In this document: in pieces, positions 1-64,000 of the stretch
Numbering within the stretch: position 1 is the first letter of the stretch
Layout of the letters: each line of letters opens with the position of its first letter
From: Maribacter huludaoensis
Lineage (GTDB): Bacteria; Bacteroidota; Bacteroidia; Flavobacteriales; Flavobacteriaceae
DNA: 64,000 nt
Assembly: GCF_029350945.1 (NCBI RefSeq)
Contig: NZ_JARKMS010000001.1
Location: 312,375 to 376,374 of the forward strand
Direction: 5' to 3'
Position numbers and translations under genes: made by a program
Notes under the pieces: model-generated
Told to the model about the DNA's origin: nothing
The model's input: the letters and a program-made list of their open reading frames with translations, nothing else
Databases searched by the model: none

Positions 1-327
1 AGCAAAACTGGTATCAAAATCTTTGACATCATTTTTGTCCGTAATGGTCTGTAATGTCTGGGCATTATCAAAGTTGCCACTGGGATCTGATAATTCTAGA
101 ATAAATTCGTTATTTGGATTGGCAGTACCTATCCAAGTTATGTTAACGAAATACTCGTTAAATCCACCATTTCCAGCACAAACCGCAGACCACGGGGTAC
201 TTCCGGACAAGTTTGGATTGTCTGCTGGTTCAGGAGCATTGATCACTATTGCTTGTGCAGATAATTGAAATGCGCAAAATAGCATGGATAGTGCTGTAAA
301 TACGGTAAGTTTGTTCAAGGTTTTCAT
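1..327 (-). CDS. Secreted protein, N-terminal part only (cut by window edge)
   Basis: The reading frame is open from an ATG at 327 to the left window edge, so about 109 N-terminal residues are seen. It starts MKTLNKLTVFTALSML and continues through a hydrophobic stretch to a likely signal peptidase site after LSAQA. The mature part begins with INAPEPADNP and is rich in Asn, Gly and aromatic residues, as in large flavobacterial surface proteins exported by the type IX system. The type IX C-terminal sorting domain would lie outside the window, so that link is inference. A second in-frame ATG at 333 is a possible start. Divergent from glnS. The product family is not recognised. Confidence 0.75.
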   Translation of the reverse strand, partial: MKTLNKLTVFTALSMLFCAFQLSAQAIVINAPEPADNPNLSGSTPWSAVCAGNGGFNEYFVNITWIGTANPNNEFILELSDPSGNFDNAQTLQTITDKNDVKDFDTSFA

Positions 328-525
328 ATGCATTTGTAGTTATGGGGGCCACTACGGTTGAAAAGTTGGTTAATAAGTTTTTTATAATCTCAACATTTCT
401 TAGACAAATATGTTATTAAATACGACGAACAGGAATTTTATGTTGTTAGAAGGAAGATTTCTGTTGTGAAACTCATTTTATGTAAGGTGTGTTTTATTTA
501 AACTAATGATTTAAGGCAATTTTGC

Positions 526-533
526 TACTTTTG
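526..533 (+). promoter_or_regulatory. Bacteroidota -7 promoter element upstream of glnS
   Basis: TACTTTTG matches TAnnTTTG exactly and ends 19 nt before the glnS start, giving a short leader. No clear TTG -33 element is visible at the usual distance. Confidence 0.55.
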
Positions 534-552
534 TAGCCTGAAAAATTATGAC

Positions 553-2235
553 ATGAGCGAGACAACAAAGTCTTTGAATTTTATTGAACAAATTGTTGAA
601 GAGGACTTGGTAAACGGTTATACCAAAGACGAATTACGTTTTCGTTTTCCTCCAGAACCAAACGGGTATCTGCATATTGGACATGCAAGTTCTATTTGCT
701 TAAATTTTGGTTTAGGTCTTAGATATAATGCCCCTGTAAATCTGAGATTTGATGATACCAACCCGGCTAAAGAAGAACAGGAATTTGTAGATGCCATTAA
801 AAAAGATGTAGCGTGGCTGGGCTATAAGTGGGATACCGAACGGTATGCGTCTGATTATTTCCAACAATTGTATGATTGGGCAGTTGAACTGATCAAAAAA
901 GGTAAGGCTTATGTTGACGATCAATCATCTGAAGAAATGGCACTTCAAAAAGGAACGCCGACACAGCCAGGAACAAATAGTCCAAATAGAGATCGGTCTA
1001 TAGAAGAGAATTTACAACTCTTCGAAAAGATGAAAAACGGTGACTTTGAAGAAGGAACACACGTATTAAGAGCTAAAATTGATATGGGCTCATCTAATAT
1101 GTTGATGCGAGATCCTATTATGTACCGCATATTGCACAAAGCACACCACAGAACAAATACCGATTGGTGTATTTATCCGATGTATGATTGGACACATGGT
1201 GAAAGCGACTATATAGAACAAGTATCCCATTCTTTTTGTACGTTGGAATTTGCGATGCACCGTGAATTATATAATTGGTTTTTAGATCAAGTATATGATG
1301 AAAACAAAATAAGGCCTAAACAACGAGAATTTGCTAGAAGGAACCTAAGCCATACCGTAGTCAGTAAAAGAAAACTGGCTCAACTAGTTGAAAAAGGCGT
1401 CGTGAAATCTTGGGACGATCCTAGAATGCCTACAATTTCCGGTTTAAGAAGAAGAGGGTACACTCCAGAAGCTATCCGCAATTTTACAGACGCCATCGGT
1501 ATTGCCAAAAGAGATAATTTAATTGATGTTTCTTTATTGGAATTTCAAGTCCGTGACCATTTAAATAAAGTAGCTCCAAGAGTTATGGGTGTTTTAGACC
1601 CTTTGAAAGTAGTCATTACTAATTATCCTGAGGGCGAAGTAGAGTGGTTAGATGCGGAGAATAATCCTGAAGATGAAAGTGCAGGTTCTAGAAAAGTTCC
1701 TTTTTCAAGAGAATTTTATATTGAAAAAGAAGACTTTAGAGAAGAAGCAAACAAAAAATTCTTTAGGCTAAAACTAGGAAAAGAAGTTCGTTTAAAAAAC
1801 GCATACATTATAAAGGCTGAATCATGCACAAAAGATACTGATGGGAATATTATAGAAGTACAATGTACCTATGATCCTAAAAGTAAAAGTGGTAGTGGTA
1901 CTGAGGAAAGCTTACGTAAGGTAAAAGGTACATTACATTGGGTATCCATAAAACATGCCGTACAGGCAGAGGTTCGTTTATACGATCGTTTGTTTACAGA
2001 TGAAAGTCCGGATACACATAAGGATAAAGATTTTATGGAATTTGTAAATCCTGATTCTTTGAAAATAATTACAGCTTATGTGGAACCGCATTTAAAAGAG
2101 GCAAAAATTGGCGACCGTGTACAATTTCAAAGAATGGGCTATTTTTGTGTTGATCCAGATACCACTGCCGGTAAATTGGTTTTTAACAGAACAGTAGGTT
2201 TAAGAGATTCTTGGGCTAAAATAGCTCAAAAATAA
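553..2235 (+). CDS. glnS: Glutaminyl-tRNA synthetase
   Basis: Charges tRNA-Gln with glutamine in the cytoplasm (class I synthetase). At 560 residues it is close to the 554 of the E. coli enzyme. The HIGH signature is at residues 41-44 (LHIGHASS), and the KMSKS-type loop appears as VVSKRKL at 269-275, the form usual in GlnRS. The Rossmann catalytic domain is followed by the C-terminal beta-barrel anticodon-binding part (about 340-555). The start ATG is supported by a TAnnTTTG element 19 nt upstream. The gene is monocistronic, closed by a strong terminator at 2255-2294. A separate gltX lies at 10.3-11.8 kb, so the organism has distinct direct-charging enzymes for Gln and Glu. Confidence 0.98.
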   Translation: MSETTKSLNFIEQIVEEDLVNGYTKDELRFRFPPEPNGYLHIGHASSICLNFGLGLRYNAPVNLRFDDTNPAKEEQEFVDAIKKDVAWLGYKWDTERYASDYFQQLYDWAVELIKKGKAYVDDQSSEEMALQKGTPTQPGTNSPNRDRSIEENLQLFEKMKNGDFEEGTHVLRAKIDMGSSNMLMRDPIMYRILHKAHHRTNTDWCIYPMYDWTHGESDYIEQVSHSFCTLEFAMHRELYNWFLDQVYDENKIRPKQREFARRNLSHTVVSKRKLAQLVEKGVVKSWDDPRMPTISGLRRRGYTPEAIRNFTDAIGIAKRDNLIDVSLLEFQVRDHLNKVAPRVMGVLDPLKVVITNYPEGEVEWLDAENNPEDESAGSRKVPFSREFYIEKEDFREEANKKFFRLKLGKEVRLKNAYIIKAESCTKDTDGNIIEVQCTYDPKSKSGSGTEESLRKVKGTLHWVSIKHAVQAEVRLYDRLFTDESPDTHKDKDFMEFVNPDSLKIITAYVEPHLKEAKIGDRVQFQRMGYFCVDPDTTAGKLVFNRTVGLRDSWAKIAQK

Positions 2236-2587
2236 AATCATAATTTTTTTCAATAGCATAAAAAATATCAATTGGTATTTTTTATGCTTTTTTATTGTTT
2301 TAAGACAACCTCAATGCTATTAAATAATCAGCCATACAAATCTGTAGGTTGATGATAAAAATGCTTTTAAAGCACCTTATATTACGTTTCAGTATTGCTT
2401 CGAACTTTAATTATCTAAAGTGCACTTACCATTTATATTAAAGTATAAGTATCTGCATATATTACCTTTCTTTTCTTGATCACATTGTTTTTAGAGAATT
2501 ACCTTTCATCGATCCATTAGGTAAAATGCCTTTTTTTCGTATGGAATGTTATTTCAACTCGTCTTAGTTAAAGTAACAACACATGCT
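2236..2587. other. Intergenic region between glnS and the beta-barrel protein gene
   Basis: Apart from the glnS terminator this 352-bp AT-rich stretch shows no ORF with coding character, no RNA gene and no clear TAnnTTTG promoter. It must contain the promoter of the downstream outer-membrane protein gene. Confidence 0.6.
2255..2294 (+). terminator. Rho-independent terminator of glnS
   Basis: A perfect 13-bp inverted repeat (AGCATAAAAAATA at 2255-2267 against 2276-2288) with an 8-nt loop, followed by a T-rich tract. Confidence 0.85.
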
Positions 2588-3865
2588 ATGAAAAAAATTG
2601 CAACCATCTTACTACTTTTTATAGGTGCTACACTTTTTGCACAAGAAGTTAAAATAGACGCTTTAGAATTCTCCGGCTTAAAAAGAACAAAAGAGTCTTT
2701 CTTAAGAAGATTGATTAAAACGAAAGAACAAACTATATATGATGTCTCCTTAGTAAATGCAGATGTTGAAAGATTAAAAAGATTACCGGGTATTGCCAAT
2801 GCTACCTACGCCATTGAAAATAGAGCCAATAAAAATATTCTTATATATAATGTTGTAGAAAACTTTACTATTATACCAGGTTTAAGGATAGCTACCGCAA
2901 ACGACGGTAGTTTTTCATATAGAGTATCTGTATTTGAATTTAATCTGTTTGGAAATAATCAATTATTAGGTGGGTTTTATGAGAAGAATATTTTCAACTC
3001 CTATGGTGCATTTTGGGAACATCCATTTTTATTTAGTGATAAATTGGGGATTGGTATCAATTACCAGGATTTAACTACACAAGAACCGGTTTTTTATGAC
3101 CAAGGTGACAAAAACTATCGTTTTAATTCTAAAAATGCAGAAGCTAAGCTATTATTTTCTTTTAATTTTAAGAACGAAGCAGAATTAGGCGCCGCTTTTG
3201 TTCAAGAATCCTATTTATTTGAAGGTGAAAATCCGTTGCCGGATACACCGCTTTCATTAGAAGCAAACAAATTTATCTATAAAGGTGTTTACCGTTATGT
3301 AGATCTAGATATTGATTATCAATATTTTGATGGTGTTGTTAGTGAATTTACAGCACAACATATTCAATTTTTAAATGGAGATGCTCCTGCAGAAACATTT
3401 CTAAATTCGTTCTCATCATTTAGAAATGATTTTACGTATTACAAAAAGATCCAAGATAAAGGCAACTGGGCCAGCAGATTGCGTTTGGCAGCGGCATTCG
3501 GCAACGATGATTCTCCGTTCGCGCCCTTTACATTAGACAATCAATTAAACATAAGGGGAGTAGGTACCACTGTGGATCGCGGTACGGCGTCAGTTGTATT
3601 GAATACAGAATACAGGCATACTTTATATGAAAAAGGCTGGTTTGTTGTTCAGGGAAATGCTTTTATTGATGCTGGATCATGGAGAAATCCCGGTGAAGAG
3701 TTCTCGCAATTATTTGATGGTTCTTCCACCAAACTATATCCGGGTGTTGGTTTTAGGTTTATCCACAAAAAAATATTCAATGCGGTATTTAGATTGGATT
3801 ATGGCGTAGGAATTGGTAATGATGCTACCAATGGGATAGTTTTTGGCATAGGGCAATATTTCTAG
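2588..3865 (+). CDS. Outer-membrane protein with POTRA domain and Omp85-type beta-barrel
   Basis: 425 residues. I chose the ATG at 2588 because it begins a classic signal peptide (MKKIATILLLFIGATLFAQ); the frame is open upstream to 2546 but that extension lacks signal character. After the signal comes a region with one POTRA-like fold (about 20-95, including a conserved F/Y-D-x-x-L-x-x-D pattern). A barrel follows, with an IRGVGTT segment near residue 318 resembling the conserved RG(F/Y) element of Omp85/TamA barrels, and the sequence ends in an aromatic residue (IGQYF) as expected for outer-membrane insertion. It resembles small BamA/TamA-like surface antigens of Bacteroidota. The substrate is unknown. 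Confidence 0.85.
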   Translation: MKKIATILLLFIGATLFAQEVKIDALEFSGLKRTKESFLRRLIKTKEQTIYDVSLVNADVERLKRLPGIANATYAIENRANKNILIYNVVENFTIIPGLRIATANDGSFSYRVSVFEFNLFGNNQLLGGFYEKNIFNSYGAFWEHPFLFSDKLGIGINYQDLTTQEPVFYDQGDKNYRFNSKNAEAKLLFSFNFKNEAELGAAFVQESYLFEGENPLPDTPLSLEANKFIYKGVYRYVDLDIDYQYFDGVVSEFTAQHIQFLNGDAPAETFLNSFSSFRNDFTYYKKIQDKGNWASRLRLAAAFGNDDSPFAPFTLDNQLNIRGVGTTVDRGTASVVLNTEYRHTLYEKGWFVVQGNAFIDAGSWRNPGEEFSQLFDGSSTKLYPGVGFRFIHKKIFNAVFRLDYGVGIGNDATNGIVFGIGQYF

Positions 3866-3878
3866 GTAAACCTAACAG

Positions 3879-3910
3879 AAAAAAGCCGCTACAATTTTAA
3901 CTGTAGCGGC
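3879..3910 (-). terminator. Terminator of the SPFH gene
   Basis: A 9-bp GC-rich stem (GCCGCTACA 3885-3893 with TGTAGCGGC 3902-3910) is preceded on the plus strand by six A residues. On the minus strand it therefore reads as hairpin plus T-run, downstream of the minus-strand SPFH gene. It may also help end the plus-strand gene. Confidence 0.8.
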
Positions 3911-3933
3911 CCTGATATTATGTAATTGATAAT

Positions 3934-4893
3934 TTAGGAATTATCCGAATTACCTCTTTTTTTATTCACGATCCCCTTTTTGGCATTCTGCTCTTTCATT
4001 GCTTCACCAATTTGGTTAGAAGCCGTAAATGATGCAATCATATTGTTCAACATATCACTTCCGGCTTGTGGTGAATTTGGTAACAAGATAAGGTTGGAAT
4101 TCGTTTCTTCACCTATAGACTGTAACGTATCATAGTGTTGGGTAACAACAATAAGCGCTGAAGCTTCTTGAGAGTTGATGCCTACATTATTCAAGACATC
4201 TACAGACTCTTCCAGTCCTCTGGCAATTTCTCTACGTTGATCGGCAATACCTTGCCCTTGTAAACGCTTGCTTTCTGCCTCTGCCTTAGCTTTTTCCACA
4301 ATTAAAATACGAGCGGCATCACCTTCAAATTGTGCAGCGGTTTTTTGACGTTCAGAAGCATTAATACGGTTCATGGCTTCTTTTACCTGTGCATCTGGGT
4401 CAATATCCGTAACCAGGGTCTTAATAATATCAAAACCATAATCCAACATTGCATCCTGTAACTCTGATTTTACGGCAATTGCAATATCATCTTTCTTTAC
4501 AAAAACATCATCCAATTTCATTTTTGGAACCTCTGCCCTAACCACATCAAATACATAAGAAGTAATCTGCTCATGCGGATATTCTAACTTGTAATAAGCA
4601 TCATATACTTTCTCCTTGATAACCACATATTGTACAGATACTTTCAATTTTACAAATACATCATCTAAGGTTTTGGTTTCTATAATAACATCTAACTGCT
4701 GAATTTTTAAACCTATTCTGGCGGCTATACGTTGTACAAAGGGAATTTTAAACTGAATACCAGATTGCCTAACACTAGTAAATTTCCCAAAGGTTTCTAT
4801 TAAAACAGCGGTTTGTTGTTTTACGATAAATACACCCGATAGAATAGTGAAAATCACTAAAAACGCAATCGGAATCCAAATAAATGAGCCCAT
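3934..4893 (-). CDS. SPFH/band 7 (stomatin-prohibitin type) membrane protein
   Basis: 319 residues. One N-terminal membrane segment (about 5-25, IAFLVIFTILSGVFIV) anchors a band 7 domain (about 25-190). A long Ala/Glu-rich helical region follows (about 185-240, EAESKRLQGQGIADQR). The pattern is typical of the stomatin/QmcA/HIR-like branch, which forms large ring assemblies at membrane microdomains and modulates partner membrane proteins. The C-terminus is charged (KKRGNSDNS). It stands alone and has its own terminator. No NfeD-type partner gene lies next to it. A specific function cannot be assigned from sequence. Confidence 0.92.
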   Translation of the reverse strand: MGSFIWIPIAFLVIFTILSGVFIVKQQTAVLIETFGKFTSVRQSGIQFKIPFVQRIAARIGLKIQQLDVIIETKTLDDVFVKLKVSVQYVVIKEKVYDAYYKLEYPHEQITSYVFDVVRAEVPKMKLDDVFVKKDDIAIAVKSELQDAMLDYGFDIIKTLVTDIDPDAQVKEAMNRINASERQKTAAQFEGDAARILIVEKAKAEAESKRLQGQGIADQRREIARGLEESVDVLNNVGINSQEASALIVVTQHYDTLQSIGEETNSNLILLPNSPQAGSDMLNNMIASFTASNQIGEAMKEQNAKKGIVNKKRGNSDNS

Positions 4894-5106
4894 ATTTTTT
4901 TATTTTATAGTTAATAATGGAAGATACTAAAAGCCTTCAAACTATAAGTAGCATAAGTTGCACATTTGTTACAGAATCATGGTTTTAAAAACATAAATTG
5001 TAATATTACTTTGAGAAAAGTAAAACTTTTTCAATTTACTAGACAGATTAAATACCGCTCTTAACACCTTATTGCAGAAAATTAATATTACTTAAAAACT
5101 AGCTAT

Positions 5107-5472
5107 ATGTTACTATCTATACAGCCTAAACTACCAATGCGAAATAAAACCGTTACTAAAAATTACTATATAGATGTTCTAGGTTTTAAAGAAGTGGGAG
5201 ATAAGGATTACAACGAATATCTAATGGTAGAAAAAGACCATATTGAAATCCATTTTTTTCTGTTTGAAACTATTAATCCGAAAGAAAACTATGGGCAGGT
5301 TTACATACGTACCCAAGATATTGAAAATATATACCAATCGTTCTTAAAAAACAACGTTGCTATACATCCCAACGGTAAATTAGCCGAAAAACCTTGGAAA
5401 CAAAAGGAATTCTCCCTTTTAGACCCCGATAATAATCTACTAACATTTGGGCAATCTTTACATAAAATTTAG
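5107..5472 (+). CDS. VOC-family (glyoxalase/bleomycin resistance-like) protein
   Basis: 121 residues with the paired beta-alpha-beta-beta-beta layout of the vicinal oxygen chelate fold. KNYYIDVLGFKEV (about 19-31) and the closing LLDPDNNLLTFGQS are standard elements of the bleomycin-resistance-like subgroup. The possible metal- or ligand-facing residues HIEIHFF (around 46-52) are present. Such proteins either bind small molecules or act as metal-dependent lyases or dioxygenases, and the substrate cannot be read here. The ATG at 5107 gives the usual N-terminus. Convergent with katG, sharing a bidirectional terminator. Confidence 0.85.
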   Translation: MLLSIQPKLPMRNKTVTKNYYIDVLGFKEVGDKDYNEYLMVEKDHIEIHFFLFETINPKENYGQVYIRTQDIENIYQSFLKNNVAIHPNGKLAEKPWKQKEFSLLDPDNNLLTFGQSLHKI

Positions 5473-5485
5473 AGTATATAAAAAT

Positions 5486-5515
5486 AAAAAGGCCGCTTTA
5501 AAGAGCGGCCTTTTT
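5486..5515. terminator. Bidirectional terminator between VOC gene and katG
   Basis: AAAAAGGCCGCT (5486-5497) pairs with AGCGGCCTTTTT (5504-5515) around a 6-nt loop. With A and T runs on either side it works for both converging genes. Confidence 0.9.
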
Positions 5516-5536
5516 CCATATATTTTAAACAATCAA

Positions 5537-8128
<2,592 letters not shown>

Positions 8129-8707
8129 ATGACTAAGGGCACTGCAAGAAAAAGACAAGCTAAACTGCTTCGTAATTTTAGAAAAGTACATAGAATCACG
8201 GGTGCAGCACTTTTTATTTTCTTTTTCGTTATCTCTATTACAGGATTACTTTTAGGGTGGAAAAAACATAGTGGAGATCTTATATTATCTAAATCCTACG
8301 CAGGAGTATCCACCAATTTAAAACACTGGTTGCCAATAGACAGTTTACACACTATAGCAAACACCTATTTGTTAGATTCTATTTCTTCCGAGCTTTCTAC
8401 CGAAATTGACCGTATTGATATTAGGAAGAACAAAGGAATGGTAAAGTTTGTTTACACTGACCACATATGGAGCCTTCAAATAGATGGTACTACAGGAAAG
8501 GTATTACATGTAGAACGAAGATATTCAGATGTAATAGAAAAAATACATGACGGTTCAATTTTAGATGAATTACTAGGTACATCCAACAAACAAATTAAAG
8601 TATTCTACACCTCTGTTATGGGTCTTGCACTATTAGTTTTTACCATTACGGGATTTTGGTTATGGTATGGACCCAAACGTATGAAAAGAAATAAAGTATC
8701 TACTTAA
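8129..8707 (+). CDS. PepSY-associated transmembrane protein
   Basis: 192 residues. A basic N-terminus (TARKRQAKLLRNFRKVHRITG) leads into membrane helix 1 (about 26-43). A periplasmic PepSY-like region of about 110 residues follows, including the YTDHIWSLQIDGTTGKVL element, and then helix 2 (about 162-178, ending GFWLWYGPKRMKR). The RKVHRITG and GFWLW signatures are typical of PepSY-TM proteins, often linked to iron or heme uptake or to reductases in Bacteroidota. No iron gene is adjacent here, so the role is open. A divergent katG neighbour is compatible with an iron or oxidative stress link, but that is inference. Confidence 0.8.
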   Translation: MTKGTARKRQAKLLRNFRKVHRITGAALFIFFFVISITGLLLGWKKHSGDLILSKSYAGVSTNLKHWLPIDSLHTIANTYLLDSISSELSTEIDRIDIRKNKGMVKFVYTDHIWSLQIDGTTGKVLHVERRYSDVIEKIHDGSILDELLGTSNKQIKVFYTSVMGLALLVFTITGFWLWYGPKRMKRNKVST

Positions 8708-8717
8708 AAATTAGGTT

Positions 8718-8725
8718 TAGCTTTG
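8718..8725 (+). promoter_or_regulatory. -7 promoter element upstream of rlmF
   Basis: TAGCTTTG, an exact TAnnTTTG match ending 23 nt before the rlmF start. It indicates that rlmF has its own promoter despite following the PepSY gene closely. Confidence 0.5.
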
Positions 8726-8748
8726 ATCTCTGAACAATTCATATAATT

Positions 8749-9720
8749 ATGGCCGATCAAAGAGAAAAAAAGACCGCTGAAAAACCTAACATACATCCAA
8801 GAAATAAACATACCGGTCGTTACGATCTAAAGCGTTTAAAGCAAGAGCATATAGCATTAAAACCGTTTGTTTTTAAAAATAAATACGGAAATTTAACCAT
8901 TGATTTTTTTGACCCAAAAGCCGTGAAAGCTTTAAATAAAGCTATTTTACTGTGTGACTATAACTTGGAATATTGGAATATACCAGATGGTTTTTTGTGT
9001 CCGCCAATTCCTGGAAGAGCAGATTATATTCATCATATTGCAGATATATTAGCAAAAAATAATGAAGGTAAATTTGTAAAAGGGGATAAAATTACTTGTT
9101 TGGATATTGGAGTAGGAGCCAATTGTGTTTATCCTATAATTGGAGAACATTCTTATGGTTGGTCTTTTATTGGATCTGACATTGACAAAAAAGCCATTGA
9201 AGTGGCCGAAAATATTGTTAAGATGAATTCTAATCTAAACGGTAAGGTGAAATTTAGACATCAACCAAAACCTGAGCATATTTTTTCTGGTATTTTAAAC
9301 ACCAATGAGAAAGTAGATTTTACTATTTGTAACCCACCTTTTCATGCAACAAAAGCCGAGGCAGAGGCAGGAACACTTCGTAAACTCAGTAATCTAAAGA
9401 AAAAAAGGGTAAAAAAAGCCGAATTGAACTTTAGTGGGCAAGGAGGTGAGCTGTGGACCGATGGTGGAGAAAAGCGTTTTGTGCTGAATATGATAAATGA
9501 GAGTGCACAATTTTCACAAAATTCCGCTTGGTTTTCTACGTTGGTATCCAAACAGTCTAATTTAGGCGTATTTTATGATAGATTGGAAAAAGTTGGTGTT
9601 ACCCAACACATAACTATACCAATGGGTCAAGGAAATAAAATGAGCAGAATAATAGCCTGGACATTTCTATCTGCCCCGGAAATGAAAACTTGGGCAAATG
9701 AGAGATGGGTAAACGAATAA
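8749..9720 (+). CDS. rlmF: 23S rRNA (adenine(1618)-N6)-methyltransferase
   Basis: 323 residues, slightly longer than E. coli RlmF (308). The basic N-terminus (KPNIHPRNKHTGRYD) is diagnostic of the family, followed by the SAM-binding motif LDIGVGANCVYP (about 119-130) and the N6-adenine methyltransferase motif NPPFHATK (about 195-202). The C-terminal GQGNKMSRIIAWTF is also family-typical. It methylates A1618 (E. coli numbering) of 23S rRNA late in 50S assembly. It stands alone with its own promoter and terminator. Confidence 0.96.
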   Translation: MADQREKKTAEKPNIHPRNKHTGRYDLKRLKQEHIALKPFVFKNKYGNLTIDFFDPKAVKALNKAILLCDYNLEYWNIPDGFLCPPIPGRADYIHHIADILAKNNEGKFVKGDKITCLDIGVGANCVYPIIGEHSYGWSFIGSDIDKKAIEVAENIVKMNSNLNGKVKFRHQPKPEHIFSGILNTNEKVDFTICNPPFHATKAEAEAGTLRKLSNLKKKRVKKAELNFSGQGGELWTDGGEKRFVLNMINESAQFSQNSAWFSTLVSKQSNLGVFYDRLEKVGVTQHITIPMGQGNKMSRIIAWTFLSAPEMKTWANERWVNE

Positions 9721-9784
9721 AAATCCGAGAAACACTTTTCTAAATCTGATAAAAGAAGAGATTTAAGAAACTTTGATAATAAAA

Positions 9785-9809
9785 CGACCCGAAGGGTCGA
9801 AATTTTTTT
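9785..9809 (+). terminator. Terminator of rlmF
   Basis: A CGACCC-GAA-GGGTCG hairpin (9785-9799) followed by AAA and seven T residues. Confidence 0.8.
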
Positions 9810-9832
9810 GAAAATTCGGTAAAAAAGCTAAA

Positions 9833-10228
9833 ATGACTGGAGAAAGAGATCTTAAAATACTATTGAGGACTTTAAAACCTTCTTTAAACGATGGTAACTA
9901 TGTATTTATATCTTTAAAAGATATTCAGAATATTTCCAGAGAGGATATTTTATTTGAATTTAAGGAAAGGGAAGGAACTACTGTTATCCTCGAAAAGAAC
10001 AAAGCCGATGAATTAAGTTTAACATACCAATTTATTGCTTCATGGATTACACTTACCGTTCATTCCGCTCTAGATGCAGTTGGTTTAACAGCGGCGGTTT
10101 CAACAGCTTTGACAAAATATGATATTAGCTGTAATGTAGTAGCCGCATATTATCACGACCACATTTTTGTAGCTAAAAAAGATACCGAAAAAGCTATGGA
10201 CATATTAAGGGAATTTTCAAATACGTAG
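9833..10228 (+). CDS. ACT-domain protein (COG3602-like)
   Basis: 131 residues with no signal peptide. Two consecutive small alpha/beta units resemble the paired ACT domains of the COG3602 family: an N-terminal TGERDLKILLRTLKP motif that is conserved in that family, then a second unit with SALDAVGLTAAVSTALTKYDIS and YYHDHIFVAKKDTEKAM. Stand-alone ACT proteins usually bind amino acids as regulators. The ligand is not visible in the sequence. It starts just downstream of the rlmF terminator and ends 83 nt before the convergent gltX. Confidence 0.82.
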   Translation: MTGERDLKILLRTLKPSLNDGNYVFISLKDIQNISREDILFEFKEREGTTVILEKNKADELSLTYQFIASWITLTVHSALDAVGLTAAVSTALTKYDISCNVVAAYYHDHIFVAKKDTEKAMDILREFSNT

Positions 10229-10311
10229 ACAGCATTACAGCTATTCTAAAAAAACCGTATTTGAATACTGGTTACCATTTAGACCTACACTAAAATTTAT
10301 AAATTCTTTAT

Positions 10312-11820
10312 TTATCCTAACTTATTTAACGCTGTCTTTATTCTGGAAATACTTTCCTCTTTACCTATCATTGCCATGATATCGAAAATATGAGGTCCTT
10401 TCATATCGCCCACCAAGAAAAGACGTAATGGTGGCATTACTTTTCCAAAGGATAACTCTTTCTCGCCAATCCAAGCTTTTACTACAGTTTCAGAATTTTC
10501 CGAAGAAAAATCATCAATTGGTTCTAGTACTGAAATAAGATCGGTCATAATAGAAGCGGTATCTTCTTTCCATTGCTTTTTGGCAGCCTTTGCATTATAT
10601 TCCTTAGGAGCTACAAAAAAGTAATCACTTAGATTCCAAAAATCTGATACAAATACGGCCCGCTCTTTTATTAGTGAAACTACTTTGGTTACATATTCCA
10701 AACTAATATCATTCCCATTAGAAACATGCTCCTTTACAATAGGTAAAAATGATTCAGCTAATTGGTTATCAGATGTTTCTTGAAGATAATGTTGGTTGTA
10801 CCATTTGGTTTTTTCCGGATCAAAACGTGCTCCAGATTTATTTACCCTATCCAAACTGAACGTATTCACCAATTCATCTAAAGAAAATAATTCTTGCTCA
10901 GTACCCGGATTCCATCCTAGCAATGCCAAAAAATTTATAACCGCTTCAGGAAAATATCCTGATTCTTTATACCCAACAGATTCTTTCCATGACAGAGGAA
11001 ATACCGGAAAGCCCATTTTTTCACCATCACGCTTACTAAGTTTCCCTTTACCTACGGGTTTCATAATTAAAGGCAAATGGGCAAATTCTGGGGAATTCCA
11101 TCCAAAAGCGTCATACAACTGTTTGTGCAAAGCCATAGAAGGCAACCATTCTTCACCACGTATAACATGTGAGATTTCCATTAAATGATCATCTACAATA
11201 TTAGCCAAATGATAGGTTGGCATTCCATCACTTTTAAACAATACCTTATCGTCTAAAACATTGGTATCAATTTTAATTGATCCACGAATTAAATCATTCA
11301 ATTGCAATATTTCATCTGGTGGAGTAAGAAAGCGAATAACATAATCATCTCCATTTTCTATACGGCTCTTAACCACTTCTGGCATAAGTGATAATGAATT
11401 ATCCAATTTTAATCTATTATGCCAATTATAGATAAATGTTTTTCCGTTTTGTTCATGCTCTTTTCTGTGCGCATCTAAACTTTCCGCAGTATCAAAAGCA
11501 TAATATGCATGACCACTTTCAATTAAATCCTCAGCGTATTTTTTATATAAGGATTTACGTTCGCTCTGTCTATATGGTCCAAAACCGCCATCTTTGCCAA
11601 CACCCTCGTCAAAAGGAATTTTGCACCAGTTCAATGCATCTATAATATACTGCTCGGCACCTTCAACATATCTATTTTGATCGGTATCTTCAATTCTAAG
11701 AATAAAATCGCCGTCATGTTTTTTAGCAAACAAGTAATTAAATAGGGCAGTGCGTACACCACCAATATGCAATGGTCCTGTAGGACTGGGAGCAAAACGA
11801 ACACGTACTTTCTTTGTCAT
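10312..11820 (-). CDS. gltX: Glutamyl-tRNA synthetase
   Basis: 502 residues, class I synthetase that charges tRNA-Glu. The HIGH motif reads HIGG at residues 18-21 (APSPTGPLHIGGVRT) and the KMSKS loop reads KLSKRDG at 260-266, both standard for bacterial GluRS. The C-terminal half (about 320-502) is the helical anticodon-binding domain. The promoter element at 11825-11832 lies only 4 nt upstream of the ATG, so the mRNA is probably leaderless or nearly so. Presence of glnS at 0.5 kb means this is likely the discriminating enzyme. Confidence 0.98.
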   Translation of the reverse strand: MTKKVRVRFAPSPTGPLHIGGVRTALFNYLFAKKHDGDFILRIEDTDQNRYVEGAEQYIIDALNWCKIPFDEGVGKDGGFGPYRQSERKSLYKKYAEDLIESGHAYYAFDTAESLDAHRKEHEQNGKTFIYNWHNRLKLDNSLSLMPEVVKSRIENGDDYVIRFLTPPDEILQLNDLIRGSIKIDTNVLDDKVLFKSDGMPTYHLANIVDDHLMEISHVIRGEEWLPSMALHKQLYDAFGWNSPEFAHLPLIMKPVGKGKLSKRDGEKMGFPVFPLSWKESVGYKESGYFPEAVINFLALLGWNPGTEQELFSLDELVNTFSLDRVNKSGARFDPEKTKWYNQHYLQETSDNQLAESFLPIVKEHVSNGNDISLEYVTKVVSLIKERAVFVSDFWNLSDYFFVAPKEYNAKAAKKQWKEDTASIMTDLISVLEPIDDFSSENSETVVKAWIGEKELSFGKVMPPLRLFLVGDMKGPHIFDIMAMIGKEESISRIKTALNKLG

Positions 11821-11824
11821 TTGG

Positions 11825-11832
11825 CAAAGGTA
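11825..11832 (-). promoter_or_regulatory. -7 promoter element abutting the gltX start codon
   Basis: On the minus strand this reads TACCTTTG (TAnnTTTG) and leaves 4 nt to the ATG at 11820, placing the transcription start at or next to the start codon. Confidence 0.55.
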
Positions 11833-12085
11833 TAAAAAACACCATTAGCCATATATCTACAGCTGTTTATTTTAATTTATCAAAATGAAATTACTCACGT
11901 ATTCACGTTACAACTCTAATATTCAAAAACATAGTACAGATTTAGGGAAAAATAAAATACATAATTCTTAAAAACTAAGTAAAAACCCTAGTTAAGAGGG
12001 AAAAAACAAATCGATTTATAAAATTGAAAATGCACATACGAATTCAATTTGCTCCTCGTTATTTAAAAACCTTAATCAACGAAAA

Positions 12086-13318
12086 ATGAAATATTATTTA
12101 AACTTTTTTTATATATTTTTAATTCTAATAGTCACAGGATGTAGCTCAGATTCTACCGACGATTCTATGCCTGAAGTAGATAACACACCCGATGAAATTA
12201 CACTATCTTCTTTTGAAATTGAGTTTGAAGACATCTCTCAAACCAGTGCTAAAATTATGTGGACAAAAGTCACGGCATCTAATAATAATGCCGTGAGCTA
12301 CAGTTTGTTTCTAGATGATGAATTACAGGCTGAAAATCTTAGCGAATTAGAATATAACGTTGAGGAACTAGATATAAATACTACTTATGCCGTAAAAGTG
12401 GTTGCCACCGCTGATGATGCAAAAGACAGTATAAATACATCTGAGTTTCATACTTTGGGTACACCACCATCTGCTTTTCCTATTACTTATGAATTGATTG
12501 CTTGTGACGTGGTTCGTATTAAATGGCAAACACCTACAGTTGAAGATGGTTCTGACTATTATTACAAAATTTTTATAAACGGTGAATACCATGAGACCTA
12601 CGGTTCTAAAACAACAGAAACCACAAGTTTTACAATGGTAGTTACTGAAGGAGAGGAGCACACAATTAAAGTTATAGCCATTAGTTATAGCGGCGCAGAA
12701 ACAGAAGAAGAAATAACATTTTTTAGAGAGCCTTGTCCTTTACCAACAGATTTTGAAGTCTCTATATCTGATATTACGGCAACATCAGCTACCATAAGTT
12801 GGACACCTTCTACTTCTGCAGATGGTAATACGGTATTGTACTTGTTAACTATTAACGGTGTTGATTATCCTACTGAAAACCACTTTAGATATGGAACCAC
12901 CAAATATATAACCGATCTTGAAAGAAATACCAACTATGAAGTCGTAGTTACTGCAAGAGCACAAAATACTTATAAGACAAAAGAATCTACGGCATCTTTC
13001 ACTACTAGTAACGATTACCCCGTTCACCCAGATATCACTATTACCGAAGCGAAACTAATTACACCAGATAGCCAATATTTTCCTGGACAATTAAACATAA
13101 CTTTCTCTGAAGAATTGGCAAATTTTGAAATAAACAAATGGGTTGCTATAGACTATGAAATAGGCAATTATAGTACTTATACGTCTTCAGTTTCAAGTAG
13201 TGTTCTAAGTGAAGAAAACTACAACTCATTGGCAGCGGATAAGACAGGTTATATTCTTATAGAAGTTGACGGAGTAGTATATCAATTAAATTACGAGGTT
13301 ACTTTAGAAACAAACTAA
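12086..13318 (+). CDS. Lipoprotein with about three fibronectin type III domains
   Basis: 410 residues. An N-terminal signal ends in the lipobox VTGC, with the cysteine at about residue 19 and SSDSTDDS after it; acidic residues there favour surface or outer-membrane sorting in Bacteroidota. Three FnIII repeats follow at roughly 43-128, 130-215 and 217-310, seen from recurring TSAKIMWTKV / VVRIKWQTP / TSATISWTPS strands and Tyr-x-Val endings. A final domain of about 95 residues has no clear family. FnIII modules are binding or spacer domains. The ligand is unknown and nothing adjacent points to a substrate. Confidence 0.82.
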   Translation: MKYYLNFFYIFLILIVTGCSSDSTDDSMPEVDNTPDEITLSSFEIEFEDISQTSAKIMWTKVTASNNNAVSYSLFLDDELQAENLSELEYNVEELDINTTYAVKVVATADDAKDSINTSEFHTLGTPPSAFPITYELIACDVVRIKWQTPTVEDGSDYYYKIFINGEYHETYGSKTTETTSFTMVVTEGEEHTIKVIAISYSGAETEEEITFFREPCPLPTDFEVSISDITATSATISWTPSTSADGNTVLYLLTINGVDYPTENHFRYGTTKYITDLERNTNYEVVVTARAQNTYKTKESTASFTTSNDYPVHPDITITEAKLITPDSQYFPGQLNITFSEELANFEINKWVAIDYEIGNYSTYTSSVSSSVLSEENYNSLAADKTGYILIEVDGVVYQLNYEVTLETN

Positions 13319-13343
13319 AAAAGGAGTAAAAATTAAAATCAGT

Positions 13344-13390
13344 AAAGGGTGAATTCTGTATATAACTTACAGGGTTCACCCTTTCCTTTC
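13344..13390 (+). terminator. Terminator after the FnIII lipoprotein gene
   Basis: A 17-bp arm pair (13344-13360 with 13368-13384; the AAAGGGTGAA/TTCACCCTTT and CTGTA/TACAG blocks are joined by two U-G pairs) followed by a pyrimidine-rich tract. Confidence 0.7.
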
Positions 13391-13516
13391 TTCTATAAAA
13401 TATACGTAATAAACCTAATTATGCGCTTCATTCAATGCGTATTAGAAAATCCTTTTTAACAAATATTTCCTACTAACCATTCTTTTTAACCGTTATCTTG
13501 GTATAAAAAAGGGCAA

Positions 13517-16500
13517 TTGCAAGACTACAATCACATATTACACCGACTAAATCAATTCATTCAAAAACACTATTCTCAAGTTCTACTGAAGGGTATATTA
13601 TTGTTTTTCGCCTTCGGATTACTGTTTTTATTACTTATTCTGGGTATTGAGTTTTTTCTTTGGATGAACAGTACCGGTAGAATGATTCTTTTCACTGTTT
13701 TTATACTGGTTGAAATATTTCTGCTTTTCAGGTATATTTTAACTCCTATTTTCTATTTATTTAAATTAAAAAAAGGAATAGAAATAAAAGATGCAGCTTA
13801 CATGATTGGTAAACATTTTCCTGAAGTAGGGGATAAACTTACCAATCTTTTAGATTTAGCAAACGATACTGAAAAATCTGAGCTACTATTAGCCAGTATT
13901 AATCAAAAATCACGAGAATTAACTCCAATTCCGTTCACTAAGGCCGTCGATTATAAAGATTCCCTTAAATATTCAAAATATATAGTCATACCTGCCATTA
14001 TCATTTTGGTTCTTTTCATTACAGGCAAATGGAGCAGTTTTTTTGGTACTTATGAACGCGTTATTAATTACGAAATGGCTTATGAAAAACCAGCGCCTTT
14101 CAAATTTCAGCTATTATCCGATAAATTAAGCACTTTGCAAGATCAAAGCTATACTATTCAAGTAACGACCAAAGGCCAAATAAAACCTGAAAACATATAT
14201 ATAGAAATTGATGACAAACCTATTCTACTACAACAAAATAGTGGATTATATGAATATACATTTTCACCCCCAATTAAAACAACAACGTTTAATTTCTCTG
14301 CAAATGAAGTACGGTCTAAAGAATATACCTTACAGTCTTTACGGACTCCTTCTATCATAGATTTTTCTATGAATCTTACCTATCCAAAGTATCTAAAAAG
14401 ACCTAATAAAAAAATCACAAGCACAGGAAACGCTGTTATACCAGAAGGAACAAAAGTTACTTGGAACATTAAAGGAGAAAATACCAATGAGATCAATATT
14501 AGTACCAAAGACACTATTTTGACTTTTTACAAGGAGCATAACCACTTTACTTTAGCAAGGAGAATCTATGATAATTTTAATTATGAACTAACCACTACAA
14601 ACGAAAATGTTCAAGAATATGAACGTTTAGCTTACAATTTTAAAGTAGTTAAAGATGCTTATCCCACAATTAAGGTAAATCAAATTCTAGATAGTTTAAA
14701 TCCAAACGTTTCCTATTACACCGGTTCCGCTACTGACGATTATGGATTACGAAAAATTGACATTGTATATTTTGAAGTGGGCAATGAAGCAAGCAAAAAG
14801 AATGTCTCGCTGATCAAACCCACTTCTAACTACCAACAATTTTACTACACTTTCCCCTCTGGATTGGACCTTGAAGAAGCCAAAAATTATGGGTTTTATT
14901 TCGAAGCTACGGATAATGATGCCCTGCACAATGGAAAGACAACAAAAAGCCAAATATACCAACAAGTATTACTAGATGATAATCAGTTAAAAAATAAGAA
15001 TCTTGAATCTCAACAAACCTTAATAAATAACCTTGATAATTCTTTAGAGAGAGCAAAAGAACAAAAAGAATCACTAGAAGAAATCAATAAAAATCAAAAG
15101 GAAAAAAACAGCTTAAATTTTAATGACCAATCTCAGATTAAAGATTACCTAAAAAAACAAGAACAGCAAGAACAGTTCATGCAAAAATTCAGCAAAGAAC
15201 TTAAAGAGAATCTTAATAAAGGTAACCAAGACGACAAATTAAACCAATTGTTACAAGAACGCTTAAAACGCCAAGAAGAACAAGCTAAAAAGAATCAGCA
15301 ACTCCTTGAAGAACTTAACAAAGTAGCCGATAAAATTAAAAAAGAAGAGCTAACAAAAAAATTAGAAGAACTAGGTAAAAAACAACAAAATAGTGAACGT
15401 AGTCTAGAACAGTTATTAGAATTAACCAAACGGTATTATGTAACTGAAAAAGCCTCGCAACTTTCACGGGATTTAGAACAATTAGCTAAACAACAAGAAG
15501 AACTATCCAAAAAAAATAATGAAGAAAATACAGCGGAAAAACAAACCGAATTAAACAAAAAATTTAACGAGTTATCAAAGGAATTGGATGCTTTGAAAAA
15601 AGATAATGAAAAGCTAAAAAAACCAATTGATATAAACATTGAAGAAAACAAAAAAATTGCTGTAAAAGAAGACCAACAAAATGCCCTAGATCAATTACAA
15701 AAAAATAATACTAGTGAACAAAATAAACCGACCAGTTCCGATGCTAAAAAGAAACAAAAATCCGCAGCAAATAAAATGAAAGAAATGAGTGAAGCCTTAA
15801 GTGAGTCTTCTTCTAGTGGAAGCGGTGGTTCTTCGGTAGCTGAAGATGCTGAAATGCTAAGGCAAATTTTAGACAATCTTATCATTTTCTCATTTAAACA
15901 AGAAACACTTTATGATAGACTTAGCTCTAGAGAAGAACAAGACGCAACGGAATATTCCAAAACAGTTAGGGATCAAAATGAATTAAAAGGTTTATTTGAA
16001 CATGTAGATGATAGTCTATTTGCATTATCCCTTCGCCAAGCTGAACTATCAGAATTTGTAAACGAACAGATTACCGAAGTATACTATAACATTGATAAAT
16101 CTTTAGAAACGATGGCAGATGGTCAAATGTTTCAAGGCATTTCTCATCAAAAATATGTACTGACCGCAGCTAACAGTCTTGCAGATTTTTTAGCCAAGGT
16201 TATGGACAACATGAATGAAAGTATGCAAATGGGAAAAGGTTCTGGACAAAGTGACGGAGGATTTCAGTTACCGGATATCATTGAAGGACAACAACAGATT
16301 GGCGAAAAAATGGGTCAGCAAGGAGAATCTGGATACCAAGGAAAAGAGGGTAAAAGTGGTGAAGGAAAACAAGGTAAGAACGGAAATGCAGGTGAAGAAG
16401 GAAAACCAGGCGAACGTGGTAAACAGGGGGCTAACGGTAAACAAGGTGAACGCGGAAATGAAGGTGAAAATGGAAAAAACGGAGAAGGAAAAAGTGGTGA

Positions 16501-17011
16501 AAGTGGTGAAAAAGGTGAAGGTGGAGAAAAGGGACAGGGAAAAAATGGAACAAACGGTATGGGTGCACAAGGTGAGGGTTCAATGAGCGAATCTGAATTA
16601 AAGGAAATCTATGAGATTTATCAAAATCAACAAAAAATAAGACAGGAACTAGAGGAGCAACTGAAAAACATGATTAATTCTGGCGACCAAAAATTAGGTC
16701 AAAAATTAATTAAACAGATGGAAGATTTTGAAAACGATCTTTTAGAAAACGGTATTACGCAACGTACAATCAACAAAGCCAATACTATACAGTACGAATT
16801 ATTGAAATTAGAAAACGCAGCACTCAAGCAAGGAGAGAAATCTGAGCGAGAAAGTAATAGAAATTTAAAAGACTTCACAAATCCTATTACTACTAAACCC
16901 TCATTATTAGATAATTATCATAATGAAGTTGAAATTTTAAATAGGCAAAGCTTACCTTTGCGGCAAAATTTTCAATCAAAGGTTAAAGAGTACTTCAAAA
17001 CAAATGATTAA
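13517..17011 (+). CDS. DUF4175-type large coiled-coil membrane protein with collagen-like tract
   Basis: 1164 residues. The start is a TTG at 13517; no ATG occurs nearby, and the N-terminus MQDYNHILHRLNQFIQKHY matches the usual beginning of this flavobacterial family. Two to three membrane helices occupy about 22-80 and 155-172. An extracytoplasmic beta-rich region follows (about 190-480), then a very long Lys/Glu/Gln coiled coil (about 490-780). Residues about 930-1022 form a Gly-X-Y tract of some 27 triplets. A final helical part follows. Overlaps ybeY by 8 bp, so it heads the ybeY-mnmG unit. The function is unknown; the architecture suggests an envelope-spanning structural or motor-associated protein. 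Confidence 0.88.
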   Translation: MQDYNHILHRLNQFIQKHYSQVLLKGILLFFAFGLLFLLLILGIEFFLWMNSTGRMILFTVFILVEIFLLFRYILTPIFYLFKLKKGIEIKDAAYMIGKHFPEVGDKLTNLLDLANDTEKSELLLASINQKSRELTPIPFTKAVDYKDSLKYSKYIVIPAIIILVLFITGKWSSFFGTYERVINYEMAYEKPAPFKFQLLSDKLSTLQDQSYTIQVTTKGQIKPENIYIEIDDKPILLQQNSGLYEYTFSPPIKTTTFNFSANEVRSKEYTLQSLRTPSIIDFSMNLTYPKYLKRPNKKITSTGNAVIPEGTKVTWNIKGENTNEINISTKDTILTFYKEHNHFTLARRIYDNFNYELTTTNENVQEYERLAYNFKVVKDAYPTIKVNQILDSLNPNVSYYTGSATDDYGLRKIDIVYFEVGNEASKKNVSLIKPTSNYQQFYYTFPSGLDLEEAKNYGFYFEATDNDALHNGKTTKSQIYQQVLLDDNQLKNKNLESQQTLINNLDNSLERAKEQKESLEEINKNQKEKNSLNFNDQSQIKDYLKKQEQQEQFMQKFSKELKENLNKGNQDDKLNQLLQERLKRQEEQAKKNQQLLEELNKVADKIKKEELTKKLEELGKKQQNSERSLEQLLELTKRYYVTEKASQLSRDLEQLAKQQEELSKKNNEENTAEKQTELNKKFNELSKELDALKKDNEKLKKPIDINIEENKKIAVKEDQQNALDQLQKNNTSEQNKPTSSDAKKKQKSAANKMKEMSEALSESSSSGSGGSSVAEDAEMLRQILDNLIIFSFKQETLYDRLSSREEQDATEYSKTVRDQNELKGLFEHVDDSLFALSLRQAELSEFVNEQITEVYYNIDKSLETMADGQMFQGISHQKYVLTAANSLADFLAKVMDNMNESMQMGKGSGQSDGGFQLPDIIEGQQQIGEKMGQQGESGYQGKEGKSGEGKQGKNGNAGEEGKPGERGKQGANGKQGERGNEGENGKNGEGKSGESGEKGEGGEKGQGKNGTNGMGAQGEGSMSESELKEIYEIYQNQQKIRQELEEQLKNMINSGDQKLGQKLIKQMEDFENDLLENGITQRTINKANTIQYELLKLENAALKQGEKSERESNRNLKDFTNPITTKPSLLDNYHNEVEILNRQSLPLRQNFQSKVKEYFKTND
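16312..16582 (+). repeat. Collagen-like Gly-X-Y coding repeat inside the DUF4175 gene
   Basis: Encodes about 27 consecutive Gly-X-Y triplets such as GKP-GER-GKQ-GAN, with only a few register breaks (GE-GK). X and Y are mostly Lys, Glu, Asn and Gln. The underlying DNA is a purine-rich GGxAAx/GAAGGx repeat, which also creates meaningless long ORFs in other frames. Confidence 0.85.
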
Positions 17012-17423
17012 TTACAATTACCTAACTGAATTTAAACTTGTAGCAGAAAAAAACTTTGATTCGTGGATTACAACATCTTGTAATACCGAAGGGTTTTCCA
17101 TTCAAGAACTTAACTACATCTTTTGTAGTGATGACTACTTGCTTAAAATAAATCAAGATTACTTACAACACGATTACCTTACGGACATTATCACATTTGA
17201 TTATGTATCAGGCAAAAATATTTCGGGAGACCTTTATATTTCTATTGACCGCATAAAAGAAAATGCACAAGAATTTAATGTTACGTTTGATAACGAATTA
17301 AAACGCGTAATGATTCATGGTGTTTTACATCTAATGGGTTATTCGGATAAATCGGATGCAGCTACTGCCGAAATGCGCGCTAAAGAAGAAGAAAAAATAA
17401 AGCTGTTCCACGTGGAACATTAG
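17004..17423 (+). CDS. ybeY: rRNA maturation endoribonuclease YbeY
   Basis: 139 residues. Metal-dependent endonuclease needed for 16S rRNA 3'-end maturation and ribosome quality control. The signature is HGVLHLMGYSDKSD, with ligands H105 and H109; the third ligand position carries Asp (D115) in a S-D-K context rather than the His of E. coli, as I recall for other Bacteroidota. It overlaps the end of the DUF4175 gene and lies 5 nt upstream of mnmG. Its last six codons (Leu-Phe-His-Val-Glu-His) are written by a parS palindrome, so its C-terminus is constrained by a DNA site. Confidence 0.95.
   Translation: MINYNYLTEFKLVAEKNFDSWITTSCNTEGFSIQELNYIFCSDDYLLKINQDYLQHDYLTDIITFDYVSGKNISGDLYISIDRIKENAQEFNVTFDNELKRVMIHGVLHLMGYSDKSDAATAEMRAKEEEKIKLFHVEH
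17404..17419. other. parS centromere-like site 1 (inside 3' end of ybeY)
   Basis: TGTTCCACGTGGAACA, a perfect 16-bp palindrome matching the conserved ParB-binding parS consensus TGTTNCACGTGNAACA. It lies in the last codons of ybeY, directly upstream of mnmG. Confidence 0.85.
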
Positions 17424-17428
17424 AAAAT

Positions 17429-19297
17429 ATGTTTGAAGAAGAATACGATGTAATTGTAGTTGGCGGAGGACACGCCGGTGCAGAAGCGGCAGCAGCAGCT
17501 GCAAACTTGGGTTCAAAAACCTTATTAGTAACCATGAATTTGCAAAATATAGGACAAATGTCCTGTAACCCGGCAATGGGTGGAATTGCAAAAGGGCAAA
17601 TTGTTAGGGAGATAGATGCACTTGGGGGATATAGCGGAATCGTTTCCGATAAATCCGCAATTCAGTTTAAGATGCTGAACAAATCCAAAGGACCTGCAAT
17701 GTGGAGTCCAAGAACCCAAAATGATAGAATGCGTTTTGCTGAAGAATGGCGTTTAATGTTAGAACGTACTCCCAATGTAGACTTTTATCAAGAAATGGTT
17801 TCTGGTTTACTTGTAGAAAACCATAAAATTGTTGGAGTAAAAACATCTCTTGGTATCAATATAAAATCTAAAGCTGTTGTTTTAACCAATGGAACATTCT
17901 TAAATGGATTGATTCATATTGGAGAAAAACAATTTGGTGGAGGTAGGGCAGGAGAAAAAGCAGCAACCGGAATTACAGAACAACTAGTTGACTTAGGTTT
18001 TGAAAGTGGAAGAATGAAAACCGGGACCCCACCTAGAGTTGATGGTAGATCCTTAGATTATTCTAAGATGATCGTTCAACCAGGTGATGACGTTCCAGAA
18101 AAATTCTCCTATACCAATACAAAACCTTTAGCACATCAACGTGATTGTTACATGACTCATACCAGTGCACAAGTTCATGATTTGCTACGGGAAGGTTTTG
18201 ACCGATCCCCAATGTTCAATGGTAGAATTAAAAGTTTAGGACCTAGATACTGTCCATCTATAGAAGATAAAATAAACCGTTTCGCCGATAAAGATAGTCA
18301 TCAAATGTTTATTGAACCTGAAGGATGGGAAACGGTAGAGGTATATGTAAATGGTTTTTCAACTTCTTTACCAGAAGATGTTCAATTCAAGGCTTTGCGT
18401 TCTGTTGTAGGTTTTGAAAAAGTAAAATTCTTTAGACCAGGTTATGCCATAGAGTACGACTACTTTCCTCCAACACAATTAAAACATACTTTAGAAACTA
18501 AGCTAGTTGAAAATTTATATTTCGCAGGACAAATAAATGGAACTACCGGATATGAGGAAGCAGCATCGCAAGGACTCATGGCTGGTATTAATGCGCATTT
18601 AAAATTAAAAGAACAAAATCCATTAATACTTAAAAGAGATGAAGCCTATATTGGAGTTTTAATTGATGACTTAATTACAAAAGGAACTGAAGAGCCTTAC
18701 AGAATGTTTACTTCAAGAGCAGAGTATAGAACTTTATTAAGACAGGATAATGCTGATTTACGATTAACTCCATTAAGTCATTCAATAGGTTTTGCTACAG
18801 ATACAAGATTGAAGCGAATGGAACAAAAACTAAAACAATCTGAAGCTTTAGTTAATTTCTTTAGAGAAACTAGTGTATTACCAAAAGACATTAATCCAAT
18901 TTTAGAAAGTGTAAATTCATCTTTAGTAAAGCAATCTGATAAAATGTACAAAGCATTTTCAAGACCTAATGTAACAATGAATCATATGTTACAGCTAGAG
19001 GATGTTTCAAATTTCGTTAAAGAAAATAATTTTGACAATGAAATCTTGGAGCAAGCAGAAGTACAGGTTAAATACTCAGGTTACATTGCAAAAGAAAAAT
19101 TAAACGCCGACAAACTTCATAGATTGGAAGCAGTTAAGATTCCAGAAAATTTTGATTACTCTAAACTGAAATCATTATCATTTGAAGCAAGAGAAAAAAT
19201 GACGAAAATTCAACCTGTTACCATTTCCCAGGCATCAAGAATTAGTGGGGTTACTCCGAGCGACATCAGCGTACTTTTAGTTTATCTTGGAAGGTAG
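17429..19297 (+). CDS. mnmG: tRNA uridine-5-carboxymethylaminomethyl synthesis enzyme MnmG (GidA)
   Basis: 622 residues. FAD-dependent partner of MnmE that installs the cmnm5 group on U34 of several tRNAs. The dinucleotide-binding motif GGGHAGAEAA is at about 12-21. Further family signatures are GTFLNGLIHIG (about 155-165), the RMKTGTPPRVDG stretch (about 196-207) and the C-terminal helical MnmE-binding region. The gene sits 5 nt after ybeY. It is bracketed by two identical parS palindromes, one just before it and one 7 nt after its stop. The gidA-parS association is known from origin-proximal regions of many bacteria. Confidence 0.99.
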   Translation: MFEEEYDVIVVGGGHAGAEAAAAAANLGSKTLLVTMNLQNIGQMSCNPAMGGIAKGQIVREIDALGGYSGIVSDKSAIQFKMLNKSKGPAMWSPRTQNDRMRFAEEWRLMLERTPNVDFYQEMVSGLLVENHKIVGVKTSLGINIKSKAVVLTNGTFLNGLIHIGEKQFGGGRAGEKAATGITEQLVDLGFESGRMKTGTPPRVDGRSLDYSKMIVQPGDDVPEKFSYTNTKPLAHQRDCYMTHTSAQVHDLLREGFDRSPMFNGRIKSLGPRYCPSIEDKINRFADKDSHQMFIEPEGWETVEVYVNGFSTSLPEDVQFKALRSVVGFEKVKFFRPGYAIEYDYFPPTQLKHTLETKLVENLYFAGQINGTTGYEEAASQGLMAGINAHLKLKEQNPLILKRDEAYIGVLIDDLITKGTEEPYRMFTSRAEYRTLLRQDNADLRLTPLSHSIGFATDTRLKRMEQKLKQSEALVNFFRETSVLPKDINPILESVNSSLVKQSDKMYKAFSRPNVTMNHMLQLEDVSNFVKENNFDNEILEQAEVQVKYSGYIAKEKLNADKLHRLEAVKIPENFDYSKLKSLSFEAREKMTKIQPVTISQASRISGVTPSDISVLLVYLGR

Positions 19298-19302
19298 GGC
19301 AA

Positions 19303-19322
19303 ATTGTTCCACGTGGAACAAT
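19303..19322. other. parS centromere-like site 2 (downstream of mnmG)
   Basis: ATTGTTCCACGTGGAACAAT is a perfect 20-bp palindrome whose 16-bp core (19305-19320) is identical to site 1. It lies between the mnmG stop and the methyltransferase start, about 1.9 kb from site 1. Confidence 0.85.
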
Positions 19323-19361
19323 GAAAATTTACATCATCCACAAAAACCCAATAAATCAAAA

Positions 19362-20198
19362 ATGTCAGATATAAATTCTAACATAGTAACTAAAGATTAT
19401 CTAGTAACGCAAGAAGAATTTGAATTAGAATACGATTCAAAAACAGACATGCTTATCACAAAACCTATACCTAAAAATCTTGAAAATTACTACGACTCTA
19501 TTAACTACATTTCTCATTCCGATAACGCCAATAATCTATTTGAAAAGATTTATCAAATAGTCAAAAAATATACACTAAACAAAAAAATAAAACTTATAGA
19601 TCAATATTCAAATGAACAAAAAAATCTATTAGATATAGGTTGCGGGACTGGTGAATTTCTAACTAAAGCAAAAAAAGATAATTGGAAAGTAATAGGAGTG
19701 GAGTTAAACGACCAAGCCAGAACAAAAGCTTCCAACAAAGATTTAATAGTATATGAGAACATAAATCATTTAAAAAATCAAAAATTTGAGGTCATTACCT
19801 TATGGCATGTACTAGAACATTTGCCAAATTTAGAAGATAAAATTAAAAATATAAAATCTCTTCTCAAGAAAAATGGAACTTTAATTATTGCTGTACCTAA
19901 CTATAAATCTTACGATGCACAATATTATAAAGAATTCTGGGCGGCGTATGATACACCCAGACACTTATGGCACTTTTCACAAACCGCGATGAAAATACTA
20001 TTTCAAAATGAAAATATGTTTGTAGAGCAAACTTTGCCAATGTATTTTGATTCATATTATGTGTCATTATTATCGGAAAAATATAAAAACGGGTCATCAA
20101 ACTACTTTAACGCATTTTATAGAGGTTTTATCTCAAATTGGAAAGCAAAATCATCTAATGAGTATTCTTCCTTAATCTATATACTTAAAAACCGATAA
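19362..20198 (+). CDS. Class I SAM-dependent methyltransferase
   Basis: 278 residues from the ATG at 19362. The frame is open upstream to 19287, but that stretch overlaps mnmG and parS and is not protein-like. The SAM-binding motif LLDIGCGTGEFL is at about 90-101, followed by WHVLEHLPNLEDK (about 146-158) and a long aromatic segment (YKEFWAAYDTPRHLWHFS). The N-terminal ~60 residues are family-specific. Proteins of this type follow mnmG in many flavobacteria as I recall, but the methyl acceptor is unknown. Expression is likely continuous from the ybeY-mnmG transcript across the parS site. Confidence 0.88.
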   Translation: MSDINSNIVTKDYLVTQEEFELEYDSKTDMLITKPIPKNLENYYDSINYISHSDNANNLFEKIYQIVKKYTLNKKIKLIDQYSNEQKNLLDIGCGTGEFLTKAKKDNWKVIGVELNDQARTKASNKDLIVYENINHLKNQKFEVITLWHVLEHLPNLEDKIKNIKSLLKKNGTLIIAVPNYKSYDAQYYKEFWAAYDTPRHLWHFSQTAMKILFQNENMFVEQTLPMYFDSYYVSLLSEKYKNGSSNYFNAFYRGFISNWKAKSSNEYSSLIYILKNR

Positions 20199-20205
20199 AT
20201 ATTCA

Positions 20206-20290
20206 TTTTAAGACATTCTAAGAGATTATTTTAAAATAACTAAGTATTATATTGCAGATAATTAAAAAGGCTCTTAAAAACGTCTTAAAA
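20206..20290. repeat. Imperfect long inverted repeat downstream of the methyltransferase gene
   Basis: TTTTAAGAC-attc-TAAGAG (20206-20224) is mirrored by CTCTTA-aaaac-GTCTTAAAA (20271-20290). A perfect 14-bp palindrome TTATTTTAAAATAA (20226-20239) lies in the spacer. It could fold into a large AT-rich structure and end transcription of the mnmG unit. Confidence 0.45.
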
Positions 20291-20408
20291 TAGTCTATAA
20301 TTATAATAAAAATTAATAAAAATTAAAATTGCCATCAATAAAATTTATATTTATAAATTTCCCTGTATTAATCTCAATTATAAAATATATTCATTCTAAA
20401 AGCTTTAT

Positions 20409-20416
20409 TACTTTTG
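20409..20416 (+). promoter_or_regulatory. -7 promoter element upstream of the OmpH-like gene
   Basis: TACTTTTG, identical to the glnS element, ends 20 nt before the ATG at 20437. It excludes the longer upstream open frame as start. Confidence 0.55.
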
Positions 20417-20436
20417 CATCACATAAAAATGAAAAA

Positions 20437-20943
20437 ATGAAAAACATAATTTTAATTTTCGCTATCGCGTTATTAGCATCTTGTGCACAAGAAAAAATTG
20501 GTTACGTAGATAACGTAAAATTGATGGACGAGTTTCAACAAAAAATTGATGTTGAAGCAAAATTTAAAGTTAAGGCAGACGCTTTAGCTAAAAAAAGAGA
20601 CAGTATATCTCAAGCTTTTCAAATGGAAGCACAAGCATTCCAAACTAAGGCACAAAAAATGTCACAAACAAAAGCACAAGAAGAATATGCTGCTATGCAA
20701 CAACGAGGTCAAATGATCGGGCAACAACTTCAACAGCAAGATCAACAACTACAAATGGAAGGCCAAACTGAAATGGATAGTATTGTTTCTAAAGTTAAAG
20801 AAGAAATTAAGGCTTACGGAAAATCTAAAGGATATTCTTATATTCTAGGTGGTGGTGACGGTGGCAGTGTTCTTTATGGAACAGAAGCTAATGACCTTAC
20901 AGATGAAATAGTAAAATTACTTAATGATAAGTACAAGAAATAA
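20437..20943 (+). CDS. OmpH/Skp-like periplasmic chaperone, lipoprotein form
   Basis: 168 residues from the ATG at 20437. The open frame begins at 20329, but the promoter element at 20409-20416 and the signal peptide decide for the later start. The signal MKNIILIFAIALLASC ends in a lipobox, so the protein is probably lipidated, unlike the classic soluble Skp. KIGYVDNVKLMDEF at about 20-33 is the OmpH hallmark. A Gln/Lys-rich coiled coil (about 40-115) gives the tentacle helices, and the sequence ends with a short beta segment YSYILGGG. The expected role is holding unfolded outer-membrane proteins. It is monocistronic with a strong terminator. Confidence 0.87.
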   Translation: MKNIILIFAIALLASCAQEKIGYVDNVKLMDEFQQKIDVEAKFKVKADALAKKRDSISQAFQMEAQAFQTKAQKMSQTKAQEEYAAMQQRGQMIGQQLQQQDQQLQMEGQTEMDSIVSKVKEEIKAYGKSKGYSYILGGGDGGSVLYGTEANDLTDEIVKLLNDKYKK

Positions 20944-20960
20944 ATTCAACGTTTATTAAT

Positions 20961-20989
20961 AAAAAAGCCGGTCAATGACCGGCTTTTTT
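20961..20989. terminator. Bidirectional terminator, OmpH-like gene / LysE gene
   Basis: A 13-bp stem AAAAAAGCCGGTC (20961-20973) with GACCGGCTTTTTT (20977-20989) and a 3-nt loop, serving the convergent genes on both sides. Confidence 0.92.
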
Positions 20990-21669
20990 TATTCTATGGT
21001 TTTAGTCTCAAATCTCTCAAATTCCTGTTCAATATTAAATTGTTCTTTAGGTAAAAAACCCTTTACAATAAGTACAACTCCACAGATAACCAAAATTATT
21101 CCTATTAACTTTTTTACATAAACTATACGCTTTACCGTTAATTTACGTTTAAGTTGCTTGGCCAAAAGAATTTTAAAAAGATCTGTTACAAAATAGGAGA
21201 GTAGAACAGTAGCAAAAAAAGTAAAAAAACGATTAGGTTGATTATCTAATGTTGGACCAACAATAATTATGATTCCCAACCAAAACACCAAAACACCAAT
21301 ATTGATAAAGTTCAACAAAAAACCCTTGACAAAAAGTCCTAAATAATCAGACTTCTTTATTTTCTTAGAATCCACAGGAATCTCATTTTTATCTACTTTA
21401 AAAAAAGTTACCAGACCGTAAACTAAAAGTATAACCCCACCAAATACATATAGTCCCGGTTGATTACTTAAATTTTCAAGTAGCTGAAAACTGCTAAAAT
21501 AAGCTACAAGTATAAAAAGTATATCTGCCAATAATACACCAACATCAAAGGTCAAAGCTGCCCTAAACCCTTTAACGGCACTAGTTTGTAACAATACAAA
21601 GAATACAGGCCCAACCATAAAACTTAGGAAAAAGCCTAGTGGAATCGCAGCTTGGATATCTTCTAACAT
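20989..21669 (-). CDS. LysE/RhtB family exporter
   Basis: 226 residues with about six membrane helices. The N-terminal LGFFLSFMVGPVFFVLLQTS (about 11-30) carries the GPxFF motif of the LysE/RhtB family of amino-acid efflux proteins, followed by GFRAALTFDVGVLLAD, which is equally typical. The central loop (about 94-107) is charged, and there is a soluble C-terminal tail (IEQEFERFETKTIE). It starts 3 nt after the head-GIN gene ends, so both are likely co-transcribed. The substrate is unknown. Confidence 0.88.
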   Translation of the reverse strand: MLEDIQAAIPLGFFLSFMVGPVFFVLLQTSAVKGFRAALTFDVGVLLADILFILVAYFSSFQLLENLSNQPGLYVFGGVILLVYGLVTFFKVDKNEIPVDSKKIKKSDYLGLFVKGFLLNFINIGVLVFWLGIIIIVGPTLDNQPNRFFTFFATVLLSYFVTDLFKILLAKQLKRKLTVKRIVYVKKLIGIILVICGVVLIVKGFLPKEQFNIEQEFERFETKTIE

Positions 21670-21672
21670 GTA

Positions 21673-22353
21673 CTATTGCATTCTTTTAATGGTACCACCA
21701 AATACCGTTTTTTCCTCAAGTTTTTTAGGGTTTCCGAACACCAATACCTCGCCACCGGCTTTAACGGTAGCCTTTACATAATCTTTTGCATTAATTTCTG
21801 CCCTGGAGCCGGCATTTACATTTATAGTAGAAAAATTAGTAATAAAGCCTTTACCTTCATAAATACCACCGGTATTGATTTGAACATCTTGTAGATTAGA
21901 AAAACCAGCAGTTCTAATTACACCGCCAGATACAGACTTTATCAACATTTGTTCAACTTCAGCATTAACAACGAGCTCACCACCTTCTTGAGCCTTTAAT
22001 TCTAGAACATCTTGCTTAATAATATCTTCAGTTACAATCCTGGCATCTTCGTTAACATCTATCACTAAGATTTCATTGGTATAATATAAATCTACAAATG
22101 TCTTATAACCACTAAAGATTTTACCAATTTGCATCCTAATTTTTAAAACACCCTCGTTATTAACAATAGCTACTTTACTAGTATTTTCTCCAGAAATAAT
22201 AACCTTATTTTCTTCAGATTTTATAAGATTAATAGATAAACCATCAAAAACCTTTAACTCTTTAAAAGGTTCTAGATTTTGTGTCACCGGATTATCTTGG
22301 CCAGTAACCGATAAACATCCTAAGAGAAACATTAAAACTAAAAGTTGTTTCAT
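21673..22353 (-). CDS. Head-GIN (DUF2807) domain secreted protein
   Basis: 226 residues. A signal peptide (MKQLLVLMFLLGCLSVTGQ, cleavage after about residue 19) is followed by a DUF2807-type beta-solenoid. The FKELKVFDGLSINLIKSEE opening is characteristic, as are later regularly spaced Gly-Gly turns (VSGGVIR, NTGGIYEG, KAGGEVLVFG). Such proteins are probably exported adhesin-like or scaffold proteins of the envelope. No enzymatic residues are evident. It is upstream gene of a two-gene unit with the LysE-type exporter. Confidence 0.88.
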   Translation of the reverse strand: MKQLLVLMFLLGCLSVTGQDNPVTQNLEPFKELKVFDGLSINLIKSEENKVIISGENTSKVAIVNNEGVLKIRMQIGKIFSGYKTFVDLYYTNEILVIDVNEDARIVTEDIIKQDVLELKAQEGGELVVNAEVEQMLIKSVSGGVIRTAGFSNLQDVQINTGGIYEGKGFITNFSTINVNAGSRAEINAKDYVKATVKAGGEVLVFGNPKKLEEKTVFGGTIKRMQ

Positions 22354-22439
22354 TCTTTTCTATGTAATTTAAGTAAGTAAACACTTATGAACAAAGGGTA
22401 TACTTAATTCAGCCATTCTATACCAAAATCTATTCCAAA

Positions 22440-24629
22440 TTATTTGTTATCCGGTATCAAGGCAAAATCTAAATGCCTTTTAATTAAATCCGTACTCTTT
22501 ACCATGACTGTAACCTCATCTCCTAAGGTATACTTCTTTTTAGTACGTTCACCTACAATGGCATACTGTTTCTCATCAAAGATATAATAATCTCCTTTGA
22601 TGTCTCTAATACGAATCATGCCCTCACACTTATTGGCAATGATTTCAACATATATTCCCCACTCCGTAACACCACTGATAACGCCACGAAATTCTTCATC
22701 TTTATGATCTTGCATAAATTTGATCTGCATGTATTTAATGGAATCTCTTTCAGCACTTGATGCTAAATATTCCATATCTGAGGAATGCTTACATTTCTTC
22801 TCAAATTCTTCGGCATTGACAGAACTACCACCATCTAAATAATGTTGTAACAGTCTATGTACCATAACATCTGGATATCTTCTAATCGGAGAAGTAAAAT
22901 GGGTATAATAATCAAAAGCCAACCCATAATGACCAATATTATCTATGGTATAAATAGCTTTGCTCATACTACGAATTGTGAGCGTATCTACCATATTTTG
23001 TTCCTTTTTACCTTTTACGTCCTGTAATAATTGGTTCAAAGAAGAGCTTATGGATTTCTTGTCCTTAAAATCTAATTTATGACCAAATTTTGATACAATT
23101 CCGTTTAGAGCCATTAACTTATCCGGATCCGGATCATCATGAATTCTATAAACGAATGTCTTTTTTGGTTTTTGTTTACCTATAAATTCAGCGACTTTTC
23201 TATTCGCCAAAAGCATAAATTCTTCAATAAGCTTATTGGCATCTTTAGACTCTTTGAAATAAACTCCGATCGGTTCACTGTTCTCGTCAAGATTGAAACG
23301 AACCTCAACTTTATCAAAAGAGAGTGCACCTTGATCCATACGCTTAGAGCGCATTATTTTAGCAAGCCTATCCATTTCTAACGTAGCTTCTACAACTTCG
23401 TTAGAAACGCTATAAGCAGTCTCTCTTATAGAAACATCCTCAGGGATGTTACCATTACCGTTCTCAATGATATATTGAGCTTCTTCATATGCAAAACGTT
23501 CATTAGAATCAATTACCGTTCTACCAAACCATTGATTTCTTATTATAGCATTTGCATCTAGTTCAAAAATGGCAGAAAAAGTATATTTTTCTTCATTAGG
23601 TCTTAGAGAACAAGCATTATTAGATAGTACTTCTGGCAACATAGGTACCACACGGTCTACCAGATACACTGAGGTTGCCCGCTCATAAGCTTCATCATCT
23701 AAAATGGTATCTTTTTGCAAATAATGAGAAACATCTGCAATATGAATACCTATTTCGTAATTACCATTTTCTAATTTTTGAAAAGAAAGGGCATCATCAA
23801 AATCTTTTGCATCTTTTGGATCAATGGTAAAGGTTAGTACATTTCTTAAATCTCTACGCTTTTTTATTTCTTCTTCTTTAATACTGGTATCCAAACCATC
23901 AGCAAATTTTTGAACATCTGCAGGAAAGGAATATGGTAAACCGTACTCAGCTAAAATGGAATGAATTTCCGTATCATGCTCACCAGGTATACCCAATACT
24001 TCGGTAACTTTACCAAAAGGGGAATCTACATCTGCTGGCCAGTCAGTGATTTCGACCAAAACCTTTTCACCATCTTGAGCACCGTTCAATTTATCTTTAG
24101 AGACAAAAATATCGGTATACATTCTAAAATCTGAAGGTCTTACAAAAGCAAATGTCTTTTGCATATCAACAATACCTACAAAAGTAGTTTTATATCTTTC
24201 AAGTACTTTAACTATTTCACCTTCAAGTTTTTTGCTCTTTTTTCGTGGGTAGATATAAACTTCAACCTTATCTTTATGAAAAGCTTTATTCAATTTATTA
24301 GACGGAATGAAGACATCATCATCCATACCATCTATCACAATATAGGCATTACCTTTGCCTGTAAGGTCTACAGTACCTTCGTAATAAGTTTTAGTGTTTT
24401 CCAAAACTTTGTACTGACCTCTGTCTACTTCTTGAATTCTTTTTTTCTCTTTAAGCTCAGTTAATCTTTTGATAAGTATATTCCTATCCTGAGCATCTGT
24501 AACCTTAATCTTTGCAGCTATCTGCTTATAGTTGAAACTTTTATTAGGTTCCTTTTCAAGAACTGTAAAAATTCCTTTAGTAATTTCGTTCTTTCTATGA
24601 TTCTTCGCCTTCTTATTCTTCTTCGACAT
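22440..24629 (-). CDS. rnr: Ribonuclease R
   Basis: 729 residues. A processive 3'-to-5' exoribonuclease that degrades structured RNA. The order is an N-terminal winged helix (about 15-75), two cold-shock domains (about 80-245), the RNB catalytic domain starting with FTIDPKDAKDFDDALS (about 262-277; the aspartates are the Mg ligands), and a C-terminal S1 domain (about 640-725, FRGVISGVTEWGIYVEI). HFTSPIRRYPDVMVHRLL is the conserved RNB end motif. The Lys-rich ends are usual. It stands alone on the minus strand beside a long gene-free gap. Confidence 0.97.
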   Translation of the reverse strand: MSKKNKKAKNHRKNEITKGIFTVLEKEPNKSFNYKQIAAKIKVTDAQDRNILIKRLTELKEKKRIQEVDRGQYKVLENTKTYYEGTVDLTGKGNAYIVIDGMDDDVFIPSNKLNKAFHKDKVEVYIYPRKKSKKLEGEIVKVLERYKTTFVGIVDMQKTFAFVRPSDFRMYTDIFVSKDKLNGAQDGEKVLVEITDWPADVDSPFGKVTEVLGIPGEHDTEIHSILAEYGLPYSFPADVQKFADGLDTSIKEEEIKKRRDLRNVLTFTIDPKDAKDFDDALSFQKLENGNYEIGIHIADVSHYLQKDTILDDEAYERATSVYLVDRVVPMLPEVLSNNACSLRPNEEKYTFSAIFELDANAIIRNQWFGRTVIDSNERFAYEEAQYIIENGNGNIPEDVSIRETAYSVSNEVVEATLEMDRLAKIMRSKRMDQGALSFDKVEVRFNLDENSEPIGVYFKESKDANKLIEEFMLLANRKVAEFIGKQKPKKTFVYRIHDDPDPDKLMALNGIVSKFGHKLDFKDKKSISSSLNQLLQDVKGKKEQNMVDTLTIRSMSKAIYTIDNIGHYGLAFDYYTHFTSPIRRYPDVMVHRLLQHYLDGGSSVNAEEFEKKCKHSSDMEYLASSAERDSIKYMQIKFMQDHKDEEFRGVISGVTEWGIYVEIIANKCEGMIRIRDIKGDYYIFDEKQYAIVGERTKKKYTLGDEVTVMVKSTDLIKRHLDFALIPDNK

Positions 24630-25276
24630 TAAACTTTTAATTTATTGGAAAATTACGAATTATAATCCAGTACCTGTTATTCTACCTCTTATTGAAAAGT
24701 TAAGTAAACGAGTTGTTATTAACATATATATCATATTAGACATTTTTTCTTTTAAATTAAATTAAATATTAATGGTTATTATAGCTTGTTAATATCTAGA
24801 ATAACTTATTTCTATATTTCTTGTCTTTATGAGATACTAATACTTGTTGACAATATATTTTATGAATCTTTAATTGAAAATCAGTATTTTGAGAAGTTAT
24901 TAAACATGGTTTATAAGTGCTATTAACATGAATTTATTAATAACTAAATGTAATTTTAATGTTAACTAGGGGTGTTAATTTGATGAAAATCCTCTAATAG
25001 TTTCTAATATTTAAATTCGTATTCAGAGGATTAAAAGTGTAAGCAGATGTTAACCTTAATAACCAAATTTTTTAGCAACTTTTTCTAAACAATTTATGCA
25101 TTAAGTAATCTTCCTTATAACATACTAATTAACAATTTTTATTAATGACTTGATAACTATTGTTGTGAACCCCTCGTTTTTTGTTGTGAATGACTGATTA
25201 TTGTACCTTTAGCTAAGTTTTGTTCCACCCCCACTGGATATTAATCTTGAACAATTAACCTTTAAATACTATGCAT
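24630..25276. other. Long AT-rich divergent intergenic region rnr / rpiB
   Basis: 647 bp without coding character. It is rich in GTTAA/TTAAC words and holds two direct repeats of TTGTTGTGAA at 25160-25169 and 25181-25190, exactly 21 bp (two helical turns) apart. It must carry both divergent promoters; TACCTTTA at 25204-25211 is a one-mismatch -7 candidate for rpiB. No tRNA, riboswitch or classic DnaA box (TTATCCACA) is seen. Confidence 0.5.
25160..25190 (+). repeat. Two direct repeats TTGTTGTGAA spaced by two helical turns
   Basis: TTGTTGTGAA occurs at 25160-25169 and 25181-25190, about 90 bp upstream of rpiB. The 21-bp phasing suggests a dimeric or cooperative DNA-binding site, which is inference. 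Confidence 0.45.
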
Positions 25277-25705
25277 ATGAAAATAGCTATTGGTAACGAT
25301 CATGCCGGTACAGAATACAAGTTAGCTATTATAGGTTTACTAAAATCTAAACAAATTGAAGTTATCAACTATGGTACTGATGGTACGGATAGTGTTGATT
25401 ATCCAGACTTTGCACACCCGGTTGCTCTTGATGTTGAAAATGGTACCGTTGATTTTGGTATTTTAATTTGTGGTAGTGGTAATGGGGCTAGTATGACAGC
25501 CAATAAACAGCAAAAGGTAAGAGCTGCATTATGTTGGACCAAAGAAATCACTAAACTGGCTAGAGAACACAATGATGCAAATATTTTAAGCTTACCTGCA
25601 AGATACATAGCGTTACCGCAAGCACTTGAAATGGTATCTACCTTTATTAACACTTCTTTTGATGGAGGTAGGCATGAACGTAGAATTGAAAAGATTCCGC
25701 TATAA
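25277..25705 (+). CDS. rpiB: Ribose-5-phosphate isomerase B
   Basis: 142 residues from the ATG at 25277; an in-frame ATG two codons earlier is less likely because MKIAIGNDHAG is the family's normal N-terminus. It interconverts ribose-5-P and ribulose-5-P in the pentose phosphate pathway. The family motif IGNDHAGTEYK is present, as are the active-site Cys in LICGSGNGASM (about 64-74), REHNDANILSLPAR and the C-terminal GGRHERRI. The gene is preceded by the longest gene-free stretch of the window and followed by a GNAT gene about 110 nt downstream. Confidence 0.96.
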   Translation: MKIAIGNDHAGTEYKLAIIGLLKSKQIEVINYGTDGTDSVDYPDFAHPVALDVENGTVDFGILICGSGNGASMTANKQQKVRAALCWTKEITKLAREHNDANILSLPARYIALPQALEMVSTFINTSFDGGRHERRIEKIPL

Positions 25706-25817
25706 TAGATAGTTATTACAACTATGTTAATAACCTAAAATAGGTATTATAACCATTTAAAAATCATATAGTTATTTCATAATAGATATGAACATAACTA
25801 ATTAATTGAACAATTTT

Positions 25818-26261
25818 ATGTTAGATATTAAGGTAAAGAGTTTCAAAGAATTTGATATTGAAGAACTATATAATGTACTACGCTTACGAAGTGAAATTTT
25901 TGTAGTGGAGCAAGATTGCGTGTATCAAGATATAGATGGTAAAGATTCTAAGGCTATTCATATAATAGGATATATAAATAAAACCGTAGTGGCATATACC
26001 CGTATTTTTAAAGCTGGTGATTATTTTGATCAAGCTAGTATAGGTAGAGTAGCAGTGCATGAAGATTATAGAAAATTTGGTTATGGAAAAGTAATAATGA
26101 AAGCTTCTATTACTGCTGTTCAAGAACATTTTAACGAAAATGAAATAAAAATTTCTGCTCAAAAATACCTTACCAAATTTTATACAGATTTAGGTTTCAA
26201 TGCAACAGGAGAAGAATATCTGGAAGATGGTATACCCCATATAGCAATGATCAAAAAATAA
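25818..26261 (+). CDS. ElaA-like GNAT acetyltransferase
   Basis: 147 residues from the ATG at 25818; a TTG at 25806 is possible but less likely. VLRLRSEIFVVEQDCVYQD (about 17-35) is the hallmark of the ElaA branch of GNAT proteins. The acetyl-CoA-binding motif region reads IGRVAVHEDYRKFGYGKVIM (about 75-94). The substrate of ElaA-type enzymes is not established. It ends in a perfect bidirectional terminator shared with the convergent hypothetical gene. Confidence 0.9.
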   Translation: MLDIKVKSFKEFDIEELYNVLRLRSEIFVVEQDCVYQDIDGKDSKAIHIIGYINKTVVAYTRIFKAGDYFDQASIGRVAVHEDYRKFGYGKVIMKASITAVQEHFNENEIKISAQKYLTKFYTDLGFNATGEEYLEDGIPHIAMIKK

Positions 26262-26288
26262 AAAAGACCGCTTTTAGCGGTCTTTTTT
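26260..26288. terminator. Bidirectional terminator after the GNAT gene
   Basis: AAAAAGACCGCT and AGCGGTCTTTTT pair around a TTT loop (26261-26287), flanked by A and T runs. The stop codon of the GNAT gene abuts the stem. Confidence 0.9.
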
Positions 26289-26308
26289 AATAAGTTATAT
26301 TCAAAAAT

Positions 26309-26683
26309 TTAAATTTTGATAGGCGTTTTATTACTTAGGTTAATATCCTCTAACATATTATCTGTAAACTTGTAATGGCCTTTGGTAGTTATAATTCTAA
26401 ATCTATTAGAATTCATTCTACTCAAAGTATCTAAAAACAACCACTTAGATTTAAGCAACCTGGTTTTTGGTGATTTTAAGCTAATATCAAAATAGTATTT
26501 TCTACCGTTTTTGATAGCTACAATATCTGGAGTAACATTGTCTTCCAAACCTTTTCTTGAGTATGATTTAGGGGTTTCATAGCCTTCCATATCAGCTTTA
26601 ATATTCTCAAAACCGGTAGCTTCTAAATGTTGAATTGACTTTTCTAAAAATGCTGTGTTTTCTGATTTTTCTACTTTTACCAT
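26309..26683 (-). CDS. Conserved hypothetical protein, PD-(D/E)XK-like core
   Basis: 124 residues with no signal peptide. Two alpha helices lead to the segment TPDIVAIKNGRKYYFDISLK (about 51-70). This resembles the beta-hairpin of PD-(D/E)XK nuclease folds: PD, about a dozen residues, then Asp in a strand followed by a Lys two positions later than canonical. A basic helix (TRLLKSKWLFLDTLSRM) and a small beta end follow. Similar small proteins occur in many flavobacteria, from memory. It lies 150 nt downstream of a C5 DNA methyltransferase on the same strand. Nuclease activity is speculative since the exact D-x-K triad is not intact. Confidence 0.7.
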   Translation of the reverse strand: MVKVEKSENTAFLEKSIQHLEATGFENIKADMEGYETPKSYSRKGLEDNVTPDIVAIKNGRKYYFDISLKSPKTRLLKSKWLFLDTLSRMNSNRFRIITTKGHYKFTDNMLEDINLSNKTPIKI

Positions 26684-26833
26684 ACCACTTAAAATAACAA
26701 AAAAAAGGACAATTCCTAATTTTAAACGTTGATTAACAATATGTTAAGTATAAAATATTTTTAATTTGTAATTCTCATTTAAAGAAAGGTACTAACGAAG
26801 TAAGTTTAGAGAGCAATAGAGGAGAAAGTTAAA

Positions 26834-28063
26834 TTAGGTCGATTTTATTTTTTCGTAGAGCGTCTCACCTATTTTTTTAACTACACCAATTACTAAAGCA
26901 TTGCCCATAAAAAAAGCTCTTTTGGTATTGGAAATCCCTTGTAATAAAGTATGATCATCAGGGAACATATTTAAACGTTCCAGTTCTATGGGAGTTAATC
27001 TACGTAGTCCTTTTTTGGTGTTGATAACATGTTTAAATCGTGATGCACTCTTACCGCCTTCACCAGTTATGATTGTTCTTGAGGCATTATCTAGCGCATC
27101 AGGAAAAATCATACTACCTTCATTATAGTGGTAGGCAAAACCAGATTTAGAGGTACGGGTTTCTTTTTTGGCACCTTTTAGATAATACCATTTATCATGT
27201 TCTTCTTCAGGAATGTAAAATTCTTCGGGAATTTGTCCTTTCTGTAAAACATCTGCCAATACCGTTCTTTTACCAATATAGCTGGCTACGGTCTTAGTAG
27301 TATGTACTTTACCTTTAACGAACACACCGGTATTTTGAAATGGTGATAATTTTTCGCCTAGATTAAAATTCTCAGATAGTGTAACAAGGTCATCAGTGAT
27401 ATCAAAAGAAATCATTTTTGAAGAAGTGCTTGTTATTGGAAAAGACGTTGCTATAGTTCCTTTTTCAAAAATCCAATCTTCGGCTTTGGACTTTTTAAAT
27501 TGTTTGTATAAGGGTGTAGATTTATGGTAACCTAAAAAGAAAATACGTCTACGTCTTTGTGGCATTCCATAATCTGCAGCGTTGATAACTCTCCATTCTA
27601 CGGCATAGCCTAAGTCATCTAAACTTTTAAGCATGATGGCAAAATCTCTACCTCTTTGGTTTGATGGAGATTTTAACAATCTATCTACATTTTCAAGAAA
27701 TAAGTATTTAGGCGGATTTTTCTTTTCCGATAAAATTCTATGAATGCTCCACCATAAAACACCCTTTTTACCAATAAGTCCCTTAGAATTGTTTAGTGTG
27801 GCCGCCACGGAATAATCTTGGCAAGGAAAACCACCTACTAAAATATCAGCATCAGGTATGTCTTTGGTGGGTACATCAGAAATATTTTCGTTTCTGTGAT
27901 TTTTAGGACCAAATCTAGCTTCATAGACCTTAGAGGCGTGCTGCGCTTTTGTACTAGGCTCATATTGGTTGCTCCAAACTACCTCGTAGTTCTCGGTATC
28001 CTCTAATCCCAAGCGAAATCCGCCTACGCCCGCAAAAAGTTCTATGACCTTTAGTTTCTTCAT
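26834..28063 (-). CDS. DNA (cytosine-5-)-methyltransferase, apparently solitary
   Basis: 409 residues with all major C5-MTase motifs in order: motif I ELFAGVGGFRLGL (8-20), catalytic motif IV GGFPCQDYS (77-85, Cys81), motif VI LENVDRLL (123-130), motif VIII QRRRRIFFLGY (169-179), motif IX RRLTPIELERLNMFP near 360, and motif X GNALVIGVVKKIGE near 390. The roughly 180-residue target-recognition region lies between VIII and IX. No recognisable restriction endonuclease gene is adjacent. The only same-strand neighbour is the small PD-(D/E)XK-like protein. It could be an orphan epigenetic methyltransferase or half of an unusual restriction system. The recognition sequence cannot be read from the protein. 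Confidence 0.95.
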   Translation of the reverse strand: MKKLKVIELFAGVGGFRLGLEDTENYEVVWSNQYEPSTKAQHASKVYEARFGPKNHRNENISDVPTKDIPDADILVGGFPCQDYSVAATLNNSKGLIGKKGVLWWSIHRILSEKKNPPKYLFLENVDRLLKSPSNQRGRDFAIMLKSLDDLGYAVEWRVINAADYGMPQRRRRIFFLGYHKSTPLYKQFKKSKAEDWIFEKGTIATSFPITSTSSKMISFDITDDLVTLSENFNLGEKLSPFQNTGVFVKGKVHTTKTVASYIGKRTVLADVLQKGQIPEEFYIPEEEHDKWYYLKGAKKETRTSKSGFAYHYNEGSMIFPDALDNASRTIITGEGGKSASRFKHVINTKKGLRRLTPIELERLNMFPDDHTLLQGISNTKRAFFMGNALVIGVVKKIGETLYEKIKST

Positions 28064-28119
28064 TTGCGATAAAATTACATAATTTCACAAGGCTAATACT
28101 ATTAGAAATTATTTTACAG

Positions 28120-29313
28120 ATGAAGGGAATATTTTTAAAGAGGTCTTTTGTATTGATTTTGATTGCTTTAAATACGGCATGTGGTGTGCATATAGACGAA
28201 AAGAAATTATTGGTAAAAGAAATTGAAACCATAAAAAATACATTTGCACCAGATAAGCGTACGGCACTTTTTAATTTAGAAGTATTAGATGGTCCGTCTG
28301 GGTTTACATTGGTAGGTGAAACAAATTTACCGTTAGCCATAGATACGTTAAATACTATTTTAAAGGAAAAAGGAATTAGCGTTACCAATGAGATAAAAAT
28401 TTTACCTACAGAGGAATTAGAAGGAATGACCAAGGCAGTTATAAACATTTCTGCCGCCAACCTTAGAAGTAACCCAAAACATTCTGCAGAACTGGCTACA
28501 CAGGCAACTTTAGGTACAGTTGTAAATGTCTTGAAAAAAGAAGGGGATTGGTACCTTATACAAACACCGGATAAGTATTTGGCATGGGTTGATCCAGGCG
28601 GAATTCAATTAATGAATACACAAAGTATTAAAAATTGGATTATGGCAGATAAAATCATTTACGTTAATACTTATGGACATGCTTTTAATTCTACAGAGGC
28701 AGAAGGTAGAACTTCAGATATTGTTGCCGGTAGTTTATTAAAATTAGTAAGCAGCGATGATGAATTTTATAAGGTTGAATTTCCAGATGGCAGGCAGTCA
28801 TATATTTTAAAGTCCGAAGCAGAAGAATATAACACTTGGCTTTCAAATTTAAGTTTTAATACAGATTCACTTGTTGCAACCTCAAAAACATTAATGGGTG
28901 TGCCTTATTTATGGGGCGGTACCTCCACAAAAGGCGTAGACTGCAGTGGTTATACAAAAACTATTTATTATTTAAACGGTATGGTAATACCACGTGATGC
29001 ATCTCAACAGGTACACGCTGGTAAACCTATAGATTCTATTGCGGATTTTAGTAAATTGAAAAAAGGGGATTTGTTGTTTTTTGGAAGAAAGGCAACAGAA
29101 AGTACATCAGAAAAAGTGGTACACGTAGGCATGTGGATAGGTGATAATCAATTTATACATTCATCTGAAATGGTGCGCATAAGTAGTGTAGATAAAAATG
29201 CACCAAATTATGATGCCTTCAATGTAGGTAGATATTTAAGAACAAAACGTTTGTTGAATGAACAAGACCCACTGTTACAGAATCTAAATATTACTATGCC
29301 AATAACAGATTAG
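28120..29313 (+). CDS. NlpC/P60 cell-wall peptidase lipoprotein with SH3 domains
   Basis: 397 residues. A lipoprotein signal with Cys21 (LNTACG) is followed by an N-terminal region of about 85 residues. Then comes a bacterial SH3 domain (about 106-165, AANLRSNPKHSAELATQAT), a second SH3-like unit (about 185-232), and a C-terminal NlpC/P60 domain (about 245-385). Catalytic residues seen are Cys275 in GVDCSGYT, His335 in VVHVGMWIG, and a third polar or His residue at 347. It probably cleaves peptidoglycan stem peptides (gamma-D-Glu to diamino acid) from the periplasmic side of the outer membrane. Divergent from the C5 methyltransferase. Confidence 0.93.
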   Translation: MKGIFLKRSFVLILIALNTACGVHIDEKKLLVKEIETIKNTFAPDKRTALFNLEVLDGPSGFTLVGETNLPLAIDTLNTILKEKGISVTNEIKILPTEELEGMTKAVINISAANLRSNPKHSAELATQATLGTVVNVLKKEGDWYLIQTPDKYLAWVDPGGIQLMNTQSIKNWIMADKIIYVNTYGHAFNSTEAEGRTSDIVAGSLLKLVSSDDEFYKVEFPDGRQSYILKSEAEEYNTWLSNLSFNTDSLVATSKTLMGVPYLWGGTSTKGVDCSGYTKTIYYLNGMVIPRDASQQVHAGKPIDSIADFSKLKKGDLLFFGRKATESTSEKVVHVGMWIGDNQFIHSSEMVRISSVDKNAPNYDAFNVGRYLRTKRLLNEQDPLLQNLNITMPITD

Positions 29314-29415
29314 GGCGTTCATTTGCTTAAAAGGTGTTTCATCGATTTTAAGATAAAAATTATAACATACTAAAATTGTGCCCGTTTTATGATAGTTATC
29401 TATCATTTACGTGCT

Positions 29416-30045
29416 ATGAAAAAAACCACTCTTCTAGTTTTAATCTGCTGTTTTGTAGGATCATCAATAGCTATTGCCCAAAAAGATGCAGCTACAATTT
29501 ATTTTAAGGACGGAAACAAAATTCAAGGTTTAGCCAAACTTATTAACGGAAATCAAGTAAAATTCAAAAATAATAAGGGAGATAAACCTAAAAAATTCCA
29601 TTTTAAAGAACTTGAGCAGGTAGTCATCAATGATAGGGAAGAACCATCTACCTATGTTTATTTAGAAACCAAGAAAGACTACTTCAATGTTGTAAGGGAA
29701 CTAGAGATAGGTATGGTCAACTTATATATTCTTGAACAAACTGGGTATTCTTCGCCAATGTTCGTGGGTGGTACCAATGGGCAAATGAATATGGCGCATG
29801 GTACTTACTACGATATAAAAAACCTTTATGTTAGAAGAGGTTTGAACGGAGAAATTACCCACCTTGGATCTAATCAACTTTTTAGTAAAAATTTTAAAAA
29901 TGCAGCCTCTACCTATTTTACCGATTGCCCCGTTTTGGTAGAAAAAATTCAAAGTAAAGAATTCAAGAAAAAGCATGTTAGGGACATTGTAAACTTTTAT
30001 AATTTACAATGTAATGATCAGCAGGTAGTAATTCTAAAGAAATAG
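29416..30045 (+). CDS. Secreted hypothetical protein
   Basis: 209 residues from the ATG at 29416, which starts a clear signal peptide (MKKTTLLVLICCFVGSSIAIAQ); the frame opens earlier at 29389 but that part is not signal-like. The mature N-terminus DAATIYFKDGNKIQGLAKL looks like a short beta-sandwich motif (strand, KDG turn, strand) found in several uncharacterised flavobacterial secreted proteins. The C-terminal half is mixed alpha/beta with two cysteines that could pair. I recognise no family function. The gene stands alone. Confidence 0.8.
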   Translation: MKKTTLLVLICCFVGSSIAIAQKDAATIYFKDGNKIQGLAKLINGNQVKFKNNKGDKPKKFHFKELEQVVINDREEPSTYVYLETKKDYFNVVRELEIGMVNLYILEQTGYSSPMFVGGTNGQMNMAHGTYYDIKNLYVRRGLNGEITHLGSNQLFSKNFKNAASTYFTDCPVLVEKIQSKEFKKKHVRDIVNFYNLQCNDQQVVILKK

Positions 30046-30437
30046 GAATATTTAAAATTACTTTGATAAATAAACGCCCTTTTATCCTAATTTAATCGAG
30101 AAAATTTGGTTCATGTGCATAGGTTATATGACCTGTATTATACTAATTCGTTTTACGGAGTATGTACAAATTTTTATCTTCCGTCAGTTTTCCATAAGCC
30201 TTAATTTTAATTGAATTGATTGACTGATCTCATATATACTATAGCATTTTAGTCAAAGTTTTTTTAAAAAATCTTTTGAAGAATTGGCATTTAATTACCA
30301 TAATACAAATTAATGTTCGGCTTATAGTTGAAGTTGTTTCTTTATAGATAGTACTTAACGTATGTAAACATTAAGTATATTTAGAAGTATATATATATCA
30401 TTAATGCTCACATTAAAAGAATCAACTACACATCAAC
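30046..30437. other. Intergenic region upstream of the DUF1080 gene
   Basis: 392 bp, strongly AT-rich, with no ORF of coding quality, no RNA gene and no exact TAnnTTTG element. TATATTTA near 30377 is a one-mismatch -7 candidate. Nothing else is seen. Confidence 0.5.
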
Positions 30438-31298
30438 ATGAAAACTCAACTATTAGGAACTTCACTTTTATTTTTATTTGGATGCGGATTACTTACCTCG
30501 CAAATAACGGACGATGGTTGGGAAACCATGTTCAATGAAAATGATTTAAGTGGATGGACTACCAAAGTGTACCATTATGAGGTTGGTGATAACTATGCGG
30601 ATACCTTTAGGGCAGAAGATGAAATGATCAAGGTAAGATATGATAAATATGAGGGAGATTTTAATAATAGATTTTCGCATTTATATTATGATAAGCCTTT
30701 TTCAGATTTTCATTTTAAGGTACAATATAGATTTGTAGGTGAATTATATGAAGGTGCACCTGAATATACTATTTTGAATAGTGGTGTCATGTTTCATTCA
30801 CAGGATCCGCAAACCATGTTAAAAGAACAAGATTGGCCAATAAGTGTAGAAATACAATTTTTAGCAGGGGTAGAAGAAGGTGTAGATCGACCAACAGGTA
30901 ATATGTGCTCACCAGGTACAGATGTGGTTTATGAAGGTAAAATAGACCCTAGACATTGCATTAAATCAACATCAGATACGTATTACGGAAATCAATGGGT
31001 AACGGCAGAATTAATGGTATATCATGATTCATTGGTTAAACATATAATTAACGGTAAAACAGTATTGGAATACACAAAACCACAAATAGGGGGCGGTGTT
31101 GCAAACGGTTACGATCCTAAGATGAAAGAAGATGGTAAACTCTTGAAAGAAGGATTTATAGCTTTGCAAAGCGAAGGTCAACCTATTGACTTTAAGAACA
31201 TTGAAATACGCAACTTAAAAGGATGTACGGACCCCAGGGCATTGAACTATAAAAAGTACTATGAAATTTCAGATAAAGAAGCGTGTAATTATCAGTAG
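30438..31298 (+). CDS. DUF1080-type (3-keto-disaccharide hydrolase-like) secreted protein
   Basis: 286 residues. The N-terminal signal has a Cys in LFGCGLL that could be lipidated, though the site is not ideal. The mature protein opens with GWETMFNENDLSGWTTK (about 27-43), the hallmark start of the DUF1080 concanavalin-like jelly roll. Later elements are NSGVMFHSQ, VEIQFLAG and the ending EGFIALQSEGQPIDFKNIEIRNL. Family members hydrolyse 3-keto sugars or bind glycans, mostly in Bacteroidota. The C-terminal 25 residues with two cysteines (CTDPRALNY...ACNYQ) are a small extra tail. Convergent with the S41 peptidase gene, 2 nt apart. Confidence 0.88.
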   Translation: MKTQLLGTSLLFLFGCGLLTSQITDDGWETMFNENDLSGWTTKVYHYEVGDNYADTFRAEDEMIKVRYDKYEGDFNNRFSHLYYDKPFSDFHFKVQYRFVGELYEGAPEYTILNSGVMFHSQDPQTMLKEQDWPISVEIQFLAGVEEGVDRPTGNMCSPGTDVVYEGKIDPRHCIKSTSDTYYGNQWVTAELMVYHDSLVKHIINGKTVLEYTKPQIGGGVANGYDPKMKEDGKLLKEGFIALQSEGQPIDFKNIEIRNLKGCTDPRALNYKKYYEISDKEACNYQ

Positions 31299-31300
31299 TC

Positions 31301-32932
31301 CTATTTCAAAATAGCGTTATATTTTGAGTTATTGCTCAATAGTTCTGTAGCAGCTAAAATAGCTTCGTCGTTGTTTAGGTAATATTGGTAAAGGCCATCT
31401 CTATAAAAATAGCGCTTCACTATTTCATCTTCTAAATTCTTTTGAATTTCGCTTTGGTATTTGTCCAATGCATTAAGTTTGCCCTTTTCTATGTTGGCTA
31501 ACAACGTTTTGTAACTATCCTTGACATCTGGGCCTAAAAAGTCGTTTTTATCGCCTGAGAGCGCCTTTTTAATTGCTTCTTCCGCTTTGGTCTCAAAAGA
31601 GAAGTTACTTTGTTTTACATAATTTTTAAAAGCGCTAAAATCGGCATCTGTAAAATTGAACTCGGCAACATTGTCATATTTGTGGGTATAATGATAGTTG
31701 GTTGCATAATCAAAAATAATATTGTTTTGCAGTAAAGCCAATGTAAGGTCGTTAGTTTTAGAAGTTGCTATTTCAATATCTGGTAGAATACCACCACCAT
31801 CTTGTACTTTTCTACCATTACGGGTCGTAAAATCATTGAAGGTGGTATTACGTACCGCTTTACCGCTTTCATCTCTGTTCCAATAATCTAAAGATTGTAT
31901 ACAACGACCGGAAGAGGTATAGTATCTAGAAATAGTAACCTTTAACTGCGTACCGTACGTTAGTTTAAGAGGGCGTTGTACCAGGCCTTTTCCAAAACTT
32001 CTGGCGCCCATGATCACTGCTCTATCCAAATCTTGTAAACTACCTGAAACTATTTCACTGGCAGAAGCACTACTACCGTTTACCAAAACCACTAACGGAA
32101 TTTCTTCGTCTACAGGTTGGTTGTTGGTATGGTATTCTCTGTTGAATTTTTTAACCTTTGATTTTGTAGTTACTACCAATTCTCCTTTTGGGACGAATAA
32201 GTTGGTAACGTTAATAGCTTCGGATAACAAACCACCAGGGTTGCCTCTTAGGTCCAAAATGATTTTTTCAGCACCCTTTCCCTTTAGATCTAATAAAGCG
32301 GATTTTGTCTGTTCGGTTGCTTTTGCATTGAATTTTGCTAAAACGATATAACCGGTTTTGTTATCTATCATTTTAAAGAATGGTACCGCATCTACTTCAA
32401 TACCTTCTCGTGTTATACTTGTAGTGTTTAATTTACCTTGTCTTTTATAGGTAACATTAATGGTAGATCCGTTAGCTCCTTTTAAAAGCTCACTTGCATT
32501 ATCTTCAAAATCGGCTACTTTGATATCTCCTATTTGAATTATTTCATCACCAGCCTTTAATCCTGCTTTATCTGCGGGGTATCCTTGGTGCGGTTCTATA
32601 ATTAACAATTTATCATCAAAAGAACGTACCATGGCACCAATACCGGAGTATTCACCGGCGTTGTTTATACGGTATGTTTCAACATCTTGTTCATTTAAAA
32701 ATTTGGTATAAGGATCTAGCTCGTTCAGCATGTTTTTAATGGCGGTATCCATTAATTCTGCCGGGTTGGTTTCATCCACATAGTTCATGTTCAATTCTTT
32801 GAACAGGGTGGTAAAGATTTCAATTTGTTTAGCTATTTCAAAAAAATCGCTTTTATAACTACTTCCTACAAAAAGAAAAGCGATGGCAATTATGGGTACT
32901 AGTATTTTTCTACTTACTATTTTTTTCATCAA
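31301..32932 (-). CDS. S41 family C-terminal processing peptidase
   Basis: 543 residues. An N-terminal membrane anchor or signal (about 8-24) is followed by an S41 N-domain, a PDZ domain (about 95-175, GYPADKAGLKAGDEI) and the catalytic domain (about 185-380). The motif NGSSASASEI (285-294) contains the nucleophilic Ser, and the Lys base is K315 in SFGKG. A C-terminal helical region of about 150 residues follows. It cleaves proteins near their C-terminus in the periplasm. Two ATGs open the gene. It overlaps the end of rnpA by about 20 bp, so it is translated from the same message. Confidence 0.94.
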   Translation of the reverse strand: MMKKIVSRKILVPIIAIAFLFVGSSYKSDFFEIAKQIEIFTTLFKELNMNYVDETNPAELMDTAIKNMLNELDPYTKFLNEQDVETYRINNAGEYSGIGAMVRSFDDKLLIIEPHQGYPADKAGLKAGDEIIQIGDIKVADFEDNASELLKGANGSTINVTYKRQGKLNTTSITREGIEVDAVPFFKMIDNKTGYIVLAKFNAKATEQTKSALLDLKGKGAEKIILDLRGNPGGLLSEAINVTNLFVPKGELVVTTKSKVKKFNREYHTNNQPVDEEIPLVVLVNGSSASASEIVSGSLQDLDRAVIMGARSFGKGLVQRPLKLTYGTQLKVTISRYYTSSGRCIQSLDYWNRDESGKAVRNTTFNDFTTRNGRKVQDGGGILPDIEIATSKTNDLTLALLQNNIIFDYATNYHYTHKYDNVAEFNFTDADFSAFKNYVKQSNFSFETKAEEAIKKALSGDKNDFLGPDVKDSYKTLLANIEKGKLNALDKYQSEIQKNLEDEIVKRYFYRDGLYQYYLNNDEAILAATELLSNNSKYNAILK

Positions 32933-33293
32933 TCTGTAGCTTAAACTTGTTTAAAACGAGCTTCATTTTATGATCTAACTGCTCAAAGGTGGGCATATCC
33001 TTACCAAGGTATAAAAATAGAAACGCAAAGTTAGCATCTGTATTGTTAAAAACCAGTGCTTTATTGAGTCTATAAGACTCTCTTAGTAAACGTTTAATAT
33101 GGTTTCTGTCTACGGCACTTTTAAAATTTCGCTTAGATACCGTTACTGCGGTTTTAATATGTGCTTCTTTTTTTTCTACGGATAGATAAATCAATTTCAA
33201 CGGATAAACGGAAATACCCCTACCCTCTTCAAACAATTGGGTAATGAGTATTTTACTTTTCAGTTTTTCCTTTTTTCCGAAGGATCGATCCAT
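32910..33293 (-). CDS. rnpA: Ribonuclease P protein component
   Basis: 127 residues, the small basic subunit that helps the RNase P RNA mature tRNA 5' ends. The family signature KSAVDRNHIKRLLRESYRL (about 58-76, the RNR motif) is clear, preceded by AVTVSKRNF. The usual upstream rpmH gene is absent; instead an M1 peptidase gene lies 73 nt upstream and an S41 peptidase gene overlaps its 3' end. As I recall, the rnpA-S41 pairing is common in flavobacteria. Confidence 0.95.
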   Translation of the reverse strand: MDRSFGKKEKLKSKILITQLFEEGRGISVYPLKLIYLSVEKKEAHIKTAVTVSKRNFKSAVDRNHIKRLLRESYRLNKALVFNNTDANFAFLFLYLGKDMPTFEQLDHKMKLVLNKFKLQIDEKNSK

Positions 33294-33366
33294 TATATAA
33301 GAAATTATTAAAAATAATCAGCCCCCAAGATGGGGGCATAAATATCTTAAATTTTAGCAAAAGAAA

Positions 33367-35220
33367 TTACTCTGCTTGCCAAACATTGTTCTCTAAATTA
33401 ACATCTGCCATTAGTTGAGAAGGGTCTATAACAATTGCTTGTATTGAAGACATTGGTTTACTAATTTCAAAATCATAGGTCGGGTAGGCCCATGGCCAAT
33501 CTTCTAGTACAGTTCTTTCAATACCTTCATAAGGGTTCTCTTTTTCACCGCGCATTATTCTTAATGGCGCATAAAAAGTTTCTTTGCTGCCATCATTATA
33601 CACTACTAGAATATCTAGCGGCATTGGCATTAGACCAACACGCTCTAAGGTTACCTTTGTACTGTTTTCCGTCGTAGAAACTTCTTTAATACCATAGTCA
33701 ATGGTATTGGTAGTTTGTGTCCAATCTGTTAAATACCAGTCTAGTTCAATGCCGGATATTTTTTCTGCAACACGTTTAACATCGTTTGGTACAGGATGTT
33801 TAAATTTAAATTCATCGTAATAGGTACGGATCGTTTGCATCAATTTATCTTGACCGATTACATAACCTAGTTGAGAAAGAAAAATAGATCCCTTACTGTA
33901 TGCAGAAATACCATATGCAAAATTAAGTGCATAACGATCGGCATGTGTAGTTTGTGGTTGTTCTTTGCCGGACAAAGCCAAGTTTCTATAACCTTTGTAA
34001 GTACTCTCAAACGGATTTTCCTTATCAAAATCCATTATTTCGGTCATACAAAGTTTAGATATGAACGAAGTAAAACCTTCATCCATCCATTCATGCTTGC
34101 TTTCATTTGTTGCCAATATATGTTGAAACCATGAATGTGCAAGTTCATGAGCCATTACACCTACCAAACTGCCAAATTTACGATTACCTGTTATTAAAGT
34201 AGACATTGCATACTCCATACCGCCGTCACCACCTTGTATAACAGAGTATTGGTCATAAGGGTATTTACCTATATTATTACTGAAGAACTCCATTGCCTCA
34301 ATAGTCTTAGGCTGAAGATTCTTCCAGTTCTCTAAAATTTTAGGATCATCCTTATATAAAAAATGTAATACAGGACCATTAGGCACTTGTTGAACGTCAT
34401 GTATATAATCTGGATCTGCCGCCCACATGAAGTCATGTACCATTGGCGCTTTAAAGTGCCACGTTAAGGTTTTACCTTTTTGTTTTTTAATTTTTGTACC
34501 GGGAGTTTCGTACCCATGCCCTATTTCATCGGCATTTTGTAAATAACCGGTTCCCCCAACGGTATATTCTTTATCAATGGTCAATTTTACATCAAAATCT
34601 CCCCATACACCTTGAAACTCTCTAGCTATATACGGATCGGCATGCCAACCTTCAAAATCATATTCTGCTAATTTTGGATACCATTGGCTCATTGATAAAG
34701 CGACTCCTTCTTCACTATTTCTACCTGAACGTCTAATCTGTAAAGGCACTTGACCTTTGAATTCCATGTTAAAGGTAGATTTTGCACCAGAAGCTATCGG
34801 TTTGGCTAAATCAACAACCAACACGGTACCTTCTTCAGAAAAGGAAACTTTGCTGCCATCTTGTGTTAAAGAGATTGCATGTAAGTAGCCTTGTTCGCTT
34901 TCCGTAAGTGAAGCAATTCTACTTTTCTTATCTGGCGTCGTCATTCTATCATCTGGATCGGCAATGTTCTGTAGACGAATATCCATTTCACTACCTGGTT
35001 GAAAAGCATTGAAATACAAATGGAAATACACTCTTTTAAGCTCATCTGGAGAGTTATTGGTATATACTAAAGTTTGGGTACCTGTATATTGAAAAGTTTT
35101 GACATCCATATTGACCGCCATGGTATAATCAACATGTTGTTGCCAATAATCTGTCTTGTTTTGGGCCAATAATCCTATAGAGAAAATTGCCGTAAAAAAG
35201 GTGAAAAGTGATTTAGTCAT
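33367..35220 (-). CDS. M1 family zinc aminopeptidase (secreted)
   Basis: 617 residues. A signal peptide (MTKSLFTFFTAIFSIGLLAQ) directs export. After an N-terminal beta-saddle domain (about 30-225) comes the catalytic domain with the substrate-binding GGMEYA (333-338), the zinc motif HELAH (358-362) and the third ligand Glu381 in WMDEGF. The C-terminal part (about 500-617) is beta-rich. It probably trims N-terminal residues of peptides in the periplasm or outside the cell. It is 17 nt downstream of an S8 peptidase gene, forming a protease cluster with it and the S41 gene. Confidence 0.95.
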   Translation of the reverse strand: MTKSLFTFFTAIFSIGLLAQNKTDYWQQHVDYTMAVNMDVKTFQYTGTQTLVYTNNSPDELKRVYFHLYFNAFQPGSEMDIRLQNIADPDDRMTTPDKKSRIASLTESEQGYLHAISLTQDGSKVSFSEEGTVLVVDLAKPIASGAKSTFNMEFKGQVPLQIRRSGRNSEEGVALSMSQWYPKLAEYDFEGWHADPYIAREFQGVWGDFDVKLTIDKEYTVGGTGYLQNADEIGHGYETPGTKIKKQKGKTLTWHFKAPMVHDFMWAADPDYIHDVQQVPNGPVLHFLYKDDPKILENWKNLQPKTIEAMEFFSNNIGKYPYDQYSVIQGGDGGMEYAMSTLITGNRKFGSLVGVMAHELAHSWFQHILATNESKHEWMDEGFTSFISKLCMTEIMDFDKENPFESTYKGYRNLALSGKEQPQTTHADRYALNFAYGISAYSKGSIFLSQLGYVIGQDKLMQTIRTYYDEFKFKHPVPNDVKRVAEKISGIELDWYLTDWTQTTNTIDYGIKEVSTTENSTKVTLERVGLMPMPLDILVVYNDGSKETFYAPLRIMRGEKENPYEGIERTVLEDWPWAYPTYDFEISKPMSSIQAIVIDPSQLMADVNLENNVWQAE

Positions 35221-35237
35221 CTTAGAGATATATATAA

Positions 35238-36887
35238 TTAAAGTTTGATCTGCCCTGCAGCCACTTTACTGGCCATTACCAAGGCATTGTAAGCATTAGC
35301 TATTTTACCAGAAGTAGAGATTTCATCTAAAGAACCGCTTTTGCCCGTATTCTTACCCAATACTACTTTGGTCTTAATAGGTAAACCAGACTGTAATATG
35401 ATCTTTTTTACTTGTGCAGCAGTTAGTTTTGGATATTGGGAAATTACCAACGCGGCAACCCCGGCAACCCCGGGTGCGGCCATTGAAGTACCTGGAGAAT
35501 ATTCATACTCATTGTTTGGGTAAGTAGAATAGATATCTGTACCAGGAGCAAAAATATCGACATTTATTTTACCGTAGTTAGAATAGCTAGCTACAAGCTC
35601 TGACCCATATTTAGGGTTTAAAGCACCTACGGTAATTACGTTATCCGCAATTTCAGGTCCATTGTTGACTTGATCATTAGGAAAATTAGAATTGATAGGG
35701 TTGTCAAGATCGGCACCATCGTTACCGGCAGCATGTACAAAAAGCACGTTATTATCTGCAGCATATTTTATGGCATCATAAACCCATTGCGCATTAGGGG
35801 AAAAAGACTTGCCAAAACTACCGTTTATAATACGTGCACCATTGTCAACGGCATATCTTATACCTCTAGCAATATCCTTATCATACTCATCACCGTTAGG
35901 TACGGCCCTAATACTCATGATAGCTACATTATTGGCAACACCGTTAACCCCTTTACCGTTGTTACGTTCAGCACCTATAATACCGGCTACATGTGTACCA
36001 TGACTTTCATCATCTACCCTGTTATTAGGGTTGCCATTGCCATAATCTACATCAGTAATATCATAAGGGTCATCACCTACGCTCTCACGGCCATTGAAAT
36101 CTTTGTTTAGGTTGTAGTTAAGTTGCTCGGTATAATATTTGATACCATTGTTCAATTCATCAAGAACTTCGGGTATAGAATCTTTTATACCGAACATTTG
36201 ATTTAGAATGGCAACATTACGTTGCATAGTTTCATCTGTAGCATTTATACCGGCTAAATCTTTTTTGGTATAGGTATCTTTATTTAAATACTTCTTTACA
36301 TCTGCATCTGCATTTTTTACGGCTTGGTATATAGATTCATATTGCTCTTTACCTTGAAGAGCTTCGTTATATTTAGAGTCAAGTTTGGTTTTAGCCTTTG
36401 CTAAAGTAGCAGCGTCACCAATGTTTAAACGAAGCATACGAACATATTCTAACTGCTCGTTATAAGACTCACCCAAGAAATTATAACCGTGTATATCGTC
36501 AATAAAGCCATTGCCATCATCGTCAATACCATTACCCGCTTTTTCTTTTGTATTGGTCCATAATACGTTTACAAGGTCTTCATGTTTTAAATCGATACCG
36601 GAATCAAGAACGGCAACGATCGTTTTGGTTCCTTTTTTGTTCTTGATGATTTCGTTATACGCTTTATCAACACTCATACCCGGTATGGTATCCGCAACAA
36701 GATCTAAATGCCCCCAGTTGTTTTTTTCACTGGTGGTTAGGTCAGAAATTTTTAAAGGAGTAGCATCTATGTTTTCTACAGGAGTAAGAATTAATCCGCT
36801 TCCTCCTGCTGTTTTAGTACTTCCGCATCCTGTCAATATTGCGGCAATAGAAAGGGCAAAAATTGATTTAAAATATGAATTTGTCAT
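35238..36887 (-). CDS. S8 subtilisin-like serine protease, lipoprotein
   Basis: 549 residues. The lipobox LTGC puts the lipidated Cys at 21. Catalytic residues are Asp95 (AVLDSGID), His296 (SHGTHVAG) and Ser468 (GTSMAAPG), with the oxyanion Asn in HAAGNDG near 389. The spacing from Asp to His is about 200 residues instead of about 30, because a mostly helical segment (about 140-265) is inserted. Such long insertions are seen in cell-associated Bacteroidota subtilases. It is likely surface- or periplasm-anchored. The gene is 44 nt downstream of an MBL hydrolase gene and 17 nt upstream of the M1 peptidase gene. Confidence 0.94.
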   Translation of the reverse strand: MTNSYFKSIFALSIAAILTGCGSTKTAGGSGLILTPVENIDATPLKISDLTTSEKNNWGHLDLVADTIPGMSVDKAYNEIIKNKKGTKTIVAVLDSGIDLKHEDLVNVLWTNTKEKAGNGIDDDGNGFIDDIHGYNFLGESYNEQLEYVRMLRLNIGDAATLAKAKTKLDSKYNEALQGKEQYESIYQAVKNADADVKKYLNKDTYTKKDLAGINATDETMQRNVAILNQMFGIKDSIPEVLDELNNGIKYYTEQLNYNLNKDFNGRESVGDDPYDITDVDYGNGNPNNRVDDESHGTHVAGIIGAERNNGKGVNGVANNVAIMSIRAVPNGDEYDKDIARGIRYAVDNGARIINGSFGKSFSPNAQWVYDAIKYAADNNVLFVHAAGNDGADLDNPINSNFPNDQVNNGPEIADNVITVGALNPKYGSELVASYSNYGKINVDIFAPGTDIYSTYPNNEYEYSPGTSMAAPGVAGVAALVISQYPKLTAAQVKKIILQSGLPIKTKVVLGKNTGKSGSLDEISTSGKIANAYNALVMASKVAAGQIKL

Positions 36888-36931
36888 ATAATGGCAACTG
36901 TTAGTTAATGTTTCTTGTTTATAATTTAAAA

Positions 36932-37792
36932 TTAATTGAAGAGTTCGTTAAAAGTGTATATTTTATCTAAACGAACACCCCTATCAGTGTGTTTTAAGGT
37001 ACAAAGTTGGTTATGCGCATCATGTTCAAAGAACAGATAGTAATTATTGTCCGCAGCTTCGTTCAAGAATAGTTCTTTTTCTGACATTGTCAATAATGGC
37101 CTAGTATCATAACCCATAACATAAGGTAGGGGAATATGGCCAACGGTTGGTATTAAATCTGCCATATAAGCTATAGTCCTGCCCTGATATGAAAATTGTG
37201 GCAGCATTTGTTTCTCCGTATGGCCGTCTATAAAACGAATATCAAAACCTAAGGGACTATTTTTGAGAAAATTATCATCCTCAAAATCTATAAATGATAG
37301 TTGGCCACTTTCCTGCATAGGTATTAAATTCTCTGTCAAGAAAGATGCTTTTTCTCTTGGGTTTGGTTTTGTTGCCCATTTCCAATGTTTTTCATTGGTC
37401 CAGAACTTAGCCTTTTTAAATGCGGGTTCATAACCTGTTCTGTCCTTGTTCCATTGAATGGCCCCACCAACATGATCAAAATGTAGGTGTGTTAAAAAAA
37501 CATCCGTTATATCATCTCTATGAAAACCATGCTTTTTTAAAGAAGAATCTATGCTAAAATCTCCCCAGCGGTAGTAATAGCCAAAAAACCGTTCAGACTG
37601 TTTATTTCCCATGCCGGTATCTACCAAAATCAACTTATCGCCATCTTCTATTAGAAGGCTTCTTGCGGCAATATCAATTAGATTATTATCGTCTGCCGGG
37701 TTAGTTCTTTGCCAAATGGTTTTAGGTACTACGCCGAACATGGCACCACCATCCAATTTAAAATTACCGGTTTCAACAGGATAAATTTTCAT
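36932..37792 (-). CDS. Metallo-beta-lactamase fold hydrolase
   Basis: 286 residues from the ATG at 37792; the frame extends three codons to a TTG that is less likely. The zinc-binding motif is HLHFDHVGG, and two more candidate ligands follow, His in FIDGHTEKQ and His in FFEHDAHNQ. The opening KIYPVETGNFKLDGGAMFG and the DTGMGNK loop fit the group that includes quorum-quenching lactonases and related hydrolases, but the substrate is unknown. There is no signal peptide. It is the first gene of a minus-strand series leading into the protease cluster. Confidence 0.9.
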   Translation of the reverse strand: MKIYPVETGNFKLDGGAMFGVVPKTIWQRTNPADDNNLIDIAARSLLIEDGDKLILVDTGMGNKQSERFFGYYYRWGDFSIDSSLKKHGFHRDDITDVFLTHLHFDHVGGAIQWNKDRTGYEPAFKKAKFWTNEKHWKWATKPNPREKASFLTENLIPMQESGQLSFIDFEDDNFLKNSPLGFDIRFIDGHTEKQMLPQFSYQGRTIAYMADLIPTVGHIPLPYVMGYDTRPLLTMSEKELFLNEAADNNYYLFFEHDAHNQLCTLKHTDRGVRLDKIYTFNELFN

Positions 37793-37948
37793 AAAGGGCA
37801 AAATAATAAAAGTGAGGGTAATCTTGGGAATATTAAGAAAGTATTATCATTTAACCGCTAGATAATAAGACTTAATAAGGTTGTAGTAGCGAGATTATCA
37901 AATTACCCAATAGTAGCCTATCTCATCAATGGTAGTTATGCTAAAAAA

Positions 37949-38368
37949 CTAATCTTCATTTATTAAATCTCCAATAATATGATGTGCCAAAGGTTTGGTC
38001 AAATGTTTTTTGACAACAGCATATTCTTTTCCTTTTTCAGAATCTAAATTATCTAACGAAGAACTTAAGATATAAACTTTGCAATGGTTGGTAAGCGAGT
38101 CTGATAAATTTATATATTCATCTAAAAATTCAAATCCGCTCATACCGGGCATTTTAATATCCAAAAATATTACATCTGGGTAAGTTTCATCATTTTCAAT
38201 AATATTTTTTAAATAGGCCAACGCTTCAGACCCTGAGGTCATGGTTGTAATTTGAGAAATATTATCTTCTTTTGAAATTATGGCTTTATTAATAAAGTTG
38301 TCCACATCTGAATCGTCAATCAATAAAATATTAATATTATTAGCCATACTGTTATTTACCTGCTTCAT
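37949..38368 (-). CDS. Single-domain response regulator
   Basis: 139 residues consisting of a receiver domain only. The acidic pair is in LLIDDSD (about 15-21), the phospho-acceptor Asp70 is in VIFLDIKMPG, and the conserved Lys is in LTKPLA. The start at 38368 overlaps the upstream kinase stop; a second ATG at 38347 would give an N-terminus right at NINILLIDD with no overlap. With no output domain it must act by protein contact or phosphorelay, and the seven-PAS kinase encoded immediately upstream is the obvious partner. Confidence 0.93.
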   Translation of the reverse strand: MKQVNNSMANNINILLIDDSDVDNFINKAIISKEDNISQITTMTSGSEALAYLKNIIENDETYPDVIFLDIKMPGMSGFEFLDEYINLSDSLTNHCKVYILSSSLDNLDSEKGKEYAVVKKHLTKPLAHHIIGDLINED

Positions 38369-41300
38369 TTGGTATTTTTAAAGTAAACGTTGATCCGTCA
38401 CCTATTTTTGATTGTACATTTATTGTTCCTTTCAATTTAGAAAGTACTTCTTTAACTATAAAAAGCCCTATACCAGAACCCATTACCTTAGAAGATACCC
38501 TATAGAACATTTCAAATATTTTTTCCAATTGATCTTCTGCCATACCTACACCATTATCTTTTATAATTAAGATTGCCTCTTTTTTGGTGGTTTTCACATT
38601 GATCCAAATAGCTGCATCAGCTTTATTAATATCATGATACTTGATGGCATTAGATATAAAATTATTCAATAAAACTGAAATTCTCTTACTATCTGAGATA
38701 AAATTGAACTTATCGTCCACATTAATTTCAATATTTATTTTGTGGGTATTCTCTAAGTACCACAAACTTTCTATGGAATGTTCTATTAAAGTAGTAAAAT
38801 TTATAGGTTCTAGTCTAAGGGCAATATGTTTATTTCTAGAATATTCAATGATGTCTTTGATAAAATCATCTAATCTTTCAATAGATTTTTCCATCATGTT
38901 TAAATGTTCGTATAGTTTTGGGTTGATATTTTCCATTTGAATTAATTGTATCAATCCTAAGACCGAAGATAATGGAGCTCTTAACTCGTGTGAAGCACTA
39001 TAAACAAAACTGTCCAATTCTGAATTGGTTTTCTGTAGTTCATGAAATTGTGTCTCTAAACTATTTTCGGCCTCTTTTCTTTTAGAGTCATCATAGATAT
39101 TGACCAGATAACTGACCTTACCTTTTAAATGCAAGGGTTTTATAGACATTAACAGTGTTTTCTTTATGCCATTTTTAAGTCTTATTTTATATTCTTGGTT
39201 TACTATTTCACCTTCTTCTTTTAGTTTTTTCCAAAGTCTTTCACGCTCTACTTCGTCAATAAAAATTTCTTTAGAATCTATAACGGTCTTGCCCAGTAAT
39301 TTTTTCTTAGTGGTATTAAGTATGGCATAAACCATTTCATTGGCATCGACCACTCTTCTTTCTTCATCTAAAATTAGCATACCCATAAGGTTTGTTTGAA
39401 AGGCCTTGGAGAATTTTTCCTGACTTTCTTTAAGTGCTAGTTCAGATAGAACGTTCTTGGTAATATCCATAGAAGTACCATGGTAAATAAGAGGTTCACC
39501 ATTAGTATCATAGACTATTTCTGAAAAGGCTAAGAAATACTTAAATGAGTTGTCTTTTAGTTGAATTCTATATTTACTTGGTACCGCATCTCCTTTTCCT
39601 TTTTTCTTTGCCAGTTTCTTGTCTAAAACAATTACATCTTTTTCATATATAATTTCCCTTACCAAATCTGGTGTCATTTTTGTTTTAGGGTCAATGCCGT
39701 GCATAGCATACATTTCTTTTGACCATTCTACTATATTGCCGGTCATATCCCAATGCCAATAACCAATATTTCCAATTCTAATGGCCGCATTCATTTTAGC
39801 TTGTAGGTCTAGAATTTCAAAATCTGCTTCTTTTTGCTTTGTAATATCTATAATAGTACCTCTATACTTATTTGGAGATTTATCTTCATTTCTTAAGACC
39901 TCCATTTCGGCTATAATATGCTTTATAGAACCATCTTTTAAAATTATTCTATAATTTAACGAATACGTATCAACATCTTCTGTTACGCTACTTAAAAGCT
40001 CCCTATGACTTTCCAGATCATCTGGATGCATTAGACTTTCTATAAAAGGTAAAGTTATTTCGGTTTTTGGGTCTACATCATAAATAGAATATAGTCTAGG
40101 TGACCAGTAAAGAATTTTAGTGCTGAAATCATAATCCCAATAACCAATTTTACCGATCCGCATGGCTATTTCCATTTTATTCTTTAAATCTAAAATTTCA
40201 ATATCAGCTTCTTTTTCTTTTGTAATATCTATTACCGTACCTCTATATTTTATAGCTAAATTTTCAGGTTCCCTGATTACCTCTACCTCTACCATTAAAT
40301 ATTTGACCTTACCATTTACTATGATCCTATAGGTAAAGGCATGGTTAATTTTATTTTTAACAATGTCATATACTTTTTTTCTATGTAATTCTAGGTCGTC
40401 TGGATGGATAATACTTTCTAAATACGATATAGTTAAAATTGTACTTTCATCCATCTCGTATATAGAGTACATGAGAGGAGAACAATTAAAAGTTGCCGAT
40501 TCAATATCAAAATCCCAATAGCCAATTTTACCAATGCGTATTGCCGCATCCATCTTGCTTTGTAGTTCAAGAATTTCTTTTTGATTTTGCTTTCGCTCGG
40601 TTAGGTCAAAGCCTACAGACCCAATAGCTATAGGTTTGTTCGTTGTTTTGTCCTTAATGAGAAAACCAGAAAATTCTAAAGGAATTATTTTATTGGTCTT
40701 AAAATTTTTAAGTGGTACTTCTCCTGTCCATAATCCTGTTTTCATTATGGTGGGTAAATGCTCGTTGATTATGACACTTTTGTAACTGTCTTCAAAAAAA
40801 TCGAACATTTTTGAATTGTTCACATCAAAATCACAGGGCAATTCAACCATTTTTTTTCCAGCATCATTTAAATACAATGGATCACCGGATAGCGTTGCAA
40901 GACCAATAAAACCTGGACTATTTTCAATTATTGAGATTAAGCGTTGCCTTTCTTCATCGGTTTTCTTTGCTTCGGTCTGGTTAACGTAAGTACTTAAACT
41001 ATAGTTTTCGCCTAAATATTCATAAGGCTCTTTTGATAGTAGTAAATGTAGAATACTACCATTTTTAGCTATAAAATCAACCTCTAATTTTTCTATTTTT
41101 TGAGAATCGTTCAATGCAAGAATATCAGGGTCGGCATTTAATTTTTCGCTAAAATCTATTAAACCAAGTTCTAATATAGATTTGCCCTTAATCTCTTCTA
41201 AAGAATATCCTATTAAATCTAGAAAATAAGAATTAGCGTCAACAAAACGATTATTATGATCTTTTATGACCATACCTACAAAGCGGTTGTTATATGCCTT

Positions 41301-42563
41301 ACTGAACTTAACTAAGTTTTCTTCTGCCGCCAACTCTAATTGTTTTCTTTCTGTAATATCCCTAACAATACCCATAATAGTAGTATTGTCAATCATTTTA
41401 GCACTAACTTCTCCGTAAAAAATAGTGCCGTCCTTTTTTATTAATTTTTGTTCTGAACGTATAGTTTTCCCTTTTCTCAATTCAGCATAGTTAACTGATC
41501 GTTTTGTTGTTTCCTCATCAATGGTCAGGTCTGTTATATTAATGTTCAACAACTCAACTTTTGAATAGCCGAACATTTTAATTCCATAAGGATTTACATC
41601 TAAGATGTTTCCCCGAAAATCATTTAAAAATATACCGTCAGAAGCCCCGTCTATTAATGATTTATATCGCTCCTTACTATCTTTTAAAAGCGCTGTTTTT
41701 TCTTCTACTATTCTTTTTAATTTTGCTGGTTGCCGCATTAGGGACCAAGAAAGTATACCACATACTATAGAGAGTAACATGCCCAATAATGAAAAAAGCA
41801 TGGTAGAAGAGTTCATTTTGTTACTGTCCAAGTAGACATACAGTTTCCATTCTCCTTGACTAGTGGTTAGTGGTAAGGTGGTTGCGCTTTCTTTAGATAT
41901 GTTTTTAGAAGCGTAAAACGTTTCTTCAGTATTATCTGCATTGATTTTTACTAATTTATAAGAGAATTTTTCATTGTTGGTACTGTCTAATTGAACTGCA
42001 TTGATGACTGTAGATAGGCGCACAACAGCGGCTACAAAACCATTGAAATCTCCATTTTTATATAAGGGTCTTCTACCAATTATGCCAGAACCACCTTGTT
42101 TAAGGTAAATAGGTCCGGCGGTGTAGTAATCTTTTCTTTCTAGGGTAATTTTGGCACCAAATTTATTGTCTGGGTCATTTAGGATATTCATGCCAATGAC
42201 TTCGTTTCCTTCTAAAGGGTGTACATGGGTAATTACACCCTTTTCATTTACAAGCTCAAGGGCATCAATACTATTGTTGTTGTTTAATAGTAGTTGTGCA
42301 ATGCTGTCAAAATCATCTGGTATACCATAATGATCAACAATAAATGCAAGCGTTTGTGTAGCATTATAGCTTTGACCTAAGATATTTTGTAAATCGATTT
42401 TTAGGCTTGATACCCTATTCTCTATTTCTTGCTGTTCTGTTTGTTGATAAAGCTGGTATTTCTGAAAAGCAATAAACTGGGTTATGATCAAAACAAGTAA
42501 AAATGCCAAAAAACCGTGTAATAAAGGGTTTTTTAAGATGGACCATTTAAAGGTTTCAGACAT
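38352..42563 (-). CDS. CHASE-domain sensor histidine kinase with seven PAS domains
   Basis: 1403 residues. Membrane helix 1 (about 14-33), a periplasmic CHASE-type sensor (about 40-250) and helix 2 (about 255-275) are followed by roughly seven PAS/PAC units (about 300-1150). Units 4 to 6 are close copies, each beginning with a RIGKIGYWD-type sequence and ending in a TKxKEAD linker, which implies recent duplication. The HisKA domain has SHELRAPLSS with His1192, and the ATPase domain ends with DNGVGM and GSGIGLFIVKE. It overlaps or abuts a receiver gene and so forms a two-component pair with multi-signal sensing. The signal is unknown. Confidence 0.95.
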   Translation of the reverse strand: MSETFKWSILKNPLLHGFLAFLLVLIITQFIAFQKYQLYQQTEQQEIENRVSSLKIDLQNILGQSYNATQTLAFIVDHYGIPDDFDSIAQLLLNNNNSIDALELVNEKGVITHVHPLEGNEVIGMNILNDPDNKFGAKITLERKDYYTAGPIYLKQGGSGIIGRRPLYKNGDFNGFVAAVVRLSTVINAVQLDSTNNEKFSYKLVKINADNTEETFYASKNISKESATTLPLTTSQGEWKLYVYLDSNKMNSSTMLFSLLGMLLSIVCGILSWSLMRQPAKLKRIVEEKTALLKDSKERYKSLIDGASDGIFLNDFRGNILDVNPYGIKMFGYSKVELLNINITDLTIDEETTKRSVNYAELRKGKTIRSEQKLIKKDGTIFYGEVSAKMIDNTTIMGIVRDITERKQLELAAEENLVKFSKAYNNRFVGMVIKDHNNRFVDANSYFLDLIGYSLEEIKGKSILELGLIDFSEKLNADPDILALNDSQKIEKLEVDFIAKNGSILHLLLSKEPYEYLGENYSLSTYVNQTEAKKTDEERQRLISIIENSPGFIGLATLSGDPLYLNDAGKKMVELPCDFDVNNSKMFDFFEDSYKSVIINEHLPTIMKTGLWTGEVPLKNFKTNKIIPLEFSGFLIKDKTTNKPIAIGSVGFDLTERKQNQKEILELQSKMDAAIRIGKIGYWDFDIESATFNCSPLMYSIYEMDESTILTISYLESIIHPDDLELHRKKVYDIVKNKINHAFTYRIIVNGKVKYLMVEVEVIREPENLAIKYRGTVIDITKEKEADIEILDLKNKMEIAMRIGKIGYWDYDFSTKILYWSPRLYSIYDVDPKTEITLPFIESLMHPDDLESHRELLSSVTEDVDTYSLNYRIILKDGSIKHIIAEMEVLRNEDKSPNKYRGTIIDITKQKEADFEILDLQAKMNAAIRIGNIGYWHWDMTGNIVEWSKEMYAMHGIDPKTKMTPDLVREIIYEKDVIVLDKKLAKKKGKGDAVPSKYRIQLKDNSFKYFLAFSEIVYDTNGEPLIYHGTSMDITKNVLSELALKESQEKFSKAFQTNLMGMLILDEERRVVDANEMVYAILNTTKKKLLGKTVIDSKEIFIDEVERERLWKKLKEEGEIVNQEYKIRLKNGIKKTLLMSIKPLHLKGKVSYLVNIYDDSKRKEAENSLETQFHELQKTNSELDSFVYSASHELRAPLSSVLGLIQLIQMENINPKLYEHLNMMEKSIERLDDFIKDIIEYSRNKHIALRLEPINFTTLIEHSIESLWYLENTHKINIEINVDDKFNFISDSKRISVLLNNFISNAIKYHDINKADAAIWINVKTTKKEAILIIKDNGVGMAEDQLEKIFEMFYRVSSKVMGSGIGLFIVKEVLSKLKGTINVQSKIGDGSTFTLKIPNEAGK

Positions 42564-43173
42564 TTTTGTTGGTAAGGATTATATAATTATACTAAAAACT
42601 ACAATATAAATAGTATCAGCTTATGCCATGAGGGTAATACGAAGTTAAAAAAGTCATGCTTACAATAGTATTTTTTTTCTATATTTTGTAAGATTTAACT
42701 TCAATATGTAGGTCTTTTATCAGTTGTATTTTTAGTTTTCTACCGGAATTAATTTACTCTTTTTCATTCAATATGGCTAAAAGTGTTTAACTAGATTTTG
42801 TTAAAAGCCCCTATTTTGACTTGTTTTAGACATTTAACTAAAACAAAATATCGTTGAACATATGCTTTTTAACAGATAGGTTTATGTGGTTAATTTATAA
42901 ACCAAGCTATAATTTTACTTATAAGAGAGGTATCAATAGTTTTTTTGGAATAATGGCAGAAACTGTTAGGTTGACTTTAATGTAGGGATGGAAATATAAA
43001 CTTACTCATGTAATTTGTTAAGTAGCCGGTTCCAATAAATGCGTTCAACTATTTATGTATACTATTATTAAGGGAAATTTGCCAATTGAACCTTGCATTT
43101 AAAATGAGATGTTCACTTGGTTTTTATGTTATATAGTGGGGTTTAATTGTTATTTTTATCCAAAATCAATCAA
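42564..43173. other. Divergent intergenic region kinase / antiporter
   Basis: 610 bp, AT-rich, no coding-quality ORF on either strand and no RNA gene recognised. It must hold the promoters of the seven-PAS kinase and the antiporter, but no exact TAnnTTTG element stands out near either start. Confidence 0.5.
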
Positions 43174-45030
43174 ATGCTAGAGCTTGCTGGAATAATCATT
43201 TTAGGAATACTTGCTCAATGGGTGGCTTGGCGCTTAAAACTACCGGCTATTTTACCATTAATTCTTATTGGTTTAATCGTTGGGCCTTTGTCAACATTGT
43301 ATACTGAAGACGGATCAAAAATTATAGAGCCAATTTGGAACGGAGATAAAGGTCTTTTTCCTGGTGAAGGATTGTATTATTTTGTATCGCTGGCCATTAG
43401 TATAATTTTATTTGAAGGCGGACTTACACTTAAGCGATCGGAGATAAAAAATATTGGTCCGGTGATAACTAAATTGATTACTCTAGGTAGTTTAACCACA
43501 TTCTTTGGTGCGGCATTGGCAGCCTACTTTTTATTTGGACTCTCTTGGCAACTATGTTTTTTGTTTTCTGCTTTGATCATTGTAACAGGACCAACGGTAA
43601 TTACCCCTATATTAAGAAACATACCTCTTAAAAAAGATGTTTCGGCAATTTTAAAATGGGAGGGAATCTTGATTGATCCCATTGGTGCATTGGCGGCAGT
43701 ATTGGTCTATGAGTTTATTAGTGTTGGGGAAGGTCAAGCCTATACCATGACTGCATTGATCGAGTTTGCTAAAATTCTGTTATTTGGTTTTACATTCGGA
43801 TTTACCTTTGCCCATGCCCTTACCTTTTTAATCAAAAAGAACTTTATACCACATTATTTATTAAATGTAGTGTCGCTTTCCGTAGTATTGGGAGTCTTTG
43901 TAATGTCGGATGTTTTTGCACACGAATCTGGCTTATTGGCAGTAGTTGTTATGGGTATGGTAATGGGTAACACCAATTTACCTAACATTAAAGAGTTGCT
44001 TTATTTCAAGGAATCTTTAAGTATTTTATTGATATCCATCTTATTTATTCTACTGGCTGCCAACATTGATATTTCTGATCTAGAATTAATATTTACATGG
44101 AAAACGATAGCGCTGTTCTTAGCTATTGTATTGATTATTAGACCACTTGGAGTCTTTTTAAGCTCTATTGGGTCTAATTTAAAGTTTAATGAAAAGCTTT
44201 TTATTAGTTGGGTGGGTCCTAGAGGTATTGTTGCTGCCGGTATAGCGTCCTTATTTGGGTCCAAACTACTTTCTAAAGGAGAAGCAGGAGCAGAGTATAT
44301 AACCCCTTTGGTGTTTATGATTGTACTTGGTACTGTACTTTTAAATGCTACAACGGCTAGGGTTTTCGCTAAGTTAATAGGTGTATTTTTAAATAAATCT
44401 GAAGGAATTTTAATTTTAGGAGCATCAAAAGTATCGCGTTTAATTGGTGAATATTTACATAAGAATGACAGGCATGTTGTGCTTATTGACAATAACCAAT
44501 CTAATATTGACAAGGCCGAAAAGTTGGGGTTAGAGGCAATTTCTGCAAACATATATTCAGATAATTTGACCGATAATATTGAATTGAACGATATTGGGTA
44601 TTTAATGGCATTGACCGCAAACTCAGACATAAATAAGTATGCCATAGATAAGTTTCAAGATGCATTTGGGGAGAACGGGTCCTTTAGGTTGGTAGATGCG
44701 GATGAAATGTCTGATCCAGAGAATAATCCAAAAGAAGGACTGTTTTCGCACACAGATGATTTTATTAAGTTGACGGAAGCTGCTAGAAAATTCCCTGCAA
44801 TTCATGAAATTGAACTTCATGATACCGAACATTATGAAGGCTTGATCGAGATTACCAAAGCAGATGCAGATATTGTTCCTTTATTTTTATTGGACCCAGA
44901 AGGCAATATTCATATTATTACCGCATTTAGTAAAGAGTTTACAGATATTAAGAAGGGTTATAAACTCGCATATTTAGGCAAAATGTTTCCTAATGAAGAC
45001 CCAGACAAAGAAGAGGCAAAACAGAATTAA
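43174..45030 (+). CDS. CPA1-type Na+/H+ antiporter with TrkA-N (RCK-like) domain
   Basis: 618 residues from the ATG at 43174; a TTG nine codons upstream would add an unusual extension. About 12 membrane helices fill residues 1-400, with typical exchanger elements such as LFEGGLTL, TGPTVITPIL and SWVGPRGIVAAGIASL. A cytoplasmic TrkA-N domain follows (about 405-520, GILILGASKVSRLIGEYL with a Rossmann pattern), and the C-terminal ~100 residues resemble a RCK_C-like regulatory part. It exchanges Na+ or K+ for H+ across the inner membrane, probably gated by nucleotide binding. The gene stands alone. Confidence 0.92.
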   Translation: MLELAGIIILGILAQWVAWRLKLPAILPLILIGLIVGPLSTLYTEDGSKIIEPIWNGDKGLFPGEGLYYFVSLAISIILFEGGLTLKRSEIKNIGPVITKLITLGSLTTFFGAALAAYFLFGLSWQLCFLFSALIIVTGPTVITPILRNIPLKKDVSAILKWEGILIDPIGALAAVLVYEFISVGEGQAYTMTALIEFAKILLFGFTFGFTFAHALTFLIKKNFIPHYLLNVVSLSVVLGVFVMSDVFAHESGLLAVVVMGMVMGNTNLPNIKELLYFKESLSILLISILFILLAANIDISDLELIFTWKTIALFLAIVLIIRPLGVFLSSIGSNLKFNEKLFISWVGPRGIVAAGIASLFGSKLLSKGEAGAEYITPLVFMIVLGTVLLNATTARVFAKLIGVFLNKSEGILILGASKVSRLIGEYLHKNDRHVVLIDNNQSNIDKAEKLGLEAISANIYSDNLTDNIELNDIGYLMALTANSDINKYAIDKFQDAFGENGSFRLVDADEMSDPENNPKEGLFSHTDDFIKLTEAARKFPAIHEIELHDTEHYEGLIEITKADADIVPLFLLDPEGNIHIITAFSKEFTDIKKGYKLAYLGKMFPNEDPDKEEAKQN

Positions 45031-45278
45031 AGTTTCATCAACTAGGTTTCTATTAAAAATAATGATCTTCAAAATTAGTTTCTAACAAAATTTTATACAG
45101 CAGCTTTAAAAAAAGTCATCAAAATTAAGTAAGTATTATTTTCTCCGAGCTCCATATTTATAAGACTTTTTTTAATTTATGTGTAATAGAAGTTTTAAGC
45201 GTGTAAAAAATTCTGACAATATTATTTAAAATCATTTCGTTAAGGAGTAAGAAAAACCAACCAAAACCAAATGTTTTT

Positions 45279-45542
45279 ATGAAAAAATCAATTTTATTTT
45301 TAGCCTTAGCAGCTACAGTTACTTTCACGAGTTGTTCAAAAGATGACGATGATAATGGATGTAAATCATGTAGTGCTGCAGACCAAAAAGTTGAAATTTG
45401 CGATAATGGCGACGGAACTTATGATTTATCCGTTGGCGGAGAGAGCGCCGGAACGTTAGATGAATCTGATTTAGACGGGATGTCTCCACAACAAGTAGTA
45501 GACGCAACTTGCGAAGCTTTGAATCTCCTTTCGGATTTCTAA
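45279..45542 (+). CDS. Small cysteine-containing lipoprotein
   Basis: 87 residues. The signal MKKSILFLALAATVTFTSC ends in a lipobox; an Asp-rich linker (SKDDDDNG) follows. The short mature domain has four further features: a CKSC pair, VEICDNGDGTYDLSVGG and a final Cys in DATCEAL, so four Cys could form two disulfides. Small flavobacterial surface lipoproteins often look like this. I recognise no function. It is monocistronic with a perfect 13-bp terminator. Confidence 0.8.
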   Translation: MKKSILFLALAATVTFTSCSKDDDDNGCKSCSAADQKVEICDNGDGTYDLSVGGESAGTLDESDLDGMSPQQVVDATCEALNLLSDF

Positions 45543-45562
45543 AATATCAATTAGATTATTTT

Positions 45563-45600
45563 AAAAGTCTTACATGTTATATGTAAGACTTTTTTATTTT
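45563..45600 (+). terminator. Terminator after the small lipoprotein gene
   Basis: AAAAGTCTTACAT (45563-45575) pairs with ATGTAAGACTTTT (45581-45593) around a 5-nt loop, followed by a T-rich tail. Confidence 0.9.
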
Positions 45601-45688
45601 GGAAACAATTTTCTAAGAAATAAACCCAACTCATCCCTTTTTTATCCCAATTGGGCAGAATCTATTATATAAAAGAGTACCCGGACTA

Positions 45689-45696
45689 TAGTTTTG
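45689..45696 (+). promoter_or_regulatory. -7 promoter element of the receptor/LytTR operon
   Basis: TAGTTTTG, an exact TAnnTTTG match, 36 nt before the ATG at 45733. It also overlaps the TTG at 45694, so that TTG cannot be the start. Confidence 0.55.
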
Positions 45697-45732
45697 CGAT
45701 ATCAATTAAATCCAATAAAAAAACGACCAGTC

Positions 45733-48072
45733 ATGAAATTAAGATTTGCTTTTCTAATAGTAGCGCTTTTAATCACAGTTAGCTCAATTGCTCAAAATTC
45801 AATTAACGGTATAATTACGGACACATCAAAAGAGTCACTTTCTTTCGCCAATATCATTCTCTATGAATTAGGAAAAGAAGAGCCGTTAACCGGAGCTATT
45901 AGTAATAATATTGGAGTTTATGAATTTAAAAACATCGCAGATGGCACCTATGTTATAGAAGTATCGGTATTGGGCTTTGAAACTAAAAAATCTGAAGAAC
46001 TTCAATTATTAGGATCAGATTTGGAAGTAGATTTTACTTTACAAGAAGAAACCCAAAATTTAGATGAGGTCGTGGTAAAAAGTAAAAGACCTCAAATAAA
46101 ACAAACGGCAGAAAAGCTTATTGTAAATCTTGAAAACTCGGATATGGTGAATACCAACCTACAGGATGTTGTAAAAAAAGTTCCGGGTATTATTTTGACC
46201 AACGGTAATGTAAGTTATGCCGGCCAAGGTAATATTAGAATACTCATAAACGGCAAGACTACGGATTATATGGATACGGCGAGCTTACTTAGAGATTTGC
46301 CCGCAGACAATATTTCTAAGGTAGAATTAATACAGCAACCAGGTTCGGAATACGATGCAGAAGGGGCAGGACCAATTTTAAACATCATTTTAAAGAATAA
46401 CGTAAAACTAGGTACGCATGGTAATGTAAAACAAATGGTAGGCTATGAGAACAGATTTGAATATGCTACTAGTGCTTCAGTCGCCAGTTATAAAAACAAA
46501 CTTAATTGGCAATTAAGTGCAGGATATAGAAAATCTACTTCTAGAGATGATTTAATATTGTCTCGTAAAGTTCTTGAAGATACTTATGAACAAACCTCAA
46601 AATCTGCTTTTGACCCCATAATCATTAATATTGGAGCAGGTGTTGACTATTATCTGTCAGACAAGCATTCAGTTGGTGTAAGTGGTAGAATAGTCAACAG
46701 CGATTCTGATCGGGTTTCCAATAACAATACCACCATATCAAGTGCTTCATCAGAGATTAGCTTGTTAACCGATAATAGTTTTGATCGTAACAGAAGTATT
46801 TATACCGTAAACCCATATTACGAATTTAAGGATGATAAAAACAAACTGGTACTTGATTACAATTTTGTTGATTATGGGTATGATAACGAAAACAATTTAT
46901 TTCAGGTAGGTACATCAGAATTACCTTATGATAATAGGCGTTACTTTCAAGATGCAGCCTATAGAATTAATACATATAAAGCTGACTATAAACGAACGGT
47001 CAATGAGAATTTCTCTTGGAATGCCGGAGCTAAATTTTCAGATGTAGCATCAGATAGTGATTTGCAATCTTTTACAGAAGATGAGGAAGGTGTATTTCAG
47101 TTTCAACCGGCAGAGAGCAACAGGTTCTTGGTAGATGAAACAATTTTGGCGTTGTATTCTAAATTAAACGTAAAGGTTGATAAGTGGAGTTTTTCTGGCG
47201 GATTGCGTTGGGAAGAAAGTGATACCCAAGGTACTGCAACCACTACTGGGGAAACAAGAACAAGAAAAATATCAAAGCTATTTCCAAGTGTTAGCCTAAG
47301 CCGAGAAATTACGGAAGAAATCAGTGCTAACCTTGCATACAGCTATAGAATTCGCAGACCGTCCTACAGCTCGCTAAATTCTTTCGTGTATTTCTATGAT
47401 CCGTTTACTTTTGAAGAAGGAAATCCCAATCTAAAACCTGCCTTTACTAACAGCTATCAATTTAATTTAACGTATGAAAACCAACCGTTCTTTAATATAA
47501 GTTATAGAGAAACCTCAGATCAATTATTTGAAATCATAACCCAAAACGATGCATCTGCCGAGACTTCTAGATCAATGATCAATTTGGCACAGAACAAAAA
47601 TTGGAATTTTAGTCTATTTGCACCCTTAAGTTTTATTAACGGATTAGATGGTTATACAGGTATAATTGCCAATCATAATCGTTACGCATCAGAAAATCTA
47701 GATCCTGAGCTAGATTTATCTAAGTGGAGCATTACCTGGTTTACGAGCGCTGAATATGAATTGCCCTGGGAAATCAATTCAGAAATATCCGGATACTACA
47801 CCTCCGGAGGTTTAGAAGGTATTATTGAATATGATTGGATGGCAGGTATTGATATTGCCATTAGTAAAAGTTTTCTTGATGACAAATTAAAGGTTAGTTT
47901 AGAGTACGAAGAGTTGATACAAAGACCTTTTACAGGTACTGTAAGGTATGATAATGTAGATGCAACCATCGTTTCTAATTGGGCCAGAAACAATGTATTT
48001 TTACAATTGAACTATAGTTTTGGTTCAAAATTCGGAAAAAACAATAAGCGAGAGAACGCTTCAAAAGAGTAA
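45733..48072 (+). CDS. Outer-membrane beta-barrel receptor (CarboxypepD-regulatory, TonB-receptor-like) 1
   Basis: 779 residues from the ATG at 45733. A signal peptide (about 1-21, ends SSIAQ) is followed by a carboxypeptidase-regulatory beta-sandwich (about 23-105, NGIITDTSKESLSFANI), a plug domain (about 110-220, including VVKKVPGIILTNG and GSEYDAEGAGPILNI) and a large beta-barrel to the C-terminus. This is the OMP_b-brl_3 layout related to TonB-dependent receptors. The next two genes, 40 and 10 nt apart, encode a LytS-type kinase and LytTR regulator, so the receptor is probably the target or the outer-membrane input of that system. Confidence 0.92.
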   Translation: MKLRFAFLIVALLITVSSIAQNSINGIITDTSKESLSFANIILYELGKEEPLTGAISNNIGVYEFKNIADGTYVIEVSVLGFETKKSEELQLLGSDLEVDFTLQEETQNLDEVVVKSKRPQIKQTAEKLIVNLENSDMVNTNLQDVVKKVPGIILTNGNVSYAGQGNIRILINGKTTDYMDTASLLRDLPADNISKVELIQQPGSEYDAEGAGPILNIILKNNVKLGTHGNVKQMVGYENRFEYATSASVASYKNKLNWQLSAGYRKSTSRDDLILSRKVLEDTYEQTSKSAFDPIIINIGAGVDYYLSDKHSVGVSGRIVNSDSDRVSNNNTTISSASSEISLLTDNSFDRNRSIYTVNPYYEFKDDKNKLVLDYNFVDYGYDNENNLFQVGTSELPYDNRRYFQDAAYRINTYKADYKRTVNENFSWNAGAKFSDVASDSDLQSFTEDEEGVFQFQPAESNRFLVDETILALYSKLNVKVDKWSFSGGLRWEESDTQGTATTTGETRTRKISKLFPSVSLSREITEEISANLAYSYRIRRPSYSSLNSFVYFYDPFTFEEGNPNLKPAFTNSYQFNLTYENQPFFNISYRETSDQLFEIITQNDASAETSRSMINLAQNKNWNFSLFAPLSFINGLDGYTGIIANHNRYASENLDPELDLSKWSITWFTSAEYELPWEINSEISGYYTSGGLEGIIEYDWMAGIDIAISKSFLDDKLKVSLEYEELIQRPFTGTVRYDNVDATIVSNWARNNVFLQLNYSFGSKFGKNNKRENASKE

Positions 48073-48112
48073 CAAAACCGTATTAAACAAGACAATTAAT
48101 ACAGTATAGTAA

Positions 48113-49120
48113 ATGAACACGAAACTAAATAAGTCAGACTTCATATTGCTGGGTGTCATTATAGGCGTAACATCACTTCTTAATGTTTGGCAATATTATG
48201 TGTATGGTAATGATCTGTTAGAATTTATAGTTGATATTCCAACATACATAATTATGGCATGCATTGCCATTGGGCTATTTATGTATTGGTTGTTGCCAAA
48301 TTTTTTATTGAAGAACACAAACTATTTCTTGTTCATTAGTTTGGCAATTGTAATCTTGACCGTTACAGGTTTTATAGAAAACCTTGCCGGGTATTGGTCA
48401 TGTGAAAATGATTGCAGAACATACCCGGTTTGGCACAGAGCATTATTGGACGGTCTTTTTGCCGGGGCGGATAATGTAGGTATTCCTTTGGGGATTTTGT
48501 TGACAAAGAAGTTTTATGAAAGCCAAACACAGGTTGTAAAAATTCAAAAACAACAGAAGGAAAATGAGCTTAAGCTTTTGCGTTCGCAATTAGACCCTCA
48601 TTTTCTATTTAACAATCTAAACACTTTAGATGCTTTAATAGACAGTAATGCCAATAAGGCAAAAGAATATATAAATCGTCTTTCACTAATCTATAGATAC
48701 TTGATTCAAACAAAAGATGCCGAGGTCATGGAGCTATCTGAAGAAATGAACTTAGCGGATAATTATATGTTTCTGATACAGACCCGATTTGGTGATGATT
48801 ATAGTTTTCATATCCATAAGAACATTGATTTTTCCAATAAATTTTTACCCACCGGTGCTATACAGACGTTATTAGAAAATGTAGTAAAACATAACAAAGC
48901 AAGTGGAGAAAATAAAATACATACTAGTATTGATATTGATGAGAATTGGTTGACAGTTACAAACAACAAATTGAAATTTGCATCACCAAAGGATAGTTTG
49001 GGCACGGGACTAATCAACCTAAAAGCAAGATATCAATTACTCTCCAAAGAGGTCCCTAAAATAGAAGAAAGTGAAAAGGAATTTAAGATTTCGATTCCAA
49101 TAATTAAATTAAGTAACTAA
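48113..49120 (+). CDS. LytS/YehU-type sensor histidine kinase
   Basis: 335 residues. Four membrane helices (about 10-30, 42-62, 70-90 and 112-130) are followed by a coiled coil and the His_kinase domain. The phospho-accepting His163 is in SQLDPHFLFNNLN, the hallmark of this family. A reduced ATPase domain with TLLENVVKHNKAS completes it. The periplasmic loop between helices 3 and 4 has three features: WSCENDCRTYP with two cysteines that could form a disulfide. It is encoded between the receptor and its LytTR regulator, 10 nt upstream of the latter. Confidence 0.94.
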   Translation: MNTKLNKSDFILLGVIIGVTSLLNVWQYYVYGNDLLEFIVDIPTYIIMACIAIGLFMYWLLPNFLLKNTNYFLFISLAIVILTVTGFIENLAGYWSCENDCRTYPVWHRALLDGLFAGADNVGIPLGILLTKKFYESQTQVVKIQKQQKENELKLLRSQLDPHFLFNNLNTLDALIDSNANKAKEYINRLSLIYRYLIQTKDAEVMELSEEMNLADNYMFLIQTRFGDDYSFHIHKNIDFSNKFLPTGAIQTLLENVVKHNKASGENKIHTSIDIDENWLTVTNNKLKFASPKDSLGTGLINLKARYQLLSKEVPKIEESEKEFKISIPIIKLSN

Positions 49121-49130
49121 TTGGAAGCAT

Positions 49131-49895
49131 ATGACACTTTTAATTTTAGAGGATGAAATTCCCGCATACCAGAAACTATTAAGTCATCTTAAAACATTTT
49201 TTGAAGGCGATGTAACAAGCCATTGGGCAAGATCTATTGCAGAAGGCAGGGATCTTTTAGAAGCGAACTCATACGATCTTATTTTGTCTGACATTAAGTT
49301 GTTAGACGGTATTTCTTTTGACCTGTTCAATGCCGTAGAAGTGAGTTGTCCAATAATATTTTGCTCCGCTTATGACGATTATTTGTTTCAGGCATTCAAT
49401 ACCAACGGAATTGCCTATATTTTAAAACCATATACAAATACCGATTTCATAAAAGCTCTGGAAAAATATCAGTCTCTGTTCAAGCAGGGCGAATACGATA
49501 GTAAGTTGAGCAACGAAACTTTAAATGCATTAAAACTGGCGTTACAAGAAGAGCAGACCAATTATAAGAAGCGTTTTGTAATAAAGCGCCCCAATGGTAT
49601 TCAATTATTGAACACTTCTGAAATTAGTTTGATCGAAGCTTCAGGAGATTTCTGCATCGCCATAGACAAAGAAGGTAAACGACATCCCATATCGCAAACT
49701 ATTGGCAGCATAGTACAACAACTATCGCCCAATAAGTTCTTTAAAATCAATCGTAGTCAAATAGTACATATTGATTATATAGAACAAATAGAGAGCCATT
49801 TTAAAAACCGTTTACTTATAACCATTAAAGGCTGTAAAGAAAAAGCAATGACCAGTACTTCTACTACTTCCGATTTTAGAAAGTGGTTAGAGTAA
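49131..49895 (+). CDS. LytTR-family response regulator
   Basis: 254 residues. The receiver domain (about 1-120) shows LEDE at 6-9, phospho-acceptor Asp54 in LILSDIKLL, and the conserved Lys in YILKPYT. A LytTR DNA-binding domain occupies about 150-254 (FVIKRPNGIQLLNTSEISLIEASGDF ... FKINRSQIVHIDYIE in shortened form). It acts with the preceding sensor kinase. LytTR proteins bind paired imperfect direct repeats; obvious candidate targets are the promoters of the three receptor genes nearby. Ends 1 nt before the convergent lepA. Confidence 0.95.
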   Translation: MTLLILEDEIPAYQKLLSHLKTFFEGDVTSHWARSIAEGRDLLEANSYDLILSDIKLLDGISFDLFNAVEVSCPIIFCSAYDDYLFQAFNTNGIAYILKPYTNTDFIKALEKYQSLFKQGEYDSKLSNETLNALKLALQEEQTNYKKRFVIKRPNGIQLLNTSEISLIEASGDFCIAIDKEGKRHPISQTIGSIVQQLSPNKFFKINRSQIVHIDYIEQIESHFKNRLLITIKGCKEKAMTSTSTTSDFRKWLE

Positions 49896-49896
49896 G

Positions 49897-51693
49897 TTAA
49901 TCGTTCAGCTTCAATACCGCCATAAAAGCTTCTTGTGGCACCTCTACGTTACCAACTTGTCGCATACGTTTTTTACCTTTCTTCTGCTTTTCAAGAAGTT
50001 TACGTTTACGAGAGATATCACCTCCATAACATTTAGCGGTTACATCTTTACGTAAAGCTTTTGTAGTCTCTCTAGAGATAATTTTTGCCCCAATAGCAGC
50101 CTGAATAGGAATATCAAACTGTTGTCTAGGGATCAGTTCTTTTAGCTTTTCACACATTTTTTTACCAATATGAACGGCATTATCCGCATGGATCAATGCA
50201 GATAGGGCATCTACCGGTTGGGCGTTTAAAAGAATATCTACACGTACTAATTTAGAGGTACGCATACCTATAGGAGCATAATCAAATGAAGCATATCCTT
50301 TAGAAACCGTTTTTAGCCTATCATAAAAATCAAAAACAATTTCCGCTAAAGGCATGTCAAAATTTAGTTCAACACGTTCGGTCGTCAAATAGGTTTGGTT
50401 CGTAATTTGTCCTCTTTTCTCTATGCACAAAGACATTACGTTACCAACAAAGTCAGATTTTGTAATAATCGTAGCTTTAATATAAGGTTCCTCAACACGG
50501 TCTATACCAGACGGATCGGGTAAATCCGTAGGATTATTGACTATAATTGGGGTATCAGGGTTTTTACGTGTATAAGCATGGTAACTAACATTGGGTACCG
50601 TGGTTATAACCGTCATATTGAACTCTCGTTCCAAACGCTCTTGAATGATTTCCATATGTAGCATTCCAAGGAAACCACATCTAAAGCCAAAACCTAGAGC
50701 AGCACTACTTTCTGGAGCAAAAACAAGAGAAGCATCGTTCAACTGCAATTTTTCCATTGAAGCACGTAACTCTTCAAACTCATCTGTATCTACAGGGTAA
50801 ATACCGGCAAATACCATTGGTTTTACATCTTCAAATCCGCCAATAGGGTTTTTAGTTGGGTTGGCCGCATCGGTTATCGTATCACCTACTTTAACTTCAC
50901 GCGCATCTTTAATTCCGGTAATCAAATAACCAACATCACCGGCTTTAACACTTTTTTTAACCTCTTGGGTCAACTTCAAAGTACCTACCTCATCCGCAAA
51001 ATAATCCTTATCGGTTGCTACAAACTTTATTTTTTGTCCCTTTTTAATTTCACCGTTAATGACCCTAAAATAGGTTTCAACACCTCTAAAAGGGTTGTAA
51101 ACAGAATCAAAGACCAAAGCTTGTAAGGCTTCGTCCGGGTTGCCCGTAGGAGCAGGAATACGCTCAATAATTGCCGCTAATATTTCTTCTATGCCAATAC
51201 CGGTTTTTGCAGATGCAGGTATAACTTCATCCGCATCACAACCTAAAAGATCAACGATATCATCTGTAACCTCTTCTGGGTTGGCACTTGGTAGATCAAC
51301 CTTGTTTAAAACAGGAATAATTTCAAGGTCGTTCTCTAGCGCTAAATATAAATTTGAAATAGTCTGTGCCTGTATGCTCTGTGCGGCATCTACGACCAAA
51401 AGCGCACCTTCACATGCTGCAATAGATCTAGAAACTTCATATGAGAAATCTACATGGCCTGGGGTGTCTATCAAGTTTAAAATATAATGTTCCCCCTTAT
51501 AGATATAATCCATTTGTATGGCATGACTTTTTATGGTGATACCACGCTCTCTTTCAAGGTCCATACTGTCCAGAAGTTGTTCTTTTTTCTCTCGGTCGGT
51601 AACAGATCCGGTAAACTCCAACAATCTATCTGCCAAGGTACTTTTCCCATGGTCAATATGTGCAATAATGCAAAAATTTCTAATGTTTTTCAT
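49897..51693 (-). CDS. lepA: Elongation factor 4 (back-translocase)
   Basis: 598 residues. Translational GTPase that acts on stalled or newly assembled ribosomes. The P-loop AHIDHGKST is at 11-19, followed by [19 protein letters not shown] and NKVDLP. Domains II and III/V follow, and the C-terminal LepA-specific domain ends with [29 protein letters not shown] basic sequence (positions about 558-583). The length is standard. The gene is monocistronic with a promoter element 65 nt upstream. Convergent with the LytTR regulator gene and divergent from receptor gene 2. Confidence 0.98.
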
Positions 51694-51758
51694 AGCGGTA
51701 ACAGTAATAATAATGCTAATTTATACCAGGAATAACGCCCGGTACTAAAGAGCAATTG

Positions 51759-51766
51759 CAAATATA
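51759..51766 (-). promoter_or_regulatory. -7 promoter element of lepA
   Basis: Reads TATATTTG on the minus strand (exact TAnnTTTG), 65 nt upstream of the lepA start. Confidence 0.5.
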
Positions 51767-51839
51767 ATCTAATTTATAGCGCTAAACTTTAGTGTAGTAA
51801 GCTATTTATTGTTGCATAGATTAGTTTGGATTACATATA

Positions 51840-51873
51840 TTGTAAAAAATTACGACGTTTTTAGTTAGATTTG
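51840..51873 (+). promoter_or_regulatory. Promoter of receptor gene 2 (-33 TTG and -7 TAGATTTG)
   Basis: TTG at 51840-51842 and TAGATTTG at 51866-51873 are separated by 23 bp, the outer limit of the Bacteroidota spacing. The -7 box contains the TTG at 51871 that opens the long reading frame, so translation must begin further downstream, at the TTG at 51895. Confidence 0.6.
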
Positions 51874-51894
51874 ATAATCAACCCCAAATTACCA

Positions 51895-54297
51895 TTGAAA
51901 CTACTTCTTGCTATTTTATTTTTCATCATTGGTGTTTCTCAATTTGCGCATTCACAAACCTTTGAACTTAAAGGTGAGGTTAAAGATCAGTACCAAGAAC
52001 CAGTTGCATTTGCCTCTGTTTTTTTAGTTACGGCTAAAGATTCTGTTCTGGCCAAAGGCACTTCTGCTGACGAAAACGGTGCATTTTTATTTACAGATAT
52101 TAACGAAGGACTTTATTTTCTAAAAGCATCTTACGTAGGTAAAGTATCTAATGATTTGGCAATAGAAATTATAAAGGACACTAAGATCGGAGCTATTATA
52201 ATTGAGCAACAAGCAGAACAACTTAATGAGGTAACCGTTACCAGCAATAAACCTGTAGTTAAAAGAGAAGTGGACCGTATTGTTTTCAATGTAGAAAACA
52301 CGGTTATTTCCCAGAACAGTTCTTGGGATATTCTTCGTCAAACACCTGGAGTCATTATGATGAATGATGAACTGAAAGTGAGAAATCAAGCCACTACAAT
52401 TTATATCAATGATCGTAAAGTGCAGCTGTCTTCAGAAGAGGTTAGAAGCTTGTTGGAAAATTACCAGGGTGAGAATATAAAATCTGTGGAGGTTATACAT
52501 AATCCGCCAGCAAGTTATGATGCCGAGGGTGGGTCAATTTTAAATATCGTTACCAGTAAAAATGTATCTGTAGGGTATAAAGGCAATGTAAATGCCGGGT
52601 ATACGCAAGGGGTTTTTCCCAAGTACAATTTTGGAACATCTCACTTTTATAAGACTAAAAGGTTAAACGTAAACGCAAGCTATAATTATACGCCTAAAAA
52701 GGAATTTAAGAATACTTTGAGTAATACCAATTTTATGGATATTACCGGTATTACTTCTGTTTGGGATACAGATTTTGATCAAATAATACGCACTAATACC
52801 CATAGTGCAGGAATATCAGTAGATTATGAATTTAATGATAAGAATACGCTAAGCCTAACAAGCAACGCACAGTATCAACCAAAAAAGGATGCTGATTTTT
52901 TTCAGGAAACTACTATTAAAAATGCATCTGGTGTATTGGATTCCCTTTTTACCACAAATAGTTTTTTAAGCGAACAAAAGTATAATGTTTCGGGCGACCT
53001 TACTTTTAAACATCAGTTTAAAGACCAAGGAAATTTAACTGTAAATGCACACTACACAAATTTTGATTTAGACCGAAATCAAGATGTAAACTCAGATTAT
53101 TTTCAACCTAACGGCTCATTTCTACGCGATTTTAATTTCTCTACCATTGCCGATCAACAGATAGAAATAAAGACCGCTCAAATAGATTATACTGATTATT
53201 TGGGTAGTGTATTTTTTGAAACAGGCGTAAAAGGTTCTTTTATTGATTCTGAAAGTAGGTTGGATTATTTTTTAGAGAATGATGGCACCGAATTTATTTC
53301 TAATTTGTCCGATGATTACACGTACGATGAAAGGGTATATGCAGGTTATTTTAGCCTATCTAAAGATTGGGAAAAATGGAGTATAAAAACAGGCTTGCGT
53401 GTAGAACAAACAGAAAGTTCTGGGGTATCTGTTAATGTATCAAGCATTAACGACCTTGATTATTTTGAACTTTTTCCATCTTTCTACATATTACATAACA
53501 TTAACGACAATCACAGTTTATCTTTTGATTATTCTAGAAAGTTAGAACGCCCTAGGTATGAAGATTTAAATCCGTTTAGGACCTATATCAATGAACGTAC
53601 TTTTGAAGAAGGTAATCCTAATCTAACCCCTAGTTTTAGCCATAATTTTAATTTGAACTATACCCTAAATCAGGAGTATTATTTTGATTTCTATTATCGA
53701 GACAACGGTAGGTATATATCTACACTGACCTTTCAGGACAATGATAATTTCGTTTTAAGGGATATTACGCAGAATGTTTTAGAAAGCAACTCTTATGGGT
53801 TTGATTTTACTTATGGTAAGTCTATCACTAACAATTGGTACTTGTACAGTTATATTTCTCTTTTTCATGAAGAAGAGTCTTTTATTGCGTTGCAAAGCAA
53901 TGAATATTCCTATAAAAATAAGTTTAACGGAGCTTATATAGATCTAACCAATTATTTTACACTTTCTAAAGACGGTAGTTTTAAGGGAGAATTAGGGTTG
54001 GTGTTCTTATCAGGTTGGTTACAAGGGTCCTATATACAAGAAGAAACTACAAATTTAACCTTGGGATTAAGAAAATCATTTTTTAATAATAGAGCCGTAT
54101 TAAGTGTAAGTGCCAATGATTTATTAGGAAAATACAACGGCTACGTATCTTCAAAATATTTAAATCAAGACAACAGTTACTTGGTAATTCCTGAAACCCA
54201 ATATGTAAAGTTTGGTTTTACATACAACTTTGGTAATTTCCGTTTAGAAGACAACCAACGAGATATAGATAAAATAGAACGTGAACGTCTCGATTAA
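51895..54297 (+). CDS. Outer-membrane beta-barrel receptor (TonB-receptor-like) 2
   Basis: 800 residues. I choose the TTG at 51895 (M-KLLLAILFFIIGVSQ) because the upstream TTG at 51871 lies inside the promoter, and because this start gives a normal signal peptide ending HSQ. A carboxypeptidase-regulatory domain (about 23-105) leads to a plug (ILRQTPGVIMMNDE, about 140-153; PPASYDAEGGSILNI) and a large barrel ending FTYNFGNFRLEDNQRD. It is closely similar in plan to the gene that follows, suggesting tandem duplication. The ligand is unknown. Confidence 0.9.
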   Translation: MKLLLAILFFIIGVSQFAHSQTFELKGEVKDQYQEPVAFASVFLVTAKDSVLAKGTSADENGAFLFTDINEGLYFLKASYVGKVSNDLAIEIIKDTKIGAIIIEQQAEQLNEVTVTSNKPVVKREVDRIVFNVENTVISQNSSWDILRQTPGVIMMNDELKVRNQATTIYINDRKVQLSSEEVRSLLENYQGENIKSVEVIHNPPASYDAEGGSILNIVTSKNVSVGYKGNVNAGYTQGVFPKYNFGTSHFYKTKRLNVNASYNYTPKKEFKNTLSNTNFMDITGITSVWDTDFDQIIRTNTHSAGISVDYEFNDKNTLSLTSNAQYQPKKDADFFQETTIKNASGVLDSLFTTNSFLSEQKYNVSGDLTFKHQFKDQGNLTVNAHYTNFDLDRNQDVNSDYFQPNGSFLRDFNFSTIADQQIEIKTAQIDYTDYLGSVFFETGVKGSFIDSESRLDYFLENDGTEFISNLSDDYTYDERVYAGYFSLSKDWEKWSIKTGLRVEQTESSGVSVNVSSINDLDYFELFPSFYILHNINDNHSLSFDYSRKLERPRYEDLNPFRTYINERTFEEGNPNLTPSFSHNFNLNYTLNQEYYFDFYYRDNGRYISTLTFQDNDNFVLRDITQNVLESNSYGFDFTYGKSITNNWYLYSYISLFHEEESFIALQSNEYSYKNKFNGAYIDLTNYFTLSKDGSFKGELGLVFLSGWLQGSYIQEETTNLTLGLRKSFFNNRAVLSVSANDLLGKYNGYVSSKYLNQDNSYLVIPETQYVKFGFTYNFGNFRLEDNQRDIDKIERERLD

Positions 54298-54380
54298 CTA
54301 TAACGGGTTAATAATCAGCATTTTATTTTTTAGTTAAGAAAAACTTAAATAAATTGTAAGATAATTCAATTTTACTTTCC

Positions 54381-54388
54381 TACATTTA
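54381..54388 (+). promoter_or_regulatory. Probable -7 element of receptor gene 3
   Basis: TACATTTA differs from TAnnTTTG only in the last base and ends 19 nt before the ATG at 54408. Confidence 0.35.
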
Positions 54389-54407
54389 GTAAGAATACGA
54401 ACACTAA

Positions 54408-56807
54408 ATGCTTAAAAATTTATTATTAACGCTTCTATTTTGTCTTACAATTTCTTTTGCATTTTCCCAAGAATTTATCATTAGCGGTTTTGTAAAGGAT
54501 GAACACCAAACACCGGTTGTTCTTGCTAATATAATTTTGTTGAGCGAAGAGGGAGAGTTTATAAAAGGCACTGTCACAAATGATCAAGGAGCTTATGAAA
54601 TTAAGTCCGTCACCACAGGCAACTACCGTATAGTAGCTAGTTATATAGCAAATACCGTAGAAAGTGAAATTCTTTCCATAACCGGTAGTATTGAGATAGA
54701 ACCGCTTATATTACAAAGTGCTCAAGAATTGGATGAGGTCGTAGTAACCCAAAACAAACCGAAGTTAGAACAATTGGCAGATCGCCATATTTTTAATGTT
54801 GAAAATACCGCAATTTCCGATGGCGATATTTGGGATGTTTTAAAGCGTACACCTGGTGTAATGGTAATGAACAATAGGTTGTACGTAAATGGTAGTTCTA
54901 AGGTAAATATTATGATTAATGGTAAGCTGGTCAACCTACCGGAAGAGGATATAATTAATTTACTTAGTGGTAGTTCTGCAAGTAATGTACAATCTATAGA
55001 AGTAATTACGAGTCCGCCGGCAAAATATAGTGCCGAGGGTGGTTTACTTATTGATATTAAAATGAAGAAAAACCTTGTTGCGGGGTATAACGGCGCTGTT
55101 TTTAATAGATATACGCAAGGTATTCTGCCAAAGCATACTGTAGGTACAGATCATTTCTTTAAAGGTAAAAGAATAGATTTTTCAACGAACTACAGCTTTA
55201 GCCATGATAGGGATTGGACCAGATATTCTGATGCTACCACGTTTTTTGAAGACGGACAAGAAAATGAGATTTGGACAGCAGAGCAAAAATCTATATCTAA
55301 AGGAAAAAGTCATAATCTAAATCTTTTTTTAGACATTGAATTAAATGAAAAAAATACACTGAGCTTTTCATCTACCTCAAGTTTTTCACCAGATAACAAT
55401 ATAATTTATACCTCATCAACAGATATAGAAAGTACCGGTGCAGATGTAATAGCGCGTTTAAAAGGTCTCAATATATTAAGCGATGATACCTATAACACTT
55501 CTAATTATTTAGATTGGGTACATAAGTTGAATGATAAAGGGGCAGAAATAGCAACAAACGCCCACTTTACCTATTATGATTCTAAGGATAATCAAGAATT
55601 AAATAATGACATTGTAGAAGGTTTTACAGAGAATACTTCCGAGAATACCTTAAATATAAGTTCAGACCAGATTATAAATCTTTTCAGTGCCCAAACAGAT
55701 TTAACATTACCATTATCAAAACAGTCTACCTTAGAGACGGGCTTAAGATTTGCAAATATAAACTCGGAGTCAAGTATTCAACAGTCTGGTTTTGATGAAT
55801 CATTTGCAGAAATAAATCCTACGGCTTCTGGTATTTTCAATTACGATGAACAAATTTATGCAGGTTATATAAGCCTTAGTAACAGTTGGGAAAAATGGAA
55901 GTTAAATACAGGCCTACGAGCAGAATATACAGATACAAATGGAGATTTGAATATTTTATCATCAGCGAATAAAAATTCGTATTTTGATCTGTTCCCAAAC
56001 TTCTCAATGTCCTATACAAAAGACAAGAATGCGTACATGGTTAAATATTACAGGAGAATTACCCGACCTAGATATAGCAGCATTAACCCTTTTCAATATT
56101 ATTTATCTGCAAACTCTATTTTTGAGGGAAACCCTAATTTAAAACCAGCTTTTCGTAGTTATATAGAAGTTGATTATGTGTATGATAAGGACTTTAAGTT
56201 TGCTTTGTTTACGAGTATAAAATCAGACCAACAGATACAGCAATTTATTCAAGATAATACAACCAATATTCTTAAAGCACAGTACCTTAATTTGGAAACG
56301 AATTATAATTTTGGTGCAGATGCCAGCGTATCTAAATATTTAACCTCGTATTGGTATTTTTATTTTTTTGTGAGCCAATATTACAACCAAAATAAATTTG
56401 CTGATATAAACACGAATGCCATTATAGACAATTCTATTTGGACTACATACTTACGTGTTAATAATTATTTTACGTTATTAAAAGACGAATCGTTGTATGC
56501 AGATATGGCGTTCAATTATATTTCTCCATATGTTCAAGGTAACGCGAGTTTTAGATCTTACAGCAAATTGAGTATAAATTTCAGAAAGACATTTTGGAAC
56601 AAGGATGCTAGTGTTTCAATAGGAATAGAAGATATTTTTAATAAAGGAAACACATATTCTACAAGAAACTATCTGGAACAGAACAATATCACAAGTACTA
56701 GACCTGAAAGTAGACTATTTGTATTCGGTTTTAGGTATAAGTTTGGTAACACTAAAATTCGCGATAATTCTAAAAACAAGCATACTGACGAAAATAAGCG
56801 ATTATAA
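54408..56807 (+). CDS. Outer-membrane beta-barrel receptor (TonB-receptor-like) 3
   Basis: 799 residues. The signal peptide is MLKNLLLTLLFCLTISFAFSQ. A carboxypeptidase-regulatory domain (about 24-105) is followed by a plug with VLKRTPGVMVMNN and SPPAKYSAEGGLLIDI, then a barrel ending FGFRYKFGNTKIRDN. It has the same layout and many of the same landmark motifs as gene 2 immediately upstream (LDEVVVT, ENTAIS, GNPNLKPAF) and is clearly its paralogue. Divergence is high enough to suggest a different ligand. It ends convergently, 3 nt from a small membrane protein gene. Confidence 0.92.
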   Translation: MLKNLLLTLLFCLTISFAFSQEFIISGFVKDEHQTPVVLANIILLSEEGEFIKGTVTNDQGAYEIKSVTTGNYRIVASYIANTVESEILSITGSIEIEPLILQSAQELDEVVVTQNKPKLEQLADRHIFNVENTAISDGDIWDVLKRTPGVMVMNNRLYVNGSSKVNIMINGKLVNLPEEDIINLLSGSSASNVQSIEVITSPPAKYSAEGGLLIDIKMKKNLVAGYNGAVFNRYTQGILPKHTVGTDHFFKGKRIDFSTNYSFSHDRDWTRYSDATTFFEDGQENEIWTAEQKSISKGKSHNLNLFLDIELNEKNTLSFSSTSSFSPDNNIIYTSSTDIESTGADVIARLKGLNILSDDTYNTSNYLDWVHKLNDKGAEIATNAHFTYYDSKDNQELNNDIVEGFTENTSENTLNISSDQIINLFSAQTDLTLPLSKQSTLETGLRFANINSESSIQQSGFDESFAEINPTASGIFNYDEQIYAGYISLSNSWEKWKLNTGLRAEYTDTNGDLNILSSANKNSYFDLFPNFSMSYTKDKNAYMVKYYRRITRPRYSSINPFQYYLSANSIFEGNPNLKPAFRSYIEVDYVYDKDFKFALFTSIKSDQQIQQFIQDNTTNILKAQYLNLETNYNFGADASVSKYLTSYWYFYFFVSQYYNQNKFADINTNAIIDNSIWTTYLRVNNYFTLLKDESLYADMAFNYISPYVQGNASFRSYSKLSINFRKTFWNKDASVSIGIEDIFNKGNTYSTRNYLEQNNITSTRPESRLFVFGFRYKFGNTKIRDNSKNKHTDENKRL

Positions 56808-56810
56808 TAG

Positions 56811-57011
56811 TTACTGTGATAACAAGGTACCGCAAATACCAAGGCTTATTAGGCAATACACTCCCGCTAAAATCATAAATACTTTACCTGCCTTTTTCTT
56901 TTTATAATAAAACAAGACAGCTCCTATAAGTATAAACACTATTGCAGGGCCGAACATTATAAGAAATAAAAAAGTAGCGAGACCATCAAGATTACCAACC
57001 TCTAAAATCAT
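56811..57011 (-). CDS. Small two-helix membrane protein, coupled to the radical SAM gene
   Basis: 66 residues. Two hydrophobic helices (about 12-34 and 42-62) are joined by a basic loop YYKKKKAGK, giving a helical hairpin with cytoplasmic turn. Its ATG overlaps the stop of the preceding radical SAM gene as ATGA (57008-57011), so translation is coupled. I recognise no family. The coupling suggests a membrane partner for the radical SAM enzyme; that is inference. Confidence 0.72.
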   Translation of the reverse strand: MILEVGNLDGLATFLFLIMFGPAIVFILIGAVLFYYKKKKAGKVFMILAGVYCLISLGICGTLLSQ

Positions 57012-58402
57012 ATTATTTCGTTTTGTAATTCCTTTAATCGTTCTATTTTATCATCTCTATAAAATAAGTTCATAGTTTCAAAAGGGATGATTTTATAGTC
57101 TTTGTTTACAATGTGCACACAAGATTTCTTAATGGCACGTACATCAAAATTATGGGCATCTATAAATTGCATAATGATGATACGAAACAGGTTATCATAC
57201 CCAAGTTCTGGGGCGTCAATTTCAGGAAGGCAGCACATAATACTTTTTAAATTTTCCGATGCTTTTTCAACGGAATTGCCTGTACTAAAAAGCTCGATCA
57301 TTTTGCCGTGCAGTTGTTCATCTTGCTCGTAAATAATGGTGTTTTTACCTTCGTTCAATAAATCATCTGGGTTAATGAACCGTGTTAGCGGATTTACCTC
57401 ATCGCCTAATTTTAGAGCATATGCCATCACCAAGGCATCGGGATTACAGGGTACCGGTATTAAATCGTCTGGTTCAAAAATGGGCGATTGCTCTAAAATT
57501 TTTCTACGTACTTCAGTTAAGGTAATACGGTTTTCATCTACTTCAAAATTTTCTAATCTACCGGCAATTTGGGTGGGCTGAAAAGTTACGCCGCGAATAC
57601 ATTTTTGTTTTAGGGCAAAGTCTATGGTGCTTCCCATTTCATGGTCGTTCAGCCCCTTTTGTAATGTGACTACCAATGTTGTAGAAAGGTTCAATTGATT
57701 TAAGTGATCTAACGCTTGTAGACGAATATCTGCCAGGTCTGCCCCTCTTAAGGTTTGTAGTACATGGTTATCCAAAGAATCAAACTGTAAATACACTTCA
57801 AAATCTGGTGCGTAAGTTGCCAATCGTTTCGCAAAATCAAAATCTTTTGCAATTTTAATTCCGTTGGTATTCAACATTAAATGCCGAATAGGGAGCGATT
57901 TTGCGTAATCAAGAATTTCAAAAAAGTTAGGATGTATGGTAGGCTCACCACCACTAAGCTGAACAACATCTGGTTCTCCCTCGTTCTTAACGATAACATC
58001 TAACATTTTTTTTATTTCCTCTAATGTTCGGTGTCTACCATAAGTGGGAGATGATCCCGCATAGCAGGTAGGGCAGGTAAGGTTACAGCGGTCGGTCAGT
58101 TCAATAACCGTAAGACAAGAATGTTGCTCGTGATCTGGGCAAAGTCCGCAATCATAAGGGCATCCGTAATGTGTTTTTGTATTGAACGTTTTTGGATATT
58201 CAGAAGCCTTATTATAATTTCTTATGTTTTTATAGTACTCTATGTCATCTGCAATTAGCACCTTAGACCTACCATGCTCTCTACAGTTTTTAAGCATATA
58301 CACCTTCTCGTTCTCAAAAACGATTTTGGCATCTACCCTACGTAAACATTCTGGGCATAGGCTTAATGTAAAATCATAATAGGTATAGTTTTTTTCTGAC
58401 AT
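57008..58402 (-). CDS. Radical SAM protein of the Tes (tetraether synthase)-like family
   Basis: 464 residues. The radical SAM cluster motif CxxxCxxC is C106-NLT-C110-PT-C113, followed by GGEPT (151-155). The N-terminus has C16-x2-C19 and C40 (CREHG), then GCPYDCGLCPDHEQHSC with C81, C85, C88 and C96. This cysteine layout, with an N-terminal rubredoxin-like finger and an auxiliary Fe-S cluster ahead of the SAM cluster, is that of the MJ0619/Tes family, whose archaeal members couple lipid tails into tetraethers. The substrate in bacteria is not established. Its start overlaps the end of an Lgt-like gene by 29 bp and its stop overlaps a small membrane protein gene. Confidence 0.88.
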   Translation of the reverse strand: MSEKNYTYYDFTLSLCPECLRRVDAKIVFENEKVYMLKNCREHGRSKVLIADDIEYYKNIRNYNKASEYPKTFNTKTHYGCPYDCGLCPDHEQHSCLTVIELTDRCNLTCPTCYAGSSPTYGRHRTLEEIKKMLDVIVKNEGEPDVVQLSGGEPTIHPNFFEILDYAKSLPIRHLMLNTNGIKIAKDFDFAKRLATYAPDFEVYLQFDSLDNHVLQTLRGADLADIRLQALDHLNQLNLSTTLVVTLQKGLNDHEMGSTIDFALKQKCIRGVTFQPTQIAGRLENFEVDENRITLTEVRRKILEQSPIFEPDDLIPVPCNPDALVMAYALKLGDEVNPLTRFINPDDLLNEGKNTIIYEQDEQLHGKMIELFSTGNSVEKASENLKSIMCCLPEIDAPELGYDNLFRIIIMQFIDAHNFDVRAIKKSCVHIVNKDYKIIPFETMNLFYRDDKIERLKELQNEII

Positions 58403-59156
58403 ATGTTATTCCCCGTAGGATAAATTTTTGGTAGTACACCAAACAAATTAGACATAATATTTGAATACTACTTAGCCCTAAGAAATAAAAAGGGTTAGGT
58501 TTTAGGAATTCGATACAAAAACGAAGGGAGAAATAGGTAACCATAAAGAGCTTAAAAAGATCTCCGTTTTTAAAAGTAAGATTCAACTTTTGTAACTTTT
58601 TGATGATGAGGAAAAGTACGGATAAAAACAGCATTTCATATAGTGCAATAGGATGCCTTAAAACACCATCACCTAAGTCCATACCGGTTAAAAAGGTAGT
58701 TTCTTTTCCGTAGGTAAACTCTTTAACACCTGCTAAAAAGCAACCAATTCTGCCTATGATAATGCCTAAGATGATAGGCAGTGTAAACAAGTCTCCAGAC
58801 GAATGTTTTTCGCCAATAATCTTCTTCACAAGCTCCACGCCCAGCAAGCCACCAAAGAGCCCGCCCATTATGGTTTTGTTGTTTAGGTTATAAAGCAAAC
58901 CTTGATCTATATGGGCTATAGGGTTTTCAAAAAATGCCGCTAATCTTGATAAGAACAGCGCCCCAAAAACCGCACCTATGATAATGGAGAGTCGGTTATT
59001 GGAAGAAATGACATCAGCGCTCTTTTTCCGTAGAAATACATAGTATCTAAACCCTACAAAAAAAGCTAGGTATTCCAGAATAAGGTGCATGTTTAATTTT
59101 ACACCAAATACAATAGGCTCAAAAGGTAGCGAGACAATAAGTAGCGTTTGGGTCAT
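58374..59156 (-). CDS. Lgt-like (prolipoprotein diacylglyceryl transferase family) membrane protein
   Basis: 260 residues with about seven membrane helices. Family landmarks are GGLFGGLLG (about 98-106), GRIGCFLAG (135-143), HPIALYE (168-174) and LRFCIEFLKP (211-220). In canonical Lgt the second motif reads GRxGNF with an essential Arg followed by Asn; here Arg136 is kept but Asn is replaced by Cys139. The genuine Lgt is presumably elsewhere, so this is likely a specialised paralogue acting on a different lipid or acceptor. It overlaps the radical SAM gene by 29 bp. AAGCTTTG at 59168-59175 (minus strand) is a one-mismatch -7 promoter element. Confidence 0.85.
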   Translation of the reverse strand: MTQTLLIVSLPFEPIVFGVKLNMHLILEYLAFFVGFRYYVFLRKKSADVISSNNRLSIIIGAVFGALFLSRLAAFFENPIAHIDQGLLYNLNNKTIMGGLFGGLLGVELVKKIIGEKHSSGDLFTLPIILGIIIGRIGCFLAGVKEFTYGKETTFLTGMDLGDGVLRHPIALYEMLFLSVLFLIIKKLQKLNLTFKNGDLFKLFMVTYFSLRFCIEFLKPNPFYFLGLSSIQILCLICLVYYQKFILRGITYVRKKLYLL

Positions 59157-59334
59157 AAAGTTATTGTCAAAGCTTTATTTAAAATTTGAAATATATTTAG
59201 AAGCGTAAATAAAGAGGTCATTTGAATACTAATTTACGCCGTTTATACAAACAAGTGTTTAACAAGTAATAATAGCCTGTAATATCATAGAATTTATCAA
59301 AAAGTCTAAGTAATGCGCTTCCCGTAATTTTATA

Positions 59335-59342
59335 TAACTTTG
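59335..59342 (+). promoter_or_regulatory. -7 promoter element of dusB
   Basis: TAACTTTG, an exact TAnnTTTG match, ends 20 nt before the GTG start at 59363 and supports that start. Confidence 0.55.
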
Positions 59343-59362
59343 CAACCCAAAATTAGACTGCA

Positions 59363-60361
59363 GTGCCCAAGATAGGAGACATACAACTACCTGATTTTCC
59401 GTTGCTTTTAGCGCCAATGGAAGATGTAAGCGACCCACCATTTAGAGCCCTTTGTAAAGAGCAAGGAGCCGATGTGGTGTATACAGAATTTATTTCTTCG
59501 GAAGGATTGATTCGTGATGCCGCAAAAAGCGTTATGAAGCTTGATATTTATGAGAAGGAACGCCCTGTAGGTATTCAAATTTTTGGTGCCAATTTAGATA
59601 GTATGTTACAATCTGTAGAGATTGTAGAAAAGTCTAAGCCCGATATCATTGATATTAATTTTGGTTGCCCGGTAAAAAAAGTGGTGTCTAGAGGAGCGGG
59701 AGCCGGAATATTAAAGGATATTGATTTAATGGTCTCTTTGACCAAAGCTATGGTAGAGCATAGTAATTTACCCATTACGGTAAAGACCAGATTAGGTTGG
59801 GACGATAGTAGTATTAAAATTGTTGAGGTTGCAGAACGTTTACAAGATGTGGGCTGTGCCGCAATTGCAATACATGGAAGAACCCGTGCACAAATGTATA
59901 AGGGAAGTGCAGATTGGAACCCTATTAGAGAGGTAAAGAACAATCCAAGAATGCACATACCTGTATTTGGTAACGGTGATGTAAACTCACCAGAAACAGC
60001 CATGAAAATGCGTGATGAATACGGATTGGATGGCGCCATGATCGGTCGTGCAAGCATAGGTTACCCTTGGATATTTAGGGAAATAAAACACTTTTTTGAA
60101 ACAGGAACCCATTTAGCACCCCCAACAATGGCGGAACGTGTAGAAGCTGCGCGTCGTCATTTACAAATGTCCATAGATTGGAAAGGGGAAACTTTGGGCG
60201 TGTTTGAAACTAGGAGACATTATACCAACTACTTTAAAGGAATTCCTAATTTTAAGGAGTATCGTATGAAAATGGTAACCAGTGATGATTCAGCTTCGGT
60301 ATTCGCTGCTTTTGATGAGGTGTTGCAAAAGTTCGGCGATCACCAATTTACCAATGCTTAG
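59363..60361 (+). CDS. dusB: tRNA-dihydrouridine synthase
   Basis: 332 residues from a GTG at 59363, supported by the promoter position. FMN-dependent enzyme reducing uridines in the tRNA D-loop. The TIM-barrel start LLLAPMEDVSDPPFR (about 14-28), the active-site Cys102 in FGCPVKKV, TVKTRLGWD (about 143-151) and IHGRTRAQMYKG (about 169-180) are all DusB-type; GDVNSPETA is the phosphate-binding turn. A helical C-terminal domain begins near 250. Its last 4 bp overlap the end of the convergent permease gene. Confidence 0.95.
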   Translation: MPKIGDIQLPDFPLLLAPMEDVSDPPFRALCKEQGADVVYTEFISSEGLIRDAAKSVMKLDIYEKERPVGIQIFGANLDSMLQSVEIVEKSKPDIIDINFGCPVKKVVSRGAGAGILKDIDLMVSLTKAMVEHSNLPITVKTRLGWDDSSIKIVEVAERLQDVGCAAIAIHGRTRAQMYKGSADWNPIREVKNNPRMHIPVFGNGDVNSPETAMKMRDEYGLDGAMIGRASIGYPWIFREIKHFFETGTHLAPPTMAERVEAARRHLQMSIDWKGETLGVFETRRHYTNYFKGIPNFKEYRMKMVTSDDSASVFAAFDEVLQKFGDHQFTNA

Positions 60362-61563
60362 AGGTCTACCAATTTCTTATTGATCCGGCTACTTGCAATT
60401 TTAGAAGCAATAACGCCCAATACAAGAATGGTTGCCAGCACTATGACAATATTAATAAATTCAAACTTTACCGGATAAGCTAAAGTAGCCGTTATTTTTA
60501 GCCAACTGAAAGCAAGCTGCGACCAAACAATTAATACACCAAGCAATACGCCAATTAATCCGCCAAAACCGGTAACAAGAATGCCTTGTACAAAATAAAT
60601 ACGGCGCAATTCTTTGATTGTAGTACCTAGGCTGTACAGAGTTTTAGAATTCTGTTGCTTGTCTAAAATCATCATGATAATAGCGCCTACCACATTAAAT
60701 AGTGCAATGATAAGTACCAAAGTAAAAATGAGATACGTAGCTACGTTTTCGGTATTCAGCATTTTGTAGAGTGTACTGTTCAGTTGCTGTCTGTTTTTTA
60801 GTTGAACGTCATCACCCAATATAGATTGAATCTCTGCGCGTACGGCACTTGGTTCTACGTATTCATCCATCTTAAAATTAATACCGGAAATTGAAAGCGA
60901 ATCTTTTTCCAATAAAGCTTGTGTCAATCGCAAATCGGCAAAAACGTATTTATTATCCAAATCAGCTTCTACGGCATACACGCCACCAATAACCATGGGC
61001 AATTGATTATAGAGCGATGAAATACTTTGTTGCGATATAGAACCCTTACCAGGTTTAAAAGCATAGATCTGCATGGGGCTTCGAAACTGGTTGATGGTTA
61101 CCCCTAATATGTTGGCAATACCTAAACCAGAAACAACTTGAGTATCGTTAATGGTCCAATCGCCAATGTAGAGTGTACTATCAACTCCAGTTACTTTAGT
61201 GTAATTACTATCAACGCCTTTTATATAGGCAATATGGTTTTTGCCTCGGTGCTCAAGAGATACCTTTTCTTCTATTTCTTTAGAGAAAAATGCTAGTCCG
61301 TCAACAGATTGCAAACGTTCTTCCTGTTCAGGAGTAAGGTTGAAAATCTTTCCGGTTATGGGTGAAGCTTTTAAGTCTGGGTCAAAAGATTCGGTAAACG
61401 AAAGGCTAAAAGTTTTTAATCCGGCGAAGGCAGATAATACAATAAATAGAGCAGCAGAGCCAATGACTATTACTAAAAAAGTGATAAAATTAATAATGTT
61501 GACCGCGTTCTGGGTACTTTTAGAACGCACATACCTTTTAGCGATATAGAGAGGAAAGTTCAA
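60358..61563 (-). CDS. FtsX/LolCE-like ABC transporter permease
   Basis: 401 residues. The N-terminus NFPLYIAKRYVRSKSTQNAVNIIN followed by helix 1 (about 25-50) is the LolC/E-type start. A large periplasmic MacB-like domain (about 50-265) precedes three C-terminal helices (about 270-300, 325-350 and 365-390), which form the FtsX domain. In the Lol system such permeases release lipoproteins from the inner membrane. The ATPase subunit is not encoded here. It begins 4 nt after rbfA ends and is probably co-transcribed with it. Confidence 0.88.
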   Translation of the reverse strand: MNFPLYIAKRYVRSKSTQNAVNIINFITFLVIVIGSAALFIVLSAFAGLKTFSLSFTESFDPDLKASPITGKIFNLTPEQEERLQSVDGLAFFSKEIEEKVSLEHRGKNHIAYIKGVDSNYTKVTGVDSTLYIGDWTINDTQVVSGLGIANILGVTINQFRSPMQIYAFKPGKGSISQQSISSLYNQLPMVIGGVYAVEADLDNKYVFADLRLTQALLEKDSLSISGINFKMDEYVEPSAVRAEIQSILGDDVQLKNRQQLNSTLYKMLNTENVATYLIFTLVLIIALFNVVGAIIMMILDKQQNSKTLYSLGTTIKELRRIYFVQGILVTGFGGLIGVLLGVLIVWSQLAFSWLKITATLAYPVKFEFINIVIVLATILVLGVIASKIASSRINKKLVDL

Positions 61564-61567
61564 CCGA

Positions 61568-61960
61568 TCAGCTCTTTTTACGTTTGGGTAACAAATCTCT
61601 GTTCTCTATTGGGTTTTCTTCGCGCTTCAATGACTTTTCAATGTTTTCTATATAATCTAAAGAATCATCCAAATAAAACAATAACTCAGGTACTCTGCGT
61701 AATTGGTTACGTGTACGTTGAGAAAGTTCGTGTTTAATTAGGGGTTGGTTAGATTTTATGCCCTCCATTAACTCTCCAGCTTTCTCATTAGGGAAAATGC
61801 TCAAGTAAATTTTGGCGATAGAAAGGTCTGTTGTTACCGAAACCTTAGATACGGAAATAAGGGTATTACGTAACCCGCCATCTATAGCGGCCTTTTGTAG
61901 AATGTCTACAATATCCTTTTGAATGACCCCAGCTATTTTACGTTGTCTTTGCGTTTCCAT
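61568..61960 (-). CDS. rbfA: Ribosome-binding factor A
   Basis: 130 residues from the ATG at 61960 (METQRQRKIAGVIQKDI). The frame is open further upstream to 62008, but a -7 promoter element at 61965-61972 excludes that extension. KH-like fold that assists 30S maturation near helix 1 of 16S rRNA. The family signature TRNQLRRVPELLFYLDDSLDY (about 83-103) is clear. The box-to-start distance of 4 nt implies a nearly leaderless message, as for gltX. Confidence 0.93.
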   Translation of the reverse strand: METQRQRKIAGVIQKDIVDILQKAAIDGGLRNTLISVSKVSVTTDLSIAKIYLSIFPNEKAGELMEGIKSNQPLIKHELSQRTRNQLRRVPELLFYLDDSLDYIENIEKSLKREENPIENRDLLPKRKKS

Positions 61961-61964
61961 ACTG

Positions 61965-61972
61965 CAAAAATA
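61965..61972 (-). promoter_or_regulatory. -7 promoter element abutting the rbfA start codon
   Basis: Reads TATTTTTG on the minus strand (TAnnTTTG) with 4 nt to the ATG at 61960. Confidence 0.5.
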
Positions 61973-62025
61973 CATAGAAAAATGTATCTTAACCCCTATA
62001 TAATGCACTCTGAAGCAAATAAGGC

Positions 62026-62430
62026 ATGAAAAAGATCGAACATTTAGGTATTGCGGTAAAGAACATGGAAGATTCTAATGCCCTTTTTGAGAAATTACTG
62101 GGTGTGGCACCCTATAAGCAAGAAGAAGTTGCATCGGAAGGTGTACTAACCTCCTTCTTTAAAAACGGACCTAACAAAATAGAGCTTTTATCTGCCACAG
62201 AGCCTAATGGACCTATAGCCAAGTTTTTGGAGAAAAAAGGAGAAGGCATACACCACGTAGCTTTTGAAGTGGAAGATATCGTATCAGAAATGGAACGTTT
62301 AAAAGTAGAAGGTTTTACTTTATTGAATGAAAAACCTAAGAAAGGGGCAGATAATAAGCTAGTTGCCTTTGTACACCCTAAGACTGCAAATGGGGTGTTG
62401 GTAGAGTTATGTCAAGAAATTAAAGAGTAA
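62026..62430 (+). CDS. mce: Methylmalonyl-CoA epimerase
   Basis: 134 residues, a VOC-fold enzyme that interconverts (R)- and (S)-methylmalonyl-CoA in propionate metabolism. Metal-ligand candidates are His6 (IEHLGIAV), Glu53 (KIELL), His76 or 77 (GEGIHHVAF) and Glu127 (VLVELCQ), in the order typical of the family. FLEKKGEGIHHVAFEV is the most diagnostic stretch. Length and N-terminus are standard. It lies alone, divergent from rbfA and about 135 nt before the tRNA gene. The methylmalonyl-CoA mutase genes are not in the window. Confidence 0.93.
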   Translation: MKKIEHLGIAVKNMEDSNALFEKLLGVAPYKQEEVASEGVLTSFFKNGPNKIELLSATEPNGPIAKFLEKKGEGIHHVAFEVEDIVSEMERLKVEGFTLLNEKPKKGADNKLVAFVHPKTANGVLVELCQEIKE

Positions 62431-62441
62431 GCTTTATTTTG

Positions 62442-62473
62442 TTTGTGACAGTTAAAAATAAGTAGTAATATTG
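62442..62473 (+). promoter_or_regulatory. Promoter of the tRNA locus
   Basis: A -33 TTTG (62442-62445) and a -7 box TAATATTG (62466-62473, one mismatch to TAnnTTTG) are 20 bp apart, giving a start near 62480, about 85 nt upstream of the tRNA. Confidence 0.5.
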
Positions 62474-62487
62474 CATCCGCAATTCGA

Positions 62488-62520
62488 GGGTTTTGTAAAA
62501 ACTGGTTTGAGCACCGGTTT
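62488..62520 (+). pseudogene. Possible remnant of a tRNA 5' half in the tRNA leader
   Basis: CTGGTTTGAGCACCGG at 62502-62517 matches the D-arm and anticodon-stem start of the intact tRNA (62580-62595) at 14 of 16 positions; the preceding GGTTTTGTAAAAA is a weak match to the tRNA acceptor and D-stem. It may be the eroded 5' part of an older tRNA copy. It can also form an 8-bp hairpin (62499-62520). D-arm sequences are shared by many tRNAs, so the exact parent is uncertain. Confidence 0.35.
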
Positions 62521-62564
62521 AAATCGAAATACGATATTACAGAACAACATATAGAATTGTTACC

Positions 62565-62638
62565 GGTCCTATAGCTCAGCTGGTTAGAGCACCTGACTCA
62601 TAATCAGGTGGTCCCTGGTTCGAGTCCAGGTGGGACCA
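62565..62638 (+). tRNA. tRNA with CAT anticodon, probably tRNA-Ile2 (lysidine type)
   Basis: A complete cloverleaf of 74 nt. The acceptor stem is GGTCCTA with TGGGACC (one G-U), the D-arm has AGCTCAGCTGGTTAGAGC, the anticodon arm is CCTGA-CTCATAA-TCAGG, and the T-arm is CCTGG-TTCGAGT-CCAGG. The discriminator is A and no CCA is encoded. CAT could mean elongator Met or Ile2. The anticodon-arm core GACTCATAATC and the following TGGTCxCTGG stretch resemble E. coli ileX more than metT, so I favour Ile2, whose C34 is changed to lysidine by TilS. A strong terminator follows. Confidence 0.93.
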
Positions 62639-62643
62639 CATAT

Positions 62644-62683
62644 AAAACTCCTTTAAAATCACTAGATTTAAAGGAGTTTTTTT
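62644..62683 (+). terminator. Terminator of the tRNA gene
   Basis: A 14-bp stem AAAACTCCTTTAAA (62644-62657) with TTTAAAGGAGTTTT (62667-62680), followed by more T residues, directly upstream of the GIY-YIG gene. Confidence 0.9.
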
Positions 62684-62693
62684 ATTTACAACC

Positions 62694-62993
62694 ATGTCTT
62701 CACATACTTACATTCTATACAGCACAACACTTAACAAATTCTATATTGGTGCATGTCATGAAGATTTAGACCAACGTATTGAAAATCATAACGCAGGTGC
62801 TTATGGTTCAAAAAGCTTTACCTCGAATACAAATGATTGGGTTTTATTCTTGAAGTTTGATTGTGATGATTATGCTCATGCTATACGGTTAGAGCGAAAA
62901 ATCAAATCAATGAAGAGTAGCGTTTACATTCGGAACTTGAATACATATGCCGAGCTACGAGATAAGATGTTTAATGAAACCAGGAGCACCTGA
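62694..62993 (+). CDS. GIY-YIG nuclease-domain protein nested between tRNA copies
   Basis: 99 residues, a single GIY-YIG domain. The motif reads TYILYS (5-10) ... FYIGACHEDL (about 17-26); the conserved Arg is in LDQRIENHN (about 26-34) and the catalytic Glu in AIRLERKIKSMKSS (about 63-76). It belongs to the small stand-alone branch related to homing-type and UvrC-like nucleases. It starts 10 nt after the tRNA terminator. Its last codons (Arg-Ser-Thr-stop) are written by the degenerate tRNA copy that begins at 62984: the TGA is part of the anticodon-stem sequence CCTGACTC. No DNA-binding domain is fused. Confidence 0.9.
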   Translation: MSSHTYILYSTTLNKFYIGACHEDLDQRIENHNAGAYGSKSFTSNTNDWVLFLKFDCDDYAHAIRLERKIKSMKSSVYIRNLNTYAELRDKMFNETRST

Positions 62994-63049
62994 CTCTCCC
63001 GATAGCTATCGGGACAGGTGGTCTTCAGTTAAGTAAGATGGGACCACAT
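62984..63049 (+). pseudogene. Degenerate 3' half of the tRNA with a palindrome in the anticodon loop
   Basis: GAGCACCTGACTC (62984-62996) equals 62587-62599 of the intact tRNA, CAGGTGGTC (63015-63023) equals 62605-62613, and TGGGACCACAT (63039-63049) equals 62631-62641. The T-arm between them is eroded. Where the intact gene has the anticodon-loop bases ATAAT, this copy has an 18-bp palindrome. The 5' half is missing, so it cannot make a tRNA. Confidence 0.88.
62997..63014. repeat. Perfect 18-bp palindrome TCCCGATAGCTATCGGGA
   Basis: Self-complementary over its full length and placed exactly in the anticodon loop of the tRNA remnant. I recall CCCGATAGCTATCGGG-type palindromes as frequent in flavobacterial genomes; it occurs once in this window. 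Confidence 0.85.
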
Positions 63050-63051
63050 TT

Positions 63052-63090
63052 AAAACTCCATTAGATCATTTAATCTAATGGAGTTTTTTT
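63052..63090 (+). terminator. Duplicated tRNA-trailer terminator after the tRNA remnant
   Basis: A 15-bp stem (63052-63066 with 63073-63087) plus T-run. It begins with the same TAAAACTCC trailer as the terminator of the intact tRNA, at the same distance from the TGGGACC block, and so is part of the duplication. Confidence 0.9.
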
Positions 63091-63177
63091 ATATTGTAGA
63101 ACACACTACATGTAGTATTTATAGCATGGGTCCTGAATAAATTGATATTCATCAATGGGCATTTTAGCTATTTAATC

Positions 63178-63585
63178 TTAATTATCCGTATTAACATTGT
63201 CTTTCTTAAATCCTTCAACGCTCATAAAGAAAATGAGTCCTAGGGCATAGGCAACAACATCTAACATATCTGCCGTGTACCGCTCATTATAACTAGGAAG
63301 TACTACTTCAAAATAAATTATGAATAGGAAGGTCATTATAATTTGTAGCGGCAAAGGGAGTACTATGTGTTCGTCAGATTTTATATATCTTACGCTGCAG
63401 AGACCTATTTTGAGAACAATGGGCATACATAAAAAATCGTTCAGATAGTTGTTTATAAGTATTGGAATATCAGCATTATAGCGTTGTAGTAGGTATACTA
63501 AGAGTCCAGTAATTATAAATACGGGAAAATAATATTTCTTTACGATGGTTTTGAACATTTTAAGAAGGAAATCTAACAAAATCAT
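63178..63585 (-). CDS. Small integral membrane protein (family sometimes labelled magnesium citrate secondary transporter)
   Basis: 135 residues with about four membrane helices (roughly 19-35, 45-62, 80-98 and 108-125). The pattern LNDFLCMPIVLKIGL ... YFEVVLPSYNERYTADMLDVVAYALG is a conserved flavobacterial family. The transporter label in databases is not backed by anything visible here, and the protein is too short for a usual transporter. An internal ATG at 63558 (MFKTIVKKYYFPV) is an equally good start. It lies 8 nt downstream of a zinc-ribbon membrane protein gene on the same strand. Confidence 0.75.
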   Translation of the reverse strand: MILLDFLLKMFKTIVKKYYFPVFIITGLLVYLLQRYNADIPILINNYLNDFLCMPIVLKIGLCSVRYIKSDEHIVLPLPLQIIMTFLFIIYFEVVLPSYNERYTADMLDVVAYALGLIFFMSVEGFKKDNVNTDN

Positions 63586-63593
63586 TTGTTAAG

Positions 63594-63905
63594 CTAAGCG
63601 GCAATATAGCCGAAGACTAAAGCTAAAAAAGAACCGATGGCGAGTACTACGATCCAAATAGAATAAAAAAAGCGAGAGATATAGCGAATAAAAACGTTTT
63701 CATGATCCTTCGCATTTTCAAAAAATAAGGTAATATCGTTTTTTTCTTTTACCTTTTCAGAAGCCAACTTTTCCTTGTTTTTTTTCTCACGTTCTAACCT
63801 TCTTTTAAGGTTGATATTTATAATATTTCCGCAGTTCTCACAATAATCGCGATTTAGGTTTACGGTCCCGCAATTTTGACAAATTCTATAGCTTTCATTG
63901 CTCAT
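63594..63905 (-). CDS. Zinc-ribbon membrane protein
   Basis: 103 residues. An N-terminal zinc ribbon has two CxxC knuckles, C9-QN-C12 and C23-EN-C26 (ICQNCGTVNLNRDYCENCG), followed by a basic helical linker (about 34-58, LKRRLEREKKNKEK). One long or two short membrane helices occupy about 75-102. The linker is strongly positive and could contact the membrane surface or nucleic acid. The function is unknown. Probably co-transcribed with the membrane protein gene downstream. Confidence 0.78.
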   Translation of the reverse strand: MSNESYRICQNCGTVNLNRDYCENCGNIININLKRRLEREKKNKEKLASEKVKEKNDITLFFENAKDHENVFIRYISRFFYSIWIVVLAIGSFLALVFGYIAA

Positions 63906-63914
63906 AGCACCATA

Positions 63915-64000
63915 TTAGTTGTTGTCCTGAATTAATCCAAGGATAGTTTTCAATAAAAATAGGCAAACACCAATAATTAAGTTTGTCGTATTAATAAGAA
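63915..64000 (-). CDS. Possible C-terminal end of a membrane protein (cut by window edge)
   Basis: A minus-strand frame runs open from the right window edge to a TAA at 63915-63917, giving 27 residues ending in a hydrophobic stretch (NLIIGVCLFLLKTILGLIQDNN). It ends 9 nt before the zinc-ribbon gene and may belong to the same unit. The open frame is too short to be sure. Confidence 0.35.
   Translation of the reverse strand, partial: LINTTNLIIGVCLFLLKTILGLIQDNN

Follow-up and report, generated by a model that had tools for sequence, protein, structure and literature searches.

Mobile open reading frames (ORFs) that duplicate the 3' end of their host gene have been described in fungal mitochondria, in atp6 of Allomyces and in atp6, atp9, cox2 and nad3 of Glomus (PMC3630166). 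In the available account of these elements, the endonuclease ORF supplies a replacement 3' end for the gene, and the native end is left downstream, where it resembles that of a relative without the element. The mobile ORF of Glomus atp9 is a GIY-YIG nuclease (PMC3630166), like the nuclease considered here, which is encoded within a 64 kb stretch of the Maribacter huludaoensis genome (the window). The fungal ORFs and the window element have in common a free-standing nuclease ORF, a host gene that is whole upstream, and a partial 3' copy downstream. The fungal ORFs are found in mitochondrial protein genes, whereas the Bacteroidota units are found in bacterial tRNA genes. Furthermore, the exchange of a tRNA arm for a hairpin is absent from the available description of the fungal ORFs, and a mirror form on the 5' side belongs to the Bacteroidota units.

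A second precedent is SegB, a free-standing GIY-YIG homing endonuclease of phages that is linked to many tRNA isotypes, with no isotype preference overall (PMC13096335). As described there, SegB cuts within tRNA genes and drives the formation of tandem copies of tRNA and nuclease segments, and its cutting of the donor allele can be weak (PMC13096335). Both SegB and the Bacteroidota units are GIY-YIG nucleases, both are found at many tRNA types, and both occur in tandem. However, SegB is phage-encoded, while the Bacteroidota units are chromosomal and the window ORF has no phage match. In contrast to the absence of isotype preference in SegB, the nuclease lineage in Bacteroidota goes together with tRNA identity. 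A broken tRNA copy carrying a hairpin is not mentioned in the available description of SegB.

The small UPF0213-type GIY-YIG proteins are nearest to the window protein in both sequence and fold (1zg2). The Ssn family consists of site-specific single-strand nucleases of the GIY-YIG type that are paired with palindromic repeats; we know of no tRNA setting for the Ssn/UPF0213 family. In REP/RAYT and IS200/IS605 systems, too, a small nuclease gene is accompanied by short hairpins, and the enzymes there are of the HUH type. The combination of hairpin and small nuclease is shared with these systems, but the fold differs, being HUH there and GIY-YIG here. No description of such a family in bacterial chromosomes was found in the literature searched, which covered the field partially and included few subscription papers. 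The hairpin arm swaps and the two mirror geometries were described nowhere in that partial coverage.

The tRNA-Met locus of the window consists of the following features:

62565..62639, + strand: intact tRNA-Met (CAT), Rfam tRNA 73.3 bits
62640..62683, + strand: trailer and intrinsic terminator of the intact tRNA-Met, read in the sequence
62694..62993, + strand: GIY-YIG nuclease ORF, 99 aa, single domain, Pfam GIY-YIG match
62984..63047, + strand: broken tRNA-Met copy, from the 3' side of the D-arm to the 3' end, with a hairpin between 12 nt and 8 nt of tRNA
62997..63014, no strand: perfect 18-bp palindrome TCCCGATAGCTATCGGGA, substituting the anticodon-loop bases ATAAT, from an inverted-repeat scan
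63024..63038, + strand: 15 nt in place of the T arm of the broken copy and unlike a T arm, by direct reading
63048..63090, + strand: second trailer and terminator, by direct reading, with a right flank orthologous to that of genome G031 (93% identity)

The ORF starts with the ATG at 62694, 10 nt past the T-run of the tRNA-Met terminator, and its final codons (AGG AGC ACC TGA, including the stop) lie within the broken tRNA copy. This copy reads GAGCACCTGACTC, the 18-bp palindrome, CAGGTGGTC, the 15 nt, and TGGGACCAC. The palindrome is one of four inverted repeats in the 64 kb (arm of at least 7, loop of at most 6, G+C of at least 50%). It was absent from the original prediction, which likewise lacked the hairpin arm swap, the mirror 5' geometry, the tandem units and the ORF-less units. 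The first trailer is near-identical to a trailer in the Maribacter genome G008 (98%, 54 nt) and to that of the distal unit in G031 (96%, 52 nt). There is no integrase gene in the unit, since the interval between the tRNA and the broken copy holds the GIY-YIG ORF only. A group I intron with an endonuclease was considered and dropped, because the sole Rfam match above the gathering score in 62400-63200 is the tRNA.

The palindrome occurs in two exact copies genome-wide. The other one is located at G000:C12:273953 (L010:1501-1518), and no tRNA was found in the 3-kb stretch around it.

The window ORF matches the Pfam GIY-YIG model with an E-value of 1.4e-9 (38.5 bits, cut-off 22.6). Among ten tRNA-linked relatives, the invariant residues include Y6, Y17, G19, R28, H32 and E67, and we take Y6, Y17, R28 and E67 to be the catalytic Tyr, Arg and Glu of GIY-YIG enzymes. 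The AlphaFold2 model has a mean pLDDT of 89.0 and a pTM of 0.81. The closest solved sequences are the UPF0213 proteins 1zg2 (E 6.8e-14) and 1ywl (E 8.5e-12), followed by SLX1 (2.9e-6) and I-TevI (0.037). In a Foldseek search with the model, the best fold was again 1zg2 (E 2.4e-3), and there was no match at or below E 0.001. The ORF had no match among 50,697 phage records at E 1e-3, no relative was confirmed on a viral contig, and none lies on a phage or plasmid contig. These searches thus point to no vehicle for the unit, which counts against a mobile element.

The window genome contains eight Pfam GIY-YIG matches, including five short ORFs, of which two adjoin tRNAs in the same layout, namely the window ORF and one at tRNA-Arg (TCG) (L002). 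At the latter, tRNA-Arg (TCG) is followed by a terminator, an ORF, a broken tRNA-Arg copy and a second copy of the terminator, and the broken copy is split by CCTGCCTGCCGGCAGGCAGG and a second hairpin. The remaining three short ORFs lie away from tRNAs; two of these (L001 and L003) are placed between direct repeats of their own, and the third (L008) is not. The recurrence at tRNA-Arg (TCG) in the same genome, and in other genomes, argues that the layout in the window is not due to chance. The arrangement first proposed from the window (intact tRNA, terminator, GIY-YIG ORF, broken 3' copy, second terminator) is real.

To survey the phylum, a model built from ten members was searched at E <= 1e-8 against 118 sampled Bacteroidota genomes, 71 of which contain a match; among the matches listed, the maximum per genome is 22, in G087. 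At 29 loci from other genomes, again among the matches listed, a tRNA or a piece of one was found beside the ORF in all 29 (by eye and with ARAGORN), and the broken copy is readable in 28, the exception being L096. A Mariniphaga metagenome-assembled genome encodes a relative with 54% identity, and its tRNA-Met piece has TTCCGATAGCTATCGGAA in the corresponding position; an intact tRNA was not found at this locus. A Frigoriflavimonas relative is located at tRNA-Arg (TCT).

All fetched Bacteroidota loci, including 59 further usable stretches from the phylum search, amount to 169 distinct GIY cores, with split pseudogenes and tandem copies counted separately. Of the 169 cores, 143 have either an intact tRNA at a distance of up to 300 bp or a tRNA fragment at up to 200 bp, among loci that were chosen by similarity to tRNA-linked members. 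Fragments alone are present at 116 of the 169 cores and at none of 115 control windows 700-900 bp away (these were scored for fragments alone, not intact tRNAs), at a threshold strict enough to miss the window's own broken copy. The linkage at 143 of 169 cores supports the original prediction in part, as regards a minimal nuclease unit that lacks an integrase, is tied to tRNA genes and has an intact tRNA on one side.

The same prediction had expected homologues to be confined to tRNAs, and tRNA fragments of this kind to be accompanied by the nuclease. The first expectation is contradicted in part by seven more distant ORFs away from tRNAs (L001, L003, L008, L026, L027, L031 and L036), and the second, also in part, by broken copies without an ORF at L046, L070 and L020. 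Neither is taken as refuting the proposal, because both fit decayed or sister elements. All of the seven distant ORFs except L008 lie between direct repeats of their own, which suggests a wider design combining a nuclease with repeats, of which the arrangement at tRNAs is one variant.

Hairpins were scored in 103 distinct cases with a nearby tRNA, a case being counted as both-sided when the hairpin is flanked on both sides by sequence of that tRNA. Both-sided hairpins were found in 43 of the 103 cases, compared with 0/103 after shuffling and 2/101 in distant windows. Hairpins with tRNA sequence on one side or both were found in 78/103 (68/103 in an earlier, stricter scan), and here the controls reach 11/103 for shuffled sequences and 15/101 for distant windows; for this reason, we rely on the both-sided count only. 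No both-sided hairpin was found in 60 of the 103 cases and no hairpin whatever in 25, which counts against the model. The arm nearest to the 43 both-sided hairpins is the anticodon arm in 28, the T arm in nine and the D arm in six, and in 28 of the 43 the hairpin lies within 3 nt of the loop centre (null mean 13.8, maximum 25 over 2000 draws). Complete, symmetric replacement of the anticodon arm is seen in many of the cases at Ala, Val, Lys, Gly, Pro and Arg tRNAs. The 5' geometry accounts for 19 of the 103 scored cases.

Within Maribacter, matches were found in 21 of 36 genomes, located at tRNA-Met, Ala, Phe, Arg and Asp, as well as elsewhere. Two geometries are encountered. In one, an intact tRNA is followed by the ORF and a broken 3' copy, while in its mirror image a broken 5' copy is followed by the ORF and the intact tRNA (L022, L023, L028, L029 and L030). 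Among 30 orthologous Met loci, seven have a 3' unit, with the ORF open or stop-bearing, two have a 5' unit, two more have an ORF remnant detected by tblastn, and 19 gave no tblastn match or one of chance length only. The ORF is interrupted by stops in G013, G006 and G011. The intact tRNA-Met is identical in carriers and non-carriers. At Arg-TCG, three of 30 loci have the unit (G000, G010 and G006) and one more, L125, has a remnant; no tRNA was found in L132. In G008, two tandem 5' broken tRNA-Met copies without an ORF lie upstream of the intact tRNA-Met (L046:2038-2229), and they carry the same palindrome as the window in the same place. Between the window genome and G008 the ORF is 94.3% identical and the flank 92.7%, which fits plain vertical descent and counts against mobility.

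A clean empty allele was not obtained for the window's own Met locus. The conspecific genome G010 was rejected in this role, as the window's upstream trailer is retained there and leads into unrelated sequence; from position 2163 of L042, this sequence is island-like and occupies the place where the nuclease unit would be. Arg-TCG offers no clean empty allele either, since the two trailers of carriers are alike and both are unlike those of non-carriers.

The tRNA trailer of G007 resembles the trailer that follows the broken copy of G016 (40/46 columns), and is unlike the one that follows the intact tRNA of G016 (23/48). Similarly, the broken-copy trailer of G028 resembles the tRNA trailer of G016 (33/43), whereas G028's own tRNA trailer does not (22/51). 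In both comparisons the displaced 3' end resembles the allele without the unit, although G016 and G020 hold ORF-less pieces further on and are not bare alleles. These trailer comparisons also lend support to the original prediction, since at a few loci they place the new unit after the tRNA and ahead of the 3' end that it formerly had.

Tandem arrays, in which ORFs are spaced 315-408 bp apart, provide another view of polarity. In G031 the ORF nearer to the tRNA is open, and two stops interrupt the distal one; the distal unit resembles the single unit of the window in its trailer (96%) and right flank (93%). The order in G145 is the same, with the proximal ORF open and the distal one broken. 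The opposite order is seen in L181, where the tRNA-proximal units have decayed, and this counts against the model. The stretch L169:700-3700 has eight tandem units with a spacing of about 365 bp; its context is tRNA-Met-like, and no intact tRNA was found in it.

The relationship between nuclease, tRNA and hairpin was examined in 94 proteins, among which 15 amino acids are represented. The best relative from another host family is at a tRNA for the same amino acid in 42 of the 94, compared with a shuffled mean of 7.8 and a maximum of 18 in 2000 shuffles. That the nuclease lineage predicts the tRNA amino acid across host families lends the proposed tie to tRNA genes further support. Geometry is the same in 75/94 such comparisons, a count that shuffling also reaches (mean 65.9, maximum 78), and this stands against the model. 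A quick tree of the 94 proteins, built from few columns and with 39 of 91 inner branches left open, requires 10 changes of geometry, compared with 15.9 after shuffling.

A hairpin is present in 73 of the 94 rows. Seven of these (L029, L030, L099, L110, L167, L177 and L195) were dropped by hand as chance or terminator repeats, leaving 66, and removal of near-copies left 53 for the comparison of stems. Stem similarity between nearest proteins from another family and at another amino acid is 0.751, compared with a null of 0.622 and none of 5000 draws as high, in 46 pairs in many of which the hub rows L089 and L090 figure. Within one family the similarity is 0.667 against 0.623 (246/5000 as high), and within one genome it is 0.617 (16 pairs) against a null of 0.621. 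A coarse three-class hairpin test on pairs from another family and another amino acid was not significant (33 vs 32.2). Judging by stem similarity across families compared with that in the same genome, the hairpin is associated more closely with the nuclease than with the host.

We consider it probable that these units are a tRNA-dwelling mobile element of Bacteroidota that has the nuclease as its only gene and homes by a nuclease break followed by homologous repair; this mode is favoured because of the layout of the mitochondrial mobile ORFs and the precedent of SegB. The architecture, its recurrence, its polarity at a few loci, and the co-segregation of the nuclease with tRNA identity and hairpin stem can be read from sequence, while the making of the break by the nuclease, and insertion by homologous recombination through the tRNA pieces, are inferred as its likely means of entry. 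The unit would comprise the 3' half of a working tRNA, equipped with a trailer and a terminator of its own, and then a single-domain GIY-YIG ORF whose position allows read-through from the promoter of the tRNA. The unit would end in a partial copy of the tRNA, one arm of which is either exchanged for a G+C-rich hairpin or interrupted by one. It would enter an intact tRNA gene of matching identity at the break, and recombination through the tRNA pieces would insert it, joining the 5' half of the host tRNA to the 3' half brought by the element. The tRNA would stay whole, and its old 3' end and trailer would be displaced downstream, behind the broken copy. In the window, the intact tRNA-Met would then consist of a host 5' half and an element-borne 3' half, and 63048..63090 would be the displaced older trailer. 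A mirror version would occupy the 5' side of the tRNA. The tRNA pieces that flank the hairpin would be the arms that direct the element to the next tRNA gene.

Given the rest of this scheme, the chances seem evenly balanced that the hairpin is the site recognised by the nuclease. The pairing of hairpin and nuclease, similar to that in Ssn, points this way, and the enzyme presumably does not cut the intact tRNA freely, because the tRNA is unchanged in carriers. Linkage inside the element, together with constraint, could also yield co-variation of hairpin and nuclease without recognition. Homing normally destroys its target inside the host gene. The unchanged tRNA-Met of carriers and non-carriers means that insertion leaves its target intact, unlike in usual homing, and this stands against the model.

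An explanation closer to SegB would be duplex homing, in which the tRNA gene is cut in the altered arm and the hairpin is only a scar, disabling the cleavage site of the extra copy without any part in recognition. According to the available description, SegB cuts inside tRNA genes at a motif, RAWTSGAAC, that we read as the reverse complement of the T-loop (PMC13096335). The altered arm is mostly the anticodon or T arm (28 and nine of 43), and the relatedness of the nucleases tracks tRNA identity, as this explanation would have it. However, the adjoining intact tRNA is the same as in non-carriers and should also be cut, unless cutting is weak, and the conservation of hairpin stems with the nuclease across tRNA types is not predicted, so that we regard duplex homing of this kind as unlikely. 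GIY-YIG genes might instead have accumulated passively, stuck at tRNAs by local duplication, with REP-like palindromes, of which these genomes have many, falling into the useless copy. The palindrome TCCCGA..TCGGGA, found in 56 of 60 sampled genomes, is indeed dispersed in some Bacteroidota, where it far exceeds its reversed control (52 vs 0 in G059; 111 vs 0 in G046), and unequal crossing-over of tRNA pieces can enlarge tandem arrays. Elsewhere, however, such palindromes are few or do not exceed the control (3 vs 0 in the window genome, 2 vs 29 in G048, 0 vs 3 in another genome), and the hairpins are centred on tRNA arms. Moreover, stems in one genome are no more alike than random ones, whereas those of related nucleases in other families are, which makes passive accumulation quite improbable.

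Duplicated tRNA 3' ends are typical of integrase-bearing islands, and the units could be what is left of such islands after insertion at the 3' end of a tRNA, the nuclease being cargo that survived. Apart from the duplicated ends themselves, the island-like sequence after tRNA-Met in G010 is in keeping with this. We give it very little credence, since units of 315-408 bp leave no room for a second ORF, a 5' geometry exists (19 of the 103 scored cases), and the hairpin swaps and the co-segregation of nuclease and tRNA are left unexplained.

Returning to homing by nuclease break and homologous repair, it is tempting to speculate that the units form a new class of mobile element, in which GIY-YIG nucleases, each paired with its own hairpin, spread by swaps of tRNA arms. 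Cutting at the hairpin, most likely in single-stranded or cruciform DNA, would free tRNA-homologous ends that invade the conserved tRNA gene of whatever recipient. This is put forward tentatively. If true, the tRNA would serve as a universal address, and its rebuilding would be the price of harmlessness. As a mobile element, the unit would target a gene that nearly every bacterium has, and with one gene of about 80-100 codons and no transposase it would be more or less the smallest autonomous mobile element that we know of. Part of the 'loose' GIY-YIG genes and tRNA pseudogenes of Bacteroidota may be tRNA-homing units (71/118 genomes). The element would also connect small GIY-YIG nucleases, whose function is unclear, with palindromic repeats and with the evolution of tRNA genes.

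At four of the surveyed loci (L097, L099, L110 and L113), no more than a few bases separate the 3' end of the tRNA from the start of the ORF. There is no intervening terminator, and these ORFs look as if they were translated from the tail of the tRNA transcript.
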